Notes under the pieces: generated by a model
Database searches by the model: none
What the model saw: only the letters and a program-made list of their open reading frames with translations
What the model was told of the DNA's origin: nothing
Program-made: the position numbers and the translations under genes
From: a virus
IMG/VR virus record: IMGVR_UViG_3300030107_002762
Location: 1-54,989 of that record
Strand: one strand, 5' to 3'
DNA: 54,989 nucleotides
Shown here: positions 1 to 54,989 of the stretch, one piece after another
How positions within the stretch are numbered: the stretch's first letter is position 1
Layout: each line of letters begins with the position of its first letter

Positions 1-1157
1 AAAAGAAAACTCTTACTGATTTATTTTTGCCTAGTGATGATTTAAAAATATTAATTGTAAACGTTGAAGCGTTTAGTACTAAAAAAGGTGTAACTTTTGT
101 AGAAAAATTTATTTTAAATCATAATTGTTTAATCGCTGTAGATGAGTCTACTACTATAAAAAACCCTAAAGCTCAACGAACTAAAAATCTTTTAAAACTA
201 GCCGTAAATACAAAGTACCGTAGAATCTTAACTGGTTTTCCTGTTACGCAATCACCATTAGATTTATATAGTCAAAGTGCTTTTTTATCAGACCATTTAT
301 TAGGGTATACGTCTTTTTATTCTTTTCAAAATCGTTACGCTCAACTTATTAATAGAAATATGGGGGCTAGGACATTTAGACAAGTAATTGGTTATCAAAA
401 CTTAGAAGAACTAACTACTAAAGTAAATGGGTTTTCTTACAGAGTTTTGAAAAAAGAATGTTTAGATTTACCTGCTAAAGTTTACCAACGTAGGGAGGTA
501 GAACTAACCCCTGAACAAAAGAAAGTTTATAAAGAATTAAAAGATTATGCGATAGCGGAATTAGAATCTAATGAACTAGTAAGCGTTACTTCTATTTTGA
601 CCCAGATATTAAGATTACATCAGGTAGTTTGTGGTTTCGTTAAACACGATCAAGGGGAAGAAGTAGAAATAAAAAATAATCGTTTAGAAGCTCTTATTGA
701 CGTATTAGCAGAAACTCAAGGCAAAACTATCATTTGGGCTAACTATCAATACGATATTAAAAGAATATTAAAAACGTTACAAGAATTTGTAGGAACAGAA
801 GCGGTGGCTACTTATTACGGAGAAACACCAGATGAAGAACGTCAACAAATAATTAATCGTTTTCAAGACCCTAACTCTAAACTACAGTATTTAATTAGTA
901 ATGTACAAACAGGCGGTTATGGTATTACTTTGACTGCTGCAAGTAATGTTATTTATTACAGTAATAATTATGATTTAGAAAAACGTTTACAATCTGAAGA
1001 TCGTGCTCATCGTATAGGACAAGAAAATAAAGTAACGTATATTGATTTAGTTGCTAAAGGTACGGTTGACGAAAAGATTGTAAAAGCGTTACGTAATAAA
1101 TTAAATCTTGCTCAAGAAGTTTTAGGTGATGAAAAATGGAAAGATTGGATCAGCTAG
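1..1157 (+). CDS. SNF2-family helicase, C-terminal part (5' truncated)
   Basis: This is a superfamily 2 DNA translocase of the SNF2/DEAD-like type, of the kind phages use in replication or recombination. The frame is open from base 3, so the start lies outside the window; a TTG at 27 is internal. Visible motifs are the DEST form of motif II (VDESTTIKNP), motif III (RRILTGFPVTQSP), motif V (GGYGITLTAAS) and motif VI (SEDRAHRIGQ). The ATP-binding motif I is missing because it lies upstream. It is the only recognised plus-strand gene. Its TAG stop shares the CTAG palindrome with the stop of the converging minus-strand gene, leaving no room for a terminator. Confidence 0.9.
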   Translation, partial: KKTLTDLFLPSDDLKILIVNVEAFSTKKGVTFVEKFILNHNCLIAVDESTTIKNPKAQRTKNLLKLAVNTKYRRILTGFPVTQSPLDLYSQSAFLSDHLLGYTSFYSFQNRYAQLINRNMGARTFRQVIGYQNLEELTTKVNGFSYRVLKKECLDLPAKVYQRREVELTPEQKKVYKELKDYAIAELESNELVSVTSILTQILRLHQVVCGFVKHDQGEEVEIKNNRLEALIDVLAETQGKTIIWANYQYDIKRILKTLQEFVGTEAVATYYGETPDEERQQIINRFQDPNSKLQYLISNVQTGGYGITLTAASNVIYYSNNYDLEKRLQSEDRAHRIGQENKVTYIDLVAKGTVDEKIVKALRNKLNLAQEVLGDEKWKDWIS

Positions 1158-1867
1158 TTTCTTCTATAGTTTCGCATACTTTCTAGAGCTTTCTCTACTT
1201 CTTCATCAGATAAAGTTCTACCTGCTTGACCTAATTTTTTTGCACTATCATATGCACTTTTTAATATAGTTGCAGTATCAGAAATAGTTCTACCACCTTC
1301 AACTGGTTTAATATTATCCATTATTATCTGACGTAATGTATCAGCATCCTTATCTGATTCAACTGGTTTAATATTATCCATTATTATCTGACGTAATGTA
1401 TCAGCATCCTTATCTGATATTGCTCTACCCTCAGCCGCGTACAGCGGTCCACCCATACTTTTATAGCCCATACGGTTTCGTACTTTTTCAGGAAGTTTAC
1501 TTAATCCTGGATTATCTTCGGGAACAGCTTTTAACTCACCACCATCAGCTGCCATACGTGGTTCACGATCATCAGCTTGAGACAACAACATATCAGCTTG
1601 AGCTAATACTGCACGAGCGGAAGCTATATCACCACCTGTTCTACTAACTACTGCTTGAGCTAAAGCTGTTGCATCACCTTCTATACTCATACCACCTTCC
1701 ATAGGGTCCATACGTGGTTCATTAGCAGCCATTCTAGGTTCGCCCATAGAAACAGGTCCTGCCATAGGCGGAGGTCCACCAGCAGCTACTGGAGGTCCTT
1801 GTACAGGAGGTACATCAGTTCTAGTACCTGTCATCATCATATTAGTTAAATCTTCTATACCTGCCAT
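1154..1867 (-). CDS. Proline-rich, repeat-containing probable virion protein
   Basis: I do not recognise a family. The N-terminal half is rich in Pro, Gly and Met (about residues 15-60). The C-terminal half carries SDKDADTLRQIIMDNIKPVE twice, from an exact 60-base tandem duplication, and two variants of a GRT(L/I)SD motif. The same GRTLSDKD motif occurs in the 538-residue protein at 5530-7146, which suggests a shared assembly or processing partner. It is the last gene of the block of probable internal or tail proteins. A role in the virion is inferred from position only. Confidence 0.6.
   Translation of the reverse strand: MAGIEDLTNMMMTGTRTDVPPVQGPPVAAGGPPPMAGPVSMGEPRMAANEPRMDPMEGGMSIEGDATALAQAVVSRTGGDIASARAVLAQADMLLSQADDREPRMAADGGELKAVPEDNPGLSKLPEKVRNRMGYKSMGGPLYAAEGRAISDKDADTLRQIIMDNIKPVESDKDADTLRQIIMDNIKPVEGGRTISDTATILKSAYDSAKKLGQAGRTLSDEEVEKALESMRNYRRN
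1298..1417 (-). repeat. Exact 60-bp tandem duplication within a coding gene
   Basis: Bases 1298-1357 are repeated exactly at 1358-1417, in frame, duplicating 20 residues (SDKDADTLRQIIMDNIKPVE). The lack of any base difference points to a recent duplication or ongoing slippage. Confidence 0.9.
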
Positions 1868-1869
1868 TG

Positions 1870-2250
1870 TTATCTCCTGGGTCTAAAACCGTTTTGAAAC
1901 ATTTGTGTTGTCATTTTATCACCTTGTTCGCTCATCGGCAACTGCATAATACCTCTACGGTTAATTTGTCCACCATTAGCAAATCTTTTTTCTATGCCTA
2001 AATTAGCTTGGTCATTACCAAAATCATAAGTAAAAGTGCTTGTTACGTTGTTATCTAGATTTTTAGAAAATTCTAATTTGTTATCTAATAAACCTGCAAT
2101 ACCTTTTTCTATAGCACCAACCTCACGGTCTAGGTAATTAGCAATATCTGTTTCATATTGATCAGTAGCAGTAGTACGAGCAATATTCGCTTCTCGTCTA
2201 AGGTCTGTAACCGCTAGGGTATCGAATAAATTTTTATAAAAATTAGTCAT
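1870..2250 (-). CDS. Hypothetical protein, virion module
   Basis: A 126-residue protein with no family I recognise. It is mostly helical in appearance in its first 70 residues, and its C-terminus is Gly/Arg-rich (FANGGQINRRG, then GFRPRR). It lies two bases from the genes on each side, so it is translated as part of the same operon as the large proteins upstream. A minor structural component is an inference from position. Confidence 0.6.
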   Translation of the reverse strand: MTNFYKNLFDTLAVTDLRREANIARTTATDQYETDIANYLDREVGAIEKGIAGLLDNKLEFSKNLDNNVTSTFTYDFGNDQANLGIEKRFANGGQINRRGIMQLPMSEQGDKMTTQMFQNGFRPRR

Positions 2251-2252
2251 TA

Positions 2253-5200
2253 TCAGTTTGTTAGTTGATTGAATGCTTTTATTATTTCTTCTGGGATGTT
2301 TAATGTATCTCTTGTAGGTAACACCTCTCTAGTATCTCTTTTTTCTACAGGGTCATAATATTTTAATTGATCACCAATATCATTAACCACAACTGAGTGA
2401 TGAGTATTAGCTATTCTAATAAAATTATTAATTCTCTTTCTATTAGTAATTGCTGATACATAAGCATCAAATAATTTTTCGTCCATTAAAAGTTCACCTA
2501 AAAACGCTTGGTTTCTTTGACCTATGGTACGTTCTATTGCCGTAGTTTGTCTACCTATTCTTGTTAACGGTGGAATAATCATTCGTTTTAAAAAGTTTAT
2601 CTGTGGATCACCTAATTGTGCAGCTAATTCAGCTCTATTAAATACTTCTGAAGTCATACGGTCTGACTGTCTAGTTGCCATATCTCGTAAAACTTTTAAA
2701 TTTTTAATAAATTTAGGACTTTCATCACCTAATAATCGTCCAAAAACTCCTTCAAAAGATAAATCTAAACCAATTATATCTTTGCGACCAAAACCATCAT
2801 TAAGTAAGCTATCTAGTTTATTTAAATCTAATAAACCATCAGCATCAGTTAAACGTATGTTTATATAGGATTTAGTAGCGTTAGCTATTTCTTTTTTTAA
2901 CTCAGCATTATCTGCAACTAAATCTTCAATAAATTTAATATCATCAATAAGTTCACCACTAGCTTTTTGATCAGGTCCTGCTCCTAAAATTCTAGTAACA
3001 ATATTTATGGGTTCACCCGTACCAAACCTTTGTTCAGCTAAACGTAAACCACGTTCTAATTTTTCTATAGGTTGTATAACTTGTTTTTGTATATTAGCTC
3101 CACTAAATTGAGCTATATCTTTACCGAATAATTCTTGTAAAGTACCTTTATTAGTTTGTAAAAAAGTTTTGTAATTTGCTGCTAAATTACCTGCGGTATC
3201 GTCAGCTAAATCTAAAAAATTTGTCCTAATATAATCTAAAGTTAGTTTTTGTAAATTAGCTAATTGTCCTTGATTACCTGACTTTTTAAAAAATTCTACT
3301 AAACTTTTTACTCTACTATTACTGTCTGCGTTTTTTGTATTAGTAGAAAAAATATAATTAACTACAGACTCTGGTTGTTGTCTACTTAAATTTACAATAA
3401 TCTCTTGATTAGCTAGTTCGGTGCCTACTTTTTGTGCTTGGAAAATATTTTGTATTTCGTCTGCTCGTTTTACTCCTATATTTCTTTTCATAAAGTTATA
3501 AATCTCTCCTTCAATAGCGTCTTGTAAATTTTTAGTCGCTTGAAAAACTCGTTGATCTACCGCTTTTTGTGGGTTTAACGTGTTCCTATAACTATTTAAA
3601 TCCATTCTTAATTGATTTAATTCAGGTAAAGTAATATCACCATTGTTATATCTAGTTAAGCGGTCTCTAGCTTCTTCAGAAAAAAGTTCATAATAAGTAT
3701 TTTCAGTTTTTTTGCCTCCAGCAGTAAATAGTTTACTTTTATTAATATTTTCGAAAGCTGACATTTCTTTTCTAATTTCTCTAGCAGAAATCGTACCGCC
3801 TAATTCTGGTATATTAATAGCTTCGTTTACATTGTTAGCTAATTGTTCTTTATATTCTCTAGCAGCAGCATTAATTTCAGTAGTAAATCGATTGTATAAT
3901 TTACTACTGGCTTGTTCGTCAAAAACTTCGTTTAATAAATTAACACCTTTAGGGGCACCTGCTAATTCTATATTATCTAAAGACTGAGCTAAACGGTTTA
4001 TAATATCGTTACCTTGTTCAATAAAATCTAATTTGTTAGCTTCAAAACGTTGCGTTAAATCTTTACCTATTTCGTTAGCGGTACGGCTATTTTGTAAATT
4101 ATCAAATAACCCTGAAAAAAATTTTTGTATTGTTTCTTCATTACCCTGAAGCATTTCATTATAAAATTCTGTATATTTTGGATTACTAGAATTACTTATT
4201 AATAATTGTTCTATATCGTTTATAAATTGTACTTTTGAACCTTTACCTAATGACGGATTATACTTAGGTAAATTTTCACCAATTTCTAAACTTAATTCTT
4301 CAATAGCTTCGTCAATATCTAATAAAGTAATATCTTCTGGTCTACCTGCAACAGTTGGACTTTTTTTACCTTGTTTACTAGCTCGTACTTGTTCTATCGC
4401 TTCTCTAATTTTTTTAATTTCTGCTGCACCTACGTCTTTACCTGTTATTGCTCGATATAATTTAGGTGCACCGTTTAAAAATGTATCGATAGTTTGGTTT
4501 CCTGCAAACGCTAATAAACCAATCCAACCTGCTTCGTTTAACATATCAGCAAATTCCATATCATGAGCGTTATAACTAGCCCCAATCATACGTTGTATTA
4601 ATTGCGTACCTGCCGCTCCCCCTGCTAATATTATATTACCTGTAACACTTTCTAATATTTTTTTAACAGGACCTGTATTAGCACTAGGAATTTTTTTCAA
4701 AAAATCATCTAACCTAGTTAAACCTTTTGCTCCAATAAGTACTTCAGCAGCTAAAACGGGACCTTCTTGTAAACCAAACTCTAAAAAATCTCTGGCACCA
4801 ACTAAAGGTGAGTCTAAGATAACAGGAGCTTTACCCTCCTCATCATAACGTAAACCTAATTCTGGTTTACTAGGGTTGATATAACTAAATTTTCCAGGAA
4901 GTTTATCAGCAAACTCTCCTCTTAGGTCTGGATCTGCTTGTAAAGCTAATGTACTAACTCCCATTTTTTCTTTAGCACGATTTAACATTTCAGGAGTAAG
5001 CGATCTAGGAGCTCCAAAAGCTAAAAGCGATTTAAATTTTGTTATACCGTCAAAATCTAATTCTTTAGCAGGGTCAATACCATAACTAGCTATTTCTTGT
5101 GCAGCACTAAGACCGAAAGGTTCATTAGGTTTTAATCTAGCTAAATTCTCTCCTGGACTTAAACTAGGGTTTACGTTAAAAGGATTTAAATTTCTTAAAC

Positions 5201-5528
5201 TAGGACCATCTATTAGTGCTTGTTCATATTCATTTAATCGTGCGGTATAAGCAGGATGACGAGTAGGTATATCATAGTCGATAGGGGGTAAATCATATTT
5301 AGGTATTTTTCTATCTCTAATAATTTGAAAATCAGCTAATTGTTTATCGACTATTTCGTCGCCTAGTTGGGTTCTAGCTAATGCTTGTAGTTCGGGATCA
5401 GCTTTTAAAGCTGCAATTTTTAATTCATCGGGAGAAAAAATAGAAGAAAAAGTTAAATTAGGGTTAACTACTAACGCTCGATTACCAACTTCCGTTGCAG
5501 TTAAATTTAATCTTTCTTCAAAAGTCAT
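2253..5528 (-). CDS. Very large probable internal virion protein
   Basis: A 1091-residue protein, the largest in the window. Most of it is predicted-helical, charged and Gln/Asn-rich. One hydrophobic stretch lies at about residues 295-345 (GNIILAGGAAGTQLIQ, then GWIGLLAFAGNQ). Size, helicity and position among tail-end structural genes resemble the ejected internal proteins of short-tailed phages (T7 gp15/gp16-like in role). I see no lytic transglycosylase signature, so the role is inferred, not shown. It starts two bases after the stop of the 538-residue gene. Confidence 0.6.
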   Translation of the reverse strand: MTFEERLNLTATEVGNRALVVNPNLTFSSIFSPDELKIAALKADPELQALARTQLGDEIVDKQLADFQIIRDRKIPKYDLPPIDYDIPTRHPAYTARLNEYEQALIDGPSLRNLNPFNVNPSLSPGENLARLKPNEPFGLSAAQEIASYGIDPAKELDFDGITKFKSLLAFGAPRSLTPEMLNRAKEKMGVSTLALQADPDLRGEFADKLPGKFSYINPSKPELGLRYDEEGKAPVILDSPLVGARDFLEFGLQEGPVLAAEVLIGAKGLTRLDDFLKKIPSANTGPVKKILESVTGNIILAGGAAGTQLIQRMIGASYNAHDMEFADMLNEAGWIGLLAFAGNQTIDTFLNGAPKLYRAITGKDVGAAEIKKIREAIEQVRASKQGKKSPTVAGRPEDITLLDIDEAIEELSLEIGENLPKYNPSLGKGSKVQFINDIEQLLISNSSNPKYTEFYNEMLQGNEETIQKFFSGLFDNLQNSRTANEIGKDLTQRFEANKLDFIEQGNDIINRLAQSLDNIELAGAPKGVNLLNEVFDEQASSKLYNRFTTEINAAAREYKEQLANNVNEAINIPELGGTISAREIRKEMSAFENINKSKLFTAGGKKTENTYYELFSEEARDRLTRYNNGDITLPELNQLRMDLNSYRNTLNPQKAVDQRVFQATKNLQDAIEGEIYNFMKRNIGVKRADEIQNIFQAQKVGTELANQEIIVNLSRQQPESVVNYIFSTNTKNADSNSRVKSLVEFFKKSGNQGQLANLQKLTLDYIRTNFLDLADDTAGNLAANYKTFLQTNKGTLQELFGKDIAQFSGANIQKQVIQPIEKLERGLRLAEQRFGTGEPINIVTRILGAGPDQKASGELIDDIKFIEDLVADNAELKKEIANATKSYINIRLTDADGLLDLNKLDSLLNDGFGRKDIIGLDLSFEGVFGRLLGDESPKFIKNLKVLRDMATRQSDRMTSEVFNRAELAAQLGDPQINFLKRMIIPPLTRIGRQTTAIERTIGQRNQAFLGELLMDEKLFDAYVSAITNRKRINNFIRIANTHHSVVVNDIGDQLKYYDPVEKRDTREVLPTRDTLNIPEEIIKAFNQLTN

Positions 5529-5529
5529 A

Positions 5530-7146
5530 CTAAATATCTTCTACGTTTAGTTGAAAATCTAAAATATTTTCTGGTTCATCTTTTTTTGTTGTCGAACCAG
5601 TAGATTCTCTATATCTTGGTCGATTTATAAATTCTTGATAAACGTCTTCTTTTCCAAAACGATCTGCAAAGTTTTTACGTTTATACGTTGATGTATCTTG
5701 ACCGTCAGTAAATTCAAAATAATATTCAAAAAGATTTAACATTCTATCAGAGTATTTATCTCCTGTTTTAAACCTTGGTAAACGACCGACTGCTAAAGTT
5801 GAAGCTAATCCTGCATCATTTTGTTCTATTGTTGTTTCTATAAACTCTACTAAATTACTATATAAAACTTCAGCGTTTTGCGTAGCTCCGAAACCTATTT
5901 GTTGTAAAAAGAACGCTAAATCTTTATCTGATAATGTTCTACCAGTTTGTCCTGCAGTAGCTGCGGCACTATAAGCTAATTGTAATAATAAACTTCTAGT
6001 TCTAACTTCAGCAAACGCTAAATCTCCTAACGCTTCTTTTATAGTGTTAAATTTACCCGTTGCTGCCATTGCTCCTGATTTATCAAACTGTTCTATCGCT
6101 GCATCTATTTCCGCTTGATTACCGCTTCGTAATGCTTCAATTAATGCTAAAGCATTTTGTCCTGTGCCTTGTCGACCTATACTTCCTCCAATACCTTGAC
6201 TAACATCTACGGGCGTAGCGAATAACTTTTCGCCTCCTGTTGTTACATAAATTTGTTCAAAATTTGATAAGATACTATCAGCAGCTTTTCCTAAATTAGC
6301 TACTAAAGTAGTTGGATTCATTGCAGGGTCGTCTATACCCTCCTGTAATAAATCTAATGCTGCATTACCAGCGACTAAAAATCTCAAAGTATTAGTATCT
6401 TGTTCTTGTATTTTTAAATCTAATTCATCAAATTTTGATAAACCTACTTTATCTAATTTATTAAAATCAAGAGTTTCTTCTAAAACTTTTACGTCTACAA
6501 AATTTGTATCTGGTAATTCCAAAACATTTATATATTCAGTTCTATCGTCATTTAATACAGAATAACCTTTTTTAGGATCGAATTTACCTTGGCGAATATC
6601 CATGATACCGTATTTTGCTTTTTCTTGATCTACTAAAGTTACTCGTTGATCAGGTTCATCTTTTATTTGTTGTGCGATAAAATTTTGTCTAGCAGTTTCA
6701 GTAAGGTTAGCACGGTCGCTTCTAGCTTTATCAAAAGAACTAGCGGTATTAATAAATGCTGCTAGTTCTTGGTCATTATCAGTAAGTAACGCAGGTAAAT
6801 ATTGCGTAGCTAAATCTCCAATACGTTGACCTGTGGTTTGTGTTCTTCTAGGACCGTAAATTTGTTCAGCTAAGTATTCTGCTTTCGCTAAATCACTAGC
6901 GTCTTCATCAGGAACAGGTAAGGGGTCTGCTTTACTAGAAAATAATTTATCGGCTAAAAAACTTAAACCTACTGGTGCAAGATATGCTAACGGATTTATA
7001 TCGTCTCTCGGCGGGGTAGTAAACGTTCTACCACTAACGTTAGGAAATCTAGGAGCCGTAGGAGTTAAAGTAACAGGTGTAATACCACCTGCTGTATCAC
7101 CACCGAACGTTGGAAAAGGACGTAAACCTGCTATACCGTTAGTCAT
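5530..7146 (-). CDS. Probable internal virion protein with GRTLSDKD motif
   Basis: A 538-residue protein with no named family that I can assign. The N-terminal 60 residues are Pro/Thr-rich; the rest is helical and acidic. The segment GQTGRTLSDKDLAFFLQQIG near residue 410 carries a motif that recurs in the protein at 1154-1867. Very tight spacing on both sides (2-3 bases) ties it to the same operon of large structural proteins. Ejection or internal core protein is a reasonable inference. Confidence 0.6.
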   Translation of the reverse strand: MTNGIAGLRPFPTFGGDTAGGITPVTLTPTAPRFPNVSGRTFTTPPRDDINPLAYLAPVGLSFLADKLFSSKADPLPVPDEDASDLAKAEYLAEQIYGPRRTQTTGQRIGDLATQYLPALLTDNDQELAAFINTASSFDKARSDRANLTETARQNFIAQQIKDEPDQRVTLVDQEKAKYGIMDIRQGKFDPKKGYSVLNDDRTEYINVLELPDTNFVDVKVLEETLDFNKLDKVGLSKFDELDLKIQEQDTNTLRFLVAGNAALDLLQEGIDDPAMNPTTLVANLGKAADSILSNFEQIYVTTGGEKLFATPVDVSQGIGGSIGRQGTGQNALALIEALRSGNQAEIDAAIEQFDKSGAMAATGKFNTIKEALGDLAFAEVRTRSLLLQLAYSAAATAGQTGRTLSDKDLAFFLQQIGFGATQNAEVLYSNLVEFIETTIEQNDAGLASTLAVGRLPRFKTGDKYSDRMLNLFEYYFEFTDGQDTSTYKRKNFADRFGKEDVYQEFINRPRYRESTGSTTKKDEPENILDFQLNVEDI

Positions 7147-7148
7147 AA

Positions 7149-8492
7149 TTAAAAGTACCCTGCGTTACCTAAATTAGGAAGTGTTGAATAATTTACTGCG
7201 GGCATCATCATTGGTGGATTTAAACTAGGCAATCCTGCAGCAGGAGCACCTATACTTCCAGGAAGAGTATTTTGTCCAGGAAGACCACCTATATTAGGAG
7301 CAAAAGCTCCTACCGTTGGTTGTGAACCTCCAGCAAAACCATAACCACCTGCTAACGGTCCTAATGAAGCGGTTAATGCTCCAACATTTTGTAATGTTTG
7401 CATTGGTAAATTGTATTGACCTACAAAATTTTGATATGCTAAATCTAATAAAGACTGTTCTCTGCCTCTACCTAGTCCACCAAGAGCCATTTGTTGACTT
7501 ATATCTTGTGCTTGTAAAGCAGGTAATGTAGTAGCTAATCCTTGATATTGTTGTCCTAATGCTCCTAACCCTTGACCTAAACGTTGTCCTAAATTAGCTA
7601 AACCAGCACCGCCTTGTAAGCCCATACCAAACTCAGCTTGTCCAAGTCTACCTAATTGTTGACCCTGTCTTAACGCGGCTTGAGCTTCGGCACTACCTAA
7701 CTGTCCTTCTCTAGCAGCTAATTGTCCTTGTAAACCTGCTAACCCTAATTGTCTACGTTGCTGAGCTTCAAACGCTTGTTGAGCAGCATTTCTAGCTCCT
7801 TCAAAACCTTGACTACGAATTGCTCCTACTTGTTGAGCGGCACCTCTTGCCGCATCTTCAGCTAATTCTTCTTGAGTTAATCTAGAACGAGCACCACCAA
7901 AAGCTCCTGCTCCTATCGCTTGGTCGCGTAAACCAATATCGGCTTTACCAAAACGTTCAGTAATATCATCTAATGTTTGCTGTACTACTTGTTCTTCAAA
8001 AGGGTTATAGAAATTACTAACTTGTTGGTTAGGGTTGAATATTCCTGTTGAGCCATAACCACTAAGTTCTGCTCTACCTAAACCACCACGAGCAGCAGAA
8101 AAATCAGGACCTGCTCCTCTAGTAAATCCTGCTGCTTCTCCTGTTAGCCCACGTCCTGCTGCTAATCCTGCAGAAATATTTCGTCCACCTATATCAGCAG
8201 CACTACGCATAGTGCCTGTCGCTTCGGATAATAAATTTCTTTGTTGATTTAAAAAAGGTTGATAACTGCCAATACCTTGATCGGCTAATTGCATACCTCT
8301 AATTTCTCTAGGGTCAAAATCAGCTACCCGTTGACCTGTATAGGTAAATGGGCTAGTGTCATCGCCACCTAATTGTCCAAACTGTTGTCGTAAAAACCCT
8401 TGAGCAAGAGGAAAAATATCTTTTTGTAAAAAATCGCCTATATAACCCGCGGGGGCTTGGGTCGAATATTCTTGTTCTTCTCTACTAGCCAT
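7149..8492 (-). CDS. Gly/Ala/Gln-rich virion protein
   Basis: A 447-residue protein of strongly biased composition (Gly, Ala, Gln, Leu). A central helical region around residues 165-250 has long Ala/Gln/Arg runs such as RNAAQQAFEAQQRRQLGLAG. The N-terminus (EYSTQAPAGYIGDFLQKD) resembles structural proteins I have seen in uncultured marine phage genomes, but I cannot name a family. It overlaps the upstream gene by 8 bases. Probable internal or tail-associated structural protein. Confidence 0.6.
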   Translation of the reverse strand: MASREEQEYSTQAPAGYIGDFLQKDIFPLAQGFLRQQFGQLGGDDTSPFTYTGQRVADFDPREIRGMQLADQGIGSYQPFLNQQRNLLSEATGTMRSAADIGGRNISAGLAAGRGLTGEAAGFTRGAGPDFSAARGGLGRAELSGYGSTGIFNPNQQVSNFYNPFEEQVVQQTLDDITERFGKADIGLRDQAIGAGAFGGARSRLTQEELAEDAARGAAQQVGAIRSQGFEGARNAAQQAFEAQQRRQLGLAGLQGQLAAREGQLGSAEAQAALRQGQQLGRLGQAEFGMGLQGGAGLANLGQRLGQGLGALGQQYQGLATTLPALQAQDISQQMALGGLGRGREQSLLDLAYQNFVGQYNLPMQTLQNVGALTASLGPLAGGYGFAGGSQPTVGAFAPNIGGLPGQNTLPGSIGAPAAGLPSLNPPMMMPAVNYSTLPNLGNAGYF

Positions 8493-9570
8493 ATTTTCTA
8501 TTACCTTGTTTATTAAATTTTTCTAACATAGCGATACCTTTCTGATGATTGCCTTTACCTAGATGTTTTACCGCAGCGTTAGATAACATAAATTCACCGT
8601 CACTAGCCATAACAGGTATTAGATCATCTTTAGGACCTCCTGGACCTTCAATATCGCCACCATCTAACATAGGTTTAAACATAGGTCTATCTAACGTTCC
8701 GCCGTTTTTAAAACCTCTACTACCTGCAAAAGCCGTACCAGTTATCGGTCGTATATTTCTTAAATAATCTCGTTTTGTACCTAAACCACCTGCAGGTAAT
8801 GTATTTGTTGATTGTATAGTAACTCTACGAGTAGGTTCGTCCTCTCCTAAAATTTCACTAGCTAAACGTTGTCCTAATGCGGTGCCTATTTGATTTATAG
8901 AACCCGCAAATAATTCTTGTGTTTCAGGTGAAAAACGACTCATAAAACTATCGAAACGTTCTCTTAATGTAGGATTTAAAGTAGCGTCTAAAGAAGCTAA
9001 ACCAGTTTCCTTCATTAAATCACCATCTATTTGTATAGGCATAGAACTAGTACTATCGTATAAATCTACATCTTTAGTTTGTTTAAAATCTATATCAGGA
9101 ATTAAATCCATAATACCTGTTTTTTCAGGTCCTTCTGCTAATAAAATTTTTTTAAATTCTTCTAATTCTTTAGCGTCTAAATCTAACAAACCACCCTCTT
9201 TCTCAAATTTAGCTATAAGTTCTTCAATACTTAATTCACCGCCATTAGCAGCATTTAGGGCTCCACCAATAGCCATTCCTGCAATACCAAGTTTACTTAA
9301 ATCGCTAAGATTTATTCCTGCGTCTTGTAACATGGTTAAAATTTCTTCTTCCTCTCTTGCAGGTTTAGCAGGATCATCATAAGTAAATTCTCCAAATTCT
9401 TTTACTTGACTGCCTTCCACGGGAGTAATTTGTGCGTCAGGTCCAGGAGATAAACTAGGTGCAGTACCTGCTCCAATAGAAGTCGGTTGTTCAGGTTCAC
9501 CTAAAATTTTATTAGTAGCAACATTTGTTGCTACTCCTACAGCTATTTGAGCTAGTATATTTCCTAACAT
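8485..9570 (-). CDS. Tail-associated structural protein with SDGEF motif
   Basis: A 361-residue protein. The N-terminus is a hydrophobic alanine-rich helix (MLGNILAQIAVGVATNVATN). The C-terminus contains the GGDIEGPGGPKDDLIPVMAS region followed by DGEFMLSNAAV, a Gly-rich segment plus SDGEF motif found at the ends of many phage tail proteins. The function of that motif is not established as far as I know. The middle is acidic. It is the first gene of the left-most structural block, and a candidate promoter lies just upstream at 9647-9676. Confidence 0.65.
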   Translation of the reverse strand: MLGNILAQIAVGVATNVATNKILGEPEQPTSIGAGTAPSLSPGPDAQITPVEGSQVKEFGEFTYDDPAKPAREEEEILTMLQDAGINLSDLSKLGIAGMAIGGALNAANGGELSIEELIAKFEKEGGLLDLDAKELEEFKKILLAEGPEKTGIMDLIPDIDFKQTKDVDLYDSTSSMPIQIDGDLMKETGLASLDATLNPTLRERFDSFMSRFSPETQELFAGSINQIGTALGQRLASEILGEDEPTRRVTIQSTNTLPAGGLGTKRDYLRNIRPITGTAFAGSRGFKNGGTLDRPMFKPMLDGGDIEGPGGPKDDLIPVMASDGEFMLSNAAVKHLGKGNHQKGIAMLEKFNKQGNRKYG

Positions 9571-9629
9571 TATTTCCTCTGCGTTTATTAACGTATTAGC
9601 GAGTTAAAGCCCATCTCGTAAGCTGCAGT

Positions 9630-9639
9630 TCAGTACTGA
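9630..9639. other. 10-bp perfect palindrome TCAGTACTGA
   Basis: A perfect palindrome in the short gap between the cyclase gene and the structural block, just downstream of a candidate -10 box. It could be an operator or a processing hairpin; no T-run follows, so it is not a terminator. Confidence 0.3.
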
Positions 9640-9646
9640 CAATTCG

Positions 9647-9676
9647 ATTATACTTCATACTGTATATATTTTTAAA
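9647..9676 (-). promoter_or_regulatory. Candidate promoter for the left structural block
   Basis: On the minus strand TTTAAA (9671-9676) is followed after 18 bases by a perfect TATAAT (9647-9652), about 75 bases before the start of the gene at 9570. The -35 box lies inside the 3' end of the cyclase gene. It would let the tail genes be expressed independently of the curli-like cassette. Confidence 0.4.
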
Positions 9677-11412
9677 GGTTTTTCTTTGCCTTTTACTTTT
9701 ATAGGTTTTAATGGTTTTAAATAATAACCACATTTACTTTCCGTATTTTCACCTATTAAAATATCTACCCCCGCGTCTTTTGTACCTGATTCTAATCTAG
9801 CTGCAGTGTTTACCGCGTCACCAATAGCGGTATAATCAAATCGTGAGGAAGACCCCATATTACCGATTACTGCTTCTCCTGTGTTTACTCCTATGCCTAT
9901 GGCTACTGCAGGAAGTCCTTCCGCTTGGAGTTCTATATTAAGGTCAGCCATATTTTGCCAAATATCTTTAGCACAATCTACCGCTATTTGTTCATGATGT
10001 AATACGTCTAAAGGAGCATTAAATATAGCCATCATAGCGTCGCCTATGTATTTATCAACCATACCACCGTGTTTTTGCACTGCTGCTTGTTGAGCGGTAA
10101 GAGCTTTATTCATAATATAAGTTACTTTTTCTGGCGTTACAGCTTCTGATAAAGCGGTAAACCCTCGTACATCGGTAAATAAAAAAGTAGCGTATCTTTT
10201 TTCACCACCTAATTTTAATAACTCAGGATTCTTTTGTAGCTGTTTTACTTGTCTAGGGTCTAAGTAATGTTCGAATTGTTTTTTAATTTCTAAACGTAAT
10301 TTATATTGTTCACGAAAACGTAAATAAAAAGCAATCGTTCCTGTTATAAATTCACTAATTAAAGTCCACGTTGTATCTATTAATAATCCTTGTTGTATAG
10401 CATAATATCCTCCGATAGCGGTGCTAGACATAATAGCACTAAAACAAAGAACCCCTGCAGTAACGCCTAAGTTGCTTAACACAACCCAAACTAAAAGCAG
10501 GGATATAACTAATATTAAAACTTCAACGGCTAAACTGTAGTCGGGGATAAATGGACTATTTTCTACCAATATTGATTCTGCTAGTGCTGCTTGTACCTTG
10601 TGTGGTTCAAGTAATCCAACTGGGGTAGCTAACTGTGGCATTACGCCCTCAGCAGTAACTCCTACAAAAACAAATTTATTTTGTACGGCTAACTCTTGCA
10701 TATTAGTTTCTGGAGTATCTACCCAACTAACCCACTTACGTCCTAATCCGTCCGTTTTAACGGCAGGTAAACCTTTTACCCGTACTTCTTCTATACCGTT
10801 CGTATTAGTCTTAATAACGTACGTATTAGCCCCTGTTAGGGCTTTTAGTACTTCGGTACCGAAAGCGGGTAACCACCCGTTAGGCGTCTTATATAGAAGC
10901 GGTATACGTCTAACTAAGTTATCTACGTCTACGGGAGCCGTAGCTATACCTTCATTTGCTTCTAATTCAGGTATATTTCTTACCGTGCCTTGAGCTAAAT
11001 AACCACCGTTGCCTTCACCCATAATAACGGTGCCTACCGTATCTGGGTATTTACCATTAGCGTTTTCGAATAAAGCTAATACCGAAGGAGCATAACTAAG
11101 AGCTATTTTAAAATTACCGTCGCCACCAAAACGGTCTTTATGTGGAAAGCCAATAACCCAACCAACGCCTAAAGCTCCTCGGTTTAACAATTCTATTTGT
11201 AATTCTGCTAAACGTTGTCTAGGAAAAGGATAACCACCTTCATTATTAACATCTTCTTCAGTGATATTTAAGATAACAAAATTACCAGAAGGTTCAGGAG
11301 TCTTTACAAAAGTATCAAAAGTTTTTAATTTTAATATTTCTTGCGGAGCTAAACTAAAAATTAACGGTAAACTTAACACCGTTATTATTACAATAATTTT
11401 TAAATACTTCAC
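9655..11412 (-). CDS. CHASE2-domain class III adenylate cyclase
   Basis: A membrane-bound cyclase predicted to make cAMP from ATP. Layout: N-terminal membrane anchor (residues 1-20), a CHASE2 extracytoplasmic sensor (about 30-285), three transmembrane helices (about 292-363), a short linker (LDPRQVKQLQ) and a complete class III catalytic domain (about 402-585). Metal-binding Asp414 (FTDVRGF) and Asp458 (DKYIGD) are present, with Lys454 for the base and the transition-state pair Asn535 and Arg539 (GDAVNTAARLE). Thr528 stands where class IIIa enzymes have Asp, the class IIIb pattern. The start overlaps the FecR-gene stop by 4 bases (ATGA). FecR and CHASE2-cyclase genes are known neighbours in bacteria; in a phage this is unusual. 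Confidence 0.93.
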   Translation of the reverse strand: MKYLKIIVIITVLSLPLIFSLAPQEILKLKTFDTFVKTPEPSGNFVILNITEEDVNNEGGYPFPRQRLAELQIELLNRGALGVGWVIGFPHKDRFGGDGNFKIALSYAPSVLALFENANGKYPDTVGTVIMGEGNGGYLAQGTVRNIPELEANEGIATAPVDVDNLVRRIPLLYKTPNGWLPAFGTEVLKALTGANTYVIKTNTNGIEEVRVKGLPAVKTDGLGRKWVSWVDTPETNMQELAVQNKFVFVGVTAEGVMPQLATPVGLLEPHKVQAALAESILVENSPFIPDYSLAVEVLILVISLLLVWVVLSNLGVTAGVLCFSAIMSSTAIGGYYAIQQGLLIDTTWTLISEFITGTIAFYLRFREQYKLRLEIKKQFEHYLDPRQVKQLQKNPELLKLGGEKRYATFLFTDVRGFTALSEAVTPEKVTYIMNKALTAQQAAVQKHGGMVDKYIGDAMMAIFNAPLDVLHHEQIAVDCAKDIWQNMADLNIELQAEGLPAVAIGIGVNTGEAVIGNMGSSSRFDYTAIGDAVNTAARLESGTKDAGVDILIGENTESKCGYYLKPLKPIKVKGKEKPLKIYTV

Positions 11413-12563
11413 CCTGAACCTTGTCTAATATTTATTGTAGAATCACTACCACCGTTTACTTTAATTTCATTCATCACGCCGTCTTGTTCTAAAATTACAG
11501 TGTAGCTATTGTCGCTATCTATATTTAATACTGCACCTTGTCCTACAGTTCTATTTAAACTTATTTGTGCTCCAGAAACTACTGTGGTTATCTGAGTTTT
11601 AGTGTCTTGACCAATGTTAGTGCCTCGAATAGTAGAAGAAATAGCTGATTGATCAAGCTGATCTTCGTCTGTTAAACTGTCTAGTTCATTTAAAATATTT
11701 AATAAATCTTCTAAAAAATTTACATTTAACGCATCGTAATCTAATTCAGTAAAATCTAACTGTTCTTCTTCTTTTAAGTTTTCTTCTGCTAAATAATCAA
11801 AATCTAATTCATTAAAATCTAAAATAGGGTCTTTTATTTCTTGTGTTTCTTCTTCTTCTGTTTTTATTACTTTTTTAGGCGGTGTAACAATTAACATATT
11901 ATCAATAAAATCTAATGACAAATCTAATAATACAGGAGGACTAGGCGTTGCTTCTAAGGTAGTTGTCGTTGTGGCTTGATATGCTTGGTTTAAAATTACC
12001 TCACCCATAGCCGTACTAACTACTATTTCTCCAGAAGGGTTACCAAATTCATCAGGTAATAAAATAAATAAACTTTCACCCGTGTCGGGTTCTACTGTAA
12101 TAGTAAAATCTGTTCCTCTAATCGCTACCGTAGCTGAGTCCGTACGAATAGTCATATTTTCTTTTGGAATACTACTAAATTTAGCAGTTACAAAACGAGC
12201 CGTGCCTTTAGCAAAAGATAACGCTAACTTACTTTTTGTTGGGTTAGGGTCGTAAATGTATTCGTCAATAATTAAAGTAGAATGTTCTGTTAGTTTAACT
12301 TTACTATCGTCAGCAAAACGTAAACCTAATCTACCTTGTTCAGTTTTAGCCTCATCGTTAGATTGTAAATTAAAATCAATTACTGCTTTATAATCTTTAT
12401 CACGGCTTATTTGTCCGTAACCTGAGACTTCTTCTACAGAGCCGATGTTAAGGGCAACTGGTTGCTGTGCCTTGATCGTTTTGGATAATACAGAAAGTAC
12501 CATTAGAACCATTAGAAATGACACGTAACCAGTCGTTATCGAGTGTTGACGCCTGTGTAACAT
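11409..12563 (-). CDS. FecR-domain secreted protein with curlin-like C-terminus
   Basis: A signal peptide (Arg-Arg n-region, hydrophobic core at 12-25, likely cleavage after Ala32 before QQ) indicates export. Residues 75-195 form a FecR domain with the diagnostic TVAIRGTDF at 145-153. Residues 235-305 are a very acidic linker with repeated LDFNELDFDYL-like units. The last 55 residues contain curlin-like strands (VILEQDGVMNEI, STINIRQGSG). The start at 12563 lies inside the curlin gene; AGGAGG at 12578-12583 is 14 bases away. Starts at 12512 or 12503 lack a ribosome site and shorten the signal peptide. Likely an envelope sensor partner for the cyclase or an amyloid nucleator. Confidence 0.85.
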   Translation of the reverse strand: MLHRRQHSITTGYVSFLMVLMVLSVLSKTIKAQQPVALNIGSVEEVSGYGQISRDKDYKAVIDFNLQSNDEAKTEQGRLGLRFADDSKVKLTEHSTLIIDEYIYDPNPTKSKLALSFAKGTARFVTAKFSSIPKENMTIRTDSATVAIRGTDFTITVEPDTGESLFILLPDEFGNPSGEIVVSTAMGEVILNQAYQATTTTTLEATPSPPVLLDLSLDFIDNMLIVTPPKKVIKTEEEETQEIKDPILDFNELDFDYLAEENLKEEEQLDFTELDYDALNVNFLEDLLNILNELDSLTDEDQLDQSAISSTIRGTNIGQDTKTQITTVVSGAQISLNRTVGQGAVLNIDSDNSYTVILEQDGVMNEIKVNGGSDSTINIRQGSG

Positions 12564-13158
12564 TTATAGTTCTAGAACCTCCTGTGTGGTTTAAATGAAA
12601 AAAGCCTCCTTGAAAACCATCACCGTTATAGTTAATGGTGTTATCAGAACCATCAACATTCATATAGTTAGTAGCCAAGTCTACATCGATATCGGAATCA
12701 ATAGTATTGTTTGAACCGTTGATGATCCAATCTAAATCTAACGTAGTAGCTAATGCTGCGGTGCCTTGGTCTAAAGACATATCGTTAGCTGTTCCTGTTA
12801 CTGAAATATTTACGTTAGAGCCGTCAGTGGAATAAGTGTTAGTAGGGTCTGTTTGAATATCGAAAATATTACTAGAACCAGAAAATTCAAAAAACCCAAT
12901 ATAATTATCAGCGTTAATATCTCCTTTAAATAAATTACTAGAACCTATCTGATTGATATCTAAGGTCATGTTAGTTCCGTCTAAATCTAGTGGCGTCATG
13001 CTCCCTGAAGTAGATAAAACTCCTCCAATTAAGTTACCTGAACCTAGCTGTTCTATATCTGCGTTTAGGGTTGCTCCTGATTGATCAATAGATATTTCGT
13101 TATCCGCAGACCATAAAAAATTAGATAAAACTATTAACAAAAATAATTGTTTTTTCAT
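12448..13158 (-). CDS. Curlin-repeat amyloid-like secreted protein (CsgA/CsgB-like)
   Basis: A signal peptide (MKKQLFLLIVLSNFLWSA, cleavage before DN) is followed by about eight imperfect repeats with the curlin pattern of alternating hydrophobics, Gln, Gly and Asn: IDQSGATLNADIEQLGSGN, LDINQIGSSN, WIINGSNNTID, MNVDGSDNTIN, INVTQ. These predict a beta-solenoid amyloid subunit exported through CsgG. The ATG at 13158 is chosen over one 15 bases upstream because it forms an ATGA overlap with the csgG stop and has GGAG 9 bases away. The C-terminus contains two Cys. Sequence identity to enteric CsgA is low; the call rests on repeat pattern and context. Confidence 0.8.
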   Translation of the reverse strand: MKKQLFLLIVLSNFLWSADNEISIDQSGATLNADIEQLGSGNLIGGVLSTSGSMTPLDLDGTNMTLDINQIGSSNLFKGDINADNYIGFFEFSGSSNIFDIQTDPTNTYSTDGSNVNISVTGTANDMSLDQGTAALATTLDLDWIINGSNNTIDSDIDVDLATNYMNVDGSDNTINYNGDGFQGGFFHLNHTGGSRTINVTQASTLDNDWLRVISNGSNGTFCIIQNDQGTATSCP

Positions 13159-14000
13159 TGTTTTAAGCTCCAATATTCGTATTGTATTCCTTCCATGATG
13201 GTTTTGTAAACTGCTGTTTCTATGGCTGCTTGTAGGGCTATAGTTACTCCTTCGTTCTCTACGTTACCGTTTTCTATCTCTATTAACCTAGTATTATCTT
13301 TTACGAAACGGAAAACATCTTGATTAATACCTACGCTTAAAATAGTTTTAGTAACAGTAACTTCTGTTAAAATACGCCCCGTAAGCACAGAAACCGTGCG
13401 TAAACTTATTGTAACTGTATCTTGTCGGTATTCTTTACTTACCCCAATACCTAATATTCTACCTCCCGAACCACCTGAACGAGTATTAGTTTCATAACCA
13501 ACTACCGCACCTTCCATTAAAATACCTGCAAATAATAAAGGTTTTAATTTTTGTTCTTCATCAAAGTCTTTTCGTGTACTACGAATTAATTGTCGTTCTT
13601 TAGTTAAGTTATCTAAACCAACGCGTTCTACTACTTCGAAAAAATTACCTTTGCTAGTGTCTTTTAATGCTTTTATTAATAATGCGTAAGGGGCTTGAGT
13701 AACTGCGGTGCTAAAAGAAGCATAAGTACTATTACTTCTACGTTGTCCTGTTTGATCAGTAAACGCGGTAGGATATACCGCTACCACGGGTTTTATATTT
13801 GGAATTCCTAAATTACTTAAGTTTTCATTAATGACTTCAGAAACCTCTGCATATCTTGAAGGTTCTAAATTTTCTATCGCTTGTTCTGTTTTTAATAAAG
13901 CACAACTAGAAAGTAAAACTATCAAGAGGAAAAGTAATGATCGTTTCGTTGCCGTCAGCATCAGTGATAGTAAGTGTAATCGTAGTATCATCAGCAACAT
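13155..14000 (-). CDS. csgG: CsgG-like outer-membrane curli secretion channel
   Basis: A lipoprotein that in bacteria forms a nonameric 36-strand beta-barrel exporting curli subunits. A lipobox (LSSC, Cys33) ends the signal sequence. Family blocks follow in order: VAVYPTAF, FSTAVTQAPYALLIKALKD, FFEVVERVGLDNLTKERQLIR, AGILMEGAVVGYETNTRSGG, the first barrel hairpin to about 203, VTVTKTILSVGINQDVFRFV and AAIETAVYKTIMEGI. The constriction loop keeps equivalents of Tyr51 and Phe56 (Tyr93, Phe96), with Ser in place of Asn55. The ATG at 14000 has AGGA 6 bases upstream; a start at 13961 would give a more typical lipoprotein signal. Overlaps csgF by 95 bases. Confidence 0.95.
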   Translation of the reverse strand: MLLMILRLHLLSLMLTATKRSLLFLLIVLLSSCALLKTEQAIENLEPSRYAEVSEVINENLSNLGIPNIKPVVAVYPTAFTDQTGQRRSNSTYASFSTAVTQAPYALLIKALKDTSKGNFFEVVERVGLDNLTKERQLIRSTRKDFDEEQKLKPLLFAGILMEGAVVGYETNTRSGGSGGRILGIGVSKEYRQDTVTISLRTVSVLTGRILTEVTVTKTILSVGINQDVFRFVKDNTRLIEIENGNVENEGVTIALQAAIETAVYKTIMEGIQYEYWSLKQ

Positions 14001-14403
14001 AGTCTATCCTGTTTCCCTCTAATTCAATAGTACCTGCGTTAGAAGCAGTCTCTCCGAATAAATTATCTACTAATTGTTGTGATAGCTTAGCATAAACTCT
14101 AGATTCTAAATTTCTAATAAAACGGGCTAACGTGCTGTTATTTTTATCTCTTTCTGCTTCATCTGCGGCAGCTTTTAAAGCATCTGAAATACTTTGTTTT
14201 CTTGTTTTTTCTTGATTTTCTATTGTTAAATAATGTGCTGAAGTTCCTACTCCTGAAAAACTAGGGCTTTTAAAAGTAAACTTCATTTCGTCTGCTTGGG
14301 TAACAGATGAATAAACTATAGCAAAAACTATAAAAACAATACCCGTGTACGCGAAAATATTTTCAATCGCTATTTCGTTCTTTGTTTTCTTTCGTTTCCT
14401 CAT
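13906..14403 (-). CDS. csgF: CsgF-like curli assembly factor
   Basis: CsgF binds CsgG at the outer membrane; its N-terminus plugs into the CsgG barrel as a second constriction. Here a long signal sequence (RKRKK n-region, hydrophobic 20-33, cleavage after Ala37) releases a protein starting DEMKFTFKSPSFSG. This aligns residue for residue with mature enteric CsgF (GTMTFQFRNPNFGG), keeping Phe5, Phe7, Pro10 and Phe12. A helical region and the C-terminal NRIDYVADDTTITLTITDAD match the rest of the family. It overlaps the upstream membrane gene by 41 bases and csgG by 95 bases, so the three are probably translationally coupled. Confidence 0.93.
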   Translation of the reverse strand: MRKRKKTKNEIAIENIFAYTGIVFIVFAIVYSSVTQADEMKFTFKSPSFSGVGTSAHYLTIENQEKTRKQSISDALKAAADEAERDKNNSTLARFIRNLESRVYAKLSQQLVDNLFGETASNAGTIELEGNRIDYVADDTTITLTITDADGNETIITFPLDSFTF

Positions 14404-14638
14404 CTTTTAATTCTCTTAACTCAATCACAGTATCTAGTTTTTGTTGTAATCTTATTAAATCATTGTCCAACATACGTACTCTATCGATTAAAGCTATTAA
14501 CGTAACGTTAGCGTCCGCAAGTTTAGCTTTTATATTTTTTGTAATAAAGTTCCAAATATAATAAAGAATATACAGCAGCCCGACGGTAGCTACAATGGGA
14601 AAACCATATTCACTAATAATTACTGCAATATTTTCCAT
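14363..14638 (-). CDS. Small membrane protein with coiled coil (paralogue 1)
   Basis: A 91-residue protein with one membrane helix (about 12-34) followed by a coiled coil and a charged tail. It is colinear with the 93-residue protein immediately upstream: both have GFPI at residues 12-15 and a matching block at 49-63 (ALIDRVRMLDNDLIR against ALDNRVKTMNHDMIR), so the pair arose by tandem duplication. The topology resembles small phage holins of the one-helix type, but I cannot assign a family. Its 3' end overlaps csgF. Confidence 0.65.
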   Translation of the reverse strand: MENIAVIISEYGFPIVATVGLLYILYYIWNFITKNIKAKLADANVTLIALIDRVRMLDNDLIRLQQKLDTVIELRELKDEETKENKERNSD

Positions 14639-14919
14639 TAATCTCTACGAGCGTCGTTTTTACCATCGGCTCTTGCAATACGTTCTAGGTCAGGTCGAAT
14701 ACCTAACACCGAACACATAGTAGCATCAACACGAATCATATCGTGATTCATAGTTTTTACTCTATTATCTAAAGCCGTAACAATATTATGAATACCGTCT
14801 ACCTGACCTACGACGCTTTCTAAAATATATTTTACGGTAAGAAAAATAAAAAACCCGCCTAATAAAGACATGGCTATAGGAAAGCCAACTTCAGCTATTA
14901 ATGTAAAATAGGTTTGCAT
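14638..14919 (-). CDS. Small membrane protein with coiled coil (paralogue 2)
   Basis: A 93-residue paralogue of the following gene, with a membrane helix at about 12-35 and a helical cytoplasmic or periplasmic tail. The stop overlaps the start of the next gene (TAATG). A pair of similar one-helix proteins next to a nuclease, a holin-like gene and csgF suggests either lysis control (holin/antiholin) or an accessory to the secretion module. Confidence 0.65.
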   Translation of the reverse strand: MQTYFTLIAEVGFPIAMSLLGGFFIFLTVKYILESVVGQVDGIHNIVTALDNRVKTMNHDMIRVDATMCSVLGIRPDLERIARADGKNDARRD

Positions 14920-15086
14920 CGTTCTATATCTTCAACAGCTATCGTTTCATCTAACATACCTACTACAATTACTCCATATTCTTCTGCTTGTTCTTCAGCT
15001 TCTTCAAAAGATTCAGCAACGATATTAGGACCTTCGTGAATAGTTCCTCTAAACCTAAATTCTGTAAGGAATATTTTTAAAGACAT
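14898..15086 (-). CDS. Small conserved-looking hypothetical protein
   Basis: A 62-residue acidic protein. The segment LTEFRFRGTIHEGPNIVAES followed by FEEAEEQAEEYG resembles short proteins I have seen in marine phages, with no known function. Its start overlaps the stop of the holin-like gene by one base and its end overlaps the next gene by 22 bases. Confidence 0.6.
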   Translation of the reverse strand: MSLKIFLTEFRFRGTIHEGPNIVAESFEEAEEQAEEYGVIVVGMLDETIAVEDIERCKPILH

Positions 15087-15433
15087 TAATCACCGCCTTT
15101 AAAGTTTTTACTTTGTCCTGAAGTACCTGCGTAAATACCAAAAACTGCTGCCATGGCTCCTACTACGATTGATACTAATGCTGATTGTTCTAGGTTAGGT
15201 TCTGGTAATTCCATAAACCAAATAACAACTTTGTAAAGGAGTACGATATAAACACTTACAAAAATTCTAGGAAAAATACGCCATGCGTCTATAGTTTTAG
15301 CTAAATGTACCCAGTTTATATAAGGGTTTTCTCCTTTATTATTAGGCGTAACATCTATATCTAATTCTAATTTCTTTTTTATTGGGGGTTCTCTTTCAAC
15401 TATAGCGTTATCAGTTATTATCTTTTCTTCCAT
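15086..15433 (-). CDS. Holin-like membrane protein
   Basis: A 115-residue protein with a charged 45-residue cytoplasmic N-terminus and two membrane helices (about 54-74, RIFVSVYIVLLYKVVIWFM; about 84-103, ALVSIVVGAMAAVFGIYAG). The WRIFPR sequence before the first helix and the Gly-rich end are typical of holin candidates in marine phages. The endolysin lies 2.7 kb upstream and the spanins 21 kb upstream in the same direction. Lysis pore is an inference from topology and context. Confidence 0.6.
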   Translation of the reverse strand: MEEKIITDNAIVEREPPIKKKLELDIDVTPNNKGENPYINWVHLAKTIDAWRIFPRIFVSVYIVLLYKVVIWFMELPEPNLEQSALVSIVVGAMAAVFGIYAGTSGQSKNFKGGD

Positions 15434-15861
15434 GATGTATCCTCTACTGGTGTAAATAAACCTAACTCGATAAGTTTAGCTCTATTAAGTAAATGGGTTT
15501 CTTCTACCTCTTGTTTATTTTGTCCATAATATGCTACTGCATAATAACCATCAACCATAGCTTTATTTATATCTACGCCATCACAAACTACGGTGCCTAA
15601 TACTCTACCGTATTTACCGCGGGAGTCTTTTAATTCTGTTCTAATAATTACTTGTTCTGCAGTATTTATAGCGTTTTGTAAATACGCTGCAGCTAATTTA
15701 CCTCTAACTTTTTCGTCTTTATTTCTGGTTCTAGACTCTGGAGTATCAATAGCATATAATCTAACTCTAGTTTTAAAAGAAACATCAAAACCTAAATCTA
15801 AAATAACGTCTATAGTATCACCATCAACAACACGTTCTACTGTACAGCTATATTCATACAT
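15418..15861 (-). CDS. Thermonuclease-like (SNase) endonuclease
   Basis: A staphylococcal-nuclease-fold enzyme that cuts DNA and RNA with calcium. With the start at 15861 it has 147 residues: VERVVDGDTIDV for the calcium Asp region, RVRLYAIDTPES with catalytic Arg34 and Glu42, and KYGRVLGTVV with Arg86, at the usual family spacing. The ATG at 15861 is preferred over one 93 bases upstream because GAGG lies 5 bases before it and the longer form adds unrelated sequence lying over the upstream gene. No signal peptide is seen. It could degrade host nucleic acid during infection. Confidence 0.88.
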   Translation of the reverse strand: MYEYSCTVERVVDGDTIDVILDLGFDVSFKTRVRLYAIDTPESRTRNKDEKVRGKLAAAYLQNAINTAEQVIIRTELKDSRGKYGRVLGTVVCDGVDINKAMVDGYYAVAYYGQNKQEVEETHLLNRAKLIELGLFTPVEDTSWKKR

Positions 15862-16042
15862 TCCTGCCTCGCTTTTTAGTAGTAGTTCTTGCTTGTCTAA
15901 AGTTCTTTTTACTTGGTGCACCTTTACTTCCTGGTTTACGCATACGTTCACCACTACCCGCTTTTATACGTCTACGTTTTGCATGAATATTTGCCCACAA
16001 TCCTGGACGTTTACTTTTACCTTTTTTACTATGTTTTGGCAT
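15854..16042 (-). CDS. Very basic small protein
   Basis: A 62-residue protein, about 40 percent Lys/Arg/His, with no acidic cluster. It begins MPKHSKKGKSKRPGLWANIH. GGAAG lies 6 bases before the start. It is the downstream-most of a series of extremely basic short proteins between 15854 and 18114. Binding to nucleic acid is a chemical inference only. Confidence 0.6.
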   Translation of the reverse strand: MPKHSKKGKSKRPGLWANIHAKRRRIKAGSGERMRKPGSKGAPSKKNFRQARTTTKKRGRNV

Positions 16043-16306
16043 TTAACACTTCCATCTTCTTCTTGCTTGTCTCAACCTAGAATTAGGATTTTTTGCGGCT
16101 TTAGGAAACTTTTTCATTTGTCCTGCTGATCTAGCACAAAACGATTTACGTCTCTTAGCTGCTTTACTACCTTTTTTGACTTTACCAGTAACAGCGGTTT
16201 TTAATTTACTTCCAGGATTCATACGTCTATACGCTTTTACCCCTGCAGCAGTCATACCCGCACCTTTTTTAGTAGGTCTAAAATTCTTTTTATTACGTTT
16301 AGGCAT
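16043..16306 (-). CDS. Basic DUF6321-like protein
   Basis: An 87-residue protein from the ATG at 16306; a longer reading from 16363 would run into the upstream gene. The blocks GMTAAGVKAYRRMNPGSKLK, KRRKSFCARSAGQMK and a C-terminal PNSRLRQARRRWKC match a small phage-associated family I know from memory as DUF6321, widespread in marine phages. The conserved Cys residues (FCAR and final WKC) might bind metal. Function unknown. Confidence 0.7.
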   Translation of the reverse strand: MPKRNKKNFRPTKKGAGMTAAGVKAYRRMNPGSKLKTAVTGKVKKGSKAAKRRKSFCARSAGQMKKFPKAAKNPNSRLRQARRRWKC

Positions 16307-16319
16307 TTTCGCCTGTTTT

Positions 16320-16625
16320 CTAGGCACGTCTTTTTCTCCTTCTTGTGGTTTTCTTTTTAGCAAACGTTCTTACATTAGTTGGTTTGCCTCCTGGATTACC
16401 TGCTGCTCTTTTTCTACGTACTGCACTTTTACGTTGTGCTGCAGTCATGCTTCTAGCTTTAGCTCTGGGAACACATTTAGGGTATTTTCTTTTAGATTTA
16501 CCTTTAGCAGATTTACGCCCACATTTTTGAAACTTACCTTTTTTCTTAGGAGCACCTATATCAACCCAATCACCTTTAGGTCCTTTACCAAACCACTCTG
16601 TTAATCCACCTTTAGGTTTTGCCAC
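16320..16625 (-). CDS. Basic DUF5872-like protein
   Basis: A 101-residue protein with the signature DWVDIGAPKKKGKFQKCGRK, then YPKCVPRAKARSMT and SAVRRKRAAGNPGGKPTNV. I recognise this from memory as DUF5872, seen in marine phages and occasionally bacteria, with no established function. The two Cys residues sit in conserved positions. It ends with a poly-basic tail and overlaps the upstream gene by 14 bases. Confidence 0.7.
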   Translation of the reverse strand: MAKPKGGLTEWFGKGPKGDWVDIGAPKKKGKFQKCGRKSAKGKSKRKYPKCVPRAKARSMTAAQRKSAVRRKRAAGNPGGKPTNVRTFAKKKTTRRRKRRA

Positions 16626-16914
16626 TTTTTTTCCTCGCTTTCCTAATAGCTTCTTTTCCGCGTTTAAAAATACTAACTACTTGTGTTTTACCCATGACTT
16701 TAGCTCTTTGTTCACCAACGGTAAGTATTTGTATTTTTCTAGCAAAAGGTTTTTTAACCTTTTTAACTTTAGCAACTGTTGCTCTAGCATCAGCAGGTGT
16801 TGCAAACTTAATTTTAACAGTGTCTTTAGGATTTTCATCTGTATATAACCTTCTACCAGACCCTTTTGGTTTTTTACCTGTGCCTTTTTTAGGGTCGCGT
16901 TTTTTCTTAGGCAT
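16612..16914 (-). CDS. Basic hypothetical protein
   Basis: A 100-residue protein: a Lys-rich N-terminus (about 1-25), then a compact region with alternating hydrophobics (TVKIKFATPADARATVAKVK, IQILTVGEQRAKVMG) and a basic helical tail. The central part looks folded, unlike its neighbours. No family known to me. The ATG overlaps the stop of the upstream small gene (TAATG). Confidence 0.65.
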   Translation of the reverse strand: MPKKKRDPKKGTGKKPKGSGRRLYTDENPKDTVKIKFATPADARATVAKVKKVKKPFARKIQILTVGEQRAKVMGKTQVVSIFKRGKEAIRKARKKSGKT

Positions 16915-17093
16915 TATTTATAGCCACCACCACGTTTCTTATACGTACGTACTAACCAACCATTAGCATAAGCACTTGGATAAACTTTAAATTTACGTTT
17001 AGCTTCCGCTTTTACTCTTGCATATAATGCAGGATTAGTTGGCGTAGCTCCTTTTTTCTTTTTAGTTGTTTTCTTTTTCTTTTTTGCGGGCAT
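16914..17093 (-). CDS. Short basic protein (59 aa)
   Basis: A gene of 59 codons starting at 17093 with GAGG in good position. The protein has a poly-Lys N-terminus (PAKKKKKTTKKKKG) followed by TPTNPALYARVKAEAKRKFK, a Tyr/Trp-containing segment and the ending KKRGGGYK. Its stop overlaps the next ATG by one base (TAATG), which supports it as a real, coupled gene. Confidence 0.7.
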   Translation of the reverse strand: MPAKKKKKTTKKKKGATPTNPALYARVKAEAKRKFKVYPSAYANGWLVRTYKKRGGGYK

Positions 17094-17096
17094 AGT

Positions 17097-17267
17097 TTAT
17101 TTCCTCTTTTTAATTGGTTTTCTTTTAGTTACTTTTTTTGCTGAACCATATCTAGTTTTTTGATCTTTATTGATTTTTTCTAGTTTTTTAGCTTGTTCTG
17201 CGTGTAACTTACTAGCTTTTTTCAACGCTTTTACAATCTCATTTAAATCTTTAGTGTAATGTGGCAT
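17097..17267 (-). CDS. Short basic helical protein (56 aa)
   Basis: A gene of 56 codons beginning MPHYTKDLNEIVKALKKASK, with an amphipathic helix over the first 35 residues and a basic tail ending KRKPIKKRK. It starts 2 bases after the stop of the 224-residue gene and ends 4 bases before the next start, so it fills the operon without gaps. Function unknown. Confidence 0.65.
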   Translation of the reverse strand: MPHYTKDLNEIVKALKKASKLHAEQAKKLEKINKDQKTRYGSAKKVTKRKPIKKRK

Positions 17268-17268
17268 T

Positions 17269-17943
17269 TTAATCTTCGTATAAATTATTAAATGTAATTG
17301 CAGGGTCTAAATAACTTTCATGACCTTCAGCAGAGTGTACCCACTGAGAGGGTTTAAAGTCAGGTGCTCCATCACCTGTTACCCATAAAGCAGGACTTGT
17401 TGCTCTAACTCTGTTGTTAGGCAAAGCAACAAAGTTGCCTTTCCACTTACAATCTTCAGTTATATATAACACATGAGATTGTTTATGTTGAGCAGGGTCA
17501 TCAGCAATATCGCTATCAGTATAGTCTACGGTAAACATATAACGACCAGTATAAAACTCGCCGTCTATTTTACAAAGCCAAGGACTAGAACTGACTCTAT
17601 CCATAATCACTATAGAATGGTTTCTTGATTCACAATCCCAAGGTTGAGCTAAATGATCTTCCATTGGTTCTGGGAAATCCTGACTAGGAATATCGGCAAC
17701 TAATGCTTGTATTGGCATTCTAGCCCACATAGCACCGCCGTGGATATTACCTTCGTCATTATCGTCACAATTAGCTTCTTCTCCAGTAAAAACTACTTGA
17801 AAACTTAATGATCTATCAGGAATAGTAGTAACTGCTATTGCTAGTGCATGAATATACTCATCTTGGTATTCTTCATGGTTTTTAGTAAACTCTCGTCTAA
17901 CCCAACATTTAAAATGCGGGATGTTACTTATTAAATAAGGCAT
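17269..17943 (-). CDS. Hypothetical 224-residue protein
   Basis: An acidic protein rich in Trp, His and Cys, predicted to be mostly beta strand (for example SFQVVFTGEE, HSIVIMDRVS, GRYMFTVDYTD). It contains HGGAMWARMPIQALV in the middle. I have seen similar proteins in marine phage structural regions but cannot name a family or function. Flanked on both sides by genes for very basic small proteins. Confidence 0.6.
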   Translation of the reverse strand: MPYLISNIPHFKCWVRREFTKNHEEYQDEYIHALAIAVTTIPDRSLSFQVVFTGEEANCDDNDEGNIHGGAMWARMPIQALVADIPSQDFPEPMEDHLAQPWDCESRNHSIVIMDRVSSSPWLCKIDGEFYTGRYMFTVDYTDSDIADDPAQHKQSHVLYITEDCKWKGNFVALPNNRVRATSPALWVTGDGAPDFKPSQWVHSAEGHESYLDPAITFNNLYED

Positions 17944-17946
17944 AGC

Positions 17947-18114
17947 TTATTTCTTTTTCTTTTTAAGAATTTTACGTTTTTTAGATTTTTTTCTTAAAGA
18001 ACCGCCCTTAGACATTTTTCTTAAAGAACCACCTTTAGACATTTTCCTTAAAGAACCGCCCTTAGACATTTTCCTTAAAGAACCACCTTTAGATTTACGT
18101 TTGTGCATTGGCAT
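17947..18114 (-). CDS. Basic protein with KGGSLRK tandem repeats
   Basis: A 55-residue protein starting at 18114 (AGGAGG 6 bases upstream), made of four copies of a 9-residue unit (MSKGGSLRK type) with a Lys-rich tail. A longer reading from 18180 lies over the lysozyme 3' end and is not needed. The repeats and the charge suggest nucleic acid or membrane binding; nothing more can be said. Confidence 0.65.
   Translation of the reverse strand: MPMHKRKSKGGSLRKMSKGGSLRKMSKGGSLRKMSKGGSLRKKSKKRKILKKKKK
17991..18098 (-). repeat. Four 27-bp tandem repeats
   Basis: Four copies of a 27-base unit at 17991, 18018, 18045 and 18072. The internal bases alternate between ccgccctta and ccaccttta, giving an A-B-A-B order, so a two-unit block was probably duplicated. 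All copies keep the reading frame. Confidence 0.85.
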
Positions 18115-18116
18115 AA

Positions 18117-18560
18117 TTAACCTCCTTTTAATACACGTTTTTGTAATCTTACTGCTCTTTGTTTGACTTGTGTAGCCCAACGACTATCCATCATTTCCGT
18201 AGCAGCAAGTTCCCAGTTTCTTTCAGATAACGCTGTTAAAAATTTTTTAAACTTTTTTAATCGCGTAATACCTAAATTGAAACACATATTAGCTAACACT
18301 AATTGTATATCATCTGGTAACTCTCGCCACCAAGATAAACTCCTATCTAACTCTTTAAAAACTATTTCTATATCGTTTTTAAAACACTCGTTAATTCTTT
18401 TAGTAGATATGGGTGTACCAACAGGTTCTCCCCATTCTTTGTCTTTATCTGTTATTAAGTGTCCTATTCCAAAAGTATGGTAACCAAGATGATCTAAATA
18501 AATTTCGTTTATACAACCCTCATCGACTTTTAATTCTTCTCTAAGTTTTTCTATGTTCAT
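18117..18560 (-). CDS. T4-type lysozyme (GH24 endolysin)
   Basis: A muramidase that cleaves the peptidoglycan glycan strand during lysis. The first 35 residues reproduce the T4 lysozyme active site at identical spacing: Glu14 (KVDEG), Asp23 (YLDHLGYHT) and Thr29, followed by GIGHL. Length (147) is normal for the family, and the C-terminal RWATQVKQRAVRL fits the T4 fold. No signal or anchor sequence is present, so export depends on a holin. It ends 2 bases before the KGGSLRK-repeat gene. Confidence 0.93.
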   Translation of the reverse strand: MNIEKLREELKVDEGCINEIYLDHLGYHTFGIGHLITDKDKEWGEPVGTPISTKRINECFKNDIEIVFKELDRSLSWWRELPDDIQLVLANMCFNLGITRLKKFKKFLTALSERNWELAATEMMDSRWATQVKQRAVRLQKRVLKGG

Positions 18561-18562
18561 AA

Positions 18563-18889
18563 TTACTGAATAGGTATAGTGGTAGCTCCTGCTAAAGAAA
18601 CCGTAACTTTGCCAAGTGCTGTTGTACCTTGTGTACCTTTTTCTGTACCTGTATAAATATCAACCCATTGTTCTCCTGTCCAAAGTTGTATTTGGTTTGT
18701 TGATAAATTCCAAATTAAATCTCCTGTTCTAAAACTTGTAGAATTTCTTTGTTCTTCTGTAAAGTTATTAGTCGAACCAACATCTACTTTATTTAAGCTA
18801 AGTTCTAAGATTCTTACTAATCTATTAAATATCTCAGGAGACAGTTCATTTTGAGCAAAAGGTAATTTAGTTTCTAATATTTTAGCCAT
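18563..18889 (-). CDS. Hypothetical structural-type protein
   Basis: A 108-residue protein with an N-terminal helical half (FNRLVRILELSLNKVDVG) and a beta half containing DLIWNLSTNQIQLWTGEQWV, a Trp-rich pattern seen in phage fibre or tail tip accessory proteins. It lies between the endolysin and a large tail protein and shares a base with the latter's stop. Exact role unknown. Confidence 0.6.
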   Translation of the reverse strand: MAKILETKLPFAQNELSPEIFNRLVRILELSLNKVDVGSTNNFTEEQRNSTSFRTGDLIWNLSTNQIQLWTGEQWVDIYTGTEKGTQGTTALGKVTVSLAGATTIPIQ

Positions 18890-20766
18890 TATCTTTTACC
18901 GTCAGGTTGTGTTTCTATACGTGTTGCCCCTACTTTAAACCCTAGTCCTGTTACAGTAGTGTCTGTATCATCAGATTGAATTCTTAATACTGCTTGTCTA
19001 CCTCTAACTCTAGTATCTATTTTAGTTGTTACTGAGGTACAAGAACCAGTAGCTCCTACGCTTAAATCTTCTCCAGGAAAATTTCTTTTCTTTAAAACTA
19101 AATTTACTTTTTGTCCAGAAGCACCTGTGCTTCCTGTGCCATTAAAAGTTACATCAGGTATTATTCTACTAACAAACTGAAACTCATCTCCTTCACCTAA
19201 ATCGAAATCACTAGACTCTATAAAAACATTAGTCATAGCATTTCCATCATCATCATTACCTAATTCATGATCAAATAAATAATTAGAAGAAGTTGCTTTA
19301 GGGTTAGCAAAAATACCTTCATCTAACCAAGCTGTTCTAGAAAGTTCTCCTATCATCCAAACATTTTCTTCATAATTATAAGTAACGTATTTGTCTATAA
19401 CATTAGAACCTGCCGAGCAATAAAACCAACCTACTTCACTAAATTCTTTATTTAAAAAACCGAAGGTTTGATAACTTTGTGTTTCGTTTATATTACCAAA
19501 AACATGTTCTTCTACAGAACACGGTAGTTTTACTACAGAACCTGCATAATTATAAAAACCTTTTTTATCCATCCAAAACACTCCTTTAGACGTGTTTATC
19601 ATGGCGTTAGGACCTATAGACCCCACTCCTTCGTTTATTAAATTAACACCAAAAGTAAATGGTTGTCCTATAAAAGACATAGAAAATAATGCAGTGTCTG
19701 TCCAAATTAATATTTCTTGTCTAGTTCTAATAGCTCCTACTATTTGAGAACCAGAAGAAAGTCTTAAAGAACCTGCAGTATTTGTTGTTTTTGGCTCCCA
19801 CTCAGCAACATTCTCTTGATCACTAAACGCTATAAATAGAGGGTCTATTGCTCCTGTTCTAGCCGTGCCTGAAGCATTTAACGGGTCTGCTCCAAAACAA
19901 ATTACGTGTCTATCTACATCTGAAACCATTGTTTGTAATGCAAGTGTGGGGGCTAAGTTAGCTCCTGCTAAATCAGTTAAAGCTACCGCTCTATTGTTAG
20001 TGCCATTAGTTTTATCCCAATAATAAACACTACCTCCTCTAACATTTATTAATAAATCTTCACCAAAATTATCATGTGTCCATAAACGTAATTGATTATT
20101 ACCCCCCAACGAAGAAGAACTTCCCCAACTGCCTGATCCCCAAGCGTCTGCTCCCCAACCAGTAGCGGGTACATAAACATCTAAACCTACGTTTATTTGG
20201 TAAACTCCGTCAACTCCTGAACCTCCGTTTCCTGTATCACTACTATTAGCGGTAACAGTAACTCCAGAAGTATTTTTAGCGGTTATAGTATACGTATTAG
20301 CGGTAGGTACTGTTTCTACTTCATATTCTTGATTTAGAACATTAGAGTTTATATTACCGCCTAAACTTACTGCTCCTGATAAAGTTACAAAATCTCCTTG
20401 AACAGCACCGTGTGAGGAATCAGTAACTGTTAAAGTGCTAGAGCCATTAGTCGCTGCAAAAGTTATTGAATCAGTACTGGTTTTTCTAATAGGGGTGATG
20501 TCGTTAAAATCGGTGCCGTCTAATATGTAATATTTTACCGTTGTGCCTAACCCAAGATATTTAGTTCCATCTATCGCAACCCAAGCATGTAACCCTCTAC
20601 CTGTGCCTAAGTAAGTAGAAGAAGTAGCTTTAGTCCAACCACCTATTTTTTCGGGTAATCCTTTTTTAAAACGAACTAAATTACTATCAAACCAACCACC
20701 TTCGTTAGCATAAGCAGTAGCTTCTTTATTAATTCCTGGTCTAAATATTAATTTCTGCAAAGGCAT
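18889..20766 (-). CDS. Tail/stabilisation protein
   Basis: A 625-residue beta-rich protein. The N-terminus (LIFRPGINKEATAYANEGGW) followed by DSNLVRFKKGLPEKIGGW is typical of the large tail-hub or phage stabilisation proteins of short-tailed marine phages, comparable in place to P22 gp10. The middle is rich in Gly, Thr and Ser strands. It sits between fibre genes and lysis genes. A structural role is likely; the specific position in the tail is inferred. Confidence 0.7.
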   Translation of the reverse strand: MPLQKLIFRPGINKEATAYANEGGWFDSNLVRFKKGLPEKIGGWTKATSSTYLGTGRGLHAWVAIDGTKYLGLGTTVKYYILDGTDFNDITPIRKTSTDSITFAATNGSSTLTVTDSSHGAVQGDFVTLSGAVSLGGNINSNVLNQEYEVETVPTANTYTITAKNTSGVTVTANSSDTGNGGSGVDGVYQINVGLDVYVPATGWGADAWGSGSWGSSSSLGGNNQLRLWTHDNFGEDLLINVRGGSVYYWDKTNGTNNRAVALTDLAGANLAPTLALQTMVSDVDRHVICFGADPLNASGTARTGAIDPLFIAFSDQENVAEWEPKTTNTAGSLRLSSGSQIVGAIRTRQEILIWTDTALFSMSFIGQPFTFGVNLINEGVGSIGPNAMINTSKGVFWMDKKGFYNYAGSVVKLPCSVEEHVFGNINETQSYQTFGFLNKEFSEVGWFYCSAGSNVIDKYVTYNYEENVWMIGELSRTAWLDEGIFANPKATSSNYLFDHELGNDDDGNAMTNVFIESSDFDLGEGDEFQFVSRIIPDVTFNGTGSTGASGQKVNLVLKKRNFPGEDLSVGATGSCTSVTTKIDTRVRGRQAVLRIQSDDTDTTVTGLGFKVGATRIETQPDGKR

Positions 20767-20788
20767 AGCTCATCGTATTATATCAGTA

Positions 20789-21133
20789 TTACGTTAAAGT
20801 TTTTGTTACAGATGTTGGTGTAACTTTTTCTGCTATTTCAGCATCTAAAGAAGCTTTCATTTCAGTAACTTTATCGCTACCTAATGCAGTTTCAACCCAG
20901 CCCTGAACATCGCTTGTTTTTAAACTAGACCAATTAATAAAAGATGACAGGTCAGAAGTATCTAAAGTTTGACTGCCGTACACTGTTGCTGTTTGAAAAT
21001 TATCTTCAGAGTCTTTATTAGTGTCATCGGTAGCTGTCAGTCGCCAATGCACATTATGTACTACGTTTGATTTTCCGCTTTTTGTGGGGTAGGTATCACA
21101 AGTTGAAACATCCCATGCGTATGATATTGCCAT
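20789..21133 (-). CDS. Small structural-type hypothetical protein
   Basis: A 114-residue protein starting MAISYAWDVSTCDTYPT and containing VVHNVHWRLTATDD. Proteins of this kind are common beside fibre genes in marine phages, where they are unnamed or assigned to a DUF. It starts 2 bases after the stop of the fibre gene. Fibre assembly or attachment is a guess from context. Confidence 0.6.
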   Translation of the reverse strand: MAISYAWDVSTCDTYPTKSGKSNVVHNVHWRLTATDDTNKDSEDNFQTATVYGSQTLDTSDLSSFINWSSLKTSDVQGWVETALGSDKVTEMKASLDAEIAEKVTPTSVTKTLT

Positions 21134-21135
21134 TT

Positions 21136-23061
21136 TTATTTTCCTTTGAGTGTGTTTATTTCAGTTTGTAAAGCTTCAATCTGTGCTTGTTGTTCTTGAA
21201 CTGCTTTTATTAGTACAGGTGTTAGTTTTAAATAATCTAAACTATAATCTGATTGGTTTTCATCATCTTTAGGATCGTGTTGTAAAAGCCAAGTGCTATT
21301 TTTTTCTATACCTACTTCACTTAAAGATTTTTCTAAGTCTTGTGCTATTAAACCAAACATTTTAGGAGAGCCCTCATCGTCAATTTTATAATTGTATTGA
21401 CTTGGTTTTAATTTAGCGATTAAGTTCAAACCTAAATCTAAATCACTAATATCTCTCTTGAAATTTTTATCTGAAGGTAAGGAATTAGCATTTGTGCTAA
21501 TAGTTCCAACTTGACTTGAGTTTTTTCTTAAATCAAGTAAAACCCCGTCACTTGACAATCTGTTCAATAATAAAGGTGTTCCACCACTTTTTGTAATTCT
21601 AGCTGCATTACTTTCAAATTCAAAACCCTCTGAACTCACTGCTGCTGCTGTTTTGTTAATTAAAAAATCACCACCAGAAGTAATCCTGACTCTCTCACTA
21701 CCACCAGCTGAAAGTTTTAGACCAGCACCACTGACAGCAAAAATTTCAGCTAAAGAATCAGTGTTGTCAAAGTTAAAATTTGCTTTGGTAGTGCCATTAT
21801 TAGCTATAGTAAGTTGTGTAAATCTATCGCCATCATTGTCTAACCTAAGTTGATCACCATTATCCGCTTTTATATCGACTTTCATGCTTGGACTTGTATT
21901 CCCTATTCCAACACGACCTGCTGCTGACATATCAAGCGTAAGAGCAGTAATTTCTGAGCCACCATCGTTACCTTTAAAAATAATGTCTTTATCTTGTACT
22001 TTAGACTCTATAACAAAATCAGATGATGAATTTACAAAATCTCCAATAGCAGTGCCACCATCACTAAATGTAACATTACCACCATCTGCATCAAGAATAA
22101 TATCTCCTGCAACATCTATTGTTAAGTCACCGCTAGATAAATCTATTTCTGTGCTATCTATAGTTATGTTGTCTGCAACTAATGACCCACCAGTAATAGC
22201 ACCAGTAGTTGTAATCGTACTAGAACCAGTATCGATTGTTCCAAAACCGCTCGTAATTGATCCTGAATCTAATGCACCTGTAGTAACAATACTTGAACTA
22301 CCTGCAGCAGCAGAAGCACCTATATCTGATAGGACTTCACTCGCTGACCTACCTTCTATGGCTGTACCATTAACTCTTAAGAAATCGTCATCAACTACGC
22401 CACTTGTAAATTTAGGCACATTGTTATTAGAAATACCAGTGCTTAAAGTGGCTGTGGTTGTAATAGATGTGCCGTCTAAAGTCATAGCATCAGCTTCTAA
22501 TGTGCCGTCTACATCTACATCACCTGAAATATCTAAATTAGTAAATACAGATGTGCCTGTAACTGTTAAATCTCCTCCAACAGAAACGTCATCGGTAACT
22601 GTTAAATCATCTTGTACTTTTAAATCAACAACTGAAAGACTAGCAAAAGCATCCACCATAGCTGCACCAGAACCAGCACCGTCAGAATAAATGACTTTAG
22701 TGTCTCCTGGAGGTATAGTTACACTAGCTCCACTTCCTTGAGAAATGATTATATTTTGAGAACCACTTGTGCCATTTTCTATAAACCAAAGTTTAGAAAT
22801 AGTGTTTGGACCGATAGTAATAGTACAAGCAGAATCTAAAGTACCTGTGTATTTAAGGTACATTGATCTTCCTGGATCAGTAGCACCATCAGCTACAGTT
22901 GTAGTATGTGTGTCTGCATTAGTAGTTATGGCTTCTGTACCATAACTAAATGCTTCTGCAATTAACTCTAGGTTAGTGTTGGTAATCGTACCCCACGTAC
23001 CACTAGCGTCTCCAGTAGCTAACTCGTTTAATCTTAAATCGTTTACATATGTACTTGCCAT
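21136..23061 (-). CDS. Tail fibre with S74 intramolecular chaperone domain
   Basis: A 641-residue receptor-binding-type protein. The N-terminal region (STYVNDLRLNELATGDASGT) probably joins the tail; residues 150-450 are repetitive beta structure with many SxxDI and VxG motifs. The C-terminal 112 residues are a Peptidase S74 domain, which trimerises the fibre and then cleaves itself off: the catalytic Ser530 and Lys535 (SDKNFK), the FGLIAQDLEKS block and a final coiled coil (EQQAQIEALQTEINTLKG) are all present. Host range is expected to depend on this gene. Confidence 0.88.
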   Translation of the reverse strand: MASTYVNDLRLNELATGDASGTWGTITNTNLELIAEAFSYGTEAITTNADTHTTTVADGATDPGRSMYLKYTGTLDSACTITIGPNTISKLWFIENGTSGSQNIIISQGSGASVTIPPGDTKVIYSDGAGSGAAMVDAFASLSVVDLKVQDDLTVTDDVSVGGDLTVTGTSVFTNLDISGDVDVDGTLEADAMTLDGTSITTTATLSTGISNNNVPKFTSGVVDDDFLRVNGTAIEGRSASEVLSDIGASAAAGSSSIVTTGALDSGSITSGFGTIDTGSSTITTTGAITGGSLVADNITIDSTEIDLSSGDLTIDVAGDIILDADGGNVTFSDGGTAIGDFVNSSSDFVIESKVQDKDIIFKGNDGGSEITALTLDMSAAGRVGIGNTSPSMKVDIKADNGDQLRLDNDGDRFTQLTIANNGTTKANFNFDNTDSLAEIFAVSGAGLKLSAGGSERVRITSGGDFLINKTAAAVSSEGFEFESNAARITKSGGTPLLLNRLSSDGVLLDLRKNSSQVGTISTNANSLPSDKNFKRDISDLDLGLNLIAKLKPSQYNYKIDDEGSPKMFGLIAQDLEKSLSEVGIEKNSTWLLQHDPKDDENQSDYSLDYLKLTPVLIKAVQEQQAQIEALQTEINTLKGK

Positions 23062-23103
23062 GGTCTTTCCTCGTTTTGATTATATTATGTTTTTTACTCC
23101 CTG

Positions 23104-24006
23104 TTAAGCAACTTCTTCATAGTTTGGTGTTTGAGTTGTATTCACAGAGCTGTAATTTGGTGTTTGACTAGTGTTTACGCCACTATAACTTGGTGTTTGA
23201 CTTGTATTTACATTGCTGTAGTTTGGTGTTTGACTTGTATTTACAGGACTATAACTTGGTGTTTGACTTGTATCAATTAAACCATAAACTAAAACATTTT
23301 CAAGAGTAAACGTCGCTACTTGCCCTGTAGCTAACGTAACGGCTTTTGCTATAATCGTTTCGTCACCCTGACTACTTGTTAAACTAAACCCTGATACAGT
23401 AATAGTATTACTAGAGCTTTGTGTTACCGTTCCTAATGAAGAAGTAGCGGTATTGCCAGTAACGCTTATATTAGCAGGACCGACTATGCTTTCATCACCT
23501 AATCCAGTACTTGCTGCTACGCCCTCTTCTACTATTAGTGCTGTTGCAATAACTGTTTCACTTCCTAAAGCTGAAGTTCCTGCTACCCCCTCTTCTACTA
23601 TTACTGCTCCTGCAGTGACTGATTCATCACCTAGTGCAGTGGTTCCTACATTTCCTGTGACAGATATATTAGCAGAACAAGATACGCTTTCGTCACCTAA
23701 ACCTGAAGTAGATGTTGTAGCAGTTACTCCCTGTACTGCCTCTCCTATTACAACTGAATTACCTACTCCAGTTGTACCTGTAAGCCCTGTTTCTACAACT
23801 GTAGCACTACAAGTTACAGTAACAGTACCTAATCCGCTTGTAGCAGCAAGTCCTTCCTCTACTACATTAGCAGAACATAGAATAGTTTCTGAACCAAGTG
23901 CTGAAGTGCTATTAACACCTGTAACACTTACGTTTACATTTATAACTACAGGCTGACCCCATGGACCTGAGCCCCAAGTGCCACGACCCCAACCTACGGA
24001 CGACAT
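23104..24006 (-). CDS. Repeat-rich fibre-like or tail surface protein
   Basis: A 300-residue protein in three parts: a Trp/Gly-rich start (GWGRGTWGSGPWGQP), about eight imperfect 24-residue beta repeats (pattern TSxLGxExV...ANVxEEG), and five 11-residue TSQTPNYSxVN repeats at the C-terminus. It sits next to the S74 fibre gene. Trp/Gly-rich starts of this type occur in phage tail appendage proteins. A surface-exposed, variable role is likely but not proven. Confidence 0.65.
   Translation of the reverse strand: MSSVGWGRGTWGSGPWGQPVVINVNVSVTGVNSTSALGSETILCSANVVEEGLAATSGLGTVTVTCSATVVETGLTGTTGVGNSVVIGEAVQGVTATTSTSGLGDESVSCSANISVTGNVGTTALGDESVTAGAVIVEEGVAGTSALGSETVIATALIVEEGVAASTGLGDESIVGPANISVTGNTATSSLGTVTQSSSNTITVSGFSLTSSQGDETIIAKAVTLATGQVATFTLENVLVYGLIDTSQTPSYSPVNTSQTPNYSNVNTSQTPSYSGVNTSQTPNYSSVNTTQTPNYEEVA
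23107..23271 (-). repeat. Five 33-bp repeats encoding TSQTPNYSxVN
   Basis: Five in-frame copies of a 33-base unit encode the last 55 residues of the gene. Variation is confined mostly to one Pro/Ser/Asn/Gly position per unit, and the last copy ends EEVA. The high identity implies recent expansion. Confidence 0.85.
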
Positions 24007-24011
24007 TTAAT

Positions 24012-24443
24012 TTAAGCTATTCTTATAATAGCGTTACTTGCATCAGCGGTGGGAAACTGTATAGTAAAGTCTCCATTAGTAGATGTTTTATCACCACCAA
24101 AAGCAAGTACACATACTGCAGGATCACCTGAAGCTGTGTCGTTAAATATTAATGCTCCGTTAGCAGTTATAGTAGCACTACTAAAAGTTAAATCGGCAAA
24201 ATCAGTAAACGCAGTTGTGCTTGATGTTGTTGGATCAACTCTAGTTAAACTAGCTCCTTTTGCTGTGTAACCTGTACCACTTACTTCATTAGAAGTAGTG
24301 TATGCAGTTGTACCTGCACCTAAAGACGCAGAGCTAGTATATAAAGCTAAATTGAATGTGCTACCGCCTGAGTTTTTAAAATTATGCACACCTTCTAAAA
24401 GTTCTTGTTTGAAAGATGTACACATTGCTTGTGATATAGCCAT
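24012..24443 (-). CDS. Structural-type hypothetical protein
   Basis: A 143-residue protein with a short helical start (SFKQELLEGVHNF) followed by Ser/Thr/Ala/Gly-rich beta structure (NLALYTSSASLGAGTTAY). Comparable proteins lie beside tail genes in many marine phages. No enzyme motif. A minor tail or decoration role is inferred. Confidence 0.65.
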   Translation of the reverse strand: MAISQAMCTSFKQELLEGVHNFKNSGGSTFNLALYTSSASLGAGTTAYTTSNEVSGTGYTAKGASLTRVDPTTSSTTAFTDFADLTFSSATITANGALIFNDTASGDPAVCVLAFGGDKTSTNGDFTIQFPTADASNAIIRIA

Positions 24444-24721
24444 TATAGCCTCCTTATAATTTCAGCCATTTTATGATGACCTTGTTTTTCTAAAAGACCT
24501 GCTACTGTGCTTCTATCAGAAGCTATAGCCTGTCTTAAGTACAATAAAACAACTTTTTCAATATTCTCTTTAAAAGCTCTAGCTTGAGCTTGTACTAAAG
24601 GATCAGCGTTATCGCTAACTTGAACTAAGCGTTCCATTATTCTTTCAGTCCAATATTCTGGACTTAATCCTGTATTTTGTGTAGTTTTTATGGCTACGTC
24701 TCCTACTTTTATTTCATACAT
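24443..24721 (-). CDS. Hypothetical protein, connector region
   Basis: A 92-residue mostly helical protein (MYEIKVGDVAIKTTQNTGL at the start; PLVQAQARAFKENIEKVVL in the middle). It shares a base with the next gene and overlaps the upstream gene by 8 bases. Family and function unknown. Confidence 0.6.
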   Translation of the reverse strand: MYEIKVGDVAIKTTQNTGLSPEYWTERIMERLVQVSDNADPLVQAQARAFKENIEKVVLLYLRQAIASDRSTVAGLLEKQGHHKMAEIIRRL

Positions 24722-25382
24722 TAGACATTCCTTGTGGGTTTATTTTTAAGTTATCGCTTCTAGCTTCGTCTCTAACATCTTTAAACTCTCCTAAGACTTT
24801 CAACATTGCTAATGCTTCTTGAAATTTTTGTTCATACATCATAACAGTTTCAGGTGAAGATTTCATAAACACTGCTCCTTCAACTAAGGAACCAAACAAT
24901 AAAGCATTAGGTGCGTTATCGGATAACCAACTTTGATTATCGTCTCCTACTGTAGTTACTGAACTAGGTCGGTAATTATAATGTAGCTCTACCGTAAAAT
25001 TATCTGAAGGTGTAGGAGCTATAATAAAACTATCTTGGTCGAACTGTGCATAAAATAGTGGAGCACCTGTAGTAGTGGCATTAGGGGTATAGTCTCTGAT
25101 CCAAGAGACGTGTTTTAATAATAAATAACTATAATTACTACTAGAATCTAAAACCGCTAAACTAAACGGTGATAAAAAATCAGTAGGTTTCGATAAATAC
25201 GGTGAATTAGCCGATAGCGTACCTGTAACATTTTTACGAAACACAGGAAGTTGCACTGTTTTTAAAATACGTTCTTCTGTTGTTTCAATAAAATTATTAA
25301 TATTATTAACAAACGTTGTTTCTGAATTATCTAAATAATCCTGGATTGCTGTTTTTAAACTGCTATAAGTAAACCCTGCCAT
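24714..25382 (-). CDS. Head-tail connector or tail tube-type protein
   Basis: A 222-residue protein. The N-terminal FTYSSLKTAIQDYLDN and ETTEERILKTVQLPVFRK are typical of a family of adaptor/tail proteins that lies between capsid and fibre genes in marine podovirus-like genomes. The later part is beta-rich (FTVELHYNYRPSSVTTVGDD). It overlaps the genes on both sides by 1-8 bases. The connector role is inferred from order and similarity in pattern. Confidence 0.65.
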   Translation of the reverse strand: MAGFTYSSLKTAIQDYLDNSETTFVNNINNFIETTEERILKTVQLPVFRKNVTGTLSANSPYLSKPTDFLSPFSLAVLDSSSNYSYLLLKHVSWIRDYTPNATTTGAPLFYAQFDQDSFIIAPTPSDNFTVELHYNYRPSSVTTVGDDNQSWLSDNAPNALLFGSLVEGAVFMKSSPETVMMYEQKFQEALAMLKVLGEFKDVRDEARSDNLKINPQGMSNV

Positions 25383-25711
25383 TACGTTATACTCACGGTT
25401 ACGGTGCCTACGGCTGTTGTACCGAAAGCTCCTTCAAATTTAGTACCAATAATATCGCTAGTTGCTAACAAACCTCCTGCTGCCGTTACTAAACCTAATT
25501 GAGCTTGAGGTAATGGTACTTCAGGTCTTGTTCTAGGTAGTGCTTCAGAATCAACACTAACTGTAGGTGGGTCTAGTTGTGGGTGTTTTGGTTCATACTG
25601 ATCAGGACCTACTAAAAGACCATTCCATGTTCTTTTCATGTCTTTTAATTTATAACGAACTCCCGATATATCACAAATACCGTAAGCGTATTTACCTGAT
25701 GCGTATGCCAT
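25382..25711 (-). CDS. Hypothetical protein, connector region
   Basis: A 109-residue protein beginning YASGKYAYGICDISGVRYKL, with a Pro-rich centre (PKHPQLDPPTVSV) and a short C-terminal strand. The first 30 residues resemble small phage proteins with a CDxSG(F/V) element. It sits between two connector-type genes, sharing single bases with both. Function unknown. Confidence 0.6.
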   Translation of the reverse strand: MAYASGKYAYGICDISGVRYKLKDMKRTWNGLLVGPDQYEPKHPQLDPPTVSVDSEALPRTRPEVPLPQAQLGLVTAAGGLLATSDIIGTKFEGAFGTTAVGTVTVSIT

Positions 25712-26382
25712 TATATATACTCATGTTTTGGAACGATTTTTAACGGTGAACGATCTTCATCGTAAGCTATCGCTCTGGCTAAATCTTCTTCGTATTGTTG
25801 TTTAAGTAAAGGTACTTTTTGAATGTTCTTTTTTAAACAAAGATAATACGCTAACCCTGAAACTAAACAAGCAACAAATCTAGTAGGTATATCTACGTCG
25901 TTAACTTGTGCTGCAGAATCTTCAACTGTACGCCAAACATAGTAAATGAGTTTGTCCGTTGAGTTCTCAGGCGTTGGATAAAGATGAATAACTGGAGCTT
26001 TTAAACGTTCTAACCAATACTGAGTTGGTCTTGCTTGTGTTGATTTATTAGGAATACTAATATATTCGTTACGGTCTATTCTATCCATAACTAAATCAGT
26101 CACACTACTGCTTACTGTTCTTTGAATATAAGCGTCTAAAATATCAATATCAAAAGAATTTATTGTATATTCGTTAGTGCCTTTAGTAAGAGTTAGCTCT
26201 ACTTTAGCTATTTCCCACATTTGAACGCCTCTGTTAGACCAATCAGCAAACATAACGTTCATAGAACGACGAGCAGTAATACTATCGTAAGACGTACGAG
26301 CCTCTAACCCTGCGAGTTCGTACGCCTCTTCGATAGCTGTTGCTACGTCTAAACCAAATGTACGCGTACCTGATGTTGCCAT
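25711..26382 (-). CDS. Head-tail connector or tail tubular A-type protein
   Basis: A 223-residue protein. The N-terminal helical region (LDVATAIEEAYELAGLEA, ITARRSMNVMFADWSNRG) and later GLAYYLCLKKNIQKVPLLKQ with a C-terminal acidic-basic tail fit the adaptor proteins that follow the capsid gene in podovirus-like marine phages. It probably joins the portal to the tail. Family assignment is by pattern, not by a catalytic motif. Confidence 0.68.
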   Translation of the reverse strand: MATSGTRTFGLDVATAIEEAYELAGLEARTSYDSITARRSMNVMFADWSNRGVQMWEIAKVELTLTKGTNEYTINSFDIDILDAYIQRTVSSSVTDLVMDRIDRNEYISIPNKSTQARPTQYWLERLKAPVIHLYPTPENSTDKLIYYVWRTVEDSAAQVNDVDIPTRFVACLVSGLAYYLCLKKNIQKVPLLKQQYEEDLARAIAYDEDRSPLKIVPKHEYI

Positions 26383-26384
26383 TA

Positions 26385-26786
26385 TTAATAATTTTTGGTT
26401 AACACTAAAATTATTGAATAAGCGTCTCCATTACTAGCACTAACTGTGGTGAAATCTATATCACCAGTTACGCCAGAACCTGCGTTATTAGGTATACCAC
26501 CAAACGTATCATATTCTTCGTCTCCCGTGCTGTCTGCAGGTAAACAAATCGCTAACACATTTGTTGAAGCATCGAACTCAATATCGACGCCCATACCTCT
26601 ACACGCCCAATAAATCCTTTTTATAGTTACTGAAGAACAAGCATTACCTGCTCCATCTGTTGATAAAGCGGAAACATCTACTTTCTTAACAGAAGCTTCT
26701 CCTGTACCGTCTGATTCATTAGTAAACTTCACGACGGCGGTTTTAACGCCGTCTATGATAGTTTGACTTGTTACTGTATCAGCCAT
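26385..26786 (-). CDS. Hypothetical structural protein
   Basis: A 133-residue beta-rich protein (VTSQTIIDGVKTAVVKFTNE; TDGAGNACSSVTIKRIYWAC) starting 13 bases after the preceding gene. It resembles small head or connector accessory proteins of marine phages, with no named family that I can give. Confidence 0.6.
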   Translation of the reverse strand: MADTVTSQTIIDGVKTAVVKFTNESDGTGEASVKKVDVSALSTDGAGNACSSVTIKRIYWACRGMGVDIEFDASTNVLAICLPADSTGDEEYDTFGGIPNNAGSGVTGDIDFTTVSASNGDAYSIILVLTKNY

Positions 26787-26799
26787 AAGTTACCTCCTA

Positions 26800-27306
26800 T
26801 TATGCATCAGCAAATGGTGTAACTATAGTGCCTGAACCTAAAATTATACCTTCGACAGCGTATTTAGCTGAACCGATAGCAGTAATTTTAACAATACTAC
26901 CCGCTAGTCCACCTTTAGTAGAACCATTCATAGTAATAACATCATTAGACGCACCAGAGATAAAAGTTTTACCTGTAGCGTCATCTTTACCTGTATATAG
27001 TCCACCAACAAATTTGTCAGTACCATCAGTTAAAATATCCATGTCAGTCGCTGCTGTTTCTACTACAAAGAAGAAACTAGCTCCTAAATTATTTAACTGA
27101 CTAGGTTCATCGTCTCTTCCAGGAGCAGTAGCTACAATACTAGGTAAAGTAAATTTACCGTCAGCGTCATTACAAGTTAATATTTTTCCTGCGTGAGCGT
27201 CTACCGTTAAAGTAGTGTCTGCTGTTAAACTGACCACATTAGCATTACCTGCGGAAATAAATCCTGCAAGTGATCTAACTGGTCCACTGAATGTTGATTT
27301 TGCCAT
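26800..27306 (-). CDS. Hypothetical structural protein, possible head accessory
   Basis: A 168-residue beta-rich protein (MAKSTFSGPVRSLAGFISAG; ITAIGSAKYAVEGIILGSGT). It is the first gene after the capsid terminator and is preceded by a structured leader and AAGGAG 7 bases before the ATG. The MAKSTFSGPVRS start is typical of small capsid-associated proteins next to major capsid genes in marine phages. Confidence 0.62.
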   Translation of the reverse strand: MAKSTFSGPVRSLAGFISAGNANVVSLTADTTLTVDAHAGKILTCNDADGKFTLPSIVATAPGRDDEPSQLNNLGASFFFVVETAATDMDILTDGTDKFVGGLYTGKDDATGKTFISGASNDVITMNGSTKGGLAGSIVKITAIGSAKYAVEGIILGSGTIVTPFADA

Positions 27307-27325
27307 ATTAAGTCTCCTTAATTGA

Positions 27326-27365
27326 ATCTATCGTCTTGGCTTGTCTGCTAGGGCAGTCGATAGAT
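27326..27365 (-). promoter_or_regulatory. Structured 5' leader hairpin
   Basis: Perfect arms ATCTATCG (27326-27333) and CGATAGAT (27358-27365) enclose a second small hairpin (CTGC-TAGG-GCAG, 27345-27356). The structure ends about 6 bases before the AAGGAG of the gene at 27306 and lies downstream of the capsid terminator. It may be an RNase processing site, a stabilising leader or a translation control element. Confidence 0.45.
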
Positions 27366-27412
27366 ATGTTGTAATATCCCTAGTTGTTTTGTCATTCTAG
27401 CTCATCCATTTC

Positions 27413-27442
27413 AAAAAAGAAAGGGAGCCGAAGCTCCCTTTC
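27413..27442 (-). terminator. Rho-independent terminator after the major capsid gene
   Basis: On the minus strand a perfect 10-bp stem (GAAAGGGAGC / GCTCCCTTTC) with a TTCG loop is followed by TTTTTT. It begins 17 bases after the capsid gene stop. This UUCG-capped structure would limit transcription of downstream connector and tail genes relative to capsid. Confidence 0.92.
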
Positions 27443-27459
27443 CTAAATAACGTAAGTGA

Positions 27460-28368
27460 TTACGCTCCTGGTGATCCAAAGATTCCTCTCCAGTCACTAA
27501 AACCAAAACTATAACGTTCTCTCGCCTTATATCTAACGTTACCAGTTTCGAAGTCTCCTTCCATGCTGGTTGCTACAGGTGATCTAACGAAGTGTTTAAG
27601 TCCGTTAGGAACATCAGTTTTGATGAAGAAAGCGTCAGTATCTGTTAAATAATGATTAACTACGTAACCTTCTGAGACCATGCCCATGTTACGAATAGCG
27701 TTAATATCATTGTCAGATGTACCAACTCTTCCAGGAGTTTCCATCAGTCTGTCTGCTACGAATTGCAAAGCAGGTGGTATGATTAACCTTCTTGCTTGTG
27801 CATTGATCTTTAAGTTTCTTTCATCTCTGAAGTCAGCGATATCTATTAACGCTTGTTCGAGTGAAGTTTCATTAAGATCAGCTGAAGTAGACAGCTCGTT
27901 TCTCAATTCAACGTTTGCAACAGTTGGATGGTCTGTAGCACAAAGCTCTTTTCCATCACCACCAACGAATGAAGAACTAAACGCATTATTTAATACGTTA
28001 GCTGCTTTCACTTGTTTTGTTTGTTGCATAGAACGTGCTAAAGCTCTTGTGTATCTAGAAGAAAGAGTATCGTAGAGATTATCTTCGATAGCTTCTTCTG
28101 TTAACGCAAACGCTAAAGCTACGGTTTCATGAGTGTAACGAGAGGTAAATGATTCTTGTGCAGTCTCATATACCACCGCGGCTCCTTCACCTTTTACAGG
28201 TGCTTCCCCGAATCCACTTAACATAACTTCTTCTTCGAAAGCTCTTTCTGAGGTTTCTGTGTCGAAGATGTCTTCGTGTTCATCGTTGTAACGTTCGTAC
28301 TCTAATCCGAAAAGAGCATGAAGTCCAGGAACAAGTTCTTTTACGAGTTGTGCTCTGTTAATTGCCAT
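27460..28368 (-). CDS. Major capsid protein
   Basis: A 302-residue protein of HK97-fold type by position and pattern: an N-terminal helix (RAQLVKELVPGLHALFGLEY), acidic spacer, FALTEEAIEDNLYDTLSSRY in the central domain, RRLIIPPALQFVADRLMET, and a C-terminal YSFGFSDWRGIFGSPGA. The order scaffold, decoration protein, capsid, terminator supports it. AGGAG lies 8 bases before the start. Length is within the usual 300-350 range for marine podovirus-like capsids. No protease domain is fused. Confidence 0.88.
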   Translation of the reverse strand: MAINRAQLVKELVPGLHALFGLEYERYNDEHEDIFDTETSERAFEEEVMLSGFGEAPVKGEGAAVVYETAQESFTSRYTHETVALAFALTEEAIEDNLYDTLSSRYTRALARSMQQTKQVKAANVLNNAFSSSFVGGDGKELCATDHPTVANVELRNELSTSADLNETSLEQALIDIADFRDERNLKINAQARRLIIPPALQFVADRLMETPGRVGTSDNDINAIRNMGMVSEGYVVNHYLTDTDAFFIKTDVPNGLKHFVRSPVATSMEGDFETGNVRYKARERYSFGFSDWRGIFGSPGA

Positions 28369-28380
28369 GATCTATTCTCC

Positions 28381-28920
28381 TTAAACTGCGAATGTGTTAG
28401 TTGGGAAGGTGAAGTAAGCTCTAGCATTAGCTCCTATTTCATTACTAGGAGATAAGTCAAAACCTACACACAAAGCAACACCACTTGAAGTAGTTGCAGT
28501 TACACCTTCTTTCGATCTGCCAGTAGTTGTACTACCTGCAGTTGTTGAGAGAGTGTACTTATCGCCGATAAAACTTACCGCAGGAGTTCCTGCTGTAAAT
28601 TGAGCTTCGTATACGATCCCAGGATCATTGTATACAAGAGCTTCGGCGTCTGCACTACCTAAAGTTGCTGTGCCGCCAGTCCACACTTTTGAAAACGTAG
28701 GCGTTCCATCCGTTGCCGTAAAAAATACTCCATAAAAAACACCTACAGGAGTACCAGTTGCCGTGCCTTGAATGACATATCCACTAGATAAATTAACTAC
28801 ATCACCACTAAATATTGATGCTGAAGTTCCACTAGCTATTCTCATTCTTGCAGGTCTGATAGTACCACCGTACATGTGATATGCTGGAGTAAACCCATCG
28901 GGTGCATTTACATTAGCCAT
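28381..28920 (-). CDS. Capsid decoration-type protein
   Basis: A 179-residue beta-rich protein (GTIRPARMRIASGTSASIFS; GVFYGVFFTATDGTPTFSKV) directly upstream of the capsid gene with a 12-base gap. Size, composition and position fit a head decoration or stabilising protein; no motif proves it. Confidence 0.65.
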   Translation of the reverse strand: MANVNAPDGFTPAYHMYGGTIRPARMRIASGTSASIFSGDVVNLSSGYVIQGTATGTPVGVFYGVFFTATDGTPTFSKVWTGGTATLGSADAEALVYNDPGIVYEAQFTAGTPAVSFIGDKYTLSTTAGSTTTGRSKEGVTATTSSGVALCVGFDLSPSNEIGANARAYFTFPTNTFAV

Positions 28921-28952
28921 TTTTGCCTCCTATGCCTAAAATAAAATATTAC

Positions 28953-29444
28953 TTAATCGTCGGAATTATTCCTACTACCAAATTCAACCTTAGAAGACCT
29001 TTGGATATCGCTATCTTTAATCGGCATTCTAGGGTCACTTTCTCGCATTAAGTTTTGATCTACACCTTGTAACGCAGAATCAGACTGATCTTTAAAATAA
29101 GCTGTTCTTTCGTTCGCGGTTTCAATCGGAACTTTTGCGAGTATTAGTCCACCTACCCCTATGACTCCTTTATTTTTTCCACTATCTACAGTTGGGGCTT
29201 CAAAGTCAGGATATTCTTCTGCTCTTACAGGTTCATATCCTTCTCTAATACGTTTAGACATATTAGACTTATCGTCCTGTCCTCTAGTAGCTTCTCTAAT
29301 CCACCTAAACTGATATCCAGGAGGTGGTTCGGGTGCGTCTAACATTGACGGGGGTTTCCAAGGCGTTCTGCGAGTTTGAGAGTCTCGTGTCTCTGCAGAT
29401 CGTGAGTTACGATCAGTGACGTCTGGTTTATATTCTTCTGTCAT
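28953..29444 (-). CDS. Hypothetical capsid-module protein
   Basis: A 163-residue hydrophilic protein from the ATG at 29444, which has AGGAG 6 bases upstream; an ATG 27 bases further up lies inside the scaffold gene. The blocks RRTPWKPPSMLDAPEPPPGY and QFRWIREATRGQDD recur in marine phages between scaffold and capsid. Likely a head assembly component; function unknown. Confidence 0.68.
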   Translation of the reverse strand: MTEEYKPDVTDRNSRSAETRDSQTRRTPWKPPSMLDAPEPPPGYQFRWIREATRGQDDKSNMSKRIREGYEPVRAEEYPDFEAPTVDSGKNKGVIGVGGLILAKVPIETANERTAYFKDQSDSALQGVDQNLMRESDPRMPIKDSDIQRSSKVEFGSRNNSDD

Positions 29445-29445
29445 T

Positions 29446-30327
29446 TTATACTCCTTCGATATGCTTAGCATATTCTTCTAGTGGCACATTTAGTCTTTTA
29501 GCTATCGCTACTTGACTAGGTGTCAACTTGATTTTGCGTGATGATTTTTTACCACTAGCACCTCTGCTACTGGCAGCAACCTGTTGCACGGGGGCAGATT
29601 GCTCTTCTGAAAACTTGTGCGGAAAATTATCTCGCATACGTTTGTCAACTTCTTGATAATAGTTATCGGAAGTTGGGTCAATCCCTTCTTCTACGATTTC
29701 TTTATGTATACCAAAAGCTGCAAACGTCATAGCAGAATCAGTTCCAAACCATGTATTTCTTGACGCCCATTCCTCTGCTTTAGGGTCTGGTGTTGTTTGC
29801 GTCGCATTAATAGATGGTTTATATTCTTCAACAGGAACTTCTTCAGCTTCATCTTTTTCTTTAAGCTGTTGTTGTGCAGATAACCTTCTAAGATTTTCTG
29901 CCTCAGCACTGGCTCTAGATAATTTTTCTGTTGCATCCGTAATCGCTTCCGCGTCTCCTGCTTCTTGAGCTGTTTTTAAATAACTTTTTGCTCTTTCAAT
30001 ATCAGATTGTATACGATTGTCATACTCTTTGAAAAGGGAAGAATCAGAATTCTTTAATTTTTCTTTTAGTTCATTATTAGTATTACTAATGTTTTGAGCG
30101 TAACTAACTGCTTCATCGCGTTGCCTTTCGGCTTCTCGCATTTTATAAGTTAGTTTATCAATACGTTTTTGTACTGACTCACTTATAGTATCTAACTCGT
30201 CTTTTGGTTGTTCTTCTTCAGCTGCGACGACTTCTTCTTCCACTACGGAATTATCGACATCAGCTGCCCTTGGGTCAACTTCCCCTTCGGGAAGTTCTAG
30301 TTCTATTTTTTCTGCTTCTTCTTGCAT
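29446..30327 (-). CDS. Scaffolding-type protein
   Basis: A 293-residue protein with a very acidic start, a long coiled coil (about residues 50-155), a hinge and a basic C-terminal helix region (SGKKSSRKIKLTPSQVAIAK, then RLNVPLEEYAKH). A basic helix-turn-helix end after a coiled coil is the usual layout of phage scaffolds that bind the capsid protein. It lies two genes upstream of the decoration and capsid genes and just after a GroES-like gene. Confidence 0.75.
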   Translation of the reverse strand: MQEEAEKIELELPEGEVDPRAADVDNSVVEEEVVAAEEEQPKDELDTISESVQKRIDKLTYKMREAERQRDEAVSYAQNISNTNNELKEKLKNSDSSLFKEYDNRIQSDIERAKSYLKTAQEAGDAEAITDATEKLSRASAEAENLRRLSAQQQLKEKDEAEEVPVEEYKPSINATQTTPDPKAEEWASRNTWFGTDSAMTFAAFGIHKEIVEEGIDPTSDNYYQEVDKRMRDNFPHKFSEEQSAPVQQVAASSRGASGKKSSRKIKLTPSQVAIAKRLNVPLEEYAKHIEGV

Positions 30328-30344
30328 GAGTCCTCCTCAAGTTG

Positions 30345-30788
30345 TTATGATAAAATTGCTTCGGGGTCGTCAATAGTTGCTAAAATTTCGTCATCGTTTA
30401 AAAGTCGCATATCGCCACCTTCTATCTGAAAACGAGCTCCAGCATACCTACCAAAAATTACCCAATCACCTTCTTTACACCAAGCTCCGTCTGGAAACTT
30501 ATTCATATCTTTATATGCGTCAGGTCCCGTAGCGACAACATAACCAACAACAGTAGCAAGACGTTCTTTATCTACTGTTTGTTTAGCTAAATGTATACCG
30601 CCTTTAGTAATACTCGACATACTAAAAGGTAATATTAAAATACGATACCCCGTTGGACGTGGTAACTTATTTGCATGAGCTTCTAAATTTTCGTGCGTAA
30701 TAGTGTTTTCTACAACTGGTTCTTCAGTTTTTAACGAAGCACCATTACTACCAAAATTATCTACTCGATCTGGAACAGTATCAGTCAT
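30345..30788 (-). CDS. GroES-like co-chaperonin
   Basis: A 147-residue protein with an N-terminal extension of about 42 residues and a Cpn10 domain: RPTGYRILILPF, mobile-loop KGGIHLAKQTVDKE with the GGI(V/H)L element that binds GroEL, VVGYVVATGPDAY, EGDWVIFGRYAGARFQ and the final DDEILATI. It likely adapts host GroEL for folding the phage capsid protein, as T4 gp31 does. The ATG at 30788 is preferred because GGAGG lies 6 bases upstream; the one at 30794 abuts the ribosome site. Confidence 0.9.
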   Translation of the reverse strand: MTDTVPDRVDNFGSNGASLKTEEPVVENTITHENLEAHANKLPRPTGYRILILPFSMSSITKGGIHLAKQTVDKERLATVVGYVVATGPDAYKDMNKFPDGAWCKEGDWVIFGRYAGARFQIEGGDMRLLNDDEILATIDDPEAILS

Positions 30789-30978
30789 TTGCATCCTCCA
30801 TATTAGAATGTAAGGTTTGAATTTCCTGTTCAGCTAAACTCAAACCCGCTATTTCACCTACTATCCGTTGGTATTGTTGTATATCTTCAACACCACCAGC
30901 AGCAAGTGTTTGCGTGAGTGCTTCTTTACGCTCACGATATTTACGGAGCAAATGCTCCGTAGCCACGATATAATCCAT
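30781..30978 (-). CDS. Small helical hypothetical protein
   Basis: A 65-residue coiled-coil-like protein (HLLRKYRERKEALTQTLAAG; LSLAEQEIQTLHSNMEDAND). Overlaps the GroES-like gene by 8 bases and the upstream gene by one base. Small helical proteins at this position are common in marine phages; function unknown. Confidence 0.65.
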   Translation of the reverse strand: MDYIVATEHLLRKYRERKEALTQTLAAGGVEDIQQYQRIVGEIAGLSLAEQEIQTLHSNMEDAND

Positions 30979-31190
30979 TATTTAATGTAATTATACCAAA
31001 GAAGTCCTTTCGTTTGCCCGTAGGCAGCTTTTACTTTTGATTCTTTACCAACGACATTACCTTTAGCGTCAGTGTTTACTTCCCCTGCTTTTACTACTTC
31101 AGTTTTAGTAGTGTCTTCCATAGCAGGTACGCTAGGTGCAGGTTTACTCGCTTTTTTAGAAGGAGCAGGATAGTCTCTATTTCTATGCAT
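30978..31190 (-). CDS. Small hydrophilic hypothetical protein
   Basis: A 70-residue protein from the ATG at 31190 (GGAG 6 bases upstream); a longer form from 31220 would lie inside the portal gene. Pro/Lys/Ala-rich start (NRDYPAPSKKASKPAPS), Lys/Glu-rich middle and hydrophobic end (GLLWYNYIK). Function unknown. Confidence 0.62.
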   Translation of the reverse strand: MHRNRDYPAPSKKASKPAPSVPAMEDTTKTEVVKAGEVNTDAKGNVVGKESKVKAAYGQTKGLLWYNYIK

Positions 31191-33621
31191 TATTATCTCC
31201 GTTTTGGTTTCTACTTTCACGAACAGTTTTTACTAATTCGTTATAGTTCTTATCAGCGTCAGCTTTTGCTTTCAACTCTAATTCTTGTAATTGTATCGCA
31301 TCTTTACTGTCTTGTTTTCTTAAATCTGCTTCTATTTGTTCTCTTCGGATTTGTGCATTTAGTTGAGCTTTTTGTAATTCTATTTCAGCAGCTCTTAAAT
31401 CGTCCATTTCTTTTTGCATTAATTGTTCTTTTTCTAATGCCAACTGTTGTTGGAACATCTGCATTTGCGGTGTTTGTTGTGCTGCGGCTTGAGCTTGTGC
31501 CATCGCTTGAGCTTGACCTGTAACTTGTTGCGTAGCTTGTGCTGCCATACCTGCTATCTGATTCATAATCTCTGGTGGCATTTCTTCACCGACAGGTGGT
31601 AATTGTTGTCCTAACGCTTGTTCTATTTGCTGTCTATATAACATCGCTTGATGTTCTTGAATATTAGCTCCAATGATTTTCATAGCCGCAGGGTTTTGTT
31701 GTACCATTGGGTTTTGCATAAAAGCACTATGACTAGCGATATACGCTTCATGGTTTTGAAATTCGTACGCTTTTATAGGATTACCTGTAATTGCTGCTTG
31801 TTCTTCGGTGACAGGATCACGAGCAGGTATTTGTTCTTCTTCAGGTAATACCGCATCAATATCTTTTATATTTAAAGCAAGATACATTTTACGATACGCT
31901 TCTCGTAAGTCATGTAATTGCGGAGCAGATTGTGCCATTTGTAATTGAGTTTGAGCTAACGTAATACGTTGCGTCATACTAAAAATATTAGGATCACTTA
32001 CAGGAATTACATCAACGCTATCATCGAAGTCTTCTTTAAATACATTTTCTGAAGCTCCTTGTACTTGATACGGATATTGTTGTGGTAAAAACTGACTAAA
32101 TACTCTTTTTAAAATTTTAAACTCAGTTTTTTGTGCGTAGTGTAATCTTTTATGTATTGCGGACATAATACGTTGTCCTTTTTCTAGAAGAGCTACCGTA
32201 GTACCTACGGGTGCTTGAGAATTACCGTCGCCTGTTGGGTCTTCTATTGTTGCCGCAAAACGTTTACCCGAATCTACTAAAGCACCTAATAATTGCGTTA
32301 ATGTTCCGCTAGGTTCTTTATAAGGCAACGGTAAAAATGCATCTTGTAATCTACCACCAGGAGCATCAACATCTCGCCACTCTCCTGGCTGTAACGGATC
32401 ATCGTGACGTTGAATATTTAACCCACGGGCTTTAAATCCTGCAGGTAAGTTAGAAAGTGTCCCTGCATCGATTAATTGACGGAGTAGGGCGGTAACTGAT
32501 TTAGTTAAACCGCCCATCATATGAATTAACCCAAAACCATAAAACCCTAATCCTGGAAGGAATTTATAATGCGTAAAATGTTCTATTTTTCTACGCATTG
32601 GGTCATTTTGATCATAGTTTGGTCTAATTGCTAATACTTTATTGTTATCTTTACAAATAGTTACAATATACGGCAACGCTATTCCTGTTTCCTCACCGTT
32701 TGCATTAGTATCTTGATAACCTTCTAAGTCTAAATCAACGTGAAGCTCTAATAACGTGTATTCTTCGTCATTTATTGTTCTACTGATACCTTGTAACTCG
32801 TCAACTTTGTCATCTACCGCAGTATTATCGGTACCACTCATCGGATCGCTTAATTCTACGTCTCGATAGAAGCCAGAAAGTTGTAATTTACGTAATTCAT
32901 TTTCATTCATGTGGATTACGTGAGTAATTCTTGGTGCGGTAAGTAAATCTACCGCAGAATAAGGCACTACTAAGTGTTCTGCTTTAACAAAACGAGCAAC
33001 AGCACGTCCTAATGCAGGATCATAGTAAATTTTTTTAAATGCGGAGCCAGATAACGGTAAATAAAACAATAATTGGTCCATTTCTGGATCATATTCTTCC
33101 ATTTTGTACGTAATTTGATAATTCATGAAGTTTTTTACACGATTTGCTTTTTCTGCTTTCGAATTATCTATTTGACCTAGTATTTCTGTGTCTACAGGAC
33201 CTCCTGCAGGTAATAATTCTTTATATGCTTGAGCTTGAAACTGAGTAACGGCTTCGGCTAGTATAGGATGGTGTACTCCTGAGGCACCTTGGAAAGGTTC
33301 TGACCTTGATTCAGAGTTTATACCTAAACATTCTAACCCGTCAGCGTAAGTATTAAACCAATCGTCTCGAGATTCTAAATCTTCTTCGTATAATTGAGTT
33401 AATTCACTAGCAATACTATTTAATTCGTTTTCGTCTAGTTCTTCGGCTAAGTTTTCACCAAATTTATTTTCAGATTGTTCAGGCATATCGCTGCCTAAAA
33501 TAACAGAACCGTCGGGTTGTAAAAAAACTTCTGTTTCTTCAGGTGTTTCTGCAGTAATTTCTAACTCTATTTCTTCATTAGGAGTAGAAATTATAGGAAC
33601 AGGTTGTTTTTCAATAGCCAT
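31183..33621 (-). CDS. Portal protein (P22-like)
   Basis: An 812-residue protein forming the dodecameric DNA entry and exit ring. Characteristic stretches are ELTQLYEEDLESRDDWFNTY, SEPFQGASGVHHPILAEAVT, the PLSGSAFKKIYYDP strand and the LPAGFKARGL region; the C-terminal 200 residues are a Gln/Ala-rich helical barrel-type coil. The length matches P22-type portals with a long barrel. It directly follows the large terminase gene, the usual order. Confidence 0.88.
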   Translation of the reverse strand: MAIEKQPVPIISTPNEEIELEITAETPEETEVFLQPDGSVILGSDMPEQSENKFGENLAEELDENELNSIASELTQLYEEDLESRDDWFNTYADGLECLGINSESRSEPFQGASGVHHPILAEAVTQFQAQAYKELLPAGGPVDTEILGQIDNSKAEKANRVKNFMNYQITYKMEEYDPEMDQLLFYLPLSGSAFKKIYYDPALGRAVARFVKAEHLVVPYSAVDLLTAPRITHVIHMNENELRKLQLSGFYRDVELSDPMSGTDNTAVDDKVDELQGISRTINDEEYTLLELHVDLDLEGYQDTNANGEETGIALPYIVTICKDNNKVLAIRPNYDQNDPMRRKIEHFTHYKFLPGLGFYGFGLIHMMGGLTKSVTALLRQLIDAGTLSNLPAGFKARGLNIQRHDDPLQPGEWRDVDAPGGRLQDAFLPLPYKEPSGTLTQLLGALVDSGKRFAATIEDPTGDGNSQAPVGTTVALLEKGQRIMSAIHKRLHYAQKTEFKILKRVFSQFLPQQYPYQVQGASENVFKEDFDDSVDVIPVSDPNIFSMTQRITLAQTQLQMAQSAPQLHDLREAYRKMYLALNIKDIDAVLPEEEQIPARDPVTEEQAAITGNPIKAYEFQNHEAYIASHSAFMQNPMVQQNPAAMKIIGANIQEHQAMLYRQQIEQALGQQLPPVGEEMPPEIMNQIAGMAAQATQQVTGQAQAMAQAQAAAQQTPQMQMFQQQLALEKEQLMQKEMDDLRAAEIELQKAQLNAQIRREQIEADLRKQDSKDAIQLQELELKAKADADKNYNELVKTVRESRNQNGDNNA

Positions 33622-33647
33622 TAGCTTGAATCATAGTACTATTTGTA

Positions 33648-35174
33648 TTAATAATAAACCCTATCGTTAGGATAATAATCTTCGTCATCAGAAAAATCAC
33701 TACTTAACGTTAAAAATCCGCCTTCTCTAAACCTTGCTAACGCTAACGTAGTTGCGTCTACTAAATCATCGTTTTCTCCTGCGGGAAAATCACTAACTTC
33801 TTCCATAAGTTCTTCACCAAATCTATTATCAGGTACCCAAACTCTACCATCTTGAAAAATAGGTGAGACAGAATTTAATCTAGCAATTTTATCTTGACCT
33901 TTTCCTGGAGAAAAAGTGTTTACGGGTATACCAATACGTCTAAGTTCTTGTACTAACGGTATACCACTAGCTTTAGCTTCAATAATTACCGTATCAGGTT
34001 CCCAATAATCGTATAAACGTAGAGCTTCGTTTTTTAATTCTGGGAAATCGTAACGTTCTTTAATACAATCTATTAAAATTAAATGAGCTTCATCTCCTGA
34101 ATATATTTCTTCACCTATTTTACCCTCAGGATAAAACACGCCCCACGTAGTTATCGCGGTAAAATCCGCTCGTTCGGATTTTAAAAATGCCGTATCGTAG
34201 CTTTGTATTAAATATTGACATTTAGGTGGCTTTTCTTCTTCCCAAATATTAAACCATTCTTTAGGAATTATCGAAATACCCTCTCCCGTAGGTCTTTGCA
34301 TATATTGTGCCGCCCATTTAGATGGACTTACCGACGCTTTTATACCTTCTAGTTCTTCTAATTTCCAAAAACTTTCCCAAAGCGGTTTACCACTAGGTAA
34401 AATTGCAGGAAATTCTATAATTTTCCATTGATCAGCACCTTCATCTTGTGCCATCTTTTTAGTTAATCGTCCTGTTAAATCTTTTTTATTCCAACGCGTC
34501 ATTACAATAACGATTGCACCTCCTGGTTGTAACCTTTGTCGCGGTCCTGCCATATACCATTCGTATGCTTCTTCTAGAGCTTTATCAGACATCGCGTCTT
34601 GTTCCGAATGTGGGTCGTCAATAATAAATAAATCTGCTCCTCTTCCTGCTAACGCACCCCCAATACCTGCGGCATAGTATTCACCGCCTTTATTAGTTAA
34701 CCATTTACCCGCCGAACGGCTGTCCGCTTTTAATTCAGTTTCAGGAAATAGTTGACGGTATTCTTCGCCGTCAATTAAATCCCTAACTTTTCTACCAAAA
34801 TTAACCGCAAGGTCAGCTGTGTGGGTCGCTTCAATAATTTTTAATTTAGGATTTTTACCTAATAAATACGCAGGGAATAAATGCGACGCGAACTCTGATT
34901 TAGTATGTCTAGGTGGCATATTAATTATTAATCTTTTTAATTTGCCGTTAGCGATGTCGTCAAACGCTTGTGCCATTTTTACGTGGTGGTTTCCAGAAAT
35001 AAATTCGGACCACATAGATTTTACAAAATCTAAAAACGTACCTGTTGCTTGTTCTTGGTATTCACGTTTTTCTAATTCTTCTAATAAAATCGTAAATTCT
35101 TTCGCTTCTTCTTTAGTTAAATGTGAAAAGTCAATATTACGTAGGGCTTTTAATTTATCACGAGTATCAGTCAT
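33648..35174 (-). CDS. terL: Terminase large subunit
   Basis: The 508-residue DNA packaging motor. ATPase: Walker A-type MPPRHTKSEF (about 87-96), Walker B FIIDD (183-187) followed by PHSEQDA, and motif III VMTRW. RNase H-like nuclease: Asp327 (SYDTAF), Glu399 (VIIEAKASGIP) and Asp473 (NDDLVDATTLALA). The presence of both complete domains indicates an active headful or cos-cutting motor. It overlaps the start of the upstream 339-residue gene's stop by 4 bases. Confidence 0.95.
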   Translation of the reverse strand: MTDTRDKLKALRNIDFSHLTKEEAKEFTILLEELEKREYQEQATGTFLDFVKSMWSEFISGNHHVKMAQAFDDIANGKLKRLIINMPPRHTKSEFASHLFPAYLLGKNPKLKIIEATHTADLAVNFGRKVRDLIDGEEYRQLFPETELKADSRSAGKWLTNKGGEYYAAGIGGALAGRGADLFIIDDPHSEQDAMSDKALEEAYEWYMAGPRQRLQPGGAIVIVMTRWNKKDLTGRLTKKMAQDEGADQWKIIEFPAILPSGKPLWESFWKLEELEGIKASVSPSKWAAQYMQRPTGEGISIIPKEWFNIWEEEKPPKCQYLIQSYDTAFLKSERADFTAITTWGVFYPEGKIGEEIYSGDEAHLILIDCIKERYDFPELKNEALRLYDYWEPDTVIIEAKASGIPLVQELRRIGIPVNTFSPGKGQDKIARLNSVSPIFQDGRVWVPDNRFGEELMEEVSDFPAGENDDLVDATTLALARFREGGFLTLSSDFSDDEDYYPNDRVYY

Positions 35175-36190
35175 CGTTTCATTAATTCTTTAATTAATCC
35201 TTCAATATCTTCGTAAGGTATTTCGTCTAAAATATTTAAATTTTCACTAGGGTTTAACGAAATAAAAGTATCGCTATTATCTACCCCTCTACGTTTATTA
35301 GGTATTCTAATTGCATCAATACCGATATTACGTAAACCTTCACTCGCTGCTTTAGTAAAACTGTTAGGTACGCCTACGATATTTTTACGTAATTCTTTTA
35401 CTTGAAAAGCAGGTTCGATAAGATTTTTTTGTGAAAGATTTATTTCAAGGTTTTTTAATAATCTATCCATTTGTTTAGAAGTATCACCAACCGTTAACAT
35501 ATTTTTAAAATCGGGTTCCGTGATATATGCTGACCCAGGAGCACCTTGCGAAGGTCTACCCATAGCGAATTGTTTAAGTCTAGGGTCAATAAATTTATCT
35601 ACTAAATAAAGTCCGCCTTCTGAACCAGAACCTTTAGGTAATTCAAAAGAACCAATACCTTTAGTTTGACTGCCGTGAAAAATATTTTTAGGATCATTTA
35701 TTAAATCTAAAATACCTTGATTAGTACTAAGCACAGGAGCTTGTGGTACTTCTAACCCTGTTTCTTTTTTTATATCTTTTTGTAAACTTTTAATTCTCGC
35801 ATTAACTTTTACTAATTGTTGTTTAGCTTTTTCTTCAGCTACCTCTGCCGCTCTACCATCTTTAGAAATATTATTACGTTCTCTTACTATGGTTCGTTTA
35901 AGTTGTTCTGCTTCTTCTACTGCTTTCATATAAGGTTTTATTAAAAATGCAGGAATACTTTTAAAAATACTAGCCGCAGCAAAACCTTGTGGTGTTGATG
36001 AAATTAAATTTAAAGGGTCGGTAACTGTTTCGTAAGCGAACTTTGCACCTTTTTTAATATTTTGATAATCAGGACGATTACGTAGTTCGGGATTTACTGT
36101 TTCTAAAAGACCGCTAAGTCCGCCGCCACGTATATTAGCTAATAGTTGTTCTAGTGGACCTAAAGCAGGTTTTAATTGTTGTTCAGCCAT
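35171..36190 (-). CDS. Possible ADP-ribosyltransferase-like protein
   Basis: A 339-residue protein. The N-terminal half has helices and a coiled coil (about 90-145). The C-terminal half shows a pattern seen in ART-fold domains: IFHGSQTKGIGSFELP (170-185), GGLYLVDKFIDPRLKQFA (192-209), then LRNIGIDAIRIPN and DTFISLNPSENLNIL near the end. In ART toxins these correspond to the NAD-binding strand, the second conserved strand and the terminal strand. A clear catalytic Glu is not visible, so this is tentative. Location between spanins and terminase suggests a late or virion protein. Confidence 0.45.
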   Translation of the reverse strand: MAEQQLKPALGPLEQLLANIRGGGLSGLLETVNPELRNRPDYQNIKKGAKFAYETVTDPLNLISSTPQGFAAASIFKSIPAFLIKPYMKAVEEAEQLKRTIVRERNNISKDGRAAEVAEEKAKQQLVKVNARIKSLQKDIKKETGLEVPQAPVLSTNQGILDLINDPKNIFHGSQTKGIGSFELPKGSGSEGGLYLVDKFIDPRLKQFAMGRPSQGAPGSAYITEPDFKNMLTVGDTSKQMDRLLKNLEINLSQKNLIEPAFQVKELRKNIVGVPNSFTKAASEGLRNIGIDAIRIPNKRRGVDNSDTFISLNPSENLNILDEIPYEDIEGLIKELMKR

Positions 36191-36204
36191 AAAAAGTAAA
36201 GCAG

Positions 36205-36585
36205 TTAATCATTAGGAGGGGTTTCTTTGGTCGCGGTGTCTTTATCATAATTACGATAATATTCTACTATTGATAATATTTGTTTTATGTACCTCGTAAC
36301 TTCTGCCATATTCATCGATAAGTTTTCATAATTTTTAGTAGTCAACGCATAGTACGCAACGGCAGGAGCTTTACCTTCTTCTACTAATTTTAAATATTCT
36401 GCCATAATTTCAGGAGTTAATACTTCAAACTTAACTTCTACTCCTTGTATTTCTATAGGCAACGGTGGGTGGTACATTGGTGCGGGTAACGCAATAGTGT
36501 TTACCTCTACGGGGGTGGTTCTAGGAAGTAGTGCACAACCGCCTAGAACCGTGAATAAACTAACTACTAGGAGAGATGTCTTCAT
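36205..36585 (-). CDS. Outer-membrane spanin (o-spanin) lipoprotein
   Basis: A 126-residue lipoprotein with signal MKTSLLVVSLFTVLGGC (lipobox LGGC) and a Pro-rich linker after it. The C-terminal helix (VTRYIKQILSIVEYYRNYDK) is like that of o-spanins, which pair with an inner-membrane spanin to fuse membranes at lysis. Its ATG overlaps the stop of the i-spanin gene by 4 bases (ATGA), the usual two-component arrangement. Confidence 0.78.
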   Translation of the reverse strand: MKTSLLVVSLFTVLGGCALLPRTTPVEVNTIALPAPMYHPPLPIEIQGVEVKFEVLTPEIMAEYLKLVEEGKAPAVAYYALTTKNYENLSMNMAEVTRYIKQILSIVEYYRNYDKDTATKETPPND

Positions 36586-36953
36586 CCTTGGGGAGGAGAT
36601 GTGATCTGAGTTAGTTCATCCATAACTTTTTGAGTGCCTTTATTTATTATTTTCTCAATAAGTTTAGGTTTGTTTAATGCTAAATTGCCAAGATCGTGCT
36701 TAGCAAATGTTTTTCTTAATTTAGTAACCTCACGGAGTGCTTCTTGTTTTTCCGCTTCTAAACTGTCTAGTTGAGCGTTATGTTTTTCTTGGTCCGCTAA
36801 ATAGTTTTTAATTGATTCGTTTTGTTCAGATATTTTATCTTGTAGGATTACTTGATTGGCTTTAGCTTGTGTTAATTGATTAAACAGAAAAGTAGAACCT
36901 GCCAAACTAGCTACTAAAAGACCTCCAAGAATTAAACTTAATTTAAAACCCAT
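36582..36953 (-). CDS. Inner-membrane spanin (i-spanin)
   Basis: A 123-residue protein with an N-terminal membrane helix (residues 5-25, LSLILGGLLVASLAGSTFLF), a periplasmic coiled coil (about 30-85) and the segment RKTFAKHDLGNLALNKPKLI seen in i-spanin candidates of marine phages. It is the first gene of the virion operon; a TATACT box ends 6 bases before the ATG and no Shine-Dalgarno is visible, so the message may be leaderless. Confidence 0.75.
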   Translation of the reverse strand: MGFKLSLILGGLLVASLAGSTFLFNQLTQAKANQVILQDKISEQNESIKNYLADQEKHNAQLDSLEAEKQEALREVTKLRKTFAKHDLGNLALNKPKLIEKIINKGTQKVMDELTQITSPPQG

Positions 36954-36959
36954 ACCAAC

Positions 36960-36987
36960 AGTATAGTTCAGAAAATATTTTTTGCAA
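36960..36987 (-). promoter_or_regulatory. Candidate late-operon promoter (leaderless type)
   Basis: On the minus strand TTGCAA (36982-36987), 16 bases, TATACT (36960-36965), then 6 bases to the ATG of the i-spanin gene. Transcription would begin at or next to the start codon. The same spacing recurs at 37719-37746. It would drive spanins, terminase, portal and capsid genes. Confidence 0.45.
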
Positions 36988-37223
36988 AAAATTTTTTTCG
37001 CAAAATTTTTTTGATAGGGACTTATTTGTAAAGTAGTTGCAATAAAGGACGCGGACCCAAGGTGCGGACAGCGGGTGAGGGAGCGGATTTGTCAAGGGGG
37101 GTATTAGACTAAATAGTTATATAAGCTAACTTACTTATAACTTCTAGTGTACGGGTATGTGTTAGGGTAATTGGTTAATATTTGAGCAGTGGTTAATATT
37201 TAACCAATAGAAATAGAGTAGAT
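36988..37223. other. Noncoding segment, partly GC-rich
   Basis: The gap between the i-spanin gene and the gene ending at 37275 holds no credible gene. It has A/T-runs near 36980-37012, a GC-rich patch at 37047-37100 (including gagggagcg, the complement of cgctccctc found near 37826), and a repeated ggttaatattt at about 37171 and 37190. Role unknown; it separates the late virion operon from upstream genes. Confidence 0.5.
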
Positions 37224-37253
37224 AAAAAAAGGGCTAGTACCTCAGACTAGCCC
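37224..37253 (-). terminator. Rho-independent terminator
   Basis: Minus-strand stem GGGCTAGT / ACTAGCCC with a 7-base loop followed by seven T. It lies 21 bases past the stop of the gene at 37275-37712 and shields the late promoter region. Confidence 0.88.
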
Positions 37254-37274
37254 CTTTAAGTTAAAGGTTAAAAT

Positions 37275-37712
37275 TTAGCCAAGTTTTAAATACTTAGAAT
37301 AATTATCTAAGCCAAATTCAATACTAGCTTTTCTTTCAGTTATCTTATTAGTGAACTGATTACCACTAAAATAATGAGTCCAAAAAGATTTCTGTCCTAC
37401 ACGTGGTTCTATGCCTTGCGCATACTTACCACCATTAACATCTAAGTATTCAGATGATTGCCATACTTCATCTAATTGCTTTAATGTAAAAGAATTACCT
37501 AATTGATTATAAGCTAACGTTAAGGCAATACTAACTTGTGCAGGTAAAGAACTCTGACAACCTGAACTAGCAAAATCATCAGATACCCAAACAATAGTAT
37601 TTAAGTTTAAATTACCACCCTTACTAGGCATAGGCATTTTTGCTTTTGCTTTAGTAACAGTAGCCCCAGCACCTTTAGAAGGGGTGCTAACCTTGTCATT
37701 TATATTTTTCAT
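37275..37712 (-). CDS. Hypothetical protein with own promoter and terminator
   Basis: A 145-residue protein: Lys/Ser-rich tail at the N-terminus (1-35), then a compact domain with LPAQVSIALTLAYNQLGNSF and a Trp-containing helix (LKQLDEVWQSSEY). It may be a winged-helix-like protein, but no family is clear. It is a single-gene transcription unit: TATACT lies 6 bases before the ATG and a strong terminator follows. Confidence 0.65.
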   Translation of the reverse strand: MKNINDKVSTPSKGAGATVTKAKAKMPMPSKGGNLNLNTIVWVSDDFASSGCQSSLPAQVSIALTLAYNQLGNSFTLKQLDEVWQSSEYLDVNGGKYAQGIEPRVGQKSFWTHYFSGNQFTNKITERKASIEFGLDNYSKYLKLG

Positions 37713-37718
37713 ACTGTA

Positions 37719-37746
37719 AGTATACAGAAATCTAACTAAACTACAA
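37719..37746 (-). promoter_or_regulatory. Candidate leaderless-type promoter
   Basis: Minus-strand TTGTAG (37741-37746), 16 bases, TATACT (37719-37724), then exactly 6 bases to the ATG at 37712. Same box, spacer and ATG distance as the promoter at 36960-36987. No Shine-Dalgarno is seen. Confidence 0.45.
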
Positions 37747-37811
37747 GAACTAAATTAACTAAATTAACTAAACTAAATTAACTAACTTAACTAAGCTAAC
37801 TAAACTAAATC
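37741..37811. repeat. Short AACTAAATT-type tandem repeats
   Basis: About nine imperfect copies of a 6-9 base unit (aactaa, aactaaatt, aacttaact) make up this AT-rich stretch directly upstream of a promoter. Such iterated short units occur at replication origins and in regulatory leaders; I cannot tell which applies. Confidence 0.55.
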
Positions 37812-37950
37812 CTAAAAAAATCCCTCGCTCCCTCCCTCGTTCGTTGGGTGCGGGTCTGTGTTTGGGTCAGGGTTCGTGTGTACTAAAAAGATAGACCGAC
37901 GGATAGAGTAGAGCGAGAGTAGAGCGATAGAGTAGACTGGAGTAGAGCAC
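37812..37950. repeat. GC-rich and purine-rich repeat segment, noncoding
   Basis: A noncoding stretch with tccctcgctccctccctcgt near 37821 and, at about 37899-37949, repeated gagtagagc units (four copies, imperfect spacing). The 15-base word aaaatccctcgctcc at 37817-37831 recurs exactly at 38407-38421, next to the small terminase gene. Closeness to the terminase subunit raises the possibility of a packaging (pac/cos) or origin site. Confidence 0.45.
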
Positions 37951-37977
37951 AAAAAAGGGCAGCCGAAGCCACCCTTT
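37951..37977 (-). terminator. Rho-independent terminator
   Basis: Minus-strand stem AAAGGGTGGC / GCTGCCCTTT (two wobble pairs) with a TTCG loop, followed by a T-run. It lies 15 bases after the stop of the gene at 37993-38286. Confidence 0.85.
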
Positions 37978-37992
37978 TAAGACGATTAAAGA

Positions 37993-38286
37993 TTAACCGA
38001 GTTTAACTAGATTTTCTTTTAGTAATCTAGGTTTGTAATGACTCCAAATATCCATGGGAGTCTGGACTGTTTCCAATCCAACTTTTTCTAAGGCAGATTC
38101 TTTACTGCCGTCAACTCCGACTAATTCGCCCACAGTCAAAGTATAATCTTTAGCGGCTAGTAAAGCCTCGATTATTTTCCCTGCTTGGGGCGGAAATTTT
38201 CCCTCGGGAGTAGCTACCAAAATCACTTTTTGGTTATAGTTAGTCGAACCCTTTTGGGTACCTGCTTTAAAGTTTTTATTTATCAT
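37993..38286 (-). CDS. Small hypothetical protein, possible winged helix
   Basis: A 97-residue protein with basic N-terminus and a helical C-terminal domain (GKIIEALLAAKDYTLTVGEL; TPMDIWSHYKPRLLKENLVK). The arrangement helix, helix, W/F-x-x-Y-x-x-x-L resembles the 118-residue protein at 44381-44737 (MRIFRFYTKRLKDEG). It could be a winged-helix regulator, which is tentative. AGGAG lies 8 bases before the start, with a TGCTTTACTTT promoter upstream and its own terminator. Confidence 0.65.
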   Translation of the reverse strand: MINKNFKAGTQKGSTNYNQKVILVATPEGKFPPQAGKIIEALLAAKDYTLTVGELVGVDGSKESALEKVGLETVQTPMDIWSHYKPRLLKENLVKLG

Positions 38287-38341
38287 AATAAATTCTCCTT
38301 TCTAGTTAATGATAGTAAAACCGCTTTACTATCTAAGTACT

Positions 38342-38370
38342 ACTATACGCTGGACTGATACCAAAGTAAA
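38342..38370 (-). promoter_or_regulatory. TGCTTTACTTT-class promoter
   Basis: Minus strand: TTTACT (38365-38370) in the conserved TGCTTTACTTT context, 17 bases, TATAGT (38342-38347). It precedes the gene at 38286. Confidence 0.7.
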
Positions 38371-38444
38371 GCACTGTGTTAGGATTAAGCACAAGATTTA
38401 AGGAACAAAATCCCTCGCTCCATCGGTCGGTCCCTCTTTTGAGC

Positions 38445-38978
38445 TCAGTCAGTTTGCCTGAAGTCACCCTCAATGACATTGGATTCAGTAGAGCGTTTCT
38501 TTATTAATTCTTCGAGTCGAGTGAGTATGTCGTCCTTGGACATCAAATCAATCTTTGCGGTCAGTATCTCGCGTCTATCGATGTAGAGTCCACCAGCTTT
38601 GCCTCGGTGCACTTCGGCTGTTATGGCTGCAGATATCTGTCCTTGGTCCTTGGCTTCTTCTCGCAGGTCGTGGAGCGTGGACAAATGACTTTCTAGAGAA
38701 ACTGCGTCCCTCTCTGAGGCTGCGATTTCTAGATCAATCAGGTAGTTTCGTACAACTGGGTTATGATTGAGTAGTACACTGCCCTGTGTCTTTGCACCCT
38801 TCCTATCCTTTGTATATCCTGCTTTGATAGCAGCTTCAGTAGCTGTTTGCCCTTTTAAATACTCCTTACAAAACTTCTTTTGTTTCGAGTTGAGTGGTTG
38901 CCATATCTTACCTTTGTCGTCAACATATGCTTTACCGTCTTCGGTAGGTATTAATTGCGTGTAAGTCAGCTGTTTCAT
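38445..38978 (-). CDS. terS: Terminase small subunit
   Basis: A 177-residue DNA-recognition subunit of the packaging motor (Terminase_2-type). The N-terminal helix-turn-helix region reads LNSKQKKFCKEYLKGQTATE, AAIKAGYTKDRKG and VLLNHNPVVRNYL, the standard signature. The C-terminal part is helical and charged and would form the ring and contact the large subunit. It is separated from the large subunit by about 3.3 kb, including repeat-rich noncoding DNA that it might bind. The ATG has only a weak ribosome site. Confidence 0.88.
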   Translation of the reverse strand: MKQLTYTQLIPTEDGKAYVDDKGKIWQPLNSKQKKFCKEYLKGQTATEAAIKAGYTKDRKGAKTQGSVLLNHNPVVRNYLIDLEIAASERDAVSLESHLSTLHDLREEAKDQGQISAAITAEVHRGKAGGLYIDRREILTAKIDLMSKDDILTRLEELIKKRSTESNVIEGDFRQTD

Positions 38979-39220
38979 ATCCTATAGAGTTATTACAATA
39001 ATAATAGAAAATATTAAAATAAAATAGTTTTCTCGTGCCCTCTAGTGAATCTTACCATATGTTTCTAATAACTAATAGAAAATCTATTACTTTTGATAGA
39101 GACAAGAATCCAATGATATAGACCATTACAGAACGATTCTATTACTATATTAGAGATATTAGTAGTTTTTAACATTTCTTTGAACAAAAAATTTTATTTT
39201 TAAAAACACTAATACGATAA
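38979..39220. other. AT-rich noncoding segment upstream of terS
   Basis: No gene is visible. The sequence is strongly AT-rich with repeated words (aatagaaaat twice near 39006 and 39072; attctattacta and tattagagatattagtag). A promoter for the small terminase gene is expected here; a TATTAT box near 39000 is possible but has no clear partner. Confidence 0.4.
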
Positions 39221-39257
39221 ATAAAAACCCCCGCACCACGGAACGTAGCACGGGGGC
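39221..39257 (-). terminator. Rho-independent terminator
   Basis: Minus strand: CCCCCGTGC paired with GTGCGGGGG (with wobble pairs) across an 11-base loop, followed by TTTTTATTT. It lies 16 bases after the stop of the gene at 39273-39953. Confidence 0.85.
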
Positions 39258-39272
39258 ATTTAATAAAGTTTA

Positions 39273-39953
39273 TTAATAAATACTAAAAGGATCGCAGCGG
39301 AAATCATCCCATAGATGATCAAAGATATCACGAACAGTGATAAAATCTTTTTTCGAGCCGACGCTATACCTAAACCCTAGATTATCTTGGAGCCAATGTA
39401 CAGAGATATCATCATCACCATCTTGATTAGTCGAATACAATACCACAGCATGAGTCACATCAGGATGTATAAGTTTAAGTACACCGTTACTAGACTCGGT
39501 AAAATATTCCGCAGGAAAACAATCTTTAGGAGTATACTTTTTTAAAGTATAGTAAAGACAACGATTACGATCCGTTAAACAAGCAGTAGGTATAAACAAA
39601 GCACACTGAGCATCAGTTTCATAACGAACAAGATCCAACAGCATAGGACCATCACTAAATTTTTTAGGGATATCAAACTTACCAGTAGACTCATAATACT
39701 TTTTAGAATCACGACCAGTACGCTCATAGTATTTATTATAGAAATCACCAGGATTAAATTTTAGCGAAGCATCAAACAGATTAGGCTCGAACAAATCCAA
39801 AGCATTAAACGAAGCAGCGTCATAACATATCAACCAATACCCTAAGAATTCGTTATAATTCTTACGGACTGTTTCGACTAATGCCTGACTGCGCTTTACT
39901 CTTTCTTTTAGAGCTCTAATCAAGTTAGTATTTATATTTATTTTTTCTTTCAT
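39273..39953 (-). CDS. Hypothetical 226-residue protein
   Basis: A protein rich in Tyr, Phe and Asp with a basic N-terminal helix (RALKERVKRSQALVETVRKN). Later stretches (AQCALFIPTACLTDRNRCLY; THAVVLYSTNQDGDDDISVH) suggest an alpha/beta fold with several Cys. No family recognised. It is a single-gene unit with its own promoter, a conserved GAAAGGAGAAA leader and a strong terminator, so it is probably expressed early and independently. Confidence 0.65.
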   Translation of the reverse strand: MKEKININTNLIRALKERVKRSQALVETVRKNYNEFLGYWLICYDAASFNALDLFEPNLFDASLKFNPGDFYNKYYERTGRDSKKYYESTGKFDIPKKFSDGPMLLDLVRYETDAQCALFIPTACLTDRNRCLYYTLKKYTPKDCFPAEYFTESSNGVLKLIHPDVTHAVVLYSTNQDGDDDISVHWLQDNLGFRYSVGSKKDFITVRDIFDHLWDDFRCDPFSIY

Positions 39954-40003
39954 TTTATTTCTCCTTTCTAGGTTAAATCGTAAAAATAATTTTTTACCCC
40001 TAT

Positions 40004-40034
40004 ATTATAATTAAGATTTACCACACGATTAAAA
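40004..40034 (-). promoter_or_regulatory. Promoter, divergent member of the TGCTTT class
   Basis: Minus strand: TGC followed by TTTTAA (40029-40034), 19 bases, TATAAT (40004-40009). It precedes the gene at 39953 and resembles the other early promoters, but the spacer is longer and the -35 box weaker. Confidence 0.5.
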
Positions 40035-40058
40035 GCAGTATTAGAGCATACGAGTAAT

Positions 40059-40091
40059 AAAAAACCCCCGACTGTCGTAAACAATCGGGGG
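40059..40091 (-). terminator. Rho-independent terminator
   Basis: Minus strand: CCCCCGATTGT / ACAGTCGGGGG (11 bp, one wobble) with a 5-base loop, followed by TTTTTT. It ends the operon whose last gene is 40210-40512. Confidence 0.92.
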
Positions 40092-40209
40092 CTTCGAATG
40101 TTGGCACTGGTCTTAGGTGCTCTATTTATTATCTTGGCTTCTTAGCCTGTAGAGTCAATCGCTCTCGTTTTTGTAGAGTATGCCTAAAATGCAGTTCCTG
40201 TTATAAAAT
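40092..40209 (-). ncRNA. Possible structured 3' RNA
   Basis: About 118 bases lie between the stop of 40210-40512 and its terminator. On the minus strand they can form several small hairpins (GGCT-AAGA-AGCC; GCAC-9 bases-GTGC; GAGAG-7 bases-CTCT). No tRNA or known RNA class fits. A 3' end this long before a strong terminator could give a stable small RNA. Confidence 0.25.
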
Positions 40210-40512
40210 TCATTTCTTAAACGGTGCTGATTCGTGACATTGTCGCAATGTTATGTAATGTAGAGGGTAATCACCACCATCCATTTCTAGTATTAAATAA
40301 TCATGATCACCTTTTCGATACGTGTACATAACTACTCCGTTTATATCTGCCTCAACCTTCTCGAAATTATCGTAATCTAAGTCTTCCTCATTTACCATAA
40401 TCTCTCTAGGGTCTGTGCCGTGCTCTCTGCCTCCGACATAGACCTCGGTCGCATAGTTTTTATCAGTGCTTCCGAAGTTTACGTCAGAGTTTATCTCTAT
40501 CCAATCTTTCAT
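40210..40512 (-). CDS. Small acidic hypothetical protein
   Basis: A 100-residue acidic protein with beta-rich pattern (NYATEVYVGGREHGTDPREI; GVVMYTYRKGDHDYLILEMD). Last gene of an early operon with 40519 and 40776. No family recognised. Confidence 0.6.
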   Translation of the reverse strand: MKDWIEINSDVNFGSTDKNYATEVYVGGREHGTDPREIMVNEEDLDYDNFEKVEADINGVVMYTYRKGDHDYLILEMDGGDYPLHYITLRQCHESAPFKK

Positions 40513-40518
40513 ATTATT

Positions 40519-40761
40519 CTACAACTCCTCCGTCTTAGTAACGTCTATCCAATCGAACCCATCTCTAGGTGCGAAATATCGTTTACCGTCAGTGTGGCTG
40601 ACTGCAACTACCTCACCAAAGTCTATTGGTGGAGTAAAATCAGATAATATTTTTTCACATTCTTTCAAAGAAATTTTCTTATCTAATAACCAATATCGAC
40701 TGTCTTTCTCGTAAGCATCACTCGGCTCGGGATAAACCCTTAATTCAAATAATTCATTCAT
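40519..40761 (-). CDS. Small acidic hypothetical protein
   Basis: An 80-residue protein (ELRVYPEPSDAYEKDSRYWL; PIDFGEVVAVSHTDGKRYFA), preceded by the GAAAGGAGAAATAAA leader. Predicted mixed alpha/beta. No family recognised. Confidence 0.6.
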   Translation of the reverse strand: MNELFELRVYPEPSDAYEKDSRYWLLDKKISLKECEKILSDFTPPIDFGEVVAVSHTDGKRYFAPRDGFDWIDVTKTEEL

Positions 40762-40775
40762 TTTATTTCTCCTTT

Positions 40776-41021
40776 CTATAATTGAAAATAATCAAACTCT
40801 CCAGGAGTTTCTACGCTTTCTACAAGTGTAGTACTTCCCTCCCAGTTATTTATTATCGGATCAGTAGATGTATTCTGTCCTTTAGTGTAGTCGTCTGAGT
40901 TAAGTGTATTCTGCCATATAGTTTCGTATGATTCTATAATCGCTCTAATTACACTCTCTTCGTTCGCACAAGTACAGATTTCTAATATCTCTCCTTGTTT
41001 CGTTTCTATACATAATCGCAT
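40776..41021 (-). CDS. Small hypothetical protein with INNWEG motif
   Basis: An 81-residue acidic protein, first gene of its operon. The C-terminal segment DPIINNWEGSTTLVESVE resembles NDWILQNWEGAEIIAVDHID in the protein at 41128-41472, so the two may be distant paralogues. Function unknown. Confidence 0.62.
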   Translation of the reverse strand: MRLCIETKQGEILEICTCANEESVIRAIIESYETIWQNTLNSDDYTKGQNTSTDPIINNWEGSTTLVESVETPGEFDYFQL

Positions 41022-41071
41022 ATCTTTCTCTCTTTCTTACGCTTCGGAATAATTTCCTAACGCTTATATAT

Positions 41072-41100
41072 ATTATAAAGGGGAGCAAACCCACTTTAAA
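41072..41100 (-). promoter_or_regulatory. TGCTTT-class promoter
   Basis: Minus strand: CTGC then TTTAAA (41095-41100), 17 bases, perfect TATAAT (41072-41077). It precedes the gene at 41021. Confidence 0.68.
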
Positions 41101-41127
41101 GCAGTACGCGAAACGCCAAGCGACGCT

Positions 41128-41472
41128 CTACGCAGTCTCGTCAGTGGGTATTGCTTCTAAATCACCATTACCCAAATACCAATACTCGATATCGATATGA
41201 TCTACAGCGATAATCTCGGCACCCTCCCAGTTTTGTAGTATCCAGTCATTCGTCAGCTCTCCTGCATGTCTATCGATTAGTCCGAGTTGGTTATCGATCA
41301 CTTTAGTCCAGAGCTCACCATAAAGTTCTTCTACTTTTTGGAAGTCTTCTACTGTACCTTTAAACATCAGCTGTCTACCTTTCGGACTACTAATTGTGTA
41401 ATTAGTTTTTCTAGTCTTAATCGCAGCTTCTGTAGGGTCTACTAAGTAAAACTCATAAATTCTATCGGTCAT
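41128..41472 (-). CDS. Small hypothetical protein with QNWEG motif
   Basis: A 114-residue acidic protein (DRIYEFYLVDPTEAAIKTRK; FQKVEELYGELWTKVIDNQL), ending with an ILQNWEG block shared with the 81-residue protein just downstream. Overlaps the upstream gene by 4 bases (ATGA). Function unknown. Confidence 0.62.
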   Translation of the reverse strand: MTDRIYEFYLVDPTEAAIKTRKTNYTISSPKGRQLMFKGTVEDFQKVEELYGELWTKVIDNQLGLIDRHAGELTNDWILQNWEGAEIIAVDHIDIEYWYLGNGDLEAIPTDETA

Positions 41473-41672
41473 ACTTTTTTACCTCCCATAGGGTCAGCTA
41501 GAGCAACGTATGGATCGTCGCCGTCATATTCGAACATCTCTAATGCTTTATTTCGAACATGGTTAGCCGTGTAACGCTCCATAGCTTCTCTACATTTTTC
41601 TTTAGTCGCACCGTATACTCTAGGTACGCCCACCTCGATACATTTTCCAACGTATACTTTTTTCTTAGTCAT
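41469..41672 (-). CDS. Small hypothetical protein
   Basis: A 67-residue protein (KKKVYVGKCIEVGVPRVYGA), with a helical middle (CREAMERYTANHVRNKALEM). First gene after the promoter at 41708-41736, with the AAGAAAGGAGAAAGTT leader. Function unknown. Confidence 0.62.
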   Translation of the reverse strand: MTKKKVYVGKCIEVGVPRVYGATKEKCREAMERYTANHVRNKALEMFEYDGDDPYVALADPMGGKKV

Positions 41673-41707
41673 AACTTTCTCCTTTCTTATTAATAGTTAT
41701 TAAGTAC

Positions 41708-41736
41708 ATTTTACTTACGAATACCGCCAAAGTAAA
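41708..41736 (-). promoter_or_regulatory. TGCTTTACTTT-class promoter
   Basis: Minus strand: TTTACT (41731-41736) in TGCTTTACTTT, 17 bases, TAAAAT (41708-41713), then the conserved leader to the ATG at 41672. Confidence 0.72.
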
Positions 41737-41841
41737 GCAGTAATACCAAAGGGCGAGTGCTTTCGTCAGACAACTGCACTCTAAGTTGTTATGACAGGGA
41801 AAATGAAAGTACATAAAACCTGCTGACTTCAACCTTCCTAC
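41737..41841. other. Noncoding gap with a 7-bp stem-loop
   Basis: No gene is seen. TTCAACC (41828-41834) and GGTTGAA (41845-41851) form a stem that overlaps the end of the 55-residue gene. No T-run follows directly, so it is at best a weak terminator. Confidence 0.35.
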
Positions 41842-42009
41842 TTAGGTTGAATGCTCCTCTGCTTCATAATCATTCCAATCTAAATAAAGGCATAAGTTCC
41901 AACCCTCATCATTTTCGTCAGCTATTTTTATAGCTTCCTCTTTTGAGTTTGCTTCGACTATGATTTCGTATAACACTTTTTGAATTGCTGTAACTCTATA
42001 TGTCTTCAT
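41842..42009 (-). CDS. Short acidic hypothetical protein (55 aa)
   Basis: A 55-codon gene whose ATG overlaps the stop of the upstream gene (ATGA). The protein (KTYRVTAIQKVLYEIIVEAN, then SKEEAIKIADEND and NLCLYLDWNDYEAEE) has a beta-beta-alpha pattern seen in small phage proteins. Function unknown. Confidence 0.7.
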   Translation of the reverse strand: MKTYRVTAIQKVLYEIIVEANSKEEAIKIADENDEGWNLCLYLDWNDYEAEEHST

Positions 42010-42206
42010 GCTTCCTCCTTAAACTTTCGTAATAAAAAGTCTTGGTTAGCTTCAAAATAATCTGTTTTACTCAGGACTTCTTGCTCACCATACGCTTCTT
42101 TTTCGAGTAGATATGCTTGGTACATATTATCAAAAAAGATTTCGTATGGGCTACGTTTATCCGACCATGAGTAATTATATTCTGCAATTAATTTTTTTAT
42201 ATTCAT
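42006..42206 (-). CDS. Small hypothetical protein
   Basis: A 66-residue helical protein (NIKKLIAEYNYSWSDKRSPY). Two bases separate it from the preceding gene and it overlaps the next start. Function unknown. Confidence 0.6.
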   Translation of the reverse strand: MNIKKLIAEYNYSWSDKRSPYEIFFDNMYQAYLLEKEAYGEQEVLSKTDYFEANQDFLLRKFKEEA

Positions 42207-42208
42207 AT

Positions 42209-42496
42209 TTAATCTAAACCTCGCGTATGCTGTTTTACATATTCAGGACTAAAGTCCTCTGGTGGACCTTCAGCAATATACGAATAAGTATGATCTAAAT
42301 ACTGTTCTAAAAACCTCAAAACATCGCTTTTGTAGAGTTTATCGGAAGGTCCATAAACTTTTTCAAAGTCGAGTAATACCTCGACCACCCAGTCATGAGC
42401 CTCCATTATCTGTTTATCGGTAAAGTTCTCGTATTGTAAATGCTCAGTAATATATTTGAGCGACTGATTTTTAATCTCACTTGTGGTCAACATCAT
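42209..42496 (-). CDS. Small hypothetical protein
   Basis: A 95-residue acidic, helical protein (TSEIKNQSLKYITEHLQYEN; AHDWVVEVLLDFEKVYGPSD). Overlaps the coiled-coil gene upstream by 20 bases. Function unknown. Confidence 0.6.
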   Translation of the reverse strand: MMLTTSEIKNQSLKYITEHLQYENFTDKQIMEAHDWVVEVLLDFEKVYGPSDKLYKSDVLRFLEQYLDHTYSYIAEGPPEDFSPEYVKQHTRGLD

Positions 42497-42698
42497 CAGC
42501 CTCCTCTTTACTTAGTAGTGTCTTTACACGATCAACCGTCTGCTTTTCCATTTCTAGCATAAGTATGCGGTTTTTCAGGGCTAGTATTTCGTCAACAAGT
42601 TTTTTATTGACGTCCTCTTGTGATTTTTGAGTATCGACAACTTTACGTATAGTCTGCGTAAGAGTGTCTAGTAACTCAAGTATCATTTTTTCGTTCAT
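42477..42698 (-). CDS. Small coiled-coil protein
   Basis: A 73-residue protein, one continuous predicted coiled coil (ILELLDTLTQTIRKVVDTQK; LKNRILMLEMEKQTVDRVKT). First gene of its operon, with the AAGAAAGGAGAAAGTT leader and a near-perfect promoter. It could act as an oligomerising or anti-host factor; no evidence beyond topology. Confidence 0.65.
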   Translation of the reverse strand: MNEKMILELLDTLTQTIRKVVDTQKSQEDVNKKLVDEILALKNRILMLEMEKQTVDRVKTLLSKEEADDVDHK

Positions 42699-42732
42699 AA
42701 CTTTCTCCTTTCTTGTTATTAGTTATTATTAA

Positions 42733-42761
42733 ATTATAGGTACGAGTATTAGCAAAGTAAA
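42733..42761 (-). promoter_or_regulatory. TGCTTTACTTT-class promoter, best match
   Basis: Minus strand: GTGCTTTACTTTGCTAATAC with -35 TTTACT at 42756-42761, 17 bases, perfect TATAAT (42733-42738), then the conserved leader to the ATG at 42698. Confidence 0.78.
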
Positions 42762-42764
42762 GCA

Positions 42765-42968
42765 CTATACCAAGCCCCTGACTTTAGCCATACGTTTAGA
42801 CATACGATAAATTGCACGACCACATTTAGGGTCTAAAAATATCGTAGGCTCACGTTGTTCGTTTCCCTGGTGATCTCTATTCATACGTTGTACGTGTTTA
42901 GCTTGTCGCCAATCGACCCCACCTTTTTTCAAAACTTTACGTAACAATCTAGCTTTCTTACTATTCAT
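42765..42968 (-). CDS. Small basic hypothetical protein
   Basis: A 67-residue basic protein (SKKARLLRKVLKKGGVDWRQ; PTIFLDPKCGRAIYRMSKRM). Could bind nucleic acid by charge; no family recognised. Overlaps the upstream gene by 4 bases. Confidence 0.6.
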   Translation of the reverse strand: MNSKKARLLRKVLKKGGVDWRQAKHVQRMNRDHQGNEQREPTIFLDPKCGRAIYRMSKRMAKVRGLV

Positions 42969-43264
42969 CCGCCAATATTGATCACAGGTAATTCGTTATA
43001 ATCTTTATACTCCATATCTAATAAAAACCTATCCATAACCATAGGGTCATCTATATTTGGAATATTAAATACGGCTCGTACTTCGATATCGTTATGATCA
43101 AGAGTCATAACAATCGGAAATTTAACCGTTTCATGATCTAGTTCTAACTCGCTAATCGTTTCGTTAATTTTATACATATCAGGGTATTGATTTTTATTGG
43201 TACGTTCCGCTTGTTCTACTAGCTTTTCTAGTATTGGAATTGTTGCATATTTAATTTTTTGCAT
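42965..43264 (-). CDS. Small hypothetical protein
   Basis: A 99-residue acidic protein (YATIPILEKLVEQAERTNKN; VRAVFNIPNIDDPMVMDRFL). Ends with NIGG and a TGA that overlaps the next ATG. Function unknown. Confidence 0.6.
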   Translation of the reverse strand: MQKIKYATIPILEKLVEQAERTNKNQYPDMYKINETISELELDHETVKFPIVMTLDHNDIEVRAVFNIPNIDDPMVMDRFLLDMEYKDYNELPVINIGG

Positions 43265-43265
43265 A

Positions 43266-43697
43266 TTACCACCATACCGTCATTACTGCACCACGTTCTG
43301 AAGCTACGCGAAACAAAGTCTCTAAATCACAAACTTCTTTAAAAGTATATTCCCAACCGTGCTCACTTTGATAAATAATAGTATCGTCTTCAACCACTTC
43401 ATCAAGTTCATCTGCGTCTTCTAACTTAGCCGTAATCAACTGACCTAACGCGTCGGCTTGTTGTTTTAATTCTTGGCTAGTAATATGAGCGTCTTCGCCT
43501 TCAATATGCCAAAGATAGGGCTGCCCCATAAGTTCACCTACTAATGGTTCATAAGCTTTACCTCTAAATGAACCATCACTACCACTACCACTAAACATAC
43601 CACCGCACAAATTAATATCTTTGATACGGTCATCATCTTCATAAGTAAACCCTTTATCACGGTCGTTGCCGTGAACTATATAACAATCTAAACCCAT
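43266..43697 (-). CDS. Hypothetical protein starting MGLDCYI
   Basis: A 143-residue acidic protein. The MGLDCYIVHG start and the GGMFSGSGSDGSFRGKAYEP block resemble a group of phage proteins that begin MGLD(C/M)Y and have no known function. GGGAGG lies 5 bases before the ATG. It follows a 45-residue gene in the same operon. Confidence 0.65.
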   Translation of the reverse strand: MGLDCYIVHGNDRDKGFTYEDDDRIKDINLCGGMFSGSGSDGSFRGKAYEPLVGELMGQPYLWHIEGEDAHITSQELKQQADALGQLITAKLEDADELDEVVEDDTIIYQSEHGWEYTFKEVCDLETLFRVASERGAVMTVWW

Positions 43698-43699
43698 GA

Positions 43700-43837
43700 T
43701 TACCTCCCTATATGTTTGATGTCGTCTTTAGGGATAACCTGATAGGCTCCTTTATTATACGCAGGAGCAATAGTGTATTGACTACTAATGCGTCTACGCT
43801 CCTCTGGTGATAATGGTTTATCGTCTTTTTTATTCAT
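43700..43837 (-). CDS. Short basic hypothetical protein (45 aa)
   Basis: A 45-codon gene (NKKDDKPLSPEERRRISSQY, then TIAPAYNKGAYQVIPK) preceded by the conserved leader AAGAAAGGAGAAAGTT and a TGCTTTACTTT promoter, which is what supports it. Stop lies 2 bases before the next ATG. Function unknown. Confidence 0.7.
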   Translation of the reverse strand: MNKKDDKPLSPEERRRISSQYTIAPAYNKGAYQVIPKDDIKHIGR

Positions 43838-43870
43838 AACTTTCTCCTTTCTTGTTTAGTTATAGTATAT

Positions 43871-43899
43871 ATATTAAACGCCAATATTAGCAAAGTAAA
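43871..43899 (-). promoter_or_regulatory. TGCTTTACTTT-class promoter
   Basis: Minus strand: GTGCTTTACTTTGCTAATA with TTTACT at 43894-43899, 17 bases, TAATAT (43871-43876), then the leader to the ATG at 43837. Confidence 0.74.
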
Positions 43900-43937
43900 G
43901 CACTATTAAACACCACGTAAATACCAAGACATAAAAA

Positions 43938-44108
43938 CTATCGGGGATCATCTACTTGCTGTTCTTTTTCTTCTACGAAATCGTAGAGTCTATTGATAAA
44001 CTGTCCGCTAGTATATCCGTTAATCGAATCATCAAATAACCACACACTTAATTCCGTGACGGTAGTTTCAACAACTTCGCCGTTCTCTTTAATAAATTGT
44101 ACTTTCAT
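43938..44108 (-). CDS. Short acidic hypothetical protein (56 aa)
   Basis: A 56-codon gene whose ATG overlaps the stop of the upstream gene (ATGA). The protein (KVQFIKENGEVVETTVTELS, then VWLFDDSINGYTSGQF) is acidic. Function unknown. Confidence 0.68.
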   Translation of the reverse strand: MKVQFIKENGEVVETTVTELSVWLFDDSINGYTSGQFINRLYDFVEEKEQQVDDPR

Positions 44109-44302
44109 GCTTTTTCCTCTTTAAGTTTTTGACTAAGTTCAAAAATTTTATCAACCGATAAATTTACGGCTTTTTCACAACGTTCCATCCTATAACTGTT
44201 ATCATTTTGTCTTCTCCAATAATTACGAATAGCTTTTAAGGTATCCAACCTATTCCTTTCTTTTCTAATCTCTTTTCTAATCTCTTCAATTTTATCTTTC
44301 AT
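44105..44302 (-). CDS. Small helical hypothetical protein
   Basis: A 65-residue protein from the ATG at 44302 (GGAG 5 bases before it): strongly charged helix (KDKIEEIRKEIRKERNRLDT, then LKAIRNYWRRQ). A longer reading from 44344 adds His-rich noncoding-looking sequence. Function unknown. Confidence 0.62.
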   Translation of the reverse strand: MKDKIEEIRKEIRKERNRLDTLKAIRNYWRRQNDNSYRMERCEKAVNLSVDKIFELSQKLKEEKA

Positions 44303-44380
44303 GTTTTCTCCAAAGTGGTGAGTGTACGAACAATAGCGTAACATCGGGACTATTTACAGTGTCCGCACACTCACAGGTAA

Positions 44381-44737
44381 TTATACCTTCGAAAAGTAAC
44401 CTTCGTCTTTCAATCTTTTAGTATAAAACCTAAAGATTCTCATAGGTTCTTGACCAGTAATCAAATTACCTTGTTTAACAGCAAGTTTAACCAAATCTTG
44501 TGCTGTAAAGCTAGATGAGTCAAGCTCACCTTTTTTAGCTTCTTGTACAGTTTTGATTAAAGCTATCATCTGTGCAGTTTTGCACTCGATTTTTTTACCA
44601 CTGTACTTATATAAAGTACGTGCTGAGCCTTTACTGGCTTGTTTTGGTTCAGGGATAGTTACCCCATTACCTTTTGCTGTCTTTTTGACAGCAGGTCTTC
44701 TTTTTACAGAAGTTGAAGTTGAAGTTTGCGTTTGCAT
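44381..44737 (-). CDS. Basic protein, possible winged helix
   Basis: A 118-residue protein from the ATG at 44737 (AGGAG 6 bases upstream). A Thr/Ser/Lys-rich tail (1-45) precedes a helical domain with KTAQMIALIKTVQEAKKGEL, FTAQDLVKLAVKQGNL and MRIFRFYTKRLKDEGYF. The order helix-helix-recognition-like helix-wing suggests a winged-helix DNA-binding protein; tentative. A longer form from 44785 is not supported. Confidence 0.6.
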   Translation of the reverse strand: MQTQTSTSTSVKRRPAVKKTAKGNGVTIPEPKQASKGSARTLYKYSGKKIECKTAQMIALIKTVQEAKKGELDSSSFTAQDLVKLAVKQGNLITGQEPMRIFRFYTKRLKDEGYFSKV

Positions 44738-44792
44738 ATCTTTCTCCTTTCTATTGTTAAAATTACCTACCTTGTGGTAGAACATAGTACCT

Positions 44793-44821
44793 ATTCTGCC
44801 TTAGATTAAAACGAAAGTAAA
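44793..44821 (-). promoter_or_regulatory. TGCTTTACTTT-class promoter
   Basis: Minus strand: TGCTTTACTTT (TTTACT at 44816-44821), 17 bases, CAGAAT (44793-44798). The weak -10 box is the least conserved of the group. It precedes the gene at 44737. Confidence 0.6.
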
Positions 44822-44832
44822 GCAGTATAGGA

Positions 44833-45036
44833 TTAGTCTTGATCAACGTAATTACGATTAGCCCCATAAAGATAATCTTCAATACTATCTTTTACGCCTT
44901 TCGTATCGTCTACAGGACTGATAACCGTAAGACTTAATTCTAGTAAAGTTCGAGCCTTCATTAAATCGTCAGCTAATTTATTTACGTGTTTTTCTAAGTC
45001 TTTTACGTATTGCTCAGGGTCTAGTCTTTTCTCCAT
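44833..45036 (-). CDS. Small coiled-coil protein
   Basis: A 67-residue protein with a coiled coil (EQYVKDLEKHVNKLADDLMK) and an acidic end. Overlaps the upstream gene by 16 bases. Function unknown. Confidence 0.6.
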   Translation of the reverse strand: MEKRLDPEQYVKDLEKHVNKLADDLMKARTLLELSLTVISPVDDTKGVKDSIEDYLYGANRNYVDQD

Positions 45037-45305
45037 ATCCTTACTCCTGATTGTTCTCTATCACCAACACCGATCTTTTCTAGACGGTATCTGATTATAA
45101 AATGCTGCTCAGGGTCTTGTTTTTTACCAAACGTCCGAGTAGCTTGTGATAAACGGTTTTTCATACGTTGGGCGTTATCACCTTCTTCCAACGGTATAAA
45201 AATAGAGTCACCTACTTCCATATCAGCAAAAGGGTAGTTTGATCTACTCCTAGTATCTTCAGGAAGGGGTATACCTTTTTCTATTTTAATTTCAAAATCA
45301 GCCAT
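45021..45305 (-). CDS. Small protein with PFADMEVGDSIF motif
   Basis: A 94-residue protein. IPLPEDTRSRSNYPFADMEV and the following GDSIFIPLEEG match a pattern common in small phage and plasmid proteins; a C-terminal GVRIWRKD is also typical. The fold looks beta-rich and might bind DNA, but no function is established. Overlaps neighbours by 8 and 16 bases. Confidence 0.62.
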   Translation of the reverse strand: MADFEIKIEKGIPLPEDTRSRSNYPFADMEVGDSIFIPLEEGDNAQRMKNRLSQATRTFGKKQDPEQHFIIRYRLEKIGVGDREQSGVRIWRKD

Positions 45306-45546
45306 TTAAATCCTCCTCTGGGTTAGAAAAATGGACTAAGCCCTTTTCTTGTAAAAAGTCTTTCCAAAAAGCCAATAGAGTAACAGTATCACCATCGGCG
45401 ACACCTGCTAACTCTTGGCAACCTTGCGTAATCATAGTGTCGGACACTACCTGAGCCAAGTCTTCTAGACCTGACTCATGTAGAGCAACCCATATCATAC
45501 TCATGACCTCATGGTCAAATTTATAGTGTGTAGGGTTATCAGACAT
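45298..45546 (-). CDS. Small acidic hypothetical protein
   Basis: An 82-residue acidic helical protein (YKFDHEVMSMIWVALHESGL; VTLLAFWKDFLQEKGLVHFS). Shares one base with the stop of the DUF932 gene. Function unknown. Confidence 0.6.
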   Translation of the reverse strand: MSDNPTHYKFDHEVMSMIWVALHESGLEDLAQVVSDTMITQGCQELAGVADGDTVTLLAFWKDFLQEKGLVHFSNPEEDLNG

Positions 45547-46580
45547 TAGGCAGTCTCCGCATATTTAATAGCTAAATCTAATGCTTTAGCTTTGCGGTTA
45601 GCTGCCACGCCGAACCAAGAGCTGTGTAAGCTGTTACCTTTTTCGTGCGACTCACGTAAGTGGTCTTCTACGTAGGTAACTGCATTTAACGCACCCCACC
45701 AAGTACCTTTAGAAGAAGCTAGATTGGCTCCTGGCTGTTGCTCAAGAGCGTCTACTACCAACTTAGGGTACTTATTGAACTGCTCGATAAGTGGTGCTTG
45801 TTCACCAATTAACTTACCATCAGCTTTTAGTTTAGCTTCATGACGATACGTCAACATAGTATTAGGTTGATATAACTCACCTACGAAGTCTAAAAACTGC
45901 GGGTGTTTAGCTTTCTTGTTAGAAAGGAACTCCGCCGCTTCTTTAAACTTAGACATCTTCTGTGCTGATAGACCTAACGCCTCCTCAGCAGCTTCCATGA
46001 CGTCTACCCCAAACTCTTTAACGTGTGGCATACGGAATGACGCCGTACCTTTCTCGCCTAGAGCAAAAGTAAGAGTGTTATTACAAACAACTCTTATCGG
46101 GGTAAGTTTAATAGTCATCGACTTACCTACTACGTGCGGTTGGTGTATTAAAAGATACCCTTTAATATGGTCTTCACCCGCAAGTTCGAAGTCCTCAGAA
46201 ATTTTGGCTAAGCCCCAAATTTCTCCACCGTCTTTTAAACTACCTGCGGTTTCCATTTTCATGTGACCCGCTTCAGTAAAGCGTTTAAAAAACTCAAATA
46301 TGTCCTTATTTTGGACAGGGATATAATCCCTACCACAATGACTAAGAACACGGTTATCAGAATCGCGAACGATGTGGAAAGTATTTTCCGCTTGGATTAA
46401 TCCAACATCGTCGCCCCACTCAGGTGCGTCAAGCGTATAACTAGGACGTTTACTAACTGTCCAGTCTAGACCTGCTGCCTCCTGCATTTGTAATGGCGTA
46501 AGGTCATCACTTACTTCGACACCTAATCCGTGCCAAGGTACTTGATTTGCCCATGCCATTGTTTCTACTTGATGTGCCAT
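45546..46580 (-). CDS. DUF932 phage/plasmid-like protein
   Basis: A 344-residue protein of the DUF932 (phage/plasmid-like TIGR03299) family. Signature elements are MAHQVETMAWANQVPWHGLG, DWTVSKRPSY, HCGRDYIPVQNKDIFEFFKR, IHQPHVVGKSMTIKLTPIRV and VCNNTLTFAL. The family is frequent in phages and mobile elements and has no established biochemical function. It begins an operon of four small genes and has CGGAGG 4 bases before the ATG. Confidence 0.85.
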   Translation of the reverse strand: MAHQVETMAWANQVPWHGLGVEVSDDLTPLQMQEAAGLDWTVSKRPSYTLDAPEWGDDVGLIQAENTFHIVRDSDNRVLSHCGRDYIPVQNKDIFEFFKRFTEAGHMKMETAGSLKDGGEIWGLAKISEDFELAGEDHIKGYLLIHQPHVVGKSMTIKLTPIRVVCNNTLTFALGEKGTASFRMPHVKEFGVDVMEAAEEALGLSAQKMSKFKEAAEFLSNKKAKHPQFLDFVGELYQPNTMLTYRHEAKLKADGKLIGEQAPLIEQFNKYPKLVVDALEQQPGANLASSKGTWWGALNAVTYVEDHLRESHEKGNSLHSSWFGVAANRKAKALDLAIKYAETA

Positions 46581-46636
46581 AAAACCTCCGTTTTGTTTGC
46601 ACTGTTATAATGAGCGTAGTTGTTAGCTACCCGTAT

Positions 46637-46665
46637 ATTTAAAAGTACAGCCTTAAGAAAGTAAA
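46637..46665 (-). promoter_or_regulatory. TGCTTTACTTT-class promoter
   Basis: Minus strand: TTTACT (46660-46665) within the last codons of the nuclease gene, 17 bases, TTAAAT (46637-46642). It precedes the DUF932 gene. Confidence 0.62.
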
Positions 46666-47042
46666 GCACTACTAAGAGCCTCCCAATCGTAAGGAACGTT
46701 TAAAGTAAGCAACGCGGGAGAGTTATAACCACCCTTCATCAATTCTTTTATTCCTGTTAAACTATCTATATGGTAGAGTTTCAGTTCAGCATTTTTTCTA
46801 GCTAAAACAAACACTTGACCACCATGAGCTGCTCGTTTACCTAACCACGCTACTTGCATAGGGCGTAGAGTAAGAGCATTACCAGAATGTATTTCTTTTA
46901 GTTCTACCCAAAATTCTTTACCTTTCGCACAACCATTTACATCAGGTACTCCTGCCCCTGTCATTCCTGTTTCAATTCTTTGTAAGTGTATAGACGGTAG
47001 ATTAGTCCGCATTAACAACCATAGGTTCTTCTCTTTCGCCAT
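46653..47042 (-). CDS. VRR-NUC-type nuclease
   Basis: A 129-residue restriction-endonuclease-fold enzyme. Glu24 (QRIETG), Asp34 (GVPDVNG), Glu47 and Lys49 (FWVELKE) form the PD-(D/E)XK core at VRR-NUC spacing. Such small phage nucleases act in recombination, junction resolution or repair. It overlaps the zinc-finger gene by 41 bases and its end holds the -35 box of the next promoter. Confidence 0.8.
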   Translation of the reverse strand: MAKEKNLWLLMRTNLPSIHLQRIETGMTGAGVPDVNGCAKGKEFWVELKEIHSGNALTLRPMQVAWLGKRAAHGGQVFVLARKNAELKLYHIDSLTGIKELMKGGYNSPALLTLNVPYDWEALSSALLS

Positions 47043-47757
47043 CTTCTAATTGTTTTATTCTTTGTTTTAATACTTTTGTAAGTTTTCTTACCGCCTCTTT
47101 TTTTCGGCTTTTATGAAATACCCTCTCTGAGTAATTTGGACCGTAATAATACTCTTGTCCTTTATGAATTTTAGGATTATGTGCTCTGCCGTCTGTATAA
47201 TTAGGTGGGGGTAGGTCTTCTATAATACACTTTTCAATATAATAATCACTTTCGTAAGTATAAGGTTCTAAATCTATAGCTAATAAAGAGTTTTTTGACT
47301 CAATAATATCTAAATTACACTTACCATAATGTCCTTCGTGCCATCTACCTCCAGTATTAAAGACACTCATTGGGGAAGTGATTCTTTTATTATCATCATA
47401 TCTAGTCAAATCTTTACACTCATCACTACAATATAATGTTTGTTTACCAGTAAGTTCTTTATCACAAACCACACAACTTAGTTTTCTGTTCTCCTCTCGA
47501 AGTTTAGCTAATTCTTTATCTAATGCAGCGATACGTTTCTTACGGTTTAATTCTTCCTCATGTATTTTTTTGACTTGTCTTTTTCTTTGTCTTTCTAACT
47601 TTCTTTTATTAGCGTCGTATTTTATTTCTTCTTCACGACATTTAGGTGTACAGTATTTACGTTTATGACCACCAAAGTTATCTCCGCACCACACACACTC
47701 ATGTGGTTTTTCGGTTTTATCTTCTAATAATGGGTACTGTAATATAAAATTAACCAT
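47002..47757 (-). CDS. Two-zinc-finger coiled-coil protein
   Basis: A 251-residue basic protein from the ATG at 47757. Two C-x2-C-x11-C-x3-C modules (Cys21/24/36/40, ECVWCGDNFGGHKRKYCTPK; Cys95/98/110/114, CVVCDKELTGKQTLYCSDEC) flank a charged coiled coil (43-93). The rest is Tyr-rich with a basic C-terminal helix. Similar finger pairs occur in phage proteins beside HNH nucleases, but no nuclease motif is seen. A longer form from 47778 would read into the promoter. Confidence 0.75.
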   Translation of the reverse strand: MVNFILQYPLLEDKTEKPHECVWCGDNFGGHKRKYCTPKCREEEIKYDANKRKLERQRKRQVKKIHEEELNRKKRIAALDKELAKLREENRKLSCVVCDKELTGKQTLYCSDECKDLTRYDDNKRITSPMSVFNTGGRWHEGHYGKCNLDIIESKNSLLAIDLEPYTYESDYYIEKCIIEDLPPPNYTDGRAHNPKIHKGQEYYYGPNYSERVFHKSRKKEAVRKLTKVLKQRIKQLEDGEREEPMVVNAD

Positions 47758-47764
47758 ACTACCT

Positions 47765-47793
47765 ATAATAAAGGTCAATATACGTTAAGTAAA
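47765..47793 (-). promoter_or_regulatory. CTTTACTT-class promoter
   Basis: Minus strand: TTTACT (47788-47793), 17 bases, TATTAT (47765-47770), then 7 bases to the ATG at 47757. Again the -10 box is close enough to the ATG that the message would have little or no leader. Confidence 0.6.
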
Positions 47794-47937
47794 GGAGTAT
47801 AGACGAGCAAAACGCATATAAGCTAAAATAAGCCGATCTGGGCGTATTTAGATAGTTCTTAACTAAAACCCTCGGGGTCCTTTGAAAAACGCCGTACGTG
47901 CGGTTTCTGGGAACCGATTTTAAAAAATCTAGTAATT
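47794..47937. other. Noncoding gap with weak hairpins
   Basis: The gap after the polymerase operon has no credible gene. On the minus strand CGGTT-CCCAGA-AACCG, then CCG-CACGTA-CGG followed by CGTTTTT, then ACCC-CGA-GGGT followed by TTT could together act as a weak terminator. Confidence 0.35.
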
Positions 47938-48273
47938 TTATAGCCATCCCGTATGCGGTGCTACTTTTTGATTATCGGAAGCTAATTTAACATCAACTTC
48001 TTTTAACCACTCATCGTAAGCCCTTTTAGTTTGTTCATTATCTTGGTAGAGTTGCATAAACTCTGTCCATTTACTACGAGCGATTTGTACGCCCCTATAA
48101 TAATCACCGTCACCTAACTTACAACGGGTTACTATTTGCCAAACTCTTTGTTTAGTTAAATCGTATTTCTCGCCTAATTCTGCTAACGTTTCTTCTGCAG
48201 TTTTCCAATCATCATAGATTGCTCGATAACGTTTAGCGTTTTGTTCTGCTTTATATGTATCTATACCTCTCAT
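47938..48273 (-). CDS. Helix-turn-helix protein (sigma-region-4-like)
   Basis: A 111-residue protein. Residues 27-50 (EETLAELGEKYDLTKQRVWQ followed by IVTRC) match the region 4 type helix-turn-helix of sigma-70 family factors and related regulators. The rest is helical and charged. It overlaps the start of the polymerase operon end by 4 bases, so it is made with the polymerase. Activation of the phage promoters is a testable idea, not shown. Confidence 0.62.
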   Translation of the reverse strand: MRGIDTYKAEQNAKRYRAIYDDWKTAEETLAELGEKYDLTKQRVWQIVTRCKLGDGDYYRGVQIARSKWTEFMQLYQDNEQTKRAYDEWLKEVDVKLASDNQKVAPHTGWL

Positions 48274-50129
48274 AGTATCTCCTTTGTTTCACCCCAAGAC
48301 TTACCAAGTTCTACATCTACTAACAACGGCACTGCTAATTTTACGCAGTCTTGCATTGTTTTAGAAATAAGTAGAGCTTGTTCTTGATCAACTACCGAAA
48401 CATCAACTTCATCGTGTACTTGTAAGTGTGGAACAATACCTTGTTCCCATAGACCTAACATCGCTAATTTAGTCATGTCAGCTGCTGAACCTTGAATTAA
48501 TCTATTAAGGGCTTTATATGTAAATGATCTTTTTAAATTATCTCCGTATTTTTCTTGAGCTTCTTTTAAAGGCAACGGAGTAGAGCGTTCGTATTTATCT
48601 TCCCATAAATCGAAACGACATCGTCTACCTGCAAAAGTTTTTATATATCCTCTATCCATAGCTACGCGAGTGCAATAATCTTGTAAAGCTCTAATAAAAG
48701 GTACTTTCTCATGGTATTGTAAAAATAGAGCTTCTGCTTCTAAATCATCAACACCTAGTTCTTTAATTAGTTTTTCTTTACCCATGCCATAGCTAAGTCC
48801 TAGATTTATCGTCTTAGCTTGTTTACGTGGTATTTTTGCCATATCTGCTACGATCTGATGAAAGTCAGCATTATCGTCAGTATACTGAGCTACTGCATCT
48901 TTTGCTCCTGTTAAGTTCATCTGATCAGCATAATGTACAGTGAGTCTAGGTTCTTGTTGAGAATAATCAAAAACCCCCCACTGACAACCGTCTTCAGGAA
49001 TAAATAAAGAACGAATAAGATTACCTATCTCAGGGTCACGAGCAGGTACTTGTTGTAGATTAGGATTACTATAACTAAACCGACCACTGACCGTGCCGCC
49101 ACGATCATTACGCATAGCATGAGCTTCCGCGTGTATTCTGCCATTAAAACAATGTTCTTGGATCATCTTCTCAATAAACGTTGTTCTAGCTTTATTTAGT
49201 TTTCTAGCCCTAACGATCAACTGCGGTAGTTCATGCTCATGCCCTTCTAACCAGTCTTTTTGAAAACTAGCCATACCTTTTGCAGTATGCGGATACCAAA
49301 GTTTATTTTTATCAAATATCTCTTGTAACGAAGCGTTAGCCCAAAGATTAACTTCGGCACCATACTTACGTTTTATTTCTACTTGTAACTTTTGTTCTTC
49401 GGTAGAGAGCTGTTTACTAACTTGCTCGGCTCGTTCTTCATCTATTCTAACGCCACGCCATCGCATTTCTAATAACAACGGTATTAAACGACACTCCATA
49501 GCTAATATCTTTTCTAAATCTTGAGCAACAACTTCAGCTTTTAATTTATGCCAAAGTTTTAAAGTCAACGCTGCATCTTGTTGCCCGTAAGGACCAACGT
49601 ATTTTGCAGGTAGTTTATACATCTCTGATTTAGGATTGATACCGAAAGCTAAAGCAGCATCACGTAATAACGATTCATCTTTCTTTTCGTTACAATAAAA
49701 CTCACCTAGATTATCTAACGAATAAGAATAGCGATGTTCATCAACTAAGGGTGCAGCAACTATAGTGTCTAAAATATTGCCTTTTATTTCTACGCCTTCT
49801 CGCCTTAACCAACCTACATCATAGAGTGCATTATGAAATATAACGTCTCGTTTAGTAGAGCTAAGTAGATTACGTAACCAACGTAAAACAATATCTTCAT
49901 CTAAGTTGCCACCGCCCTGATGACGGATAGGAAAATAACCTGACCACTTTTCAGTAGCTACCCCAATACCTACGATATAACCACGACTTGTAGCCCAGCC
50001 TGGACCACAAGTCAATAAGTGTGGGTCGTAAGTTTCTAAGTCTATCGCTACGGTTTCCGTTTCCGAAAACTGCGGAAACACGTCAGGTACAGACCAAGAA
50101 CTTTCGGGAGCAAAAAGTGGTTGCTGCAT
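48270..50129 (-). CDS. polA: Family A DNA polymerase with 3'-5' exonuclease
   Basis: A 619-residue replicative polymerase lacking the 5'-3' exonuclease of bacterial Pol I. Exonuclease: Asp30/Glu32 (AIDLETYD), HNALYDVGWL and YGQQDAALT. Polymerase: motif A DYSQQEPRLTVHYA with Asp388, motif B RKQAKTINLGLSYG with Arg435, Lys439 and Leu443, and motif C VHDEVDV with Asp573. Leu443 stands at the E. coli Phe762 position. In virus surveys that residue is linked to lifestyle and fidelity. It begins an operon with the helix-turn-helix gene and follows the thymidine-metabolism block. Confidence 0.95.
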   Translation of the reverse strand: MQQPLFAPESSWSVPDVFPQFSETETVAIDLETYDPHLLTCGPGWATSRGYIVGIGVATEKWSGYFPIRHQGGGNLDEDIVLRWLRNLLSSTKRDVIFHNALYDVGWLRREGVEIKGNILDTIVAAPLVDEHRYSYSLDNLGEFYCNEKKDESLLRDAALAFGINPKSEMYKLPAKYVGPYGQQDAALTLKLWHKLKAEVVAQDLEKILAMECRLIPLLLEMRWRGVRIDEERAEQVSKQLSTEEQKLQVEIKRKYGAEVNLWANASLQEIFDKNKLWYPHTAKGMASFQKDWLEGHEHELPQLIVRARKLNKARTTFIEKMIQEHCFNGRIHAEAHAMRNDRGGTVSGRFSYSNPNLQQVPARDPEIGNLIRSLFIPEDGCQWGVFDYSQQEPRLTVHYADQMNLTGAKDAVAQYTDDNADFHQIVADMAKIPRKQAKTINLGLSYGMGKEKLIKELGVDDLEAEALFLQYHEKVPFIRALQDYCTRVAMDRGYIKTFAGRRCRFDLWEDKYERSTPLPLKEAQEKYGDNLKRSFTYKALNRLIQGSAADMTKLAMLGLWEQGIVPHLQVHDEVDVSVVDQEQALLISKTMQDCVKLAVPLLVDVELGKSWGETKEIL

Positions 50130-50131
50130 AA

Positions 50132-50422
50132 TTACTTTTTCTTTTTAACTATCTTAGTAACTTTTGCCTTAGGTTTCTTTTTCTTTGGAGCTTTACCGCC
50201 TACCCATGCTTCGTTTACATCAGGAGTAGTAGGGTCGTCCGCTACAAATCTACCTTTTTTACCACGTGCTCGTTTTACTTCTGCTACTTCTTCTTCAAAT
50301 TTATCTAAGGTTACCGTAGCTTCCTCAATAGCTTCTGCTAAAACTTTTTCATCTTTAGTTTCTACAGGTTTTTTAGTATTATCTGTAAAAAATAAATTTC
50401 TTATCCTTTGCCATAAACTCAT
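50132..50422 (-). CDS. Small basic hypothetical protein
   Basis: A 96-residue protein: amphipathic start (LWQRIRNLFFTDNTKKPVET), acidic helix (VLAEAIEEATVTLDKFEEEV) and Lys-rich C-terminus (GKAPKKKKPKAKVTKIVKKK). It starts 2 bases after the stop of the Nmad1-like gene. Might bind DNA or the polymerase; no evidence beyond charge. Confidence 0.6.
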   Translation of the reverse strand: MSLWQRIRNLFFTDNTKKPVETKDEKVLAEAIEEATVTLDKFEEEVAEVKRARGKKGRFVADDPTTPDVNEAWVGGKAPKKKKPKAKVTKIVKKKK

Positions 50423-50424
50423 AA

Positions 50425-50781
50425 TTAATCTCCTGTTGGTATGCCTTCTGAGGTTACTGCTCCAGAATAAATTGCTTTACTCTCTTGCTCAGAATCATTT
50501 ATTAAAATATCGTTTTCTACTAATAATAAATATCTACGTAAATCGCGGATATCATCTAGTAGTCCTGCTTCGCCTTTAAATGCTTCACCTGCTTCAAAGA
50601 TATCCCACCCGTGTTTTTCAGACTGGTGTTCTATCCTATCGAACTTACGTGCTAACATCATAAAAGCCCCTACGCCACCTCTACGTTTCCAAGAGTCACC
50701 GTAAGAAACTTCAGCTCTTTTTAACGCTTCTAGGTCGTTTTGGGCTATGTCTTTCATAGCTTCCCAATTACTAATCGCCAT
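50425..50781 (-). CDS. Nmad1/DUF1599-like small protein
   Basis: A 118-residue all-alpha protein from the ATG at 50781 (AGGAG 6 bases upstream). YGDSWKRRGGVGAFMMLARK, KFDRIE (46-51) and LLDDIRDLRRYLLL (74-87) match the pattern of the nucleotide modification associated domain 1 (DUF1599), a MazG-like all-alpha fold. It sits directly downstream of a thymidylate synthase family gene and a thymine pyrophosphorylase-like gene, the context in which this domain is found in phages with modified DNA. Assignment by pattern, moderate certainty. Confidence 0.6.
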   Translation of the reverse strand: MAISNWEAMKDIAQNDLEALKRAEVSYGDSWKRRGGVGAFMMLARKFDRIEHQSEKHGWDIFEAGEAFKGEAGLLDDIRDLRRYLLLVENDILINDSEQESKAIYSGAVTSEGIPTGD

Positions 50782-50791
50782 AATTTGCTCC

Positions 50792-51862
50792 TTAGTTGTC
50801 CGCAATTTTTAATGTGAAAGTAGTGTCTCGTTTGCGGACCCATTCGAAACACGCTTTCATCCAATCGTATGCTTTAATTTTATTAATCCAAGCATAAGAA
50901 TCCTCGTAACGTCTACGTTTATGAAAAAGATAAGCATTAACCATAGGTATTGCTATATCCCGTATAGACGGATTTTGAAAAGTTTTTATTGGTCCTATAT
51001 AGTCTTTAGTTGAGAACGTTTTACCTGTCGTTATAACATCATCAAACGCCTCAAAAAATAAATCTAATTCCCACTGGAAAGTTTTAGAATGAGTTATTAA
51101 AGGTATAAGGTCTTTTTGTTTAATATATTCATAATCGTTTTTAGTAGAACGCCAACTATAAATATCAATAACGCCTAACTCTTTACAACGCTCCCAAACA
51201 TCGTTTTGATAAACATGAAAACTATCGCTAATTTGAGTATATTCACCAACAGCTATTTCTAATCTCGAAGCAAGATATTCTTGTAACATTGACATATGTA
51301 CTGCGTTAGCACCATAAGCCCCCCAAAGCATATCGTTCGAACGATTACAAACAGTCATGTTTAGTTTTTTATCTCTAACTTTAAAATAAATATTCGTATT
51401 ACAAGGTACGTCTTTACCGTCTCTATCTAAATCTTCTTTGACGTCCCACATCTGTAATACTGCCCGTCTATCGTTAGGGTTACGTCGTAACATAGCGATA
51501 ATAATTTCTAATTGATCTTTATCAAAATAATCTCGCCAACGCCAACCGTACGCCCCCCATAGAGTCTCATTATCATCAGAAAAATCTCGCATAGAGTTTA
51601 CAAAAAAAGTTAAAGGTCTTAAATCTTTACGTCCATGTAACATCCATAGACCTTCTATAAAATGGAAAAAAGGATTAGCATCGCGTTTTTCACAAAACAA
51701 TACACGTTCTGTAGGTTTTTGATAGACCGTAGCTACTGGTTCTATCGCTTCTAATGTTAACCCGTTTCTACTTTCTTGTTCTCGATAATTAGTTTTATCT
51801 AAAAAGAAATCGACACCTAATTTAAAAGCGTCGTTTATATTTCGTGCGGTTATTACTTTCAT
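50792..51862 (-). CDS. Thymidylate synthase / dUMP hydroxymethylase family
   Basis: A 356-residue enzyme of the thymidylate synthase fold. Catalytic Cys154 (VPCNTNIYF), RSND-type phosphate region (CNRSNDMLWGAYGANAVHMS) with Asn186 at the base-specifying position (uracil rather than cytosine), and ISDSFHVYQND with the conserved His-x-Tyr are visible. Also FFHFIEGLWMLHGRKDL and LWGAYGWRWRDY match family blocks. It could make dTMP or, as in phages with modified thymine, 5-hydroxymethyl-dUMP. The neighbour at 51859-52776 favours the second, but sequence alone does not decide. Confidence 0.85.
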   Translation of the reverse strand: MKVITARNINDAFKLGVDFFLDKTNYREQESRNGLTLEAIEPVATVYQKPTERVLFCEKRDANPFFHFIEGLWMLHGRKDLRPLTFFVNSMRDFSDDNETLWGAYGWRWRDYFDKDQLEIIIAMLRRNPNDRRAVLQMWDVKEDLDRDGKDVPCNTNIYFKVRDKKLNMTVCNRSNDMLWGAYGANAVHMSMLQEYLASRLEIAVGEYTQISDSFHVYQNDVWERCKELGVIDIYSWRSTKNDYEYIKQKDLIPLITHSKTFQWELDLFFEAFDDVITTGKTFSTKDYIGPIKTFQNPSIRDIAIPMVNAYLFHKRRRYEDSYAWINKIKAYDWMKACFEWVRKRDTTFTLKIADN

Positions 51863-52776
51863 AATTCGTATTTGCTTTTACCTGCTACTACATCTTCTAC
51901 TATAGGCAAGTCGTTTTGTTTATAGATAGAACGTGTCCTACCCTCATTTTTAAGAATACGTGAGTATTTATCAAACTCACATAAACCCCCTTCTATCTCC
52001 CTTAATTCATAGTTAACAGAGTTTCTTTTAGTAACCCAAGAATTTCTTTCGAATGCTATTTTTAACAACTCTTGCATTTCACTGTTCCAATCATGACTAC
52101 GTAAACAATAATCTAATGGTCTACCTGTCAAACGATTAAGACCTCGCATAGCTCCTGGACCTGCATTAGCCCAAGTCATAATATCATTAGCTTCATCTAA
52201 TAAATAAGTATGTCTTAAATCAGTAACAACCTCGTACGCCATAAATGGACCCATGTAAGGATAATCTCGTAAAGTTTCCCAACAAAACTCTAAAGAAGAA
52301 TTGTTTAATGCTTTTTTATTTTCTAATTTAGTTACTAAATAATCTCTGTCGTTCCACATATGACTTATACATTCAGCTACCCCTGTAACTTTATCCATAC
52401 GATTAGGGGTTTTAATAATATAAGAACCAGTAATCCATTTAGGTTGTTTTTTAATAAGTTCAATAGCTTTCTTCCTATTCCAATTAAACAATAAATCATT
52501 TTCTATTAATGTCCTTCCTGTTTCTATTAAATTAAACCACCTAAAAATTATTACTGCCATAAAAACTCTAGGGTCGTCTCGTAACGGTTCTCTAATATGT
52601 TTTTTAAGCCACCGAGTAGTCCTATCTTCTTCTCGATAAACTTGACAGAATTTAAACTCTTGTAAAATAGGATCATTAGTCCAAGGGGGCGGTAAATCAT
52701 TTTCTTTCTTTTTACGAATACTTTCCCGTTCTTCTTGCCAGTAAAAATATCTATCAAGTTCTTCTGCAATAAACAT
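51859..52776 (-). CDS. aGPT-pyrophosphorylase / hmdU kinase helical-domain-like protein
   Basis: A 305-residue helix-hairpin-helix family protein. FCQVYREEDRTTRWLKKH (43-60), GPFMAYEVVTDLRHT (176-190) and TWANAGPGAMRGLNRLTGRP (201-220) are the blocks of the alpha-glutamyl/putrescinyl-thymine pyrophosphorylase group (clade 3, HMUDK helical domain type). These act in making hypermodified thymines from 5-hydroxymethyluracil DNA in phages. The ATG overlaps the synthase stop by 4 bases, linking the two in translation. No separate P-loop kinase is seen in the window, so the final modification is unknown. Confidence 0.8.
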   Translation of the reverse strand: MFIAEELDRYFYWQEERESIRKKKENDLPPPWTNDPILQEFKFCQVYREEDRTTRWLKKHIREPLRDDPRVFMAVIIFRWFNLIETGRTLIENDLLFNWNRKKAIELIKKQPKWITGSYIIKTPNRMDKVTGVAECISHMWNDRDYLVTKLENKKALNNSSLEFCWETLRDYPYMGPFMAYEVVTDLRHTYLLDEANDIMTWANAGPGAMRGLNRLTGRPLDYCLRSHDWNSEMQELLKIAFERNSWVTKRNSVNYELREIEGGLCEFDKYSRILKNEGRTRSIYKQNDLPIVEDVVAGKSKYEL

Positions 52777-53627
52777 TACTTCTTAGTTAGTCTCCAAGCA
52801 CAGTTATTAGCGTGTTCAGGATACATAGTCGCTGCTGCCATACGTAAAAACTGTTTACCGAAACGTTCACTTAACATAATCATTTGTTCGTCTGACCACT
52901 CTATTTTTAAATCACGAGTGCCATCAAACCTAGCTTTCTTTAAATTAGGCATTTGTATAAACGTACCCGTGACCGCTTCAATATTAAAGTTACGTTCTAA
53001 TTCTTCTTTTAGTTCTTCAAAGCCCCACTCATAAACGTGGTCTTCAGGTAACTTATCATTTGACCCGTCATGGTTAGGTGTAGAAACATAGCCCAGTGCG
53101 TCAGGTCGCATAACCCTAGCTACATCATCTAACCATGCGGGTACAAACTCTCTACCCATATGTTCAATAACTTCGGTAGACCAAAAGAAATCTATACTTT
53201 CATCAGGTAAATCAAACACAGGGTTTACCGTTAAATCTTGTATTCTTATTTGTCCGTTAAAGTTTTTAAACCAAGTAGATTCTTCTAACCTACCTCCTGC
53301 GTTAGACCAAAATTTATTTTCTAACTCACACGCGGGGTCAATATCGTAACCATAATAAGAACGGATAATATCAGACTTTTTAACTACGTATGCTTTATAT
53401 AAACAACGTAACGCCCAACACTCTCCACAACCAACTTCTAAAGTGTCTAAGGGTCTACCCAACACTTTAGCTTCATCTATCGCTAAACTAGCAATTTTAT
53501 CAAAACGACTCATATGAGCTAATTCATCTGGTCGCCAGTTACCTAGTACTCCTGCTGAAGCAAGGTCCATTCTAGTATTTTTACTATCGTTTTCATTGAC
53601 AGTAAGTTTCTTTCTAATTGATGACAT
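52776..53627 (-). CDS. SAM-dependent methyltransferase-like protein
   Basis: A 283-residue class I methyltransferase. Motif I LEVGCGECWAL (63-73), the acidic residue of motif II (YYGYDIDP, Asp95), IDFFWSTEVIEHMG and a motif VI-like GYVSTPNHDG fit a methyltransferase domain of the type 11/23 group. The substrate is not evident; its place upstream of the thymine-modification genes suggests a role in nucleotide modification, but other substrates are possible. The leader GAAAGGAGAATAT precedes the ATG. Confidence 0.75.
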   Translation of the reverse strand: MSSIRKKLTVNENDSKNTRMDLASAGVLGNWRPDELAHMSRFDKIASLAIDEAKVLGRPLDTLEVGCGECWALRCLYKAYVVKKSDIIRSYYGYDIDPACELENKFWSNAGGRLEESTWFKNFNGQIRIQDLTVNPVFDLPDESIDFFWSTEVIEHMGREFVPAWLDDVARVMRPDALGYVSTPNHDGSNDKLPEDHVYEWGFEELKEELERNFNIEAVTGTFIQMPNLKKARFDGTRDLKIEWSDEQMIMLSERFGKQFLRMAAATMYPEHANNCAWRLTKK

Positions 53628-53661
53628 ATATTCTCCTTTCTAAAAAATTAATCACATATTT

Positions 53662-53691
53662 ATTATCCTTTACTTTTATATGCAAAGTAAA
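53662..53691 (-). promoter_or_regulatory. CTTTACTTT-class promoter for the modification operon
   Basis: Minus strand: TTTACT (53686-53691), 18 bases, GATAAT (53662-53667). It precedes the methyltransferase gene and may drive the genes down to the polymerase. CTTTACTTTG is conserved, but the TGC is changed to TTC. Confidence 0.62.
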
Positions 53692-53697
53692 GAACTT

Positions 53698-54989
53698 TTA
53701 TACTTGATAACAGCGTGTTGTTTTAGGTTCAATCAAATATAAATTCTCTTTCGTTCTAGTAATACCTACATAAAACACTCTGTTTTCATCATCAGGATTA
53801 CGTTGGTAGTTTTTATAAACTCGTGCCGTAATATCCGTTAATAACACTACATTAGTTGCCTCTCCGCCTTTTGCTGCATGAATAGTAGATAAACGTATAC
53901 GTGGTTCTTTTGTTATTTTTTCTCCTCTACGTAACATAGCTCGTATATAACTTATTTCTTTTACACTTAACATAGTAAAAGCATCATACCAACGACCTTC
54001 AGGTAAATCAGGAAACATATTTTTTAAATCTTGATACTGCATAGTCAAATCAGCATCAACCACTTCTAGTTTTTTACTATCTTTAATCCGCATATATTTC
54101 AAAATATTTATACACTCAACCATAGGTATTGTTCTACCTTGATTTAATCGTTCCCAATTTATTACGGCTCTGATTTTCTTTTCAGAGATACTAGGTCTAC
54201 CTTTTACTTCAAAAAACCAACCTTGGTTTCTACAATACTCGTCTACTTCTTCTAATAAATAATTAGTCCTAGCTAACACTAGCCACTCACCTTCTTCCAT
54301 ATTTACTAATTCAATAGTTGGTTCCCAACGTACGGTGCCTTGTTCTTTTCTAGGCGTCCATTCTTTATAAATTCTAGAACGTACTTGGTCGATACAACGT
54401 TTAGCTACTTCATGCACTTCTAAAGGTACGCGATATGATTGTTTTAAAACTAAAGCATTAGTAGAGTTTTTAATTAAATATTCAACATCTGCCCCTGCCC
54501 ATTTATAAATTGCTTGATCATCATCACCTGCAACATAAATACGATCAGCTTTTTCTGTTAGTTTACGTACTACCGCCCATTGTAGCGGTGATAAATCTTG
54601 AGCTTCATCTACGAACATAACATCTAATTTAGGCACATCACCACGTAATAAAAATTGTTGTAACATATCTGTATAATCAACTAATAATCTATCTTCTTTA
54701 AACAAACGTAGCCCTCTAGCGTAACGTTCTAACTCAAACCACCCTACTGCGTCTTCTACTTCGTGCCATTGTTGTTCTAACGGTATCTCTCGCATACGAG
54801 CTAAGTTTTCTATAAACGCTAAACGATCATCATGGGTCATGGCAAATAAATGTCCATCGTCTGAGTTAGTACGACCCGTTAAACGAATATTTAATTTTTC
54901 ATTTAAGTCTAATATATCTGAATGACTTATAACACTTTCTCTACTAAGCCCTAATTGTCTAAACGCTAATGAATGTAACGTTCTAAAAA
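53698..54989 (-). CDS. UvrD/Rep-like superfamily 1 helicase, 5' truncated
   Basis: A 3'-5' helicase fragment of about 430 codons that runs off the right end of the window. The frame is open to base 54989 through FRTLHSLAFRQLGL (motif Ib), so the ATG at 54840 is internal. Visible motifs are VDEAQDLSPLQW (II), AGDDDQAIYKWAG (III), LKQSYRVP (IV), LSTIHAAKGGEATNVVL (V) and RVFYVGITRTKENLYLI (VI). The Walker A motif lies outside. The enzyme likely serves phage replication or recombination. It ends 7 bases before a promoter for the next operon. Confidence 0.92.
   Translation of the reverse strand, partial: FRTLHSLAFRQLGLSRESVISHSDILDLNEKLNIRLTGRTNSDDGHLFAMTHDDRLAFIENLARMREIPLEQQWHEVEDAVGWFELERYARGLRLFKEDRLLVDYTDMLQQFLLRGDVPKLDVMFVDEAQDLSPLQWAVVRKLTEKADRIYVAGDDDQAIYKWAGADVEYLIKNSTNALVLKQSYRVPLEVHEVAKRCIDQVRSRIYKEWTPRKEQGTVRWEPTIELVNMEEGEWLVLARTNYLLEEVDEYCRNQGWFFEVKGRPSISEKKIRAVINWERLNQGRTIPMVECINILKYMRIKDSKKLEVVDADLTMQYQDLKNMFPDLPEGRWYDAFTMLSVKEISYIRAMLRRGEKITKEPRIRLSTIHAAKGGEATNVVLLTDITARVYKNYQRNPDDENRVFYVGITRTKENLYLIEPKTTRCYQV

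Follow-up and report, generated by a model that had tools for sequence, protein, structure and literature searches.

The window analyzed here is the whole 54,989-nucleotide stretch of a marine phage genome (IMG/VR record IMGVR_UViG_3300030107_002762, positions 1 to 54,989), the ends of which are bridged by an almost identical contig to give ~59.6 kb in all. Toward its end lies a minus-strand operon running from a UvrD helicase to a family A DNA polymerase, with the following genes, listed in the order of transcription:

53698..54987, minus strand: UvrD-like helicase (PF00580, 8.7e-15; phrog_1967, 4.6e-65), with its 5' end cut by the window
52776..53627, minus strand: MT, class I SAM-dependent methyltransferase of 283 aa (Methyltransf_23/11; PF13489, E 5e-8; PF08241, E 1e-6)
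51859..52776, minus strand: HEL, all-helical HMUDK_hel/aGPT-PPlase1 protein of 305 aa (PF18723, 2.4e-43; phrog_2396, 2.4e-61)
50792..51862, minus strand: TS, predicted dUMP 5-hydroxymethylase of 356 aa (PF00303, 3.2e-23; phrog_5131, 3.8e-107)
50425..50805, minus strand: p126, conserved orphan protein of 126 aa, with no convincing Pfam or PHROG match
50132..50422, minus strand: Lys-rich small protein of 96 aa, poorly conserved
48270..50129, minus strand: PolA, family A DNA polymerase with a 3'-5' exonuclease domain (PF00476, 3.5e-62)

All four genes of the operon proposed in the earlier note (MT, HEL, TS, and p126) were thus located, and they form a run of overlapping open reading frames, in which the start codon of HEL overlaps the stop codon of MT and TS and HEL share 4 nt. 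This gene order is conserved in 80 related contigs, with MT directly upstream of HEL in 78 and the remaining two contigs beginning at HEL; as it is kept across these contigs with dN/dS values of 0.04 to 0.17 for MT, HEL, and TS (informative comparisons), its conservation is far beyond chance. The UvrD-like helicase, whose full length of 498 aa is seen in the near-identical contig (L004/L264), is a frame gene that precedes the cassette in those relatives whose contig reaches that far. The 96-aa Lys-rich protein is diverged or missing in several relatives and probably lies outside the pathway.

Both the Pfam and PHROG calls for TS are thymidylate synthase, and most of its phage homologs are annotated as dTMP synthases, which would be compatible with an ordinary phage enzyme raising dTMP, next to which HEL and MT would be unrelated DNA metabolism genes. 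We consider this highly improbable in view of the active site. Relative to Escherichia coli ThyA, Cys146 and Asn177 are kept, the latter being the uracil-type Asn that had been read from the sequence before, whereas W80 is replaced by M, H147 by N, and Q165 by N; TS thus differs from ThyA/Td at positions 80, 83, 147, and 165, with Trp80, Trp83, His147, and Gln165 of ThyA all replaced, as they are in SPO1 gp29. The tested catalytic positions are identical in SPO1 gp29, which carries a dUMP hydroxymethylase annotation, and in PaMx11, and the M6 enzyme departs from the signature only by a Tyr for Phe at position 83. The same signature recurs in the 79 relatives scored, except for a Cys in place of Asn at position 165 in 12 of them, and the closest PDB match of TS is the CMP 5-hydroxymethylase MilA. 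Moreover, HEL is accompanied by a TS of the Asn177/Asn147 type in 153/153 scored cases, and none of the records with MT only that were searched whole (15 from IMG/VR and four phage records) contains HEL. Because the signature is exactly that of SPO1 gp29, the prediction that TS supplies a 5-hydroxymethyl-dU (5-hmdU) precursor is well supported.

HEL had been described in the earlier note as an aGPT-pyrophosphorylase/HMUDK-type protein, an assignment borne out by its PF18723 match (E 2.4e-43). HEL is 42% identical to PaMx11 gp50 and 37.5% identical to M6 gp55, and in the HEL tree the MT-associated group is a single clade (SH-aLRT 97) adjoining PaMx11 HEL; a contig scan using PaMx11 HEL alone recovered only PaMx11. 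Its structural model is of high quality (pLDDT 94.7), and DNA glycosylases of the AlkA/OGG1/AGOG type recur among its top Foldseek matches, all with E > 1 and hence not significant, while a 62-member HEL profile found no match among PDB sequences. Asp198, Arg211, Glu262, Cys266, and Lys270 of HEL are invariant. HEL has been treated so far as a pyrophosphorylase or kinase domain. We instead predict it to be a partner that recognizes 5-hmdU in DNA and presents the base, possibly with a DNA-glycosylase-like build. The joint presence of a predicted dUMP hydroxymethylase and this hypermodification-type protein supports the earlier suggestion that the genomic DNA may be modified, and on these grounds thymine positions probably are the ones affected.

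In M6, ViI, and PaMx11, the pathway is carried forward by a P-loop 5-hmdU DNA kinase (PF18748) and an amino acid:DNA transferase (ADDT; PF18724). The claim that the present set constitutes the pathway of these thymine-replacing phages is not supported, as neither enzyme turned up in the window, in the contig bridging its ends, or in any other clade record searched. The kinase was sought with the Pfam model, the PaMx11 kinase sequence (a single-sequence search without a positive control), our own three-sequence HMM, which recovers divergent kinases elsewhere at roughly 60 to 350 bits, and the Walker A motif, for which UvrD was the only protein of note. Control searches did recover the PF18748 kinase in M6, PaMx11 (below the cut-off), Sonora, and a ViI-type phage, and ADDT in M6 and PaMx11. 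Neither the window nor the contig closing it to ~59.6 kb yielded a TAGT or any further tailoring enzyme of a known kind, and PF20691 (TAGT) gave no match above the cut-off in record G000 and 33 clade records. These results bear directly on a classical M6/PaMx11-type route, in which 5-hmdU would be phosphorylated, an amino acid or amine attached, and the adduct tailored by MT. Homology of HEL and TS to their M6/PaMx11 counterparts and the common gene frame speak for such a route, but with neither kinase nor ADDT recovered by searches that do find them in the reference phages, and no Walker A protein of note besides UvrD, we judge it decidedly unlikely.

What occupies the position of the kinase of PaMx11 is MT. 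It matches PF13489 above the cut-off, and its model (pLDDT 86.6) has a class I methyltransferase fold with a Foldseek match to TleD (8.5e-11) and further ones to AtmM/RebM; PDB sequence matches yielded nothing informative. In 67 sequences, the GCG of motif I is invariant and the EVIEH-type positions are present. Enzymes of this fold class may methylate O, N, or C atoms; the acceptor atom proposed below comes from genome context. At least 316 viral sequences in IMG/VR belong to the family. Its distant members without HEL have a TS-family enzyme 0 to 4 kb downstream in 75/77 informative loci, from which L181, a spurious MT match in a gammaproteobacterial MAG, was excluded; all 74 such enzymes scored are of the dCMP (C-) type, with Asp177 and Thr/Ser147. 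The U-type and C-type MTs are ~25% identical, with conserved N- and C-terminal motifs in common. A contig scan with the MT of the Manatee Spring podovirus alone gave no matches, unlike scans based on alignments, which succeeded, and no carbamoyltransferase was found in the MT loci (in a search without a positive control). The cultured Stenotrophomonas phage AXL3 carries an MT together with a C-type TS; its DNA resists 35/37 enzymes and is cleaved only by A/T-only cutters (PMC7504290). The feature common to the U-type and C-type loci is a 5-hydroxymethylpyrimidine.

This context helps to weigh two further explanations. The DNA might contain plain 5-hmdU as in SPO1, where an annotated dUMP hydroxymethylase has no adjoining annotated MT or HEL, with MT, a member of a broad small-molecule methyltransferase superfamily, acting elsewhere, for instance on a protein, a small molecule, or a different base. 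We regard this as unlikely: the MT homologs keep to TS-family hydroxymethylases and switch base type together with them, the motifs common to both MT types are retained, and MT, TAGT, and the kinase-ADDT pair interchange within HEL/TS cassettes of one kind. Alternatively, after hydroxymethylation, MT might transfer another SAM-derived group, such as carboxymethyl or aminocarboxypropyl, or methylate another atom of the base. Unusual donors do occur among SAM-type enzymes of phages, as illustrated by CmoX of a Synechococcus phage, which is reported to be a DNA cytosine C5-carboxymethyltransferase (PMC12783734). This too seems quite improbable, because none of the annotated proteins was recognized as providing an unusual SAM donor and because the family goes along with hydroxymethylases of both the 5-hmC and the 5-hmU type, which favors action on the common 5-CH2OH group.

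Taken together, our preferred reading, which we hold with somewhat better than even confidence and whose chemistry is deduced from gene content and context, is that the cassette makes a methyl-capped 5-hydroxymethyluracil in phage DNA. As a likely first step, suggested by the identical active-site signature, TS would convert dUMP and methylene-THF to 5-hydroxymethyl-dUMP. After phosphorylation, PolA, which presumably both incorporates the modified nucleotide and copies it, would place it in DNA instead of some or all of the thymine; the replacement may be partial, as searches of the window and the bridging stretch gave no dedicated hmdUMP kinase, dTMP phosphatase (HD), or dCMP deaminase. HEL would then recognize or present 5-hmdU in the DNA, and MT would methylate the oxygen of its 5-CH2OH group with SAM, so that the product is probably 5-methoxymethyl-2'-deoxyuridine. 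In the place of the PaMx11 kinase, MT would thereby do an equivalent job, the blocking of the hydroxyl, and the outcome would be resistance to host nucleases that recognize T-containing sites. These genome context data strengthen the earlier guess that a further new modification could come from the methyltransferase.

Two proteins of the operon were also compared with known families. PolA is DpoZ-like but reaches only 369 bits against the cut-off of 500 for NF038380, and a Z-genome polymerase was rejected. For p126, an Nmad1 identity had been suggested along with a DUF1599 profile check; it was rejected, since none of the 23 family members matches Nmad1/DUF1599 (PF07659), and p126 and its 22 homologs match no Pfam family above the cut-off. 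They form a conserved orphan family with the motif SYGDSWKRRGGVGAFMMLARKFDRIE...LDDIRDLRRYLLLVE that co-occurs with HEL and TS in both this and a sister marine group. In that group, PF20691 was found in 5/5 records, and the TAGT lies between HEL and TS, with MT absent.

HEL thus accompanies presumed 5-hmdU-decorating enzymes of several kinds and is therefore not specific to the kinase route; nor, being kept in cassettes with neither enzyme, is it likely to be specific to kinase or amino acid chemistry, which changes the question to be asked about HMUDK_hel. The best reading is that HEL and the dUMP hydroxymethylase form a fixed core and that the enzymes that modify the 5-CH2OH group can be exchanged. 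A wider proposal, to which we give slightly less than an even chance, is that MT typifies an undescribed family of 5-hydroxymethylpyrimidine O-methyltransferases, making 5-methoxymethyl-cytosine in many phages and -uracil in this marine clade, and that HEL is a general 5-hmdU-DNA adaptor for interchangeable kinases, glycosyltransferases, and methyltransferases. To our knowledge, the additions made by phages to 5-hydroxymethylpyrimidines are phosphate/amino acid, sugar, and carbamoyl. If our preferred reading is right, a methyl ether would join them, methyl-capped 5-hydroxymethyluracil would be a DNA base so far undescribed, and a large viral methyltransferase family common to 5-hmC- and 5-hmU-type phages would gain a testable function.

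The carriers are marine relatives of pelagiphages: the TerL and PolA of the window are 51 to 60% and 47 to 52% identical, respectively, to those of HTVC023P-type pelagiphages and Phage DSL-LC04. TS and aG/PT-PPlase1 are reported from clades V, VIII, and IX of HTVC023P-type pelagiphages in a paper whose main text does not contain the word "methyltransferase" and does not appear to mention a missing 5-hmdU kinase (PMC9599517). The trait is not essential to this phage type, as the stretch from helicase to PolA lacks genes of this sort in its members HTVC027P and 023Pt_psg01. No cultured representative of the window's own clade was found.

Among known systems, M6, PaMx11, and ViI resemble the window in combining a dUMP hydroxymethylase of the same signature with an HMUDK_hel protein between a UvrD/Dda-like helicase and PolA, and in PaMx11 the gene upstream of HEL overlaps its start, as MT does. 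The window differs from them in lacking the P-loop kinase, replaced by the methyltransferase, the amino acid:DNA transferase, and PLP, radical SAM, FAD, or acetyltransferase tailoring genes. SPO1 has the TS-family enzyme with the identical active-site signature but, unlike the window, no HEL or MT annotated beside gene 29 (35-kb stretch). As a precedent for the proposed capping, in the 5hmC cassette of the MetaGPA study, a carbamoyltransferase that acts on the 5hmC hydroxyl adjoins an Asp177 hydroxymethylase (PMC8670742). A hydroxyl-decorating enzyme thus stands beside a TS-family hydroxymethylase there as in the window, and its PRA-PH/dCMP deaminase neighbors are shared with C-type MT cassettes, but the group is carbamoyl rather than methyl, the base is cytosine rather than uracil, and no HEL is reported. 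The sister marine group has the same frame (UvrD...HEL...TS...p126...PolA), a U-type TS, and HEL, but a sugar transferase, often with a TagD-like cytidylyltransferase, in place of the methyltransferase.

The window (54,989 bases; an IMG/VR record) is a tailed-phage genome whose terminase and PolA are 51 to 60% and 47 to 52% identical, respectively, to those of HTVC023P-type pelagiphages, phage 023Pt_psg01, and Phage DSL-LC04. On its minus strand, the gene order is UvrD, a SAM-dependent methyltransferase (MT), an HMUDK_hel protein (HEL), a thymidylate synthase family enzyme (TS), proteins of 126 and 96 aa, and PolA, with overlaps of 1 nt (MT/HEL) and 4 nt (HEL/TS). Pfam and PHROG searches bear out three of the four operon members listed in the earlier note: MT matches Methyltransf_23/11, HEL matches HMUDK_hel (PF18723; 2.4e-43) and phrog_2396, and TS matches Thymidylat_synt (3.2e-23) and phrog_5131. 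The fourth, the 126-aa protein (p126), loses its "Nmad1-like" label, as neither it nor 22 homologues gave any match above the Pfam cut-off. Further details on two of these genes:

50425-50805, minus strand: p126, which with its homologues forms a strongly conserved orphan family (motif SYGDSWKRRGGVGAFMMLARK...LDDIRDLRRYLLLVE) lacking a Pfam match
48270-50129, minus strand: PolA, whose score of 369 bits against the DpoZ (aminoadenine polymerase) model is under the 500 cut-off

Immediately upstream of UvrD, this phage and related contigs encode an AlkB-like 2OG-Fe(II) oxygenase (L264:4580-5161, L180:1949-2533, and L230:132-719; assigned by PF13532 in L230 and by sequence likeness in the other two).

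The active-site residues of TS, read from a 25-sequence alignment in E. coli numbering, are Glu58, Met80, Phe83, Cys146, Asn147, Asn165, Arg166, Ser167, Asp169, Asn177, His207, and Tyr209. SPO1 gp29, an annotated dUMP hydroxymethylase, and the TS of phage PaMx11 have the same residues at all of these sites, and that of phage M6 departs only at position 83 (Tyr for Phe). E. coli ThyA and a T4-like Td retain Trp80, His147, and Gln165; the dCMP-type T4 gp42 has Thr147 and Met165, with position 177 aligning as Asp in the larger alignment and as Tyr in the smaller one. The dUMP-type (U-type) signature recurs in 79/79 scored relatives (67 identical, 12 with Cys at 165), and the top PDB match is MilA, a CMP 5-hydroxymethylase. 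Because its signature is of the SPO1 gp29 type and is kept in relatives, the likely product of TS is 5-hydroxymethyl-dUMP (5-hmdUMP).

The window and its relatives differ from PaMx11 and M6, phages with a known thymidine hypermodification pathway, in having MT directly upstream of HEL, where those phages have a kinase. The PaMx11 order is amino acid:DNA transferase (ADDT), FAD enzyme, acetyltransferase, P-loop kinase (overlapping the HEL start), HEL, TS, HD, ..., PolA, and that of M6 is ADDT, PLP, radical SAM, kinase, HEL, Nmad5, TS, HD, ..., PolA. An MT profile matched 78 of 80 HEL-matched IMG/VR contigs (62 to 100% identity), the two negatives (L009 and L055) beginning inside or at HEL; TS is present in 79, the exception (L072) ending in HEL. 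In the HEL tree, the MT group is a single clade (SH-aLRT 97) joined to PaMx11 HEL (99), which sits on a long branch. M6 gp54 (L003) and PaMx11 gp49 (L002), annotated "terminase small subunit", are by Pfam P-loop 5-hmdU-kinase-like; PF18748 is above the cut-off in the former, and the latter matches AAA_33, with PF18748 below the cut-off. In sister phages, the position between UvrD and HEL that MT occupies in the window clade has a gene for a pyrimidine-dimer DNA glycosylase (PF03013; L242:7159-7653).

Contig G001 (37,291 bp), 99.1 to 99.9% identical to the window across overlaps, spans both window ends and supplies the 4,565 bp between them, so that about 59.6 kb is covered in all. Searches of both records recovered no 5-hmdU kinase (PF18748), ADDT (PF18724), or base glycosyltransferase (TAGT; PF20691), nor did any of these exceed the cut-off in 32 further relatives. 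Custom profiles for kinase, ADDT, TAGT, radical SAM, PLP, FAD, acetyltransferase, Nmad5, HD, and dCMP deaminase had zero matches in the window or in the sequence that bridges its ends. Apart from the UvrD helicase, a Walker A motif scan gave a single match, in a 100-aa ORF. As positive controls, the kinase and ADDT models matched M6 and PaMx11, the kinase model matched Sonora and a ViI-type Kuttervirus (whose PF18748 protein has a gene of its own, about 49 kb away from HEL), and the TAGT model matched the sister group. Since many clade records are fragments, making any single absence weak, the argument rests on the genome being closed and its gene order intact. The operon described in the earlier note is partly confirmed, and its reading as a thymine hypermodification pathway is partly supported; the pathway is probably a variant of the known 5-hmdU kind, with a methyltransferase replacing the kinase and amino-acid steps.

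We propose that TS likely makes 5-hmdUMP, that PolA would insert it, that HEL may present 5-hmdU, and that MT would then methylate the 5-CH2OH oxygen. The HEL model is confident (pLDDT 94.7) but has no significant PDB match, with DNA-glycosylase structures recurring among the weak ones. For MT, the model (pLDDT 86.6) shows a class I MTase fold, and its top matches include natural-product methyltransferases such as TleD, AtmM, and RebM; this does not fix the acceptor. No methoxymethyl phage base is mentioned in the papers that the literature search listed; the base may be new.

A wider HEL search recovered at least 591 loci, of which the best 80 were read. TS was U-type in 74/74 scored, and 26 of the 80 loci carry a recognizable kinase. 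A marine group shares the UvrD/HEL/TS/p126/PolA frame but has TAGT between HEL and TS, the p126 family accompanying HEL/TS in both marine groups. A TAGT profile matched 44 of the 80, an approximate count because the profile was built from ORFs of that region chosen by length; PF20691 confirms the pattern (5.8e-26 in one locus; above the cut-off in 5/5 records tested). Loci of this group fall within L210-L261 (e.g., L220:8837-9619 and L246:12113-12529). A TagD-like cytidylyltransferase, frequent a few genes on, together with TAGT suggests 5-hmdU glycosylation, perhaps using a CDP-activated donor. In a few loci, a GT4-type glycosyltransferase (PF00534) is directly upstream of HEL (L212:6761-8867 region and L229:6761-8008), with no kinase, MT, or TAGT nearby. 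Because HEL and U-type TS occur with kinase, TAGT, or MT, HEL and the dUMP hydroxymethylase seem to form an invariant core that is combined with either a kinase, a glycosyltransferase, or a methyltransferase. Hydroxyls can be substrates of all three enzyme types, and the one in common would be that of 5-hydroxymethyluracil.

Across 50,697 phage records, MT gave only five matches (two in AXL3, one in PW916, and two in Manatee Spring phages). Each has a TS family hydroxymethylase a few genes off, as well as dCMP deaminase and an NTP-pyrophosphohydrolase or "hydrolase"; for a rough sense of scale, relatives turned up with the window TS in 2,320 of these records (about 5%). An IMG/VR search with the MT alignment recovered at least 316 members, and neighborhoods were read for the best 80 plus four genome-collection matches. 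In 75 of 77 informative loci, MT is followed on its own strand, at a distance of up to about 4 kb, by a TS family gene; the 77 leave out six loci with too little downstream sequence and L181, a spurious match. These TSs are C-type, i.e., dCMP type (Asp177, Thr or Ser147), in 74/74 scored (MT loci L098-L179; AXL3, L097:5851-8993). No HEL, kinase, ADDT, or TAGT occurs near MT in these loci, and HEL is absent from 15 such IMG/VR records and four phage records searched whole. The presence of HEL in U-type cassettes suggests that MT may act there on DNA rather than on the nucleotide; C-type cassettes have no HEL. In the MT tree, U- and C-type MTs fall on opposite sides of a single branch, where long branches meet.

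The AXL3 and PW916 genes labeled "thymidylate synthase" or "deoxyuridylate hydroxymethyltransferase" bear Asp177/Thr147; judged by these residues, they probably encode dCMP hydroxymethylases, and the labels seem wrong. AXL3 virion DNA withstood 35 of 37 restriction enzymes, the two exceptions being TasI and Tru1I, which recognize sites made up of A and T alone; the authors, who labeled its TS gene as thymidylate synthase, did not settle on a modification (PMC7504290). This resistance at G/C-containing sites agrees with a likely dCMP-type TS and fits the cytosine modification that Asp177 predicts. In MetaGPA, a carbamoyltransferase adjoins Asp177 hydroxymethylases and acts on the hydroxyl of 5hmC, the same logic as proposed for the MT cassettes, with a partner enzyme beside the hydroxymethylase (PMC8670742).
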